Source: Campylobacteraceae bacterium
GTDB lineage: Bacteria > Campylobacterota > Campylobacteria > Campylobacterales > Campylobacteraceae
Direction of reading: 5' to 3'
DNA length: 37,092 bases
Assembly: GCA_012519705.1 (NCBI GenBank)
Contig: JAAYPR010000032.1
Span: forward strand, 1-37,092
Shown here: in pieces, positions 1 to 37,092 of the stretch
Numbering within the stretch: position 1 is the first letter of the stretch
How the letters are laid out: each line of letters begins with the position of its first letter
Notes under the pieces: model-generated
What the model saw: the letters and a program-made list of their open reading frames with translations, nothing else
What the model was told of the DNA's origin: nothing
Database searches by the model: none
Translations under genes and position numbers: made by a program

Positions 1-82
1 AGAAATACTTAATAATTTCTCTAAATTTCTTCTCTGAAATCCTGGAACGATATATATACTTATTTTTCATCCTTGAAATCAT
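1..82 (-). CDS. Transposase N-terminus, IS1595-like (cut by window edge)
   Basis: The minus strand reads from position 82 off the left edge without a stop: MISRMKNKYIYRSRISEKKF, followed by REIIKYF. I recall this type of start (KYIYRSRIS..KFREI.KYF) from IS1595/ISXO2-type transposases of Campylobacter and Arcobacter relatives. Family members carry a DDE-type catalytic domain that moves the element, but that domain lies outside the window. I chose the ATG at 80-82 because an AAAGGAG-like ribosome site (complement of about 92-98) sits 9 bases upstream. An internal ATG at 68-70 has its purine run directly abutting it and is less likely. Only 27 residues are visible, so the family call rests on memory of a short motif. 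Confidence 0.55.
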   Translation of the reverse strand, partial: MISRMKNKYIYRSRISEKKFREIIKYF

Positions 83-116
83 AGTTTAAAGCTCCTTTGT
101 TAGAGCTTAACTTTAA

Positions 117-884
117 TTGAGCCAAAATTTTTATAAAAAATGGGGTTATATGACGATAGTTTTATTTGCGATATTTGGGACTTTTGTGGGAATTGTCTCT
201 GGGTTTTTTGGCATAGGTGGTGGAAGTGTTGTAGTGCCAACCTTGTTGATGATGGGTTATGATATAAAAGCCGCTGTTGGCATGAGTATAATGCAGATGG
301 TTTTAAGCTCGATGTTTGGTTCAGTTATGAACTATAGAGCTGGGAAGTTGGAGCTAAATGAGGGCATTATAGTTGGCATTGGTGGGCTTGTTGGAGCTAG
401 TTTTAGCGGGTTTGTGGTTAGAAATATACCAAATATCTATCTTGAAATAGGGCTTACTCTTATACTTTTTATCTCCATAGTTAAGTTTTTCGTAGCCCAA
501 CCGCAAGCTGAAAAACAGATAGACTCAAAACTTTTACTTTTTATAATAGGCGTTTTTATAGGCGTTGTAGGTGTGAGTATGGGGATTGGCGGAGGTGTGC
601 TTTTAACTCCAATACTAGTTGGGTTTTTAGGATATGATGTTAAAAAAGCTGTATCTATGGGGCTGTTTTTTGTGATGTTTTCATCAATCAGCGGGTTTAT
701 CTCAATGTCACTAAATGGACTGGTGGACTATAAATACGGCTTTTTACTTGGGGTTGGCTCACTAGTTGGCGTTTACTTTGGTGTGAAAATGGCTCACAGA
801 GTTGAAAGAGGACTTCAAAAAAAGCTACTTTTAGCTCTCTATATCATCCTATTTGTTGGGATGCTAAGTGAAATTTTGATTTAA
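117..884 (+). CDS. TSUP (TauE/SafE) family membrane transporter
   Basis: Probable permease for a small sulfur-containing or organic anion; the family includes sulfite and sulfoacetate exporters, but the substrate here cannot be told. The 255 residues are nearly all hydrophobic, with about eight predicted membrane segments arranged as two related halves. Each half opens with a glycine-rich signature: FGIGGG near residues 31-36 and MGIGGG near 155-160. The start is uncertain. TTG at 117 gives the longest frame; ATG at 150 gives a protein that begins directly at the first membrane helix, as many homologues do, but neither has a strong ribosome site. The gene is divergent from the transposase start, only about 34 bp away, so an insertion element may have replaced its original promoter. 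Confidence 0.85.
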   Translation: MSQNFYKKWGYMTIVLFAIFGTFVGIVSGFFGIGGGSVVVPTLLMMGYDIKAAVGMSIMQMVLSSMFGSVMNYRAGKLELNEGIIVGIGGLVGASFSGFVVRNIPNIYLEIGLTLILFISIVKFFVAQPQAEKQIDSKLLLFIIGVFIGVVGVSMGIGGGVLLTPILVGFLGYDVKKAVSMGLFFVMFSSISGFISMSLNGLVDYKYGFLLGVGSLVGVYFGVKMAHRVERGLQKKLLLALYIILFVGMLSEILI

Positions 885-894
885 ATAACTCTGC

Positions 895-900
895 TATGAT
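895..900 (+). promoter_or_regulatory. Candidate -10 box for uvrA
   Basis: TATGAT lies 34 bp before the uvrA start, in the short gap after the transporter gene. No clear -35 is visible, which is usual for Campylobacter sigma-70 promoters. Called by eye only. Confidence 0.4.
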
Positions 901-933
901 ACAAAATTCACAAAATTTTAGGAAATATAAAAG

Positions 934-3756
934 ATGAATGACAACATTGAAATAATAGGTGCAAGAGAAAATAACTTAAAAAATATAAATTTAACTATCC
1001 CAAAAAACAAGCTTATAGTTTTTACAGGACTTAGTGGAAGTGGGAAAAGCACATTAGCATTTGAGACTTTGTATGCAGAAGGGCAAAGACGCTATATGGA
1101 AAGCTTAAGTTCTTATGCAAGGCAGTTTTTAGACAGAGTGGGAAAACCTGATGTTGATAAAATCAACGGACTTACTCCAGCCATCGCGATAGATCAAAAA
1201 ACAACTTCTAAAAACCCTCGCTCAACTGTGGGAACGATAACTGAAATTTATGACTATCTAAGGCTTTTATACGCAAGAGTTGGTGTTCAGCACTGCCATA
1301 AATGTGGTAAGCAAATTTCAAAAATGAGTGCAAGCGATATCATAAGTGAGATTTTAAAACTCCCAGAGGGAGCGAAAATCATCATCTATTCACCAATAGC
1401 AAGAGAGAAAAAAGGAACTTTTGCCGACGTTATAGAAGACCTAAGAAACAAAGGCTACATAAGAGCTATGATAGATGGGGTGATGGTAAGACTTGATGAA
1501 GAGATAGAACTAAGCAAGACTAAAAAGCATACCATTTTTGCGGTAATTGACAGAACTGTGGTAAATGAAGATAATAAAGAAAGAATCGCCCAAGACGTGG
1601 AAAAAGCTCTAAATTTAAGCTACGGTGAGCTTGAAGTAGAGATAGTAAACGCTGATGAGTTTGGACTAAAAGAGAGTCATATCCACTACAGTGAGCATAT
1701 GGCTTGTTTTGATTGTAAAATTTCATTTCTTCCACTTGAACCACTAACTTTTAGCTTTAACTCTGTTAAAGGAGCTTGCCCTGAGTGCGATGGGTTGGGG
1801 CTTAGATACAGTATAGACTTAAACAAAATCACAAATAACGACAACAGCGTTCAAAAAGGAGCGATAAAACTACTATATGGGTTTAACAAAAGTTACTATC
1901 ATAAATTTACCATAGCTTTTTGCGAGCAAAATGGCATCCCAACAAACGTGCCTTATGGAGAGTTAAGTGAAAGCGACCAAAAGCTTATACTATATGGAAA
2001 TGCAAAAGAGATAGAGTTTGTTTGGAAAAGACATAAATTAACGCGTAAATTTGAAGGGGCGATAAAATATGTCTATGAGATGCTTAAAAACGAGAGTGAT
2101 TTTGAAGAGTTTATGAGTGAGAAAAAGTGTGATGCGTGCACGGGTCATAGACTAAAACCTGAAAGCCTAGCAGTAAAAGTCGCAGGGCAGGGCATCGCCG
2201 ATATCATAGATATGAGTATAGAAAACTCATATAAGTTTTTTAGCGATGAGAAAAATTTCGAGTATCTAAGCCAGCAGCAAATTCAAGTGGCAAAGCCGAT
2301 TTTGAAAGAAGTTAGAGAAAGATTAGAGTTTTTATATAACGTGGGTCTTGGATACTTAACTCTAAGTAGAGATAGTAGAACTATAAGCGGTGGAGAGGCT
2401 CAAAGGATAAGAATCGCATCTCAAATAGGCAGTGGCTTAAGCGGGGTTATGTATGTGTTAGATGAGCCAAGTATCGGACTACATGAGAGAGATACACTAA
2501 AACTAATCGACACTTTAACAAGCCTTAGAGATAAAGGAAACACAGTTATAGTTGTAGAGCATGACAAAAAGACTATAAAACAGGCTGATTTTATCGTAGA
2601 TATTGGTCCCGGGGCTGGAAACTACGGCGGGGATGTAGTGTTTGCTGGGACGGCGGACGAGCTTTTAAAAAGTGATACTTTAACAGCTAAGTATATAAAC
2701 GGTATCAAAAAAATAGACCATAGAAAAAACAGAAAACAGAGCGAGTGGCTAAATATCAAAAATGTAAATATCAACAACATTTCCAAGCTAAATGCTAAAT
2801 TTCCACTTCAAAACTTAGTCTGTATAACGGGTGTAAGCGGGAGTGGAAAAAGCTCACTAGTCCTTCAAACCCTACTTCCAACGGCGTTAGAAGAGCTAAA
2901 CAGAGCTAGAAAAGTAAAAACTTTAAAAGACGCTACTATTGAAGGGTTAGAGCATTTAGATAAAGTTATCTACCTTGACCAAAGCCCGATAGGCAGAACC
3001 CCACGCTCAAACCCAGCTACTTATACTGGGGCGATGGATGATATAAGAGACCTGTTTTCACAGACAAAAGAGGCAAAACTAAGAGGGTATAAAATAGGGC
3101 GTTTTAGCTTTAACGTCAAAGGTGGAAGATGTGAGAAGTGTAAGGGTGATGGTGAGATAAAGATAGAGATGCACTTTTTGCCTGACATTTTAGTTGAGTG
3201 TGATGCGTGTCACGGCTCACGTTATAACGAGCAGACTTTAGAGGTGAAATATAAAGGTAAAAGCATAGCTGATGTGCTAAGCATGAGTGTTGATGAAGCG
3301 TTAGAGTTTTTCAAAGCTGTGCCAAAAATTTACGCAAAACTCAAAACCATGCAAGACGTTGGGCTTGGGTATGTAAATTTAGGACAAAACGCCACAACTC
3401 TAAGTGGCGGGGAAGCTCAAAGAGTAAAACTTGCAAAAGAGCTAAGCAAGGCAAATACTGGAAAAACTCTTTATATCTTAGATGAGCCAACTACGGGGTT
3501 ACACTTTGCCGATGTGGATAAGCTAGTGGGAGTTTTACAACATTTAGTAGAGCTTGGAAACTCTGTTTTTGTGATAGAGCATAATATGGACGTGATAAAA
3601 AACGCTGACTATATCATAGATATGGGACCAGAAGGCGGAAGTAAAGGCGGGAAAATCATCGCCACAGGAACGCCAAAAGAGCTAGCTAAAAACTATAAAA
3701 AGAGCGGTTCTTACACTGGGAAATTTTTGGTGGAAGAGCTGGAAGAACTAGAGTAA
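934..3756 (+). CDS. uvrA: UvrABC excinuclease subunit A
   Basis: Damage-recognition ATPase of nucleotide excision repair; dimers load UvrB at distorted DNA in the cytoplasm. At 940 residues it has the normal family length. Two ABC modules are complete: Walker A GLSGSGKST at 32-40 and GVSGSGKSS near 633-641, with signature LSGGEAQR in the second half of each. Cysteine pairs are intact: CHKC near residue 120, CFDC with CPEC further on, and CEKC with CDAC in the second module. The latter is the zinc finger that controls DNA binding. The ATG is preceded by a weak AGGAAA. polA follows 17 bp downstream, so two repair genes probably share a transcript. Confidence 0.97.
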   Translation: MNDNIEIIGARENNLKNINLTIPKNKLIVFTGLSGSGKSTLAFETLYAEGQRRYMESLSSYARQFLDRVGKPDVDKINGLTPAIAIDQKTTSKNPRSTVGTITEIYDYLRLLYARVGVQHCHKCGKQISKMSASDIISEILKLPEGAKIIIYSPIAREKKGTFADVIEDLRNKGYIRAMIDGVMVRLDEEIELSKTKKHTIFAVIDRTVVNEDNKERIAQDVEKALNLSYGELEVEIVNADEFGLKESHIHYSEHMACFDCKISFLPLEPLTFSFNSVKGACPECDGLGLRYSIDLNKITNNDNSVQKGAIKLLYGFNKSYYHKFTIAFCEQNGIPTNVPYGELSESDQKLILYGNAKEIEFVWKRHKLTRKFEGAIKYVYEMLKNESDFEEFMSEKKCDACTGHRLKPESLAVKVAGQGIADIIDMSIENSYKFFSDEKNFEYLSQQQIQVAKPILKEVRERLEFLYNVGLGYLTLSRDSRTISGGEAQRIRIASQIGSGLSGVMYVLDEPSIGLHERDTLKLIDTLTSLRDKGNTVIVVEHDKKTIKQADFIVDIGPGAGNYGGDVVFAGTADELLKSDTLTAKYINGIKKIDHRKNRKQSEWLNIKNVNINNISKLNAKFPLQNLVCITGVSGSGKSSLVLQTLLPTALEELNRARKVKTLKDATIEGLEHLDKVIYLDQSPIGRTPRSNPATYTGAMDDIRDLFSQTKEAKLRGYKIGRFSFNVKGGRCEKCKGDGEIKIEMHFLPDILVECDACHGSRYNEQTLEVKYKGKSIADVLSMSVDEALEFFKAVPKIYAKLKTMQDVGLGYVNLGQNATTLSGGEAQRVKLAKELSKANTGKTLYILDEPTTGLHFADVDKLVGVLQHLVELGNSVFVIEHNMDVIKNADYIIDMGPEGGSKGGKIIATGTPKELAKNYKKSGSYTGKFLVEELEELE

Positions 3757-3773
3757 ATTTTAGAAGGAATTAT

Positions 3774-6410
3774 ATGAAAACTTTAACGATAATAGACACA
3801 TTTGGATTTTTCTTTAGACTTTACTACGCGATGAGTGGACTTAGAACTAGAGATGGCAAACCAAGCGGAATGGTACATGGGTTTGCAAATTTTATAGATA
3901 GCCTAAAAGGCGAGTATGAGAGTGATTATCTGATTTTTGCACTTGATAGCAAGGGCGAGACTTTTAGAAGTAAACTTGACCCAAATTATAAAAAAAACAG
4001 ACCAACCCCGCCGGACGCTCTTCTAGCTCAGCTTCCTATTTGTATAAAGATGATAGAAAATATGGGGCTTTGCTCGATGGGAGTGGAAGGCTACGAGGCA
4101 GATGATATCATCGCAAGTGCGGTTAAAAAGTTCAAAGATGAAGACATTTTTATAAGAGTTGTTTCGCACGATAAAGACCTTTATCAACTCATTAAAAATA
4201 ACAAAGTTGAAATTTACAGCCCTGCTAAAAAAGAGAGTTATGATGAAGAGGGATGTTTGGAGAAATACGGCGTTCATCCTAGTAAAATAAGGGATTTTCT
4301 AGCCATCGTTGGTGACACGGCGGACAATATCCCAGGAGTGAAAGGCATCGGCGAAAAGGGAGCAAAAAACCTGCTTGATGAGTTTGAGAGTTTAGAAGAT
4401 ATCTATGAAAATATAGATAAAATTTCAAATCCTAGAACGCAAAAATTACTTCTTGAGTCAAAAGAAAACGCATTTTTAAGCAAAGAGCTTGCAACTCTAT
4501 ACTATGACTTAGAAATTCCAAATTTAGAAAAGGCTAAATTTCCAAGCTCAAACCCACTTCTTAAAATCACAGGCACTTTAGAAGAGTATTCGCTAAATAG
4601 ACTTTTAGCAAATTTAAACGGCAACACCGTAAATTTAACCAAAAAAAGTGGCGAGTTTGAGAGCATTTTGGTAAATGATGAAGCTAAATTAATGGAACTT
4701 TTAAAAGATATTAAAAGCGATACTTTAGTAGCTTTTGATACAGAAACAACAGGAGTTGAGAGTAAAACCGCTCAAATAGTTGGGTTTTCATTCTGCTTTG
4801 ATGAAGAGAGTAGCTATTACGTGCCGATAAATCACAGCTTTTTAGGCGTGGAGAAGCAAATTTCAGCTGAAGTGGCTAGAAAAGCGGTTGAGCAAATTTA
4901 CAAAGGCTTTGTTATAGGACATAACCTTAAATTTGACTTTAGGATAGTTAGAAACAACCTCGGGCTAAATCCACCTAAAAACTACGCTGACACGATGATA
5001 ATGGCGTGGCTGATGGACCCAGGAAGTAGCGTTGGGATGGACAACTTAGCGATGAAACTCTTTAGCTATAAAACCATCAAATTTGAAGATGTAGTTAGAA
5101 AAGGCGAAACTTTCGCGAATGTAAATTTCCAAAACGCTACAAAATACGCTACTGAAGATGCTTATATCACACTTCGTTTTTATAAAGCTTTTGAAAATTT
5201 ACTTGATGAGCCGTTAAAAGAGGTGGCGAAAAATTTAGAGTTTCCATTTATAAAAGTTCTTTTGGATATGGAAGAAGAGGGCATTTTAATGGACATCTCA
5301 AAGCTTAGAGAGATGATATTTGACCTTGATTCAAAACTTAAAACCCTTACAAATGAAATTTACGAGTTAAGTGGCGAGAGGTTTAATATAAACTCACCAA
5401 AACAGCTTGGCGAAGTGCTATTTGAAAGGCTAAACTTACCACCTAGCAAAAAGACAAAAACAGGCTATAGCACCGATGAAAGTGTGCTTAGCTCACTTAT
5501 CGAAGCCCACCCTGTAATAGCTAAAATTCTTGAGTATAGAGAGCTTCATAAACTTCAAAGCACTTACACCGAGCCACTTTTAAGCTATGCTTTAAAAGAT
5601 GAGCAAAGCAGAGTCTATACAGACTTTTTACACACTGGAACAGCGACTGGAAGACTCTCATCTAGAAATCCAAATTTACAAAACATCCCAGCAAGGGGAG
5701 CTTTAGCAAAAGAGATGAGAGACTGCTTCATCTCTAAAGATGGCTTTAGTTTAGTCTCTCTTGACTACTCCCAGATAGAGCTTAGGCTTCTAGCTCATTT
5801 TAGCGAGGATAAGGCGTTGGTTGAGGCGTTTAAAAACAGCGAGGATATTCACACAAGAACGGCTATAAGTATATTTGGCACAAGTGATGCAACAAAAAGA
5901 GCGATTGCAAAGAGTATAAACTTTGGGCTTATTTACGGTATGGGGGCGAATAAACTAAGTGCTGAACTAGGAATCACAAGAAATGAAGCAAGAGAGTATA
6001 TAGAGCGGTATTTCAAAGCGTTTGTGACGATTAAGGAGTTTTTAGAAGGCTTAAAAATAGAAGCAAAAGAAAAAGGCTATATGGAAACTTTGCTTGGTAG
6101 AAGAAGAAACTTTAACTTCACAAACGCAAGTCCAAGAGAACTAGCGATGTATGAAAGAGAGGCGGTAAATACCAAATTTCAAGGCTCAGCAGCTGATATC
6201 ATAAAAACAGCGATGGTTAGAATAGAGCCACTTTTAAACGAAAACGCTAAAATGCTACTTCAAATTCACGACGAACTTATCTTTGAAGTAAGGGATGAGT
6301 ATATAGAAGAGTTTGGCAAGGAAGTAAAAGAGATAATGCAAAATGTCTGCAGGCTAAATGTGCCTTTAGTGACATCTTTAACTGCGGCAAAAAGCTGGGG
6401 CGAGTTGTAA
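3774..6410 (+). CDS. polA: DNA polymerase I with intact proofreading domain
   Basis: Repair polymerase that removes RNA primers and fills gaps. Its 878 residues hold three domains. The 5' nuclease covers about 1-255, with acidic clusters such as YEADD near 107-111 and GDTADN at 180-185. The 3'-5' exonuclease covers about 300-470, and the polymerase about 480-878. The four exonuclease metal ligands appear present: D322 and E324 in FDTETTG, D388 in LKFDF, and D462 in YATED. Polymerase motifs A (DYSQIELR, 664-671), B (R709 to NFGLIYG) and C (QIHDE, 830-834) are intact. Proofreading is therefore predicted active, unlike Pol I enzymes that have lost these residues. AAGGA stands before the ATG. Confidence 0.97.
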   Translation: MKTLTIIDTFGFFFRLYYAMSGLRTRDGKPSGMVHGFANFIDSLKGEYESDYLIFALDSKGETFRSKLDPNYKKNRPTPPDALLAQLPICIKMIENMGLCSMGVEGYEADDIIASAVKKFKDEDIFIRVVSHDKDLYQLIKNNKVEIYSPAKKESYDEEGCLEKYGVHPSKIRDFLAIVGDTADNIPGVKGIGEKGAKNLLDEFESLEDIYENIDKISNPRTQKLLLESKENAFLSKELATLYYDLEIPNLEKAKFPSSNPLLKITGTLEEYSLNRLLANLNGNTVNLTKKSGEFESILVNDEAKLMELLKDIKSDTLVAFDTETTGVESKTAQIVGFSFCFDEESSYYVPINHSFLGVEKQISAEVARKAVEQIYKGFVIGHNLKFDFRIVRNNLGLNPPKNYADTMIMAWLMDPGSSVGMDNLAMKLFSYKTIKFEDVVRKGETFANVNFQNATKYATEDAYITLRFYKAFENLLDEPLKEVAKNLEFPFIKVLLDMEEEGILMDISKLREMIFDLDSKLKTLTNEIYELSGERFNINSPKQLGEVLFERLNLPPSKKTKTGYSTDESVLSSLIEAHPVIAKILEYRELHKLQSTYTEPLLSYALKDEQSRVYTDFLHTGTATGRLSSRNPNLQNIPARGALAKEMRDCFISKDGFSLVSLDYSQIELRLLAHFSEDKALVEAFKNSEDIHTRTAISIFGTSDATKRAIAKSINFGLIYGMGANKLSAELGITRNEAREYIERYFKAFVTIKEFLEGLKIEAKEKGYMETLLGRRRNFNFTNASPRELAMYEREAVNTKFQGSAADIIKTAMVRIEPLLNENAKMLLQIHDELIFEVRDEYIEEFGKEVKEIMQNVCRLNVPLVTSLTAAKSWGEL

Positions 6411-6447
6411 GGGGTGAACGAGAATTTATGAAACAAATTAGTCTAGA

Positions 6448-6550
6448 GTCACGCTATAGCGTCACCCAGAGACGGGCGTAGTCCGGTGTGGCAATCCATA
6501 CTATCCACCGGTCATTGCGAGATTTTCGTTAGAAAATCGTGGCAATCCAT
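6448..6550. repeat. Two-unit dispersed-repeat-like element
   Basis: Two adjacent units each begin GTCA and end GTGGCAATCCAT (6488-6499 and 6539-6550, identical 12-mers). Unit B (6511-6550) is an imperfect hairpin: ATTGC pairs with GCAAT, and GATTTTC pairs with GAAAATC around a GTTA loop. Unit A (6448-6499) holds the 12-base palindrome ACGCTATAGCGT (6451-6462). CCGGTG (6483-6488) can also pair with CACCGG (6506-6511) across the unit boundary. The stretch looks richer in GC than its surroundings. It resembles the GTCATTGCGAG...GCAATCC palindromic repeats scattered in many bacterial genomes. No other copy was seen in this window, so dispersal is inference. Confidence 0.6.
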
Positions 6551-6725
6551 TTGAATAATTTTGAATTGAATTTAAGATGTTTTTTTATGAAGTTTTAAAG
6601 TTAAATTTTTTTAAGTAAAAATCTTATAAATTTCTCAAAGTTTTATTTGATGGATTACAACGCCTTTGTTTATCAGAGCGACCAATAGTTTAATTATTTA
6701 ATAAATTGAAGCAAACAAATAATTT
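6551..6725. other. AT-rich gap with no recognised gene
   Basis: This is the rest of the only gene-free stretch longer than 300 bp (6411-6787), between the polA end and a convergent lipoprotein gene. I see no open reading frame of note, no tRNA shape and no clear promoter. The sequence is mostly A/T runs. Confidence 0.6.
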
Positions 6726-6772
6726 CCACCCTAAATTTAGGGTGGAGTTATGAAGGCCTATAAATTTATAGG
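6726..6772. terminator. Twin perfect palindromes, possible bidirectional terminator
   Basis: Two perfect palindromes lie 11 bp apart: 20 bases at 6726-6745 (CCACCCTAAATTTAGGGTGG) and 16 bases at 6757-6772 (CCTATAAATTTATAGG). They lie just past the stop of the minus-strand lipoprotein gene and downstream of polA on the other strand. Neither side has a strong T run; the minus-strand exit reads GGAAATTATTTG. Termination is plausible but unproven. Confidence 0.45.
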
Positions 6773-6787
6773 TTATGGAAGTTAAAT

Positions 6788-7186
6788 TTAGATACAGCTA
6801 TTAACAGCTTCTTTTAAGTTTTGAACATATCCACGCTCATCTGTTACTAAAGCCCTTTCACAGCACGTTGTCTCAGGCACTGTTGAACAACCGTTTTCAT
6901 CACATTTATCTATCATAAGTCCTGTTGGTTTGCAGTTTTCCCAAACATAGACTTTGTTTCCAGCCGAGTTTACTCTAACTTCTTTTGGCTGTCCCCAAGT
7001 ATTTATAACAGTATCTATATGGAAACTTGTTTCCTCTGGTTTTGGTTTTGGAGCTTGTTTTTGTGGTGTCTCCATAGGTGGTTGATGAGGTTGTTTGCCT
7101 GTACCTTTGCCTACATTCCACTGTGAAGTTGTACATCCGCTCATTAAAATTGCCATAGCAAATAGAGCGATAAGTTGTCTTTTCAT
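6788..7186 (-). CDS. Cys-rich lipoprotein with BamE-like segment, function unknown
   Basis: I do not recognise this 132-residue protein. It opens with a lipoprotein signal: basic start, hydrophobic core and lipobox LMSGC with the lipidated cysteine at 18. It should be anchored to a membrane facing the periplasm. A Pro/Lys/Gln-rich linker (about 30-52) follows. Then comes a segment (about 57-82: IDTVINTWGQP, GNKVYVW) that recalls the fold signature of BamE/SmpA-type small outer-membrane proteins. The C-terminal part carries six cysteines (85, 95, 100, 108, 109, 131), suggesting disulfides or metal binding. AAGGAG precedes the ATG. It converges on polA and is divergent from the peroxidase gene. 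The BamE resemblance is my inference. Confidence 0.8.
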   Translation of the reverse strand: MKRQLIALFAMAILMSGCTTSQWNVGKGTGKQPHQPPMETPQKQAPKPKPEETSFHIDTVINTWGQPKEVRVNSAGNKVYVWENCKPTGLMIDKCDENGCSTVPETTCCERALVTDERGYVQNLKEAVNSCI

Positions 7187-7223
7187 AAGTTCTCCTTGAA
7201 ATTTTAAAAATACAATGACTAGG

Positions 7224-7229
7224 ATTATA
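7224..7229 (-). promoter_or_regulatory. Candidate -10 box for the lipoprotein gene
   Basis: On the minus strand this reads TATAAT in TTTTTTGATATAATCC, 38 bp before the ATG, giving a leader of about 30 bases. The T run just upstream fits the AT-rich upstream region of Campylobacter promoters. Confidence 0.55.
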
Positions 7230-7335
7230 TCAAAAAATATTAAAAACCGTAGTAAAATCTTTTATTTAAAAAATAAATATCTGTTTTTAAACTATTTATT
7301 AAAAATAGAGACAATTTAGAATATATTAATAATAA

Positions 7336-7352
7336 TTGTTGTATAATAACAA
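7336..7352 (+). promoter_or_regulatory. -10 box inside an inverted repeat, peroxidase promoter
   Basis: TATAAT at 7342-7347 lies about 38 bp before the peroxidase start. It is flanked by the inverted repeat TTGTT (7336-7340) and AACAA (7348-7352). A regulator binding this repeat would cover the -10. The regulator is unknown; operators of this shape are common at oxygen- and peroxide-responsive genes. Confidence 0.5.
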
Positions 7353-7384
7353 ATATTTTTTAAATATTAATATAAGGAGAAAAA

Positions 7385-8431
7385 ATGAGAGTTTTATCTA
7401 TTGTTGCTTGTTCAACATTAGCTCTAAGTTTAGGTTTTGCAAGCACGCTTGCAGATAGTGCAAAGTCTTTTGGTATAGAAGCACTTCCAGCTGATGAGGA
7501 AGCTTTAAATAAACTAGTTAATGAGTATTCGCCAGACTCAGAAAAATATCCAACTACAAAAGAGAGAGTTGAACTTGGTAAAATGCTATATTTTGACCCA
7601 AGACTTTCAAAAAGTGGAATTATCTCATGTAATACCTGTCACCATTTAGGCTTTGGTGGGACAGACAACGTTCCAGCATCAACAGGACACAAATGGACTC
7701 CAAACCCACGCCACTTAAACTCACCAACTGTTTATAACGCGGTATTTAACACGGCACAATTTTGGGATGGTAGAGCAGAGGACTTAGCAGCTCAAGCAGC
7801 AGGACCGATGGTTGACCCAGCTGAAATGGCATCAACTCCAGAGCACATTGAAGCAGTTATCCACTCAATTCCTGAGTATGTTGAGCTTTTCAAAGAAGCT
7901 TATGGTGCTGATGTTAAAGTTGACTATCCACTAATCGCTACAACTGTTGGCGTGTTTGAGAGAACTTTAGTTACTCCAACAAGATTTGATGACTTTTTAA
8001 ACGGCGATGAGAAAGCTTTAAGCGATGCAGAAAAAGAAGGCTTACAACTATTCTTAGATAAAGGTTGTGCAACTTGTCACAATGGTATAAACCTAGGCGG
8101 AACAATGCAAGCATTTGAGGTTGTTGAAAAGTATCAATTTGCTGATTTAGGTGGGTTTACGGGCGATGAAAACGGTCTAGTTAAAACTCCAGTTTTAAGA
8201 AACATCTTAAAAACAGCTCCATATTTCCACAACGGTGCGTTTTGGGACATAAAAGATGCGATTAAAGAGATGGGAAGTACTCAACTAGGCATTGAAATAA
8301 GCGACGCAGAAGCTGCTTCTATGGCAACTTTCTTTGAAGCACTTGAAGGTAGAATGCCAGAAATCATCTACCCAATGCTTCCAAACTCAACTCTTGACAC
8401 TCCAAAACCAGAGCTTGACTACAATAAATAA
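7385..8431 (+). CDS. Di-haem cytochrome c peroxidase
   Basis: Periplasmic enzyme that reduces hydrogen peroxide to water with electrons from cytochrome c. The 348 residues start with a cleavable signal peptide (about 1-23). Two haem-binding CxxCH sites follow: CNTCH at 82-86 (peroxidatic, low-potential) and CATCH at 228-232 (electron-accepting). FWDGRAEDL (127-135) and M296 in the MGSTQLG stretch match conserved family positions; the Met is the likely axial ligand of the electron-transfer haem. AAGGAGA lies before the ATG. It stands alone with its own promoter and terminator. Campylobacter genomes usually carry one or two such enzymes (Cj0020c and Cj0358 in C. jejuni); which orthologue this is I cannot say. 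Confidence 0.95.
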   Translation: MRVLSIVACSTLALSLGFASTLADSAKSFGIEALPADEEALNKLVNEYSPDSEKYPTTKERVELGKMLYFDPRLSKSGIISCNTCHHLGFGGTDNVPASTGHKWTPNPRHLNSPTVYNAVFNTAQFWDGRAEDLAAQAAGPMVDPAEMASTPEHIEAVIHSIPEYVELFKEAYGADVKVDYPLIATTVGVFERTLVTPTRFDDFLNGDEKALSDAEKEGLQLFLDKGCATCHNGINLGGTMQAFEVVEKYQFADLGGFTGDENGLVKTPVLRNILKTAPYFHNGAFWDIKDAIKEMGSTQLGIEISDAEAASMATFFEALEGRMPEIIYPMLPNSTLDTPKPELDYNK

Positions 8432-8438
8432 AAACTTT

Positions 8439-8460
8439 AACCCTTGCTTTTGCAAGGGTT
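8439..8460 (+). terminator. Intrinsic terminator after the peroxidase gene
   Basis: A 9-bp perfect stem, AACCCTTGC (8439-8447) with GCAAGGGTT (8452-8460), closes a TTTT loop and is followed by CTTCT. It starts 8 bases after the stop codon. Confidence 0.85.
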
Positions 8461-8551
8461 CTTCTCATAAAAAACTCACTCTAAATTTATGAAACAGTTC
8501 CATTTTCATTATTAAATTTTATAAAATAAGCTGGTTTTAAAATTTATAAGA

Positions 8552-8557
8552 TATAAT
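8552..8557 (+). promoter_or_regulatory. Candidate -10 box for rplU-rpmA
   Basis: TATAAT in AAGATATAATTACG follows a long A/T-rich run. The predicted start near 8564 leaves a leader of about 80 bases before the rplU ATG. Confidence 0.6.
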
Positions 8558-8577
8558 TACGTCTTTACGGATCATTT

Positions 8578-8613
8578 TAGCTTTTTTAAATCTTAGTTTT
8601 CTAAGTGCTAGAT
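8578..8613 (+). promoter_or_regulatory. Leader hairpin upstream of rplU
   Basis: In the predicted rplU leader, CTTAG (8592-8596) pairs with CTAAG (8601-8605) around TTTT. Outside it, TAGC (8579-8582) can pair with GCTA (8607-8610), with an AT bulge between. It could be a binding site for autogenous control by L21, as known for other ribosomal protein operons, but nothing here proves that. Ends are approximate. Confidence 0.3.
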
Positions 8614-8644
8614 GATTACTTACCAAAAGAAAAGGATTAGTTTG

Positions 8645-8953
8645 ATGTATGCTATTATCAAACATAGCGGAAAGCAGTATAAAGTTAGCGAAGGTGACTA
8701 CCTAAACTTAGACCGCTTTGAAGCTGAGAAAAAAGATACCATCGAAGTTACTGAAGTTTTAGCAGTAAATGATGGCGAGTTAAAGGTAGGAGCACCGTTT
8801 GTAGAGGGTGCAAAAGTTGTCTTAGAAGTTGTAAATTTAGGTAAAGATAAAAAAGTTGTTATCTTTAAAAAACGCAGAAGAAAAGACTCAAAGTTAAAAC
8901 GCGGATTTAGAAGACAATACACACGCGTTAAAGTAGTAAGCATAGCAGCCTAA
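8645..8953 (+). CDS. rplU: 50S ribosomal protein L21
   Basis: Large-subunit protein that binds 23S rRNA. The ATG at 8645 gives [14 protein letters not shown], the standard L21 start, and 102 residues, the usual length. An in-frame ATG at 8612 would add 11 residues not found in the family and lacks a ribosome site, whereas AAAAGGA sits 8 bases before 8645. The C-terminal basic stretch ([19 protein letters not shown]) is typical. rpmA follows 12 bp downstream, the normal pairing of these two ribosomal genes. Confidence 0.97.
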
Positions 8954-8965
8954 GGAGAAGAAAAT

Positions 8966-9223
8966 ATGGCACACAAAAAAGGTCAAGGTTCAACCCAAAA
9001 TAACAGAGACTCTATAGGACGCCGCTTAGGTGTTAAAAAATACGGTGGGGAGTTCGTAAGAGCTGGAAATATCATCATTAGACAAAGAGGTACAGCAACT
9101 CACGCAGGCGAAAACGTTGGCATGGGAAGAGATCACACTCTTTTTGCTCTAAGTGATGGTTTTGTTAAATTTGAAAGATTTGACAAAACAAGAAAAAAAG
9201 TTTCAGTTTACCCAGCAGAATAA
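8966..9223 (+). CDS. rpmA: 50S ribosomal protein L27
   Basis: Protein whose flexible N-terminus reaches the peptidyl-transferase centre. The 85 residues begin [16 protein letters not shown], so there is no cleavable N-terminal extension of the Firmicutes type and the mature start is exposed by methionine removal alone. AAGGAG precedes the ATG. Cotranscribed with rplU. Its TAA stop is part of the terminator stem downstream, so termination follows directly. Confidence 0.97.
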
Positions 9224-9249
9224 ATTTGTGGCATTTGCCACAAATTTAT
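9220..9249 (+). terminator. Strong terminator after rpmA
   Basis: A 13-bp perfect stem, ATAAATTTGTGGC (9220-9232) with GCCACAAATTTAT (9237-9249), closes an ATTT loop and is followed by CTTTT. The rpmA stop codon (9221-9223) lies within the stem. Confidence 0.85.
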
Positions 9250-9352
9250 CTTTTAAAATACTTACAAACACTCAAATTTATAGATAATTTTTAGTTTTAT
9301 TTATAAAAATTTCAGACTTATAACTACAAATAAATTTCAAAAAGGTTAAAAA

Positions 9353-10381
9353 TTGTTTATTGATAATGTCACATTTAGCGTTAAAGCTGGTAAAGGCGGA
9401 GCTGGTTCAAGAAGCTTTAGAAGAGAAAAATTCGTTCCTCTTGGTGGACCTGACGGCGGGGACGGTGGAGACGGTGGAAATGTTTACTTCCTAGTTGATA
9501 ACAACACTCACGCACTTGCGAAATACCGTGGTCAAAACCACTTCAAAGCTGAAAACGGCGAGGGTGGAAGCAAAAGAAGAATGACTGGTAAAAACGGGGA
9601 AGATTTAGTTTTAAAAGTTCCACCTGGGACATCGGTTTATGATTTAGATAGTGGTGAGTTGCTACTTGACTTAGTTGAGGCGGGTGAAAAAGTTCTATTT
9701 TTAAGAGGCGGAAAAGGTGGACTTGGAAACTATCACTTTAAAAGCTCAACTAACCAAACCCCAGACTACGCTCAGCCAGGACTTCCGGGAGAGAGTGCTA
9801 ATGTAAGGCTTGAGTTAAAACTTATCGCAGATATCGGGCTTTTAGGTTTCCCAAACGTTGGGAAGTCAACCCTTATAAGTGCTATCTCAAACGCAAGACC
9901 AGAGATTGCAAACTATGAGTTTACTACTTTAACGCCAAAACTTGGGATGGTTGAAGTTGATGAGTTTTCCAAATTTGTAATGGCAGATATCCCTGGTATA
10001 ATTGAGGGGGCAAGCGAGGGAAGAGGGCTTGGGATAGAGTTTTTAAAGCACATTGAAAGAACTGAGATTTTACTTTTTATGCTAGACGCTACAAACTATA
10101 GAAGCTTAAAAGAGCAGTTTTTAGCACTAAAAGAAGAAATTTCTAAGTTTTCTGACTCTTTGGCTGAGTCAAAATTTGCAATAGCTTTAACCAAAACTGA
10201 TGCTTGTGAGAATTTGGGTGATATTTACGAGAGCTTTTTAAAAGAGTTTGGGTTTGAAAAAAAGCAAGACATAGAAAACTATGACAGAGCACTACCATAT
10301 TTTGTAATGCCTATCTCAAGTGCTACCAATATGGGTTTAAAAGAGCTTAAATTTAACCTACTAGAGCTTTTAAAAATTTAA
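9353..10381 (+). CDS. obgE: Obg GTPase
   Basis: Essential GTPase that acts in late 50S ribosome assembly and responds to (p)ppGpp. The start is TTG at 9353, giving [16 protein letters not shown], the canonical Obg beginning; AAAGG stands 8 bases before it. The N-terminal glycine-rich Obg fold spans about 1-157 ([12 protein letters not shown] near 31-42). The G domain follows: GFPNVGKST at 165-173, DIPG at 212-215 and LTKTD at 279-283. At 342 residues it lacks the extra C-terminal domain of some homologues. The preceding terminator means it needs its own promoter in 9250-9352; several weak TATA-like boxes exist and I cannot choose among them. Confidence 0.96.
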
Positions 10382-10394
10382 AAAAGGGCAAAAA

Positions 10395-11165
10395 ATGAAA
10401 AGAGTTGTTATAAAAGTTGGTTCACATGTTTTAAGTAATGAAGACGGGGTTTGTGTTGAGAGAGTTGGAAATTTGTGCTCTTTTTTAAGCGAACTAATGG
10501 AAATTTATGAAGTTATTTTGGTAAGTTCAGGTGCGATTAGCGTTGGGATGCATAGAAGTAGTATCGAAAAAACTAGTATCGTAAACCGTCAAATTCTAGC
10601 AGCTATCGGACAGCCGTATTTAATGGAAATTTATGATGAAGCTATGGCTAAATTTGACACAAAAGTAGCTCAACTTTTACTAACAGCAAGTGACTTTGAC
10701 TCAAGAAAAAGAACAACTCACGCTAAAAACTTAGTTGATGGGCTTTGTAAAAACAAAATTCTACCTGTTATAAATGAAAACGATGCAACCGCGATAGAAG
10801 AAATCGTTTACGGCGACAACGACCGCTTAAGTGCAAGTGTAGCACACTATTTTGATGCTGATATGCTGGTGATTTTAAGTGATATAGATGGGTATTATGA
10901 TGATGACCCAAGAGTTAATAAAAACGCTAAAGTTTTAAAAGAAGTTAATGAGATAGACGAAAATGCTCTTGTAAAGCCAGCTGATGCAGGGACAAAAATG
11001 GGAACAGGCGGAATCGTTACAAAACTAAAAGCGGCTGATTTTATGCTTAAAAACGGCAGAGAGATGTTTTTATCAAGTGGATTTGATTTAAAAATAGTAA
11101 GAGAGTTTTTACTAAACAACAATCAAATCGGCGGAACTTTGTTTAAAGGCAAAGAGACAAAATGA
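10395..11165 (+). CDS. proB: Glutamate 5-kinase, short form without PUA domain
   Basis: First step of proline synthesis: ATP-dependent phosphorylation of glutamate. The 256 residues are a single amino-acid-kinase domain: VIKVGSHVLSN at 5-15, VSSGAISVGM near 50-59, NENDA near 132-136, a GDNDRLSA motif near 141-148 and the GTGGIVTKL segment near 204-212. E. coli ProB is about 367 residues; the missing part is the C-terminal PUA domain, so this is the short form. It lies 13 bp after obgE and overlaps fmt by 4 bp. proA is not in the window. Confidence 0.94.
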   Translation: MKRVVIKVGSHVLSNEDGVCVERVGNLCSFLSELMEIYEVILVSSGAISVGMHRSSIEKTSIVNRQILAAIGQPYLMEIYDEAMAKFDTKVAQLLLTASDFDSRKRTTHAKNLVDGLCKNKILPVINENDATAIEEIVYGDNDRLSASVAHYFDADMLVILSDIDGYYDDDPRVNKNAKVLKEVNEIDENALVKPADAGTKMGTGGIVTKLKAADFMLKNGREMFLSSGFDLKIVREFLLNNNQIGGTLFKGKETK

Positions 11166-12076
11166 AAATAGTTTTTATGGGAACGCCTGAGTATGCGACA
11201 TCTGTGCTAGATGCTCTGGTTAAAGAGGGCTATGAAATTCCAGCCATCTTTACTCAGCCAGACCGTCCTGTTGGCAGAAAAAAGGTTTTAACCCCGCCAG
11301 ATGTAAAAAGATATGCTTTAGAAAACTGTTTGGAGAGTGAAATTTATCAGCCACTTGCTTTAAGAGATGAAGAAATTTATCAAACTTTAAAAAGCATAAA
11401 TCCTGATTTTATAATAGTTGCGGCATATGGGCAAATTCTACCAAAAGAGATTTTAGAAATCGCACCTTGTATAAATTTACACGCCTCCATTTTGCCAAAA
11501 TACCGTGGTGCCAGCCCTATACAAAGTGCTATTTTAGAAGGCGACAGCCTAAGCGGAGTTACAGCAATGCTAATGGATGTGGGGCTTGATGATGGGGATA
11601 TGCTAGCTTTTTCATTTATAGATATAAAGGGGCTAAAAAGTAGTGAAGTTTTTGATAGAATGGGCGAAGTTGCTGCAAAGCTCACTATAAAAACTTTGGC
11701 TAAATTTAAAAGCATCCAGTCACTTCCGCAAGCTCACGCTCTTTCAACAAAATGCTCTAAGATACAAAGAGAAGATGGGCTTGTTAAATTTAGTGATGAT
11801 GCGAGTTTAATTATGCGTAAATTTAGAGCTTTTTATCCATGGCCAGGAGTTTTTCTAGAAGATGGGACAAAACTTTTAGATATTAAGCTCGGTTCAAATT
11901 TAGCTAAATTTAGCGAGGGCGAAATTTCAAATCTTAATAAAGATAGCTTTAATCTTCAGTTTAAAAATGGCGAGATAGAGGTTTTAGAAATTCAAGAAGC
12001 TGGTAAAAAAGCAGTTTTAGCAAAAGATTTTATAAACGGCAAAAGGCTAAATCTTGGTGATAGAATTTCTGAGTGA
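11162..12076 (+). CDS. fmt: Methionyl-tRNA formyltransferase
   Basis: Transfers a formyl group from 10-formyltetrahydrofolate to initiator Met-tRNA. The 304 residues start MKIVFMGTPEYA. They carry the folate/catalytic signature NLHASILPKYRGASPIQ (near 114-130) with the catalytic Asn-His-Asp set completed by MDVGLDDGD. A C-terminal tRNA-binding domain follows from about 205. Its ATG overlaps the proB stop (ATGA), which suggests translational coupling. Its 3' end overlaps birA by about 20 bp. Confidence 0.96.
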   Translation: MKIVFMGTPEYATSVLDALVKEGYEIPAIFTQPDRPVGRKKVLTPPDVKRYALENCLESEIYQPLALRDEEIYQTLKSINPDFIIVAAYGQILPKEILEIAPCINLHASILPKYRGASPIQSAILEGDSLSGVTAMLMDVGLDDGDMLAFSFIDIKGLKSSEVFDRMGEVAAKLTIKTLAKFKSIQSLPQAHALSTKCSKIQREDGLVKFSDDASLIMRKFRAFYPWPGVFLEDGTKLLDIKLGSNLAKFSEGEISNLNKDSFNLQFKNGEIEVLEIQEAGKKAVLAKDFINGKRLNLGDRISE

Positions 12077-12692
12077 ATGCTCATCAACTCAAACAGAGCT
12101 TATCTATCTACTAAAAAAAGAGCTTGTAAAGCCACCTTATGCTCTTCTTGCAAATTCCCAAACTAGCGGAGTTGGAAGTAGAGAAAACTCTTGGCAAAGT
12201 GATGCGGGGAATTTTTATTTTTCATTCTCTATTTATGAAAAAGATATCCCAAACGATGTCCCCCCGCAGTCTTTAAGCATCTATTTTGCGTATTTAATGA
12301 AGCTTTTTTTAGAAAGCAAGGGTTCAAATTTATGGCTTAAATGGCCAAATGATTTTTATCTAAATGATAAAAAAATTGGCGGAGTTATTACAAATAAAAT
12401 AAAAGACATTTATATTTGCGGAATGGGCATAAATTTAACTACCGCTCCAGATGGTGCAGATACGCTAGACATCGATATTTGCCCTAAAAAACTAGCCGAA
12501 GGTTTTGCTAAAATTTTAGAACAAGAAATTTCATGGAAGCAAATTTTTAGTAAGTTTTTGATAGAATTCGAGAAGTCAAAAAAGTTCCACTCTCATATAA
12601 GTAATGGCGAAACAGTTTCTTTAAAAGATGCTATTTTATGTGATGATGGTTCGATAATTATAAATAACAAAAAGGTGTATAGTTTAAGATGA
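12054..12692 (+). CDS. birA: Biotin--protein ligase without repressor domain
   Basis: Attaches biotin to the carrier protein of acetyl-CoA carboxylase via biotinyl-AMP. The 212 residues form the ligase domain only. SSTQTEL lies near the start, SGVGSRENSW near residues 38-47 takes the place of the usual GRGRxGRxW adenylate loop, and KWPNDFYLNDKKIGGVI is near 100-116. There is no N-terminal helix-turn-helix, so it should not repress genes. TTG at 12054 and GTG at 12057 are both possible starts; AAAGG lies 7 or 10 bases ahead. It overlaps fmt at the front and parA by 4 bp at the back. Confidence 0.92.
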   Translation: MVIEFLSECSSTQTELIYLLKKELVKPPYALLANSQTSGVGSRENSWQSDAGNFYFSFSIYEKDIPNDVPPQSLSIYFAYLMKLFLESKGSNLWLKWPNDFYLNDKKIGGVITNKIKDIYICGMGINLTTAPDGADTLDIDICPKKLAEGFAKILEQEISWKQIFSKFLIEFEKSKKFHSHISNGETVSLKDAILCDDGSIIINNKKVYSLR

Positions 12693-13468
12693 CAGAGATA
12701 ATAACCATTGCTAATCAAAAAGGTGGAGTTGGTAAAACAACAACGGCTATAAATTTGTCAGCTTCTTTAGCTGTTGCTGGGAAGAGGGTTTTGCTAATTG
12801 ATGTTGACCCACAAGCAAACGCCACTACTGGACTTGGTTTTAGTAGGAATGAGTATGAGTTTAATATCTACCACGTTCTAACAGGTGGTAAAAATCTCTC
12901 AGATATTATACTAGAAACCGAAATAGAAACACTTTTTTTAGCACCTTCAAATATCGGTCTTGTTGGGATCGAGCAGGAATTTGCTAATAAAAATGAGGAT
13001 TTTAAATTAATTCTTAAAAATAAGCTAAAAGAGGTCGAGAAAGAGTATGACTATATCATCATAGACTCACCACCGACTTTAGGAAGTATAACTGTAAACG
13101 CTCTAAGTGCAAGTGACAGTGTCATCATCCCAATACAATGCGAGTTTTACGCACTTGAAGGGCTTGCTCTTATTTTAAATACAATTAAAATTATTAAAAA
13201 AACTGTTAATCCAAAGCTAACAATAAAAGGCTTTTTGCCAACTATGTATAGTGGTCAAAATAACCTTTCAAAAGAGACGGTGTTAAATTTAAAGCAGCAC
13301 TTTGAAGATAAGCTTTTTAAAAGTGAAAACGAGCACGGTTTTGTGGTGATTCCTAGAAATGTTAGACTTGCTGAGAGCCCTAGTTTTGGAAAACCTGCTA
13401 TACTGTATGATTCAAAATCAATAGGAAGCGTAGCTTATCAAAGCTTAGCTGATTGTATAATGGAGTAG
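12689..13468 (+). CDS. parA: Chromosome partition ATPase ParA (Soj)
   Basis: Nucleoid-binding ATPase that moves ParB-parS complexes to segregate the origin. The 259 residues have the deviant Walker A NQKGGVGKTTTAINL (near 8-22), DVDPQANATTGLG (near 38-50) and the IIIDSPPTLG segment (near 122-131). There is no N-terminal DNA-binding extension, which is the chromosomal Soj layout. The ATG overlaps the birA stop by 4 bp. parB begins 5 bp after the parA stop, the normal pairing. Confidence 0.96.
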   Translation: MTEIITIANQKGGVGKTTTAINLSASLAVAGKRVLLIDVDPQANATTGLGFSRNEYEFNIYHVLTGGKNLSDIILETEIETLFLAPSNIGLVGIEQEFANKNEDFKLILKNKLKEVEKEYDYIIIDSPPTLGSITVNALSASDSVIIPIQCEFYALEGLALILNTIKIIKKTVNPKLTIKGFLPTMYSGQNNLSKETVLNLKQHFEDKLFKSENEHGFVVIPRNVRLAESPSFGKPAILYDSKSIGSVAYQSLADCIME

Positions 13469-13473
13469 AGTGT

Positions 13474-14334
13474 ATGGCAAAAACCAAAAGAACAGGACTT
13501 GGAAGAGGGTTAGATGCGATTTTAGGTGATGTTGAGCTTGCTTATACAAAAGAGCTTGAGAGTGGCAAGAAGGACATGGTTTTAGAGCTAGAGATTGACA
13601 AAATAAAACCAAATCCTTATCAGCCAAGAGAAATTTTTGATGAATCTGCTATAAAAGAGTTAAGCCAGTCTATTGAAAGACATGGATTAATTCAACCAAT
13701 TATCGTTTTTGAAAAAGATGATGGGTACTGCCTAATAGCAGGAGAGAGAAGACTAAGAGCTACAAAACTTCTAAATAAAAAAACTATCAAAGCTATAGTT
13801 GCTGATATAAAATCTCAAAATTTAAGAGAGTTAGCGCTAATTGAAAACATCCAAAGAGAGGATTTAAATCCTGTTGAGCTAGCTCACTCATATAAAGAAC
13901 TTATTGATGAGTATCAAATCACACAGGAAGATTTATCAAATATCATTAAAAAATCACGTTCACAAATTACAAATACATTAAGACTTTTAACTCTGTCCAA
14001 AGAGACGATGGAGGCCTTAAAAGAGAACAAAATCTCCCAAGGTCACGCTAAAGTTTTAGTTGGGCTTGAAAAAGAAGAAGAAATAAAGGTTCTAAACACA
14101 ATAATAGGTCAAAAACTAAATGTCCGTGAGACTGAAAATTTAGTTAAAAGACTCAAAAATGGTGAAAAAATAGAAAAAACGAGAGAAAAAGTAGAGCCAC
14201 TTTTTCAAGATGAGATAAAGAGCTTAAAATCAAAATTAGATAAATTTGGCAAAGTAAATATAAAAAATAGAAAAATAACTATAGAATTTAAAGAAATTTC
14301 TCAAATTCAAAATTTAATCAACAAAATAAGCTAA
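13474..14334 (+). CDS. parB: Chromosome partition protein ParB (Spo0J)
   Basis: CTP-dependent DNA clamp that loads at parS and partners ParA. The ATG at 13474 gives MAKTKRTGLGRGLDAIL, the standard ParB opening that binds ParA, with GGAG about 8 bases ahead. An upstream ATG at 13453 would overlap parA and adds residues unlike the family. The CTP-pocket motifs GERRLRA (90-96) and ENIQRED (124-130) are intact, and the helix-turn-helix lies near 150-175. A charged C-terminal dimer domain ends the 286 residues. No parS site was seen by eye in this window. Confidence 0.96.
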   Translation: MAKTKRTGLGRGLDAILGDVELAYTKELESGKKDMVLELEIDKIKPNPYQPREIFDESAIKELSQSIERHGLIQPIIVFEKDDGYCLIAGERRLRATKLLNKKTIKAIVADIKSQNLRELALIENIQREDLNPVELAHSYKELIDEYQITQEDLSNIIKKSRSQITNTLRLLTLSKETMEALKENKISQGHAKVLVGLEKEEEIKVLNTIIGQKLNVRETENLVKRLKNGEKIEKTREKVEPLFQDEIKSLKSKLDKFGKVNIKNRKITIEFKEISQIQNLINKIS

Positions 14335-14375
14335 ATTTTTAATCTAATTTTATCTAGATTTCATAAATGTTATTG

Positions 14376-14381
14376 TAAAAT
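14376..14381 (+). promoter_or_regulatory. Candidate -10 box for the atp operon
   Basis: TAAAAT lies 34 bp before the first ATP synthase gene, in the 80-bp gap after parB; AAGGAG (14404-14409) follows before the ATG. No obvious -35. Confidence 0.45.
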
Positions 14382-14414
14382 GACGGCGACTATGTTTGAA
14401 AATAAGGAGCGTGT

Positions 14415-14837
14415 ATGATTGATGTAAGTGTTCCAGCATTAATTTTAACTATAATCGTTTTTATAGTTCTTGTTGGGTACCTTAACAGACTTCTATATCA
14501 GCCTCTGCTTAGTTTTATGGATGCAAGAGATGCAGCTATAAAAAGAGACGAGGATCTTGCGAATCAAAACTTCGCTGCTGCTGGCTCTGAAGCCGAAGAA
14601 ATCGAAGCTATCTTAAAAGAAGCAAGAGAGAAAGCAGGAAAGATTAGAGAAGAAGGACTTAAGGCAATAGAAGAGGATGCAAGCAGTAAACTTAGTGCTA
14701 AAACTGCAAGCTTGGAAGCGGATTTTAACTCATTTTTAGAAGATTTATCTAAAGAGAAAGAAGAGCTAAAAGCTGAGTTAAAAGAGGGTGTTCCAGCTTT
14801 TAGAGATAGCATTAAAGAGAAGCTAGCAAGGATTTAA
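14415..14837 (+). CDS. atpF': ATP synthase Fo subunit b' (second b-type stalk)
   Basis: One of two b-type stator subunits that link Fo to F1. The 140 residues have one membrane helix (about 5-25) and then a long charged helix rich in Glu, Lys and Ala that forms the peripheral stalk. It is first in the atp cluster, and its stop overlaps the next start (TAATG). Paired b' and b genes are normal for Campylobacter, where they likely form a heterodimer. The subunit a and c genes are not in this cluster. Confidence 0.93.
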   Translation: MIDVSVPALILTIIVFIVLVGYLNRLLYQPLLSFMDARDAAIKRDEDLANQNFAAAGSEAEEIEAILKEAREKAGKIREEGLKAIEEDASSKLSAKTASLEADFNSFLEDLSKEKEELKAELKEGVPAFRDSIKEKLARI

Positions 14838-15355
14838 TGATGAAAAAACTAAGTTATTTATTTGTATTATTTTTACCCGTTTTAGTGGTTGCGGCTGATG
14901 CTGGACCAAAAGACTACGACTTTATCCCTAGAACTTTTAACTTTATCCTGTTTTTTGGAATTTTGTTTTATCTGCTTAAAGACTTTGTAAAAAGAGCTTA
15001 CAATAACAGAATTAACTCTATAGCGGATAGACTAGATGAAATTCAAAACAAATTAAAAGAGTCTAAAGATAAAAAAGCACAAGCTATAAAAGATGTGGAA
15101 CTTGCAAAAGTTAGATCTCTGAATTTAATAGACGTAGCTAAAAAAGAGGTAGAGTCTATAAAAGCAAAAAGAGCTATGGATTTAGAACATGATATAGCAA
15201 GTTTAGAAAAAAGCTATGAGAATAAAAAAGAGTTTGAGAGCAAAAAAGTTACTAAAGCTGTAGTTAGTGAAATTTTAACTGAAGCTTTTAGTGATGAGAG
15301 CGTTAAGCTTGGTCAAAAAGAGCTTATCGATATAGTAAGTAAAAAGGTTGGCTAA
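14837..15355 (+). CDS. atpF: ATP synthase Fo subunit b
   Basis: Second peripheral-stalk subunit. Its 172 residues start with a signal-peptide-like segment (KKLSYLFVLFLPVLVVAADA, about 3-22). A true membrane helix follows at about 33-50 (FNFILFFGILFYLL) and then a long coiled helix. The extra N-terminal hydrophobic segment, absent from typical b subunits, may be cleaved, leaving the N-terminus in the periplasm. It overlaps atpF' by one base and atpH by one base. Two ATGs in a row (14837, 14840) leave the exact start open. Confidence 0.94.
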   Translation: MMKKLSYLFVLFLPVLVVAADAGPKDYDFIPRTFNFILFFGILFYLLKDFVKRAYNNRINSIADRLDEIQNKLKESKDKKAQAIKDVELAKVRSLNLIDVAKKEVESIKAKRAMDLEHDIASLEKSYENKKEFESKKVTKAVVSEILTEAFSDESVKLGQKELIDIVSKKVG

Positions 15356-15888
15356 TGAGTGATGTAATAGCAAAAAGATATACAAAAGCTCTAATTGAGA
15401 AATTTGATAAGAGTGAATTAGACGTGTTGGTGGCAAATTTAAAAGTTGTTGCTGATGCTTTTAAAGTGGATAAATTCAACTCTATCATAAACTCACCTAT
15501 CGTGAGCAAAGAGAAAAAAGAAGAGCTAATTTTTTCACTTTTTGAAAAGAGTTTAGATTCTAAATTCAGCAACTTTTTAAAGCTTCTATCTGAAAATAAA
15601 AGATTTAATCTAATTCCTGAAATTTTATCAGATATCGAAACAAAAGTTGCAGCTTTTGATAATAGATACAGAGGAGTTATCTACTCTAGTGATAAATTAT
15701 TAGAAGATGAGATTAAAAAAATTGAAGAAGTTTTTTCTAAAAAATTTGATGCTAATATAAGCCTAGAGCATAGCAAAGGCGAGTATAATGGTATAAAGGT
15801 TGACATAGAAGAGCTTGGTGTTGAGATAAGTTTTTCTATGGATAGATTAAAACACAATATGAGTGAATATATATTAAAAGCAATATAA
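15355..15888 (+). CDS. atpH: ATP synthase F1 subunit delta
   Basis: Connects the peripheral stalk to the top of the F1 head. The 177 residues match the family length. The N-terminal helical domain (IAKRYTKALIE near 5-15) and the C-terminal segment with the family pattern near GEYNGIKVDIEELGVEIS (about 142-159) are recognisable. The start overlaps the atpF stop (TAATG), and atpA follows 9 bp downstream, the usual order. Confidence 0.93.
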   Translation: MSDVIAKRYTKALIEKFDKSELDVLVANLKVVADAFKVDKFNSIINSPIVSKEKKEELIFSLFEKSLDSKFSNFLKLLSENKRFNLIPEILSDIETKVAAFDNRYRGVIYSSDKLLEDEIKKIEEVFSKKFDANISLEHSKGEYNGIKVDIEELGVEISFSMDRLKHNMSEYILKAI

Positions 15889-15897
15889 GGAGTAAAA

Positions 15898-17412
15898 GTG
15901 TCTAAGATTAAAGCTGATGAGATAAGCAGTATCATCAAAGAAAGAATTGATAACTTTGATGTTGGTGTAGATATTGAAGAGACAGGTAAAGTTGTAACTG
16001 TTGGAGACGGTGTTGCTACAGTTTACGGACTTAAAAATGTTATGGTTAACGAGATGGTTGAGTTTGAAAACGGAACTCAAGGTATCGCTCTTAACCTTGA
16101 AGAGAGCACAGTTGGTGTTATCATCCTAGGTAGTATGGAAGGAATCAACGAAGGCGTTAGTGTAAAAAGACTTAAAAAACTTCTTCAAGTTCCAGTTGGT
16201 GATGCTATGATAGGAAGAGTTGTAAACGCTCTTGGTGAACCACTTGATGGAAAAGGTGCTATTGAAGCAAGTGAAACAAGATTTGTTGAAGAAAAAGCAA
16301 AAGGCATTATGGCTAGAAAATCAGTTCATGAACCACTTCAAACAGGCCTTAAGGCGATTGACGCTTTAGTTCCGATTGGAAGAGGTCAAAGAGAGCTTAT
16401 CATTGGCGATAGACAAACAGGTAAAACAACAGTTGCTATAGATACTATCATCAACCAAAAAGGTCAAGATGTTATCTGTGTTTACGTAGCTATCGGTCAA
16501 AAGCAATCAACCGTTGCTCAAATCGTTAAAAAACTTGAAGAGCACGGTGCTATGGACTATACTATCGTAGTTAACGCAGGTGCGAGTGACCCAGCATCAC
16601 TTCAATACCTTGCACCATATTCAGGTTGTACAATGGGTGAGTATTTTAGAGACAACGCAAGACACGCTCTAATCGTATATGATGACTTAAGTAAACACGC
16701 TGTTGCATATAGAGAGATTTCACTTATTTTAAGAAGACCACCAGGAAGGGAAGCTTACCCAGGAGACGTTTTCTACCTACACTCAAGACTTCTTGAAAGA
16801 GCTAGTAAGCTAAGTGATGAGTTGGGAGCTGGAAGTTTAACTGCTCTACCTATCATCGAAACTCAAGCAGGCGACGTTTCAGCATATATTCCAACAAACG
16901 TTATTTCTATTACAGACGGTCAAATTTTCCTAGAAACAGGTCTATTTAACTCAGGTGTTAGACCGGCTATTAACGTTGGTCTGTCAGTTTCAAGGGTTGG
17001 TGGTTCAGCTCAAATTAAAGCTATTAAAAAAGTTTCAGGAACATTAAGACTTGACCTTGCTCAGTATAGAGAACTTCAAGCGTTTGCTCAGTTTGCAAGT
17101 GACCTTGATGAGAGCAGTAGAAAACAACTTGACCGTGGACAAAGAATGGTTGAAATTCTAAAACAACCTCCATACTCACCGTTAGCGGTTGAAAAACAAG
17201 TTGTAATTATCTATGCTGGAACAAAAGGTTACCTAGATGACGTTGAAGTTTCTGCAATTGGTAAATTTGAAGCTGAATTGTATCCTTACATAGAAGCAAG
17301 ACATCCTGAGATTTTTGAAGATATAAGAAATAAAAAATCTCTAGAGCAAGACACAGAGGAGACTCTGGTTAAAGCACTGAAAGAGTTCAAAGCTACTTTC
17401 TCAGCAGAATAG
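15898..17412 (+). CDS. atpA: ATP synthase F1 subunit alpha
   Basis: Non-catalytic nucleotide-binding subunit of the F1 hexamer. GTG start at 15898 ([17 protein letters not shown], the usual alpha opening), with AAGGAG just ahead. Walker [10 protein letters not shown] is at 170-178; the conserved [18 protein letters not shown] segment and the signature [17 protein letters not shown] are intact. The 504 residues are normal length. Confidence 0.98.
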
Positions 17413-17420
17413 GATAAAAT

Positions 17421-18311
17421 ATGGCAAATTTAAAAGACATTAAAGCTCAGATTAAAAGTGTAGAAAATACCCAAAAAACTACAAAAGCTATGAAGCTTGT
17501 TTCTAACGTTAAGTTAAAAAGAGCAAAAGAGGCAGCTTTAGAGTCTAGTGCTTATGCTATTAAAATCAATGAAGTTTTAAGTGAAATTGCATACTATGCG
17601 ACAGATTTCCAAAGTAATGAATACTTAAAAAGACTTTTTGATTTAGACCAAGAGGTAAAAACAGTTGATATTATTTTTGTAACAGCTGACAAAGGGCTTT
17701 GTGGGGGATTTAACTCTCAAAGCATAAATGCAGTTAGAAAACTTATAAAAGAGTATCAAGATAAAAAAGCAAAAATTAGACTTAGAGCTATAGGTAAAAA
17801 AGGGATTGAGTATTTTAGATTCCAAGGAGTTGAGCTATATAAGACTTTTGTAGGAGTTAGCTCATCACCTACCTATGAAAAAGCAGTAGAAATCATCAAA
17901 GAAGCTATAGCTGACTATAGAGCTGGAGAGACTAACAAGGTGATTTTGGTTCACAACGGTTATAAAAATATGATAACCCAAGAGATTAGAATCAACGACG
18001 TTGTTCCTGTTGAGCCACCAGTTGCAAAAGATGATATAGAAAATGCTTCTTTAGTTGAGTTTGAACCAGCTAAAAATAGTGATAAAATTTTAGCTGAATT
18101 AGTTGAAAAATACTTAGAGTATAGCATGTATTATGCGCTTATTGATAGCTTAGCAGGAGAACATAGTGCTAGGATGAACGCTATGGAAAATGCTACAAAT
18201 AACGCAAAAGAGAGAGTTGGAGCGTTGAATCTTGCTTACAACAAAGCAAGACAAGGTTCTATTACCACTGAATTAATTGAGATTATCAGTGGCGTTGAAG
18301 CGATGAAATAA
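17421..18311 (+). CDS. atpG: ATP synthase F1 subunit gamma
   Basis: Central rotor shaft that couples proton flow to catalysis. The 296 residues begin with the long N-terminal helix ([21 protein letters not shown]) and carry the GLCGGFN loop near 93-99. They end with the conserved C-terminal helix ([14 protein letters not shown] to [11 protein letters not shown]). It lies between atpA and atpD as usual. Confidence 0.97.
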
Positions 18312-18318
18312 GAGATAA

Positions 18319-19725
<1,407 letters not shown>

Positions 19726-19736
19726 AAGGAGCTTTT

Positions 19737-20129
19737 ATGAAAGATAAATTTTTACTAGAAATTGTTACTCCAAAGGGTAGTATATTTTCAGGTGATGTTA
19801 AATCAGCGCAATTTCCAGGTAGTGAGGGTGAGCTTGGTGTTTTACCAAATCACTCTCCTTTGATTACGCTTTTAAGCACAGGACTTATAGAAGTAACTGA
19901 TTTAAGTGGCGAAAAAGATATTGTCGCTATCAACTGGGGTTATCTAAAAGTAGCTGAGGATAAAGTAACAGTTTTAGCTGATGGTGCTGTATATGTTGGC
20001 GGAAGGTCAGATAGTGCTATGAAAGAGTCTATGGAAAAAGCTAAAAAACTAATAGAATCAATGAGTAGTGATACTCTTGCACACGCATCTATCATTTCTA
20101 GAATGGAAGATGTAGCAAGGTCAAAATAA
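19737..20129 (+). CDS. atpC: ATP synthase F1 subunit epsilon
   Basis: Rotor subunit that can inhibit ATP hydrolysis. The 130 residues show the N-terminal beta-sandwich (LEIVTPKGSIFSGDV, then FPGSEGELGVLPNHSPLIT) and a short C-terminal helical part. AAAAGGAGC stands before the ATG. It is the last atp gene; tolQ begins one base after its stop, with no terminator visible. Confidence 0.96.
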   Translation: MKDKFLLEIVTPKGSIFSGDVKSAQFPGSEGELGVLPNHSPLITLLSTGLIEVTDLSGEKDIVAINWGYLKVAEDKVTVLADGAVYVGGRSDSAMKESMEKAKKLIESMSSDTLAHASIISRMEDVARSK

Positions 20130-20130
20130 G

Positions 20131-20727
20131 GTGGATTTAAATATTATGGAAATATTTCTGAGCTACTTATCAAGAAGCTCTTTTATAACTATCTTTGTTT
20201 TAGTGTGGCTATCGATTTATTTCATAGTCACATTTACTATTTTGATATCCAAGATGATAACTTTAAGCTCTTGGATATCAAATGAATCAAATGCTCTTGA
20301 TTCGCTTTTACTTGGAGCAAAAGTATCAAATACCCCGTCTGTTTTAACGAAATGTGCAAAAGGAAGCATTACAAAAGAGAAGCTAGAAGTTTGTGTCTCT
20401 ATGGCTGAGAAAAACTCAACTACCGGGCTTACTTGGCTTTCTATTATTGCTTCTACATCTCCATTTATTGGACTTTTTGGGACGGTTGTGGGGATTCTTG
20501 AGACATTTGCTAAGATGGGTGGCGGAGATGCTGGGCTTGCTGTTATCGCTCCTTCAATTAGTGAGGCACTAGTCGCAACTGGAGCTGGTATATTTGTAGC
20601 GATTCCTGCCTATACCTTTCACCTGATTTTAAAAAGAAAATCTTATGAACTTATGAATATCATTAAAAGATCAGTAGATGTGCTACTACTAAATAGCGAT
20701 AGATTAGAGAAGAGAGCTGATGTTTAA
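20131..20727 (+). CDS. tolQ: TolQ/ExbB-family proton-channel protein
   Basis: Inner-membrane motor subunit that uses proton flow to drive TolA during cell division and envelope maintenance. The 198 residues have three predicted membrane helices: about 17-39, 106-130 and 146-168. The typical GLTWLSIIASTSPFIGLFGTVVGILETF segment lies in the second. The start is either GTG at 20131, one base after atpC, or ATG at 20146, which has AAGGTGG about 11 bases ahead. Followed by a TolR-like gene, a TolA-like gene, tolB and pal, so TolQ is a better name than ExbB, although databases often label Campylobacter copies exbB. Confidence 0.9.
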   Translation: MDLNIMEIFLSYLSRSSFITIFVLVWLSIYFIVTFTILISKMITLSSWISNESNALDSLLLGAKVSNTPSVLTKCAKGSITKEKLEVCVSMAEKNSTTGLTWLSIIASTSPFIGLFGTVVGILETFAKMGGGDAGLAVIAPSISEALVATGAGIFVAIPAYTFHLILKRKSYELMNIIKRSVDVLLLNSDRLEKRADV

Positions 20728-21112
20728 TTATGATGAAAAGCCGGAGTTAAATATAACTCCGCTTGTTGATATTATGCTTGTTTTGCTTGCGATTTTAATG
20801 GTTACAACACCTGCTATTATCTATGAAGAAAATATCGCACTACCAGATGGCTCTAAAAAAGAAATTTCTAACACAACAAAAGAGAGCGTTATAGTTAGGA
20901 TAGATGGTGAGAGAAATGTTTTTATCAACGGTACAAAAATGAGTCTTGCTGAGTTTCCAGATACTCTTATCTTAATGCTTCCAAGTCTGAATTTAAACTC
21001 TCCTGCTTACATTCAAGGCGATAAGAACTTAATATATAACGATGTTATGTATGTTTTAAAAACCTTAAAACAAGCAGGCTTTACAAAAGTAGCACTTCAA
21101 ACTGCTGGGTAA
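20720..21112 (+). CDS. tolR: TolR/ExbD-family protein
   Basis: Partner of TolQ in the proton-driven motor. The 130 residues have a short cytoplasmic start, one membrane helix (about 15-34) containing the conserved aspartate D17 in NITPLVDIMLVLL, and a periplasmic domain. It overlaps tolQ by 8 bp, which suggests coupled translation and a fixed stoichiometry. The Asp in the membrane is the family's proton-carrying residue. Confidence 0.93.
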   Translation: MFNYDEKPELNITPLVDIMLVLLAILMVTTPAIIYEENIALPDGSKKEISNTTKESVIVRIDGERNVFINGTKMSLAEFPDTLILMLPSLNLNSPAYIQGDKNLIYNDVMYVLKTLKQAGFTKVALQTAG

Positions 21113-21116
21113 AAAA

Positions 21117-22019
21117 GTGAACAGAAGCTTAACTGTAGATTTTTTATCTCTAATTTTTAGTATTTTACTCTATATTCTGTCTATCACAGCTCTTTTATAT
21201 ATGGCGTATCATGGTAGCCAAACTCTGCCTGATATCAAGTATACAAAAGATAAAGATGCATATATGGATGTCTATATGATAGATGTGGATGATTTTCCAA
21301 CTCCTATCTCTCCAAAAGAGACTTCAGATGTAGTTTCACCTACCGCGACAACAGATAGTAAAGAAGCGGAAGAAGCTAAGGTTAAAACTACTAACAAACA
21401 GACTACTACTCAAAAAGCAGCTCCTCCAAAACCAAAAGAAGAGCCAAAAGAAGAAGTTAAAGAGGTCGTTAAAGAACCTCTCATAGAAGAAGTGCCAAAA
21501 GAACCAGTTAAGGAAGAAAAGAAAGAAGAGAAGCAAGTTACTAAAAAAGAAGAACCAAAACTTCTTTCAGATTTGTTTAGTGATATAAATACAACAAAAC
21601 TTAATGAGGCGGCTAAAAAAGAAGAAACAGCTATCCAAAGTAGAGCAAAAAGCGATAAAGAGACAAAAGGCACAACCAAAACAGCAACTAGTTCGCAAAA
21701 CGTGGGAACAAAAGGCGACGTGGCTCGTGGCAAATCCCAAAGAACAGGTGTTTATAATGAGTTTATCGGAGAGATTGAGAGTACTCTTACAAATATTTGG
21801 AGTTCATATAGAGCTATGCCAAACCAAGACGCTACAATTGAACTAACTATAGATAGAAACGGAAGAGTAAGTTATAAAATTTTAGAACTTTCCTACAATA
21901 CAGAGTTTAACCAAAAACTTAGAGACTTTCTTGCTAGGATTGAGAGGATGCAGTTTCCAACCCCTCCAGGCGGACAGCCTTACACTCATAAGTATAAAAT
22001 GAAAGATTTGATACGATAA
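21117..22019 (+). CDS. tolA: TolA-like energy-transducing protein (TonB C-terminus)
   Basis: Spans the periplasm and links the TolQR motor to TolB-Pal. GTG start at 21117. The 300 residues hold one membrane helix (about 8-31), a long Lys/Glu/Pro-rich stalk (about 70-190) and a TonB/TolA-type C-terminal domain (about 218-295: IESTLTNIWSSYRA, ATIELTIDRNGRVSY, MQFPTPPGG). The repetitive K/E stalk is low-complexity and makes long spurious frames on both strands. It lies 4 bp after tolR. TonB is the alternative name, but the tolB-pal neighbourhood favours TolA. Confidence 0.88.
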   Translation: MNRSLTVDFLSLIFSILLYILSITALLYMAYHGSQTLPDIKYTKDKDAYMDVYMIDVDDFPTPISPKETSDVVSPTATTDSKEAEEAKVKTTNKQTTTQKAAPPKPKEEPKEEVKEVVKEPLIEEVPKEPVKEEKKEEKQVTKKEEPKLLSDLFSDINTTKLNEAAKKEETAIQSRAKSDKETKGTTKTATSSQNVGTKGDVARGKSQRTGVYNEFIGEIESTLTNIWSSYRAMPNQDATIELTIDRNGRVSYKILELSYNTEFNQKLRDFLARIERMQFPTPPGGQPYTHKYKMKDLIR

Positions 22020-22035
22020 ATTTAACAAAATATAC

Positions 22036-22041
22036 TACAAT
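22036..22041 (+). promoter_or_regulatory. Candidate -10 box for tolB
   Basis: TACAAT in ATATACTACAATTCC lies 38 bp before the GTG start, so tolB-pal may have an extra promoter besides read-through from atp-tolQRA. Confidence 0.4.
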
Positions 22042-22073
22042 TCCACTTTTATCACATTATAAAAGGAGTTGGA

Positions 22074-23318
22074 GTGAGAAAACTTTTATTAATTTTTAGT
22101 TTTTGTGGACTACTATTTGCAAACGACGCCACAACGACTATTTTAAACCAAGGAATATCTCTGCCAAAAATCGTAGTTCAAGATGCGTCAAATTTAAGCG
22201 ATGCAAATTTGCAAAATCAGTTTTTTAAACTTATGGTTGGAGACCTAAAAGTTGGAGCAACTTTTGAGGTTGATGATGCGTATTATCAAAGCAGTTATGA
22301 TGGAGACTATACAACAAATATCGGTAGTTCTGCTTTGATAGTAAGATATGAAGTAACTGGAAGTAGAAGCTCGGCTATGGAGTTAAAAACAAAAGTTATA
22401 GATGCTAGAAATGGCTCTATTCTTTATGAGAGTAAATTTGACATAAGTAGTGGCGAGAAATTTCCTTTTTTAGCACACAAAGCGGTATCTGAGATAGTAA
22501 AACAACTTGGATATTCAAACGTTGACTGGATGAATGAGATGCTGGTTTATTCAGTTTATACTTCTTCAGCTGATAGTTCCATCTATATAGCAGATTATAC
22601 TCTTACTTATCAAAAAAGAGTTGTGAGTGGTGGGCTAAATATCTTCCCTAAATGGACATCTGATGCACAAAATGAGTTTTACTATACATTTTATGAAAAC
22701 GACATAAACCCGACTATATATAAATACAACTTATCAAATGGCTCTAAAAGAAGAGTATTAAGCGGAAGTGGTATGCTTACAGTTTCAGACGTTAGCGAAG
22801 ATGGAAGCAGACTTTTAATCACAGATGCGCCAAACGATCAGCCTGATATCTATCTTTACAGTATAAAAAGCGGAAGCAAAACAAAAGTAACAGATTATCC
22901 AGGAATTGATGTAAGTGGTAAATTTATAGATGGGGATTCAAGAGTTGTTTTTGTAAGCGATAGACTTGGCTATCCAAATATCTTCTCAACTGGCATAAAT
23001 GGTGGCGGAATTGAGCAGATGGTATATCATGGAAGAAATAATAACTCAATTGATGCTTCGGGAAGTTATGTGGTGTATTCAAGCAGAGAGCAAAATAGAG
23101 ACTTTAACCTCTATCTTATCTCAACTCAGACTGATTATATCCGTCAATTAACAAATGGTGGAAAGAATTTATATCCAAGATTTTCAAGCGATGGTGGAAG
23201 TGTTATCTTTATAAAAGACTCAGGCTATCAAAGTGCTGTGGGAATTATAAGAATAAATGAAAACAAGAGTTTTCAATTCCCGCTTAAGATTGGAAAGCTT
23301 CAATCATTGGATTGGTAA
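22074..23318 (+). CDS. tolB: Tol-Pal system protein TolB
   Basis: Periplasmic beta-propeller that shuttles between Pal and TolA. GTG start at 22074 with AAAAGGAG upstream. The 414 residues begin with a signal peptide (MRKLLLIFSFCGLLFA, then NDATT). An N-terminal alpha/beta domain (about 20-150) follows, then propeller blades with recurring SDxxG and D(I/L)YL-type motifs (for example EDGSRLLITDAPNDQPDIYL and SREQNRDFNLYLIS). It stands between tolA and pal, the normal order. Confidence 0.95.
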   Translation: MRKLLLIFSFCGLLFANDATTTILNQGISLPKIVVQDASNLSDANLQNQFFKLMVGDLKVGATFEVDDAYYQSSYDGDYTTNIGSSALIVRYEVTGSRSSAMELKTKVIDARNGSILYESKFDISSGEKFPFLAHKAVSEIVKQLGYSNVDWMNEMLVYSVYTSSADSSIYIADYTLTYQKRVVSGGLNIFPKWTSDAQNEFYYTFYENDINPTIYKYNLSNGSKRRVLSGSGMLTVSDVSEDGSRLLITDAPNDQPDIYLYSIKSGSKTKVTDYPGIDVSGKFIDGDSRVVFVSDRLGYPNIFSTGINGGGIEQMVYHGRNNNSIDASGSYVVYSSREQNRDFNLYLISTQTDYIRQLTNGGKNLYPRFSSDGGSVIFIKDSGYQSAVGIIRINENKSFQFPLKIGKLQSLDW

Positions 23319-23342
23319 GATATAGCTTTTTTTTAAAAAATA

Positions 23343-23351
23343 TGGTATAAT
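23343..23351 (+). promoter_or_regulatory. Extended -10 promoter for pal
   Basis: TGG followed by TATAAT (23346-23351) forms an extended -10, with a T/A-rich tract upstream. It lies about 30 bp before the pal ATG. It should give pal separate, strong expression. Confidence 0.65.
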
Positions 23352-23380
23352 TTTTGTGAATTTTATTTTAAAGGGGTAAC

Positions 23381-23857
23381 ATGAGAAAAATTGTTTTAAC
23401 TTCAGTAGCTTTAGTTGCATTAACAATAGCTGGTTGTAGTAAAAAAGAGCCAGAAGTTGCGGTTCAAAGCGGCATGACAGATGCTGAGAGGCTAGCTCAA
23501 ATGGCTTCACAAATTCAAAATCAAGTTCAAAATGTTTATTTTGACTTCGATAAATACAATGTAAGAGCAGATATGAAGTCTGTTGTTGCAAGCAACGCTG
23601 CTTTATTTAACCAAACTGGTGCAGAGTCAATTCAGGTTAAAGTTGAAGGAAACTGTGACGAGTGGGGAACAGATGAGTATAACTATGCACTTGGTCTAAA
23701 AAGAGCTAAATCTGTAAAAGATGCTTTAGTTGCTGAGGGCGTAAATGCTGATAGAATCTCTGTTGTAAGTTATGGTGAGAGCAATCCGGTTTGTACAGAC
23801 AGAACAAAAGCTTGCGATGCTCAAAACAGACGTGACGAGTTCAGAGTATTTTATTAA
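23381..23857 (+). CDS. pal: Peptidoglycan-associated lipoprotein Pal (Omp18)
   Basis: Outer-membrane lipoprotein that binds peptidoglycan and ties the envelope layers together. The 158 residues start with a lipoprotein signal ending in the lipobox IAGC (C19). An OmpA-like domain follows: VYFDFDKYNVR near 47-57, then GNCDEWGTDEYNYALGLKRA near 86-105, which holds the conserved peptidoglycan-contact region. In C. jejuni the orthologue is the antigen Omp18. AAGGGG precedes the ATG, and cpoB starts 8 bp after. Confidence 0.96.
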   Translation: MRKIVLTSVALVALTIAGCSKKEPEVAVQSGMTDAERLAQMASQIQNQVQNVYFDFDKYNVRADMKSVVASNAALFNQTGAESIQVKVEGNCDEWGTDEYNYALGLKRAKSVKDALVAEGVNADRISVVSYGESNPVCTDRTKACDAQNRRDEFRVFY

Positions 23858-23865
23858 GATAAAAA

Positions 23866-24858
23866 ATGAAAAAAATCATTTTTTTAGTGGTTCTCTTTTT
23901 GGGAACCACTCTTTTTGCTGAAGAAGTTTCAGTGTTTGGTGCTGGTAGCATCACTTCTGATAATCCTTATGGTCTTACAGAGAACGAACAAGTTCTTCTT
24001 GCTAATAAAAAAAGAGTTGACAGTATAGAAAACCAGTTTAGAAACCAACAAGAAGAGATGATTGGTCTAAGAAGCGTGGTTGAAGGCTCAACATCTCAAA
24101 TGACTAAATTAGAAAGTAGGGTTTCTGACTTAGAAATTAGAACTACTGGAAGGGTTAGTAATTTAGCAAGTCCTTCTGTTTCTGTGGCTACAAAAGATGA
24201 TATTGAAGCTTTAAAAAGAGACATAGCCGAGCTAAAATCTCAAATAGACGCTCTAAATAAAAAGCTTGGAATTCAAGGAAGTGTAAAAAAAAATTTAATT
24301 GAGCCAGAAAAACCAGTGGCTCAAGTTTCTGTTAAACAAGAACCAGCAAAGCAGGTGGCTACTAAAGACGAGCCTAAAAATCAAGTTTTAAACGAAAAAG
24401 CTTCTGCTAAAAAAGATGTAGCTGAAAAAGAGGCAACTAAAAAAGAGACTCCAAAAGAGCCGGCTAAAGGGGCAGAAAATCCTGTTAAAAAAGTTATAGG
24501 TTTTGATGATATGAAGCCAGAAGAGATTGAGAGTATTGCAAAAAGTCTTTTTGAAGAAAAAAAATATACAGAGTCAAAAATTCACTACGACTATCTATCC
24601 ACTAAAAACTATAAACCAGGTCTTACAAACTATATGATTGGTGAGATTTACTTTAATCAAAAATCTTACGCAAATGCTGTTAAGAGTTATCAAACAAGCT
24701 TATCAAAAGATGATAAGGCTAGTTATATTCCTCAGCTTCTGTATCACTCAGGACTTAGTTTAGAAAATTTAGGTGATAAATCAAATTCAGAAAAATTTTT
24801 TACAGTATTAAAAACACAATATCCAGATAGCCCTCAAGCAAAATTACTACAAAAATAA
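23866..24858 (+). CDS. cpoB: Tol-Pal accessory protein CpoB/YbgF
   Basis: Periplasmic partner that coordinates Tol activity with cell-wall synthesis at division. The 330 residues have a signal peptide (about 1-18, ending LFA), a coiled-coil segment (about 45-135), a Lys/Glu/Pro-rich linker (about 140-205) and a C-terminal TPR domain (about 212-330: SLFEEKKYTESKIHYDYL, then IGEIYFNQKSYANAVKSYQ and LENLGDKSNSEKFF). The linker resembles the TolA stalk in composition. A run of nine A bases (24285-24293) lies inside the gene. Confidence 0.92.
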   Translation: MKKIIFLVVLFLGTTLFAEEVSVFGAGSITSDNPYGLTENEQVLLANKKRVDSIENQFRNQQEEMIGLRSVVEGSTSQMTKLESRVSDLEIRTTGRVSNLASPSVSVATKDDIEALKRDIAELKSQIDALNKKLGIQGSVKKNLIEPEKPVAQVSVKQEPAKQVATKDEPKNQVLNEKASAKKDVAEKEATKKETPKEPAKGAENPVKKVIGFDDMKPEEIESIAKSLFEEKKYTESKIHYDYLSTKNYKPGLTNYMIGEIYFNQKSYANAVKSYQTSLSKDDKASYIPQLLYHSGLSLENLGDKSNSEKFFTVLKTQYPDSPQAKLLQK

Positions 24859-24879
24859 ATTTCTATCTTTACAAATTTA

Positions 24880-24888
24880 TGTTACAAT
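24880..24888 (+). promoter_or_regulatory. Extended -10 promoter for slyD
   Basis: TGT followed by TACAAT (24883-24888) lies 28 bp before the slyD ATG, in the 57-bp gap after cpoB. Confidence 0.5.
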
Positions 24889-24915
24889 TAAATAATTTTT
24901 TCAAGGAGAATAAAG

Positions 24916-25530
24916 ATGAATAGAGTTATAGCTATAAATTACGAGCTAAGAGATGTCGATAGTGGAACTATTTTAGAGTCAAATATGGAGCATAATCCAC
25001 TATATTTTATAACAGGATTTAACCACGTTATAAAAGAGCTAGAAGAAGCTCTTTTAGATACAAAAGCAAATGATGAAAAAATCATCACTCTTCCAAAAAA
25101 TGCTCTTGGTGAGTATGATGCCGCTTTGGTTCAAGCTTATCCAAAAGAGGATTTTGCAGGCATTGAACTGTTTGAGGGGATGGAGCTAACCGGTCAAGGT
25201 GAAGATGGAAGTATCGCAAGAGCTATAGTAATGGCGATAGGTGAAGATGAAGTTATGATGGACTTTAACAACCCTTTAGCTGGTAAAAATTTAGAGTTTA
25301 GTGTAAAAGTTACAGAAAACAGACTAGCAACTGAAGAAGAGATAGCTGGACAAAGAGCAGACACACCACACTCTTGTGGATGTGGAACAGGCGGATGTGG
25401 TAGTGGACATAGTCATGGGGATGACCACGAGTGTTGTGGCGGTAGTGGAGATGGATGTTGTGGTGGCGAGCATCATCACGAAGAAGAAAGCCATGGATGT
25501 TGTGGCGGTGGACACTGCGGTAGTCACTAA
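24916..25530 (+). CDS. slyD: SlyD-type peptidyl-prolyl isomerase with metal-binding tail
   Basis: Cytoplasmic FKBP-family isomerase and chaperone; in other bacteria SlyD delivers nickel to hydrogenase and urease. The 204 residues comprise the FKBP domain split by the IF insert (about 1-145: INYELRDVDSGTILESN, YFITGFNHVIKELEEAL, YPKEDF, NNPLAGKNLEFSVKV). A C-terminal tail from residue 151 holds ten cysteines and ten histidines in 54 residues, including CCGG and HHH clusters. That tail is a strong metal-binding candidate. CAAGGAG precedes the ATG. Confidence 0.95.
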   Translation: MNRVIAINYELRDVDSGTILESNMEHNPLYFITGFNHVIKELEEALLDTKANDEKIITLPKNALGEYDAALVQAYPKEDFAGIELFEGMELTGQGEDGSIARAIVMAIGEDEVMMDFNNPLAGKNLEFSVKVTENRLATEEEIAGQRADTPHSCGCGTGGCGSGHSHGDDHECCGGSGDGCCGGEHHHEEESHGCCGGGHCGSH

Positions 25531-25562
25531 AAACTACTAAATTTACACAAAGAGGAAATTTT

Positions 25563-26492
25563 ATGAAATATGCTTTTATATTCCCAGGTCAAGGCTCTCA
25601 AAGCTTTGGCATGGGAAAGGATATGTATGAAAACTTTACTCAATCAAGAGAGATTTTAGATAGAGCTAGCCAGAGCCTAGGCATAGATTTTAAAGAGCTT
25701 TTATTTGTAGAAAATGAAAACTTATCAAAGTCAGAGTTTACTCAGCCAGCTGTTGTTCTAAACTCTTTTATGTGCTATTTAGCAATCGAAGAGAGCTTGA
25801 ACTTAAAACCAGAGTTTATACTTGGACACTCTCTTGGTGAGTTTTCAGCTCTTGGGGTTGCTGGAGCGATTGACTTAATCGATACCATAAAGCTAGTAAA
25901 TAGCAGAGGCAGACTTATGCAAAAAGCTTGCGAGGGCAAAAATGCTTCTATGATGGTTGTTTTAGCTTTGGCTGATGAGATTATAGAAGAAATTTGTGAG
26001 AAAGCTAGAGATGAAGGCAAACAAGTTTGGGCGGCAAATTATAACTGTGACGGTCAAGTTGTTGTAGCTGGAAATAGAGATGATTTAGCGAGTTTAGAAA
26101 AGGTATTTAAAGATGCTGGTGCAAAAAGAGCAATGCTTTTAAATATGAGTGTTGCAAGTCACTGCCCAATCCTTGAGTCTGCTAGTGCTGAGTTTGCAAA
26201 AGAGTTGGAGCCATTTTTAAATGATAGCTTTACTCCGGTTGTTTCAAACGTCACAGCACAAGTTTATTCAAGTAAAAAAGATGCTTTAAATTTATTAAAA
26301 GAGCAGCTTACAAAACCAGTTTTATACAAGCAAAGTATAGAAAACATCGATGAGAGCGTTGATTGTTACGTTGAGTTTGGAGCGTCAGTTCTAAAAGGGA
26401 TAAATAAAAAAATCACTCAAAAACCAACTTATTCTATAACAGATGTTAAAAGCCTGAATGAGTTTTTAGAGTTTGTAAAGGAAAATAGTTGA
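25563..26492 (+). CDS. fabD: Malonyl-CoA:ACP transacylase
   Basis: Loads malonyl groups on acyl carrier protein to start fatty-acid elongation. The 309 residues begin YAFIFPGQGSQSFGMG and have the nucleophile motif GHSLG at 88-92 (Ser 90), the conserved Arg in NSRGRLMQKA, and the His in MSVASHCP. AGAGGAAA precedes the ATG. The next gene starts inside its stop (TTGA). Confidence 0.96.
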   Translation: MKYAFIFPGQGSQSFGMGKDMYENFTQSREILDRASQSLGIDFKELLFVENENLSKSEFTQPAVVLNSFMCYLAIEESLNLKPEFILGHSLGEFSALGVAGAIDLIDTIKLVNSRGRLMQKACEGKNASMMVVLALADEIIEEICEKARDEGKQVWAANYNCDGQVVVAGNRDDLASLEKVFKDAGAKRAMLLNMSVASHCPILESASAEFAKELEPFLNDSFTPVVSNVTAQVYSSKKDALNLLKEQLTKPVLYKQSIENIDESVDCYVEFGASVLKGINKKITQKPTYSITDVKSLNEFLEFVKENS

Positions 26493-27172
26493 AAATAGCG
26501 GTCTTAGGTGCGATGCCAGAGGAGATAGAGCCACTTTTAAAAAAGCTTGATTATAGAGTAGAAGAGTTTGCAAATAATAAATTCTACTTTGCTAAGTTCA
26601 ACAACCATGAGCTTATAATTGCTTACTCTAAGATAGGCAAAGTAAACTCAACTCTTACAGCTACTCTTATGATAGAGAAATTTGGAGCTGAAGCTTTGAT
26701 ATTTACAGGTGTGGCAGGGGCTTTAAAAGAGGGTCTTAAAATAGGCGACATTGTTTTAGCAACAAGCCTAGTTCAGCACGATATCGACATAACCGCTTTT
26801 GGGCATCCATATGGGTTTGTTCCAGAAAGTCCCATCTTTGTAAAAACTGATGCAAATTTAAACAAAGTCGCAAAAGAGACTGCTAAAAAGCTAAATTTAG
26901 AGCTTTTTGAGGGCATAGTTGCAAGTGGAGATCAGTTTATTTCAAGCAAAGAGAAAAAAGAGTGGATAAAATCTACTTTTAAAGCTGATTTAGCCGAGAT
27001 GGAGGGAGCAAGCGTTGGAATGGCGTGTTATGCTTTAAATACTCCATTTATTGTTTTAAGAACAGTAAGCGATAGTGCTGATGATAGTGCTGATATTGAC
27101 TTTGATAAATTTATGACCCAGAGTGCTAAGATAAACGCTGAGTTTACTCTTAAAATGATAGAAAATTTATGA
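26489..27172 (+). CDS. mtnN: 5'-methylthioadenosine/S-adenosylhomocysteine nucleosidase
   Basis: Cleaves methylthioadenosine and S-adenosylhomocysteine; in Campylobacter it also serves the futalosine route to menaquinone. The TTG start at 26489 overlaps the fabD stop, with AAAGGA 6 bases ahead, giving MKIAVLGAMPEEIEPLL. Glu 12 is the family's catalytic acid, SGDQF and MEGASVGMACY bind the ribose, and the catalytic Asp lies in the RTVSDSADD stretch. The 227 residues are normal length. Confidence 0.95.
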   Translation: MKIAVLGAMPEEIEPLLKKLDYRVEEFANNKFYFAKFNNHELIIAYSKIGKVNSTLTATLMIEKFGAEALIFTGVAGALKEGLKIGDIVLATSLVQHDIDITAFGHPYGFVPESPIFVKTDANLNKVAKETAKKLNLELFEGIVASGDQFISSKEKKEWIKSTFKADLAEMEGASVGMACYALNTPFIVLRTVSDSADDSADIDFDKFMTQSAKINAEFTLKMIENL

Positions 27173-27954
27173 TAGAACTAAGCAAAAAGCTTCTTAGACT
27201 AGTTGGCAGAACCAACGCTAAACACGCCATGATAGAAGATGGCGACAGAGTTTTGCTAGGGCTAAGTGGCGGAAAAGATAGCTTAGTTTTAGCTCATATT
27301 TTAAATCATTTCAACAAAGTAAGTCCAACAAATTGGACTTACAAAGCCGTTACCATCGACTACGGTATTGGGCAAGATTTTTCATATCTTCTAAACCATA
27401 CAAAAACTCACGGCATCAACTACGAGGTAGTTCACACAAATGCTTTTGAGATAATGCAGGAAAAAAATAGAAAAAACACTACAATTTGTAGCTTTTGTGC
27501 CAGGATGAGAAGAGGACATCTCTACACTTACGCACTTGAAAATGGATTTAATAAATTAGCTTTAGGACATCATTTAGATGATGCGGTAGAGAGCTTTTTT
27601 ATGAATTTCACATATAATGGGGCTTTAAGAACCCTAGCACCTAAATATAGAGCAGAAAACGGGCTTACTATAATAAGACCTTTAATTTACGCAAGAGAGC
27701 GTCAAATCATGGACTGTACTACAAAAAACGAGTTTGAGGTTTTAACAGATGAGATGTGTCCTGCTTATAAACTAAAAGAGAAAATGCCAAAGGCAAGAGC
27801 AGAAGCAAAAGAGCTTTTAGCAGGATTAGAGAGTGCTAATCCTAAGCTTTTTGTCTCTTTAAAAGCCGCTTTTGAAAATATCCATCTTGATACGTTTTTT
27901 TATGAAAATTTAGACGATATAAAAGATAAAATTTCACTAAATTTGAAAGATTAA
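27169..27954 (+). CDS. ttcA: tRNA 2-thiocytidine synthase TtcA
   Basis: Thiolates cytidine 32 in certain tRNAs using an iron-sulfur cluster. The 261 residues hold the PP-loop GLSGGKDSLVL (SGGKDS near 33-38), CSFC near 107-110 with MRRG following, and the LGHHLDDAVE segment. A further Cys lies in DEMCPAYK. It overlaps mtnN by 4 bp (ATGA). Its stop shares the palindrome TTAA with the stop of recO on the other strand, so there is no room for a terminator between them. Confidence 0.94.
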   Translation: MIELSKKLLRLVGRTNAKHAMIEDGDRVLLGLSGGKDSLVLAHILNHFNKVSPTNWTYKAVTIDYGIGQDFSYLLNHTKTHGINYEVVHTNAFEIMQEKNRKNTTICSFCARMRRGHLYTYALENGFNKLALGHHLDDAVESFFMNFTYNGALRTLAPKYRAENGLTIIRPLIYARERQIMDCTTKNEFEVLTDEMCPAYKLKEKMPKARAEAKELLAGLESANPKLFVSLKAAFENIHLDTFFYENLDDIKDKISLNLKD

Positions 27955-28568
27955 AACCCTTCTAAAACTACTCTATAAACTCTCTCTATCTCTTCATCGC
28001 TAAAATTTAGAGCTTTATTGGTTGTAAAAAGTTCAGTTAATAGCTCTTTTTTAAACCCGCTTTGTTTTATACAGTTTTCATGAGCTGGCAAAAACGCTCT
28101 TGCTAAACTAACTCTACTCTCTTCTATAAACTCATCACATAAAAAACAAAACCACTCTTTGTGAAGTCTGCCTTCAAATTTAAGGAGTTTTATATAGGCC
28201 TCTATAAAAAGTCTTTTTGCATTTTGTCTTTGAAGCCTTGTGGCACACTCATCAAGTAGCTCAAAGTAAAAAACATCAACTTCTTCTAAATCTTTCAGGT
28301 GGTTATAAAAAAGCCTGATAAATTGCTGCCAAAAAAACAGTTTATCTCTATCAAGTAGCCATTTAAATCCAAGATGCATTGTGTTTATAAGTCGAGGCAT
28401 AAAATTTACAGAATGCTCAAGCTCAAAGTCAAGCTTATAGCCTATGGTGATTTTGGAGTGTCTTGCACCATAAAAACGGTAACTTTGAATTAAATTTGAG
28501 TTTGTTAAAATGTGAACTATACAGTCTTCATCTCTAACTTTTTGAACTCTTAAAATATAGCCTTGCAT
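27951..28568 (-). CDS. recO: DNA repair protein RecO
   Basis: Loads RecA on SSB-coated DNA in the RecFOR pathway. The 205 residues start MQGYILRVQKVRDEDCIVHI, the RecO OB-fold opening, followed by a helical domain with several cysteines (FCFLCDEF near 142-149; HENC near 164-167). The divergent epsilonproteobacterial form is short and weakly similar to E. coli RecO. The ATG has no visible ribosome site, and a TGTTATAAA extended -10 lies only about 9-17 bases upstream, so the message may begin almost at the start codon. Confidence 0.85.
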   Translation of the reverse strand: MQGYILRVQKVRDEDCIVHILTNSNLIQSYRFYGARHSKITIGYKLDFELEHSVNFMPRLINTMHLGFKWLLDRDKLFFWQQFIRLFYNHLKDLEEVDVFYFELLDECATRLQRQNAKRLFIEAYIKLLKFEGRLHKEWFCFLCDEFIEESRVSLARAFLPAHENCIKQSGFKKELLTELFTTNKALNFSDEEIERVYRVVLEGF

Positions 28569-28576
28569 TTTTGAAT

Positions 28577-28582
28577 TTTATA
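28577..28582 (-). promoter_or_regulatory. Candidate -10 box for recO, very close to the start codon
   Basis: On the minus strand the stretch reads TGTTATAAAATTC, an extended -10 (TG, one base, TATAAA). The hexamer ends 8 bases before the recO ATG, so a start 6-8 bases downstream would put the mRNA 5' end at or near the ATG. Confidence 0.4.
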
Positions 28583-28664
28583 ACAAACTAAATTTAAATT
28601 AGATAAATTTAACTAAAAATACCGATTCTTTATAAAGAAAAAGAAAAGATAAGGAAATTTAGGG

Positions 28665-28670
28665 TATAAT
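28665..28670 (+). promoter_or_regulatory. Candidate -10 box for accD
   Basis: TATAAT in TTTAGGGTATAATGC lies 27 bp before the accD ATG, in the 129-bp divergent region shared with recO. It likely drives accD-rlmH-dksA and onward. Confidence 0.6.
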
Positions 28671-28697
28671 GCTTTTATTTTATTGTGAGGTGGTAAA

Positions 28698-29732
28698 ATG
28701 AATTTTGGAGATATTTTTTCAAAAATGAGAAGGAAACAAGCAGCTCCTGGTGAAGCTCCAACACATTGGGTCAAATGCCCAAAGTGCCACTCTTTGATGT
28801 ACTATAAAGAGGTAGAAGCTTCTTTTAACGTCTGTCCTAAGTGCGGTCACCATATGAGAATTTCTGCTATGGAAAGAATTGAAATTTTAGCTGATGAGGG
28901 GAGTTTTGTTGAGTTTGATCTTAATTTAGAACCAACAGATCCTTTGAAATTTGTAGATAGAAAGTCTTACAGAAAAAGAATTAGCGAAAATGAAGAAAAA
29001 ACTGGAAGAAAAAGTGCTGTCATAAGTGGTGAAATAATGATAGAGGGAATTCCAACTCAAATCGTTGTTTTTGACTTTGCTTTTATGGGCGGCTCGCTCG
29101 GTTCAGTTGAGGGTGAGAAGATAGTTAGGGCTGTGAAAAGATGTATAGCGAAAAATCAACCTTTAGTAATCGTAAGTGCGAGTGGTGGTGCTAGAATGCA
29201 AGAAAGCACATACTCTTTAATGCAGATGAGCAAAACTTCAGCAGCTATCAAAAAACTAGCTGAATATAAAATCCCATTTATCTCTGTTTTAACTGACCCA
29301 ACAATGGGCGGAGTTAGTGCATCTTTTGCTTGGCTTGGAGATATAATAGTAGCTGAACCAGAAGCACTTATTGGTTTTGCTGGACAAAGAGTTATAAAAC
29401 AAACCATCGGTGCAGATCTTCCAGAAGGGTTTCAAAGATCTGAGTTTTTACTAGAGTGCGGTTTAATAGATGGGGTAGTTGCAAGAGGGGAGCTTAAAAA
29501 ATATCTAAGTGATATGCTTGAGCTTTTAGGTGCGACTAGACTTGAAAAAAAGCAGAAAAATCTTTTTGCAGAGCCTGAAAAAGGGCATATCGAGCAGATA
29601 GAGCAGGTTAGACCTGTAGCTGCTTTGGAAGAGCCAAAAGAAGAAACCAAGGCTGTTGAAAACAAAGATTTGGAGATAGAGGAAGCTATCGTAGAAGAGA
29701 TAGAAGACTCATCGAAAGAAGAGCAAAAATAA
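28698..29732 (+). CDS. accD: Acetyl-CoA carboxylase carboxyltransferase beta, long acidic tail
   Basis: Transfers the carboxyl group from biotin to acetyl-CoA together with AccA, making malonyl-CoA. The N-terminal zinc ribbon is complete (C27, C30, C46, C49). The crotonase-like core follows, with GGSLGSVEGEK, VSASGGARMQE, PTMGGVSASFA and FAGQRVIKQT. The core ends near residue 288, but the protein runs to 344 with a Glu/Lys-rich tail (…EEIEDSSKEEQK), so it exceeds the usual length of about 280-300. TGAGGTGG precedes the ATG, and rlmH starts on the next base after the stop. Confidence 0.96.
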   Translation: MNFGDIFSKMRRKQAAPGEAPTHWVKCPKCHSLMYYKEVEASFNVCPKCGHHMRISAMERIEILADEGSFVEFDLNLEPTDPLKFVDRKSYRKRISENEEKTGRKSAVISGEIMIEGIPTQIVVFDFAFMGGSLGSVEGEKIVRAVKRCIAKNQPLVIVSASGGARMQESTYSLMQMSKTSAAIKKLAEYKIPFISVLTDPTMGGVSASFAWLGDIIVAEPEALIGFAGQRVIKQTIGADLPEGFQRSEFLLECGLIDGVVARGELKKYLSDMLELLGATRLEKKQKNLFAEPEKGHIEQIEQVRPVAALEEPKEETKAVENKDLEIEEAIVEEIEDSSKEEQK

Positions 29733-30185
29733 GTGGAAATTTTAATCTACTCTATCGAAAAAGTAAAAGATGGTTTTACTGATGATATAGATAGGTATAT
29801 TAAAATGTCAAAAAATTATGCATCAATAAAAGAGTATAATTTTTTTAACAACAAAATTGCCAAAGCTCAGTCAAAGTCCAAAGAAGAGTCTCTAAGGGCT
29901 TATGATGAGATTTATGAGTCAAAAATAGATGGTTTTTCTGTAGGGCTTGATGAGCGTGGGGAGATGCTTGATAGCTTGGAATTTGCTGATTTAATAGCTG
30001 GCAAAAATAAAGTTTCATTTTTTATAGGTGGTCCGTACGGACTGAGTAACGACTTTAAAAATAAAGTGGATAGGGTTATAAGTTTGAGCAGACTTACTTT
30101 TGCACACAAAATTGCAAAACTAGTTTTGTATGAGCAAATTTTTAGAGCTCTTACTATAAATGCAAACCATCCATACCACAAGTAA
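29733..30185 (+). CDS. rlmH: 23S rRNA (pseudouridine1915-N3)-methyltransferase
   Basis: Small SPOUT methyltransferase that modifies pseudouridine 1915 of 23S rRNA on assembled ribosomes. GTG start directly abuts the accD stop. The 150 residues show the knot region VGLDERGEMLDSLEFADLI (near 71-89), FFIGGPYGLS (near 96-105), and the end HxxxHKI-type segment LTFAHKIAKLVLYEQIFRA. Length and motifs match the family. Confidence 0.95.
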   Translation: MEILIYSIEKVKDGFTDDIDRYIKMSKNYASIKEYNFFNNKIAKAQSKSKEESLRAYDEIYESKIDGFSVGLDERGEMLDSLEFADLIAGKNKVSFFIGGPYGLSNDFKNKVDRVISLSRLTFAHKIAKLVLYEQIFRALTINANHPYHK

Positions 30186-30194
30186 AGAGGGAAG

Positions 30195-30548
30195 ATGAAA
30201 AAGAGTGATTTGGAGTATTTTGAAACAATACTCAAAGATAGAAAAGAACAAATCATAAAAAATATAAACGACTCTGTAAGCGAGATAGATGAGTTAAGAA
30301 GAAATGGTGCGGTTGATGAATTTGATATCGCAAGTATAACGGCTGACTCGGATTTAGGTTATTCTTTGGGAGCTAAACAGAGAAATGAGCTAAGAGAGAT
30401 AGAATCTTCTCTTTTAAAGGTGAAAAATGGCACTTATGGTATATGTGAATCGTGCGAGGAAAACATTAGTATGGCACGCTTAAAAGCAAAGCCTAATGTA
30501 AAACTTTGTATAACTTGTCAAGAACTTTCTGAGAAAAATTTAATTTAA
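30195..30548 (+). CDS. dksA: DksA/TraR-family transcription regulator
   Basis: Binds the secondary channel of RNA polymerase and tunes rRNA and amino-acid gene transcription, often with ppGpp. The 117 residues hold a coiled coil (about 10-70, with the acidic EFDIAS near the tip) and a four-cysteine zinc finger: CESC and CITC in the C-terminal third. C. jejuni Cj0125c is the orthologue by position. It lies 9 bp after rlmH with AGAGGGAAG ahead of the ATG. Confidence 0.93.
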   Translation: MKKSDLEYFETILKDRKEQIIKNINDSVSEIDELRRNGAVDEFDIASITADSDLGYSLGAKQRNELREIESSLLKVKNGTYGICESCEENISMARLKAKPNVKLCITCQELSEKNLI

Positions 30549-30558
30549 GGGGGTAGTT

Positions 30559-31560
30559 GTGAGATTAAAGCATTTTTTGGTTTATTCGATTATATATATA
30601 GGTTTAGTTGGCATTATCGCTTTTGTTCAAAACGCATCTAGCTATACTATAACTTTATTAGGCATAGATATGACTTTGCCAATTGCACTATGGTATATTC
30701 TTCCAGTTGCTGTTTTTGCCTTGTTGGCAACTCTTCACATAATTTGCACAAGACTTAAGGTGTATAAAAACAAGCAAGCAGTAAAAAGCGATGCCGATAT
30801 CTATAAAGAGTATGCAAAAGAGATACTTTTAGGGGTTGAAACGGATAAGGAGTTCAAAACTGACATTTTTCAAATTTCAAATGATGTGACTAAATTTTTA
30901 TCCCCTTGGCATGATAACTCAGTAGAGATAAAAAATGGTGAGATAGCTGAGATAATATCAATGCTTGAAAAGCTTAATAACGGCGAGATTGTAGATCTTA
31001 AAAAATACAGACTAGCACCGAATAATCCGCTAGTAATAGAAAATGAGTTTAATAAACTAGAAAAAGATAGCTCTTACGCGGCTACCATCTTAAAAGGTAA
31101 AACTTCTCTTGATGATGAGTTAAGTAGCACTGCTTATGATGTGCTTTTAGAAAATGCTACATATAGCGAAATCAAAAGCTATCCGTTTGAAATAACAGAG
31201 ATAGAAGCTGAAATTTTAGTGGATAGATATATTAATGATGAGAGTTTTGAGATAACAAAAAGCACTCTTTTAGAGCTTATGATGTTACTTGATTATGATA
31301 AATATGAGTTTGTAGATTTGGCAAAGGATTTAACAAATAGACTTGAACCAGAAGTTTTGATAGCTCTATTTAAGAAGTTTAAAGATCAAAAAGAGCAAGC
31401 TTCACACGCATATCTATACCTACTATATGAGTATGGAATGATGGAAGAACTTCAAGATGTTCTTATGTATAGCGATGGCGAGCAATACTATGAGTTTGAA
31501 ATCTTAAAGTATTTAAGAGATCAAGGAAAAAATGTCTCAGCATCATACTTTTTTAGATGA
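30559..31560 (+). CDS. Conserved membrane protein with LapA-like N-terminus, unknown function
   Basis: I do not recognise the full protein. GTG start at 30559 after AAGGGGG. The 333 residues begin with two membrane helices (about 6-24 and 41-64) joined by QNASSYTITLLGIDMTLP. That arrangement (NxxxYTxxLLG, then LPxALW) recalls the LapA/DUF1049 membrane hairpin. The rest is a soluble, acidic, largely helical domain, probably in the cytoplasm. A C. jejuni protein of unknown function (Cj0124c) occupies the same place between dksA and dus. The last codons overlap dus by 4 bp, suggesting coupling. A role in envelope or lipid assembly would be inference only. Confidence 0.85.
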   Translation: MRLKHFLVYSIIYIGLVGIIAFVQNASSYTITLLGIDMTLPIALWYILPVAVFALLATLHIICTRLKVYKNKQAVKSDADIYKEYAKEILLGVETDKEFKTDIFQISNDVTKFLSPWHDNSVEIKNGEIAEIISMLEKLNNGEIVDLKKYRLAPNNPLVIENEFNKLEKDSSYAATILKGKTSLDDELSSTAYDVLLENATYSEIKSYPFEITEIEAEILVDRYINDESFEITKSTLLELMMLLDYDKYEFVDLAKDLTNRLEPEVLIALFKKFKDQKEQASHAYLYLLYEYGMMEELQDVLMYSDGEQYYEFEILKYLRDQGKNVSASYFFR

Positions 31561-32477
31561 TAGATTTTAGTAACAAGCCTCTTTATTTAGCACCCTTAGC
31601 GGGATATTCTGATATCCCTTTAAGGGGTGTTGTAAAACGTTTTGGCTGCGATGTAACAACAAGTGAGATGATAAGTGCAAATGCACTTGCATTCAGAGAT
31701 AAAAAAACTTTTAAAATGCTTCAAAAAAATGAAGCCGAAACACCGTATATAGTTCAAATAGCTGGAAATGACGCTGAAATAGTTAAAAAAGCAGTTTTGG
31801 TTCTAAATGAGTTTGATTTCATAGACGGAATTGATTTAAACTGTGGCTGTCCTGCTAAAAAGATAGTAAATAACGGCTCAGGCTCATACCTTTTGAACGA
31901 TATAGATAAACTTAGAGCTATTTTAGAAACTATAAAAACTCATTCAAACAAAACTTACACAAGTGTTAAAATTCGCCTTGGATATGACAAAGATGACTCT
32001 TTAAACATAGTCAAAGCTTTAGATGAGTTAGAACTTAGCTATATAGCCATCCACGGGCGAACAAAAGCTGGTGGATATAGAACTAAAGCAGACCACACTC
32101 CTATAAAAAATGCAAAAGAGATAGCAAAAACTCCAATCATCGCAAATGGCGATATAAACGAATATAACGCTAGTGATGTGTTAGGCTATACAAAAGCAGA
32201 TGCGTTAATGATAGGTAGGGCATGCATTGGAAAGCCTTGGATTTTTTATGAGATAAAGCATTCTCAAACTATCACAAAAGAGCTTAAAAAAGAGATAATA
32301 ATATGTCATTTTGATGAGATGATAAAACACTACTCTGGGCATGGTGTAACAATTTTTAGAAAACACCTCCATCAGTACTCAAAAGGGATGGATGAAGCCG
32401 CAAATTTTAGAAATGAAATCAACACTATTAAGGATAGTGAGATTATGCGAGATAAAATAGAACAATTTTTTAGCTAA
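31557..32477 (+). CDS. dus: tRNA-dihydrouridine synthase
   Basis: Flavoprotein that reduces uridines in tRNA. The 306 residues form an FMN TIM barrel: LAPLAGYSDIPLR near 11-23, IDLNCGCPAKK near 92-102 with the catalytic cysteine C98 in the GCPA motif, then HGRTKAGGY and ANGDIN. ALMIGRACIGKPWIF completes the flavin site. The C-terminal helical domain follows. Closest in type to DusB. It overlaps the preceding membrane protein by 4 bp and ends this gene chain. Confidence 0.94.
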   Translation: MIDFSNKPLYLAPLAGYSDIPLRGVVKRFGCDVTTSEMISANALAFRDKKTFKMLQKNEAETPYIVQIAGNDAEIVKKAVLVLNEFDFIDGIDLNCGCPAKKIVNNGSGSYLLNDIDKLRAILETIKTHSNKTYTSVKIRLGYDKDDSLNIVKALDELELSYIAIHGRTKAGGYRTKADHTPIKNAKEIAKTPIIANGDINEYNASDVLGYTKADALMIGRACIGKPWIFYEIKHSQTITKELKKEIIICHFDEMIKHYSGHGVTIFRKHLHQYSKGMDEAANFRNEINTIKDSEIMRDKIEQFFS

Positions 32478-32514
32478 AATCACTAAATTTAGCACCTCTT
32501 AATCATATTTTAGA

Positions 32515-32520
32515 TAGAAT
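32515..32520 (+). promoter_or_regulatory. Candidate -10 box for gyrA
   Basis: TAGAAT in TTTTAGATAGAATAAG lies 27 bp before the gyrA ATG; AAGGAAA follows as the ribosome site. Found by eye. Confidence 0.45.
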
Positions 32521-32546
32521 AAGCGTTTAAAATTTAAGGAAATTTA

Positions 32547-35102
32547 ATGGAAAATAATCTTTTTGATGATCAAGACATTCAAGTAGTTGACGTAGAAGAT
32601 TCACTTAAAACTAGCTACCTTGACTACTCTATGAGTGTCATCATAGGTAGAGCTTTGCCAGATGCAAGGGACGGTCTAAAGCCAGTTCATAGAAGAATTC
32701 TTTACGCTATGAACGACCTTGGGGTTGGAAGTCGTCAACCTTATAAAAAATCAGCTCGTATCGTAGGGGATGTTATCGGTAAGTACCACCCACATGGAGA
32801 TACTGCTGTATATGACGCTTTAGTTAGGATGGCTCAACCTTTTAGCATGAGAATTCCAACCGTTGATGGACAAGGAAACTTCGGTTCAGTTGACGGAGAC
32901 CCAGCAGCAGCTATGCGTTATACAGAAGCTAGGATGACAACTTTAGCTGAAGAGCTTCTAAAAGACCTAGATAAAGAAACAGTTGATTTTACACCAAACT
33001 ATGATGGAAGTATGAGTGAACCAGATGTGCTTCCAGCTAGAGTTCCAAATTTACTACTTAACGGCTCAAGCGGTATCGCTGTTGGTATGGCGACAAATAT
33101 CCCACCACATAGTCTTGATGAGCTAGTTGATGGACTTTTACTTTTGCTTGAAGACAAGCATGCTAGTTTAGAGGATTTGATGGAGCATATAAAAGGTCCA
33201 GATTTCCCAACAGGTGGTGTGATATTTGGTAAAAAAGGGATAATTGACGCTTATAAAACAGGTAGGGGAAGAGTTAAGATAAGGGCTAAAACCCATATAG
33301 AAAAAAAGGGAAATAGAGATATCATCGTTGTTGATGAGCTTCCATATCAAGTAAATAAAGCAAATTTGATAGAAAAAATCGCTACTTTAGTTAAAGATAA
33401 AGAAATCGAAGGCATTAGCGAAGTAAGAGATGAGAGCGATAGAGAAGGCATGAGAATGGTCATCGAGCTAAAACGCGATGCCATGAGTGAAATAGTACTA
33501 AATCATCTTTTTAAATCAACTGCCATGGAGACGACTTTTGGCGTTATAATGCTAGCTATTGAGAACAAAGAGCCTAAAATTTTTACTCTAAAAGAGCTAC
33601 TTGAACTTTTCTTAAATCATAGAAAAACAGTTATCATTAGAAGAACTATCTTTGAACTTCAAAAAGCTCGTGCAAGAGCCCATATTTTAGAGGGCTTAAA
33701 AATCGCTCTTGATAACATTGACGAAGTTATAACTCTTATTAGAAATAGTGCTGATACCACGGTGGCAAGAGAAGGGCTGATGAGTAAATTTGCTCTATCA
33801 GAACTTCAAGCAAATGCCATCCTAGATATGAGACTAAGCAGGCTTACAGGATTAGAAAGAGACAAGCTCGAAGCTGAGTTAAAAGAACTTTTAGCAGAGA
33901 TTGAAAGACTTGAAAACATCCTAAAAAGCGAAGAGCTAATCGAAGGCATTATAAAAGATGAGCTTTTAGAAGTTAAAAACAAGTTTAAATGCCCAAGAAT
34001 AACTGAAATAGTTGATGACTATGATGATATAGATATGGAAGATTTGATTCCAAATGAAAACATGGTTGTAACTATCACCCACCTTGGATACATCAAAAGA
34101 GTTCCAAGCAAAACTTATGAGAAACAAAAAAGAGGTGGTAAAGGAAAAGTCGCTATAACAACCTATGATGATGACTTTATAGAGAACTTCTTTATCTGTG
34201 ACACTCACGATACATTAATGTTCGTGACGGATAAAGGACAACTTTACTGGCTGAAGGTTTATAGAATTCCTGAAGGTTCAAGGACAGCAAAAGGTAGAGC
34301 GGTTGTGAATTTAATAAACCTAGACCCAGATGAGAAAATCATGGCTATAATCCCGACAAATGACTTTGCTGAGAATAAATTCTTAACATTCTTTACAAAA
34401 AACGGAATTGTAAAAAGAACAAGACTCGATGAGTACTCAAACATCAGAAACGTTGGAATTAAGGCTATAAATTTAGACGAAGATGACGAGATAGTAACAG
34501 CACTTATCATAGAAAAAAGCGAGTTTGATGTAGAAAGTGATGAAGATATCGACGATAACAGCGATGTTGGCGATGAAGAAGTTGAGTCACATGGACAGAT
34601 GATTTTAGTAGCTACTAAAAAAGGTATGTGTATTAAATTTAACGTAACAGATGTTAGAGAGACTGGTAGGGTTACTAGAGGTGTTACGGCTATTAAATTT
34701 AAAGAAGAGGGTGACAGCGTTATCGGAGCAGCTGTTCTTCAAAGTGATGAGCAAGAAATTTTAAGCGTAGCAAGTAAAGGAATTGGCAAGAGAACAACCG
34801 CTGATGAGTACAGACTTCAAAAAAGAGCTGGTAAAGGCGTAATCTGTATGAAACTTACCAACAAAACAGGAGATTTAGTAGGTATCGTTATCGTTGATGA
34901 TGAGATGGATTTGATGGCTTTAACGACAAGTGGCAAGATGATAAGAGTTGATATGGAAAGCATCAGAAAAGCTGGAAGAAACACAAGCGGTGTTAAAGTT
35001 GTAAATGTGGACGGCGAAGAGGTGGTAAATATAGCAAAATGCCCAAAAGTAGATGAAGAAGATGACATAGATGATGAAACAGTAGGAGAAAACAATGAGT
35101 AA
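32547..35102 (+). CDS. gyrA: DNA gyrase subunit A
   Basis: Cleaves and reseals DNA to add negative supercoils, with GyrB. The 851 residues contain the active-site tyrosine Y125 (AAMRYTEAR), the quinolone region [13 protein letters not shown] with T86 and D90 unchanged from the susceptible C. jejuni type, and the GyrA box QKRGGKG at 527-533. The beta-pinwheel C-terminal domain follows. An acidic stretch (about 655-680: [18 protein letters not shown]) interrupts the pinwheel, and the C-terminus is also acidic ([12 protein letters not shown]). AAGGAAA precedes the ATG. It overlaps asd by 8 bp. Confidence 0.98.
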
Positions 35103-36126
35103 AGAAAGATATAATGTTGCAGTTGTTGGTGCAACTGGTGCGGTTGGAGTCGAAATAGTTTCTATTTTAGAAGAGGTTAAATTTTCTATAAACGAACTTT
35201 ACCCACTTGCAAGTAGTAGAAGTGTTGGCGAAGTTATAGAGTGCCAAGGTAGAAAGTTTGTAACAAGAGAACTGACTGAGAGCGTTTTTGATGAAATAGA
35301 TGTTGATATAGCATTTTTTTGTGCTGGTGGAAGCATCTCAGCACACTTTGTGCCGTTTGCAGTTGAAAGCGGTGCGGTTGTTATAGATAACACAAGTCAT
35401 TTTAGAATGATGGAAGACATTCCTTTGGTTGTTCCAGAGTGTAACCCAGAGGATATTAAACTGTGGAAAGAGAGAGGAATCATCTCTAACCCAAACTGCT
35501 CAACTATCCAAATGGTTCAAGTTTTAAAACCACTTGATGATGCTTTTGATATAGAAAGAGTTGATGTTAGCACTTATCAAGCAGCAAGCGGGGCTGGCAA
35601 GGATGGAATGGATGAGTTAGTTGATGAGATGAAAGAGTTCTTTGCTTTTAGACTTGACGAGTATGAAAACAAAGTTTTCCCACATCAGCTAGCACTAAAC
35701 ATTATACCTCATATAGATGTGTTTTTAGAAAATGACTACACAAAAGAAGAGATGAAAATGGTAAATGAAACACAAAAAATCATGCACAAACATATCCCTG
35801 TTTCAGCAACTTGTGTTAGAGTACCAGTTTTAAGAAGTCATAGTGAGGCTATAACTATTAAGTTTAAAAACGATTTTGAGATAGAAAAAGTTAAAGAAAT
35901 TCTATCAAATGCACCAAGCATTAGACTATATGATGATGTAAAAAACAACATCTATCCTATGCCAATAGTTGCTTCAAACACTGATGAAACCTTTGTTGGA
36001 AGAATAAGAAGAGATAATTTTGATAGTAAAATCTTACATCTTTTCTGTGTAGCAGATCAAATCAGAATCGGTGCTGCTACAAACGCTGTGAGAATCGCAC
36101 TTAAATGGATAGAGCAACAAGACTAA
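35095..36126 (+). CDS. asd: Aspartate-semialdehyde dehydrogenase
   Basis: Reduces aspartyl phosphate to aspartate semialdehyde, the branch point for diaminopimelate, lysine, threonine and methionine. The 343 residues have the NADP loop [11 protein letters not shown] (10-20), CAGGSIS, the catalytic cysteine C135 in [10 protein letters not shown], and [13 protein letters not shown]. The 8-bp overlap with the gyrA end means it is probably translated from the gyrA message. Confidence 0.96.
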
Positions 36127-36180
36127 GCTTATGTCACTAGACTGTGAGTTTGTTTAAATAGCAGCTTGGTGGCTTTTGAT

Positions 36181-36210
36181 TTGACGCTCTGTTTATATGT
36201 AAAATATAAT
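36181..36210 (+). promoter_or_regulatory. Promoter of the UPF0114 gene
   Basis: TTGACG (36181-36186) and TATAAT (36205-36210) are 18 bp apart. This is one of the few places in the window with a recognisable -35. The ATG follows 17 bp after the -10. Confidence 0.6.
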
Positions 36211-36227
36211 AATTTAGAAAAAGATAT

Positions 36228-36740
36228 ATGATAGAAAAACTATTTGAAAGAGCTCTTTGGGGTTCGAGATATATAACGATACTTCCAGTGATTTTTGGTT
36301 TAATAGGTGCTATAATTTGCTTTGCTATAGCTAGTTTTGACATTTTTAATGTCATGATTGCGCCATTTGATTACTTTGTGAATGGCAACAAAACTATAGA
36401 CATGCACTCCGACGCTGTTGCGGTGATAATCGGAGCGATAGATTTGTATCTCATGGCTTTGGTTTTGTTTATCTTTAGCTTTGGGATTTATGAGCTTTTT
36501 ATCTCTGAGATTGAGCCTATGAAAAACTCAGAAAAACACTCAAAAGTTTTAGAGATAAAAGACTTAGACCAGCTAAAAGATAAAATCGGCAAAGTTATCA
36601 TCATGGTTTTGATAGTAAATTTCTTCCAAAGAGTGCTTCATTCAAGCTTTGAGACGCCTTTGGAGATGACATATTTGGCGTTATCTATACTTGCACTTTG
36701 TATAGGTTTATATTTTTTACATAAGGGCAGTAGCCATTAA
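36228..36740 (+). CDS. UPF0114 (YqhA-type) membrane protein
   Basis: Small integral membrane protein of unknown function. The 170 residues start MIEKLFERALWGSRYITILPV, the recognisable opening of the UPF0114 family. They have about four membrane segments: near 17-40, 65-90, 118-134 and 144-163. The loop after helix 2 is charged (ISEIEPMKNSEKHSKV). No SD-like sequence stands out, but AAAAAGA lies ahead of the ATG. It lies between asd and hemE, and hemE starts 21 bp after its stop, so they may be cotranscribed. Confidence 0.82.
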   Translation: MIEKLFERALWGSRYITILPVIFGLIGAIICFAIASFDIFNVMIAPFDYFVNGNKTIDMHSDAVAVIIGAIDLYLMALVLFIFSFGIYELFISEIEPMKNSEKHSKVLEIKDLDQLKDKIGKVIIMVLIVNFFQRVLHSSFETPLEMTYLALSILALCIGLYFLHKGSSH

Positions 36741-36761
36741 ATCTATTTTGAAAGGATAAAA

Positions 36762-37092
36762 ATGATTTTTGTAGATGCATGTTTTAAGAAAGAGACTCCA
36801 TACACTCCAATTTGGATGATGAGACAAGCGGGGCGTTACCTGCCTGAGTACAGAGCTGTTAGACAGAGCGTTGGTGGGTTTTTAAACCTTTGCCAAGACC
36901 CAGAAAAAGCAGCTGAGGTTACACTTCAGCCAGTTGATATAGTTGGCGTTGATGCGGCGATTTTGTTTAGTGATATTTTAGTTATCCCATTTGAGATGGG
37001 AATGGATTTAGAGTTTATCGAAGGTCGTGGTCCAGTTTTTCACAACCCGATTGTGACATTAGAGGATTTAAAAAAACTTGATATTAGTAACA
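36762..37092 (+). CDS. hemE: Uroporphyrinogen decarboxylase (partial, cut by window end)
   Basis: Converts uroporphyrinogen III to coproporphyrinogen III in haem synthesis. The visible 110 codons read [20 protein letters not shown], then [11 protein letters not shown] (21-31), whose arginines hold the substrate carboxylates. [10 protein letters not shown] follows, with D71 at the place of the catalytic aspartate. AAAGGATAAAA stands before the ATG. The frame is open to the window end, so the gene is only truncated by the window. Confidence 0.96.

Follow-up and report, generated by a model that had tools for sequence, protein, structure and literature searches.

The gene at positions 6,788 to 7,186 of the window (the whole 37,092-nt stretch of DNA analysed here) encodes a short lipoprotein with six cysteines in its final domain, and raises the question of what such a protein might do in the cell envelope. 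An earlier note on this DNA had described a Pro/Lys linker and a BamE-like WGQP...VYVW segment, and proposed either an envelope assembly factor or a metal or redox protein. The features on which the argument draws are as follows.

6788..7186, minus strand: lipoprotein gene, ATG at 7186 and stop at 6788, 132 aa (ORF list and translation)
7133..7186, minus strand: signal peptide and lipobox (residues 1-18), MSGC, Cys18 in 13/13 aligned rows
7106..7132, minus strand: membrane-proximal motif (residues 19-27), TTSQWNVGK, consensus SNWNxGK
7025..7105, minus strand: low-complexity linker (residues 28-54), Pro/Lys/Gln-rich
6791..7024, minus strand: C-terminal domain (residues 55-132, 78 residues), BamE-like in two low-depth models
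6863..6934, minus strand: four-cysteine segment (residues 85-108; C85, C95, C100, C108), predicted beta-hairpin
6860..6862, minus strand: core Cys109, 13/13 aligned rows
6794..6796, minus strand: core Cys131, 13/13 aligned rows
6725..6746, minus strand: terminator-like hairpin, 41 bases beyond the lipoprotein gene stop
7385..8431, plus strand: divergent neighbour, di-haem cytochrome c peroxidase (CCP_MauG) gene

Architecture and distribution of the lipoprotein

On its translated sequence the 132-aa protein is a lipoprotein, with Cys18 following MSG in a lipobox judged by eye, and the translation bears out the Pro/Lys linker and both short elements of the earlier description (WGQP at residues 64-67, VYVW at residues 79-82). 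The family alignment comprises 13 rows for 14 genomes, the G008 copy being left out as equal to that of G009. Across these rows, mean majority conservation is 0.73 from the lipid-bearing cysteine to Lys27, 0.33 in the linker, which ranges from 23 to 104 residues, and 0.61 in the domain. A fixed-spacing DNA pattern for the motif after the lipid cysteine finds its only exact match in the genome in this gene, along with five one-mismatch matches, of which the one in C13 reads into a stop.

The gene looks monocistronic, since it has its own ribosome-binding site (AAGGAGAA) upstream of the ATG and is followed by the terminator-like hairpin (one such stem found 3' of the gene against 0.5 expected in shuffled sequence). 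Its start codon and that of the peroxidase gene lie 198 bases apart. A divergent promoter, as the earlier note proposed, is implied by this gene layout; the promoter-like matches near the gene number six against 4.2 +/- 1.9 expected from shuffles, which is no clear excess. Farther along, the intergenic stretch 6420-6560 after polA, which contains no ORF of at least 100 aa, holds a palindrome (6448-6465) and two exact copies of the 12-mer GTGGCAATCCAT, 51 bases apart, where 0.08 such pairs are expected at up to one mismatch. This 12-mer occurs in 4 of the 117 loci examined, and all four overlap the window.

A protein search with an E limit of 0.01 recovered an orthologue in all 14 genomes of the genus, including three copies with only two domain cysteines, matched at 3e-5 to 9e-5. 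The full-length profile matched 16 of 153 family genomes, namely the same 14, among them the rows from which the profile was built, and two (G023 and G029) that share only the signal and linker and were rejected as orthologues. With a profile of the domain, the same 14 family genomes were found together with two 26-column matches in longer frames (G105 and G120, E 0.06-0.07). Twelve genomes matched in a phylum sample of 397, of which 11 belong to the genus and one is spurious; the match in G250 was rejected because its frame contains a stop and encodes no protein of this kind. Neither the 139 further family genomes nor, outside the genus, the 397-genome sample yielded a convincing match, and none was found in the plasmid and phage collections. 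The contig collection supplied a relative from Campylobacter portucalensis, 57% identical and the same protein as in G006. Among titles on Campylobacter lipoproteins (C. ureolyticus included) and on BamE-like proteins and disulfides, none describes this protein. Our verdict from these searches is that the lipoprotein appears to be restricted to the genus.

Sequence comparisons and predicted fold

The likeness to BamE that the earlier note had drawn finds no support at the level of sequence. Neither the protein nor the family profile has a credible match in Pfam, NCBIfam or the PDB. The BamE family model PF04355 (cut-off 23.2 bits) was not listed for the 132-aa protein at a limit of E 10, with most matches above 0.1 filtered out, nor for any of the 13 aligned members at a limit of E 1; in the protein's own genome it matches another protein only. 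Aligned by hhalign, the family reached a probability of 0.7% with the BamE domains of the genus and 0.2% with E. coli BamE, against 75% for a positive control that paired the genus BamE domains with E. coli BamE; those domains matched E. coli OsmE too. The family comparison with E. coli OsmE gave a non-significant match of nine columns. By sequence, then, the lipoprotein falls outside the BamE family, and a BamE fold is a prediction. The strongest NCBIfam matches, each to a single family member, were rejected, namely SA0632_fam_LP (1.8e-5, spanning residues 1-21 only in the 132-aa protein), NlpD (7e-4) and the YidC N-terminus (0.0043), as was PDB 4v33, the best match to the full profile (E 0.024), which covers positions 1-66, that is, signal and linker. 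A clear BamE domain (E 1.4e-12) is present elsewhere in the same genome in a 269-aa lipoprotein frame (L046, G000:C29:19455-19652) with an OmpA-like tail by eye; the best PDB match of the genus BamE-domain profile is Acinetobacter TpgA (E 1.9e-19).

Structure prediction offers modest support at the level of fold. AlphaFold2 models were obtained for the window domain (pLDDT 72, pTM 0.54) and for that of C. portucalensis (pLDDT 87, pTM 0.65), both shallow, being built on two sequences. Both begin with a helix and a G-x-P turn, followed by antiparallel-type strands. They differ in that the C. portucalensis model has one long hairpin where the window domain has four shorter strands, and in that the final 15 or so residues form a strand in one model and a helix in the other. 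Foldseek returned no significant match for either (best E 0.23 for the first, 0.66 for the second); BamE stands at rank 37 for the first model (E 2.2, TM 0.46) and is absent from the best 50 matches listed for the second. VIA re-alignment, which only re-ranks the Foldseek candidates, fills rows 1-9 of the first model with BamE chains (Z 4.5-5.2) and gives the second model 10 BamE chains, one OsmE and three others in its first 14 rows; values below Z 8 are not proof and can reflect a merely common arrangement. The three others comprise a staphylococcal cysteine-rich secretory protein in row 1 (Z 7.4, ahead of the best BamE at 6.9), an SCP-domain protein in row 3 and a beta-lactamase-inhibitor-like protein in row 8, all of which we take to share the SmpA/BLIP-type fold. 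Overall, the two models suggest that the domain probably has a BamE-type fold.

Domain cysteines in two layers

All six domain cysteines (85, 95, 100, 108, 109 and 131) fall within the last 48 residues, in agreement with the earlier note, which had placed them in the last 50. Cysteine makes up 0.93% of residues over the 37 other window ORFs surveyed, and on that background six or more in a stretch of 50 residues has a binomial probability of 7e-6 for a single stretch, uncorrected for the number of stretches. This density is reached by 2 of 38 window ORFs, the survey covering 38 of 42 after four overlapping antisense ORFs were dropped. The second is an FKBP-type isomerase ORF at 24916-25530, presumably SlyD-like, with 10 cysteines within one 50-residue stretch.

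The spread of the cysteines through the family, which the earlier note had named as a check, separates them into an invariant pair, C109 and C131, and four that 3 of the 14 orthologues lack. C85, C95, C100 and C108 are all present in 10 of 13 rows, equivalent to 11 of 14 genomes, and are jointly missing in G004, G010 and G011; these three lack a 20-column stretch and have Tyr in place of Cys85. Among the 14 genomes the four thus travel all-or-none with an insert of about 20 residues, and four of the six domain cysteines are dispensable. Homologues without the cysteines, which the earlier note would have counted against its reading, exist in part. Such block-wise presence or absence is expected of paired cysteines on one structural element and makes a catalytic or metal site on which every family member depends less likely; nor does the 132-aa sequence contain a CXXC motif. 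A core disulfide together with a hairpin held by further disulfides accounts for the pattern better than metal binding or catalysis does, and the metal or redox protein of the earlier note gains no support.

The models are consistent with this arrangement. Both place C95 and C100 at symmetrical positions on either side of a two-residue turn, and in the second model the strand register brings C85 near C108/C109, which would leave C109-C131 as the core pair, the one kept in the short forms. From these positions we infer a putative pairing of C95-C100, C85-C108 and C109-C131.

A UvrA tree of the 14 genus genomes and six outsiders places two-cysteine genomes beside six-cysteine genomes (the forks concerned have support of 90/90 and 92/91), which makes loss of the four cysteines the likelier direction and weakly suggests that the short form is derived. 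Hairpin loss requires two changes on this tree and one in 6% of bootstrap trees; a tree that unites the two-cysteine genomes in a single clade is not rejected (AU p 0.18), so that one loss fits the data as well as two, and clustering of the two labels is unclear, with 62 of 500 shuffles scoring as low. The genus itself is not one clade on the tree, G012 (L096) joining other genera of the family at a fork that is unresolved. The presence of DsbA or DsbB as an explanation of which species keep the extra cysteines was ruled out by their distribution: DsbB-family matches occur in all 14 genus genomes, and DsbA was found in nine, with no match in six-cysteine G005, G007 and G009 or two-cysteine G010 and G011, and one in two-cysteine G004. 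For the disulfide-bearing adaptor proposed below, the DsbB matches count in favour and the gaps in DsbA against.

Proposed role and relation to known systems

With moderate confidence, we propose that this is an envelope lipoprotein carrying a BamE/OsmE-fold domain on a flexible linker, in which a disulfide-pinned hairpin equips a non-enzymatic docking or adaptor module. Cys18 would be lipidated, most likely at the outer membrane with the protein facing the periplasm, and the conserved SNWNxGK motif would sit at the membrane surface. The flexible linker, at 23-104 residues, would then present a small alpha/beta domain whose core is closed by a C109-C131 disulfide. Most species would add a hairpin that extends from between two strands; two further disulfides would hold it, in the simplest scheme C95-C100 at the tip and C85-C108 at the base, and it may provide the contact surface. 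The protein is probably non-enzymatic, and a docking adaptor is its most likely role.

The fold itself may be questioned. If the resemblance to BamE reflects a common alpha/beta arrangement, the domain would be an unrelated small fold, as the Z scores below 8, the non-significant Foldseek results and the absent profile match would allow; we regard this as somewhat unlikely, because both re-alignments, despite different query sequences and ends, have this fold group at or close to the top. Should the fold be right, a special case of the envelope-adaptor explanation is that the protein serves as a lineage-specific BAM accessory subunit that stands in for BamE, with its SNWN motif and BamE-fold head as docking elements, and that the hairpin was later shed in some species. 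The BamE-type fold in two models and the presence of the lipoprotein in all 14 genus genomes favour this, as does its conserved membrane-proximal motif, a feature described for BamC and BamF by Anwari et al. 2012 (PMC3359395). The same paper reports no evidence for BamE as a BAM component in epsilon-proteobacteria, with one OsmE-like match in 37 genomes, and notes that other lineages evolved BAM lipoproteins of their own, e.g. BamF; a further paper likewise confines BamB, BamC and BamE to subsets of Proteobacteria (PMC4494059). An older review, however, calls BamE ubiquitous in Proteobacteria (PMC2635482). Sequence homology to BamE and the YRPDINQGN stretch are both absent, other genera of the family have no convincing match to the lipoprotein, and another BamE-domain protein is found in 13 of the 14 genus genomes, so the BamE slot may already be taken. 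We thus consider a BAM subunit distinctly unlikely.

Two further explanations give the cysteines a more active part. A disulfide-rich domain on a proline-rich linker could report the folding or redox state of the envelope, as an RcsF-like stress sensor, and RcsF has the same architecture (PMC7917084). Yet the structural matches are BamE-like, and the RcsF model NF008048 touches 2 of the 13 members weakly (best E 0.025) and is not listed for the 132-aa protein, making a sensor improbable. Alternatively, the lipoprotein could partner the adjacent cytochrome c peroxidase in redox or metal chemistry. The two genes are divergent neighbours here, as the earlier note observed, and a peroxidase adjoins the lipoprotein gene in 9 of 14 genomes (G000, G003, G005-G009, G012 and G013), although the neighbour in G003 is a paralogue (43-45%). 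Adjacency is lacking in G001, G002, G004, G010 and G011: G001 and G002 have six-cysteine forms without this neighbour, the lipoprotein gene of G004, G010 and G011 lies beside that for ribosomal protein L21, and the only relative in G004 stands at 31%. The UvrA tree requires four or more switches of adjacency; together with the block-wise variation of the four cysteines and the lack of CXXC, this makes a partnership, downgraded after the neighbourhood count, scarcely probable, and the link is positional at best. In G013 the alignment of the peroxidase gene itself (L003 2064-3108) breaks into two pieces that overlap but are read in different frames, as a frameshift would produce.

The envelope adaptor with a BamE-type domain remains our preferred reading. 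If the fold is right, a BamE-type lipoprotein invisible to the sequence searches used here would exist in a lineage described in PMC3359395 as lacking BamE in its BAM complex, and the BamE-type fold would recur as an envelope adaptor. The genus also offers a natural experiment, in which the same domain carries six cysteines in most species and two in others.

Among known proteins, BamE (SmpA/OmlA, PF04355) is likewise a lipoprotein, and it shares with the two models the helix, G-x-P turn and antiparallel strands (best Z 5.2 and 6.9). It differs in that no sequence or profile match connects the two and that the linker of this family is longer. E. coli BamE has no cysteine after the lipid cysteine, compared with six in the domain here, and the YRPDINQGN stretch of E. 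coli BamE, a type of sequence that is important in BamE where it follows the lipid cysteine, is replaced in this family by SNWNxGK. OsmE, also a lipoprotein and one of the proteins matched by the second model (4dm5, Z 5.3), lacks the four-cysteine segment; the E. coli protein has two domain cysteines, the last of them in DDTGHVINSGYQTC, which by eye resembles DERGYVQNLKEAVNSC here. TpgA-like lipoproteins differ in having a clear BamE-family sequence, where this family has no profile match, and in the OmpA-like tail seen by eye in several frames. They resemble it in carrying, in aligned rows, two cysteines placed around the final strand of their BamE domain, and the N-terminal domain of TpgA is among the structural matches of the second model (9vnj_B, Z 4.1). 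RcsF has no credible sequence match with this lipoprotein, but its lipid anchor, proline-rich linker and small cysteine-bearing domain, as described in PMC7917084, parallel in architecture the lipid anchor, proline-rich linker and disulfide-rich head proposed here.
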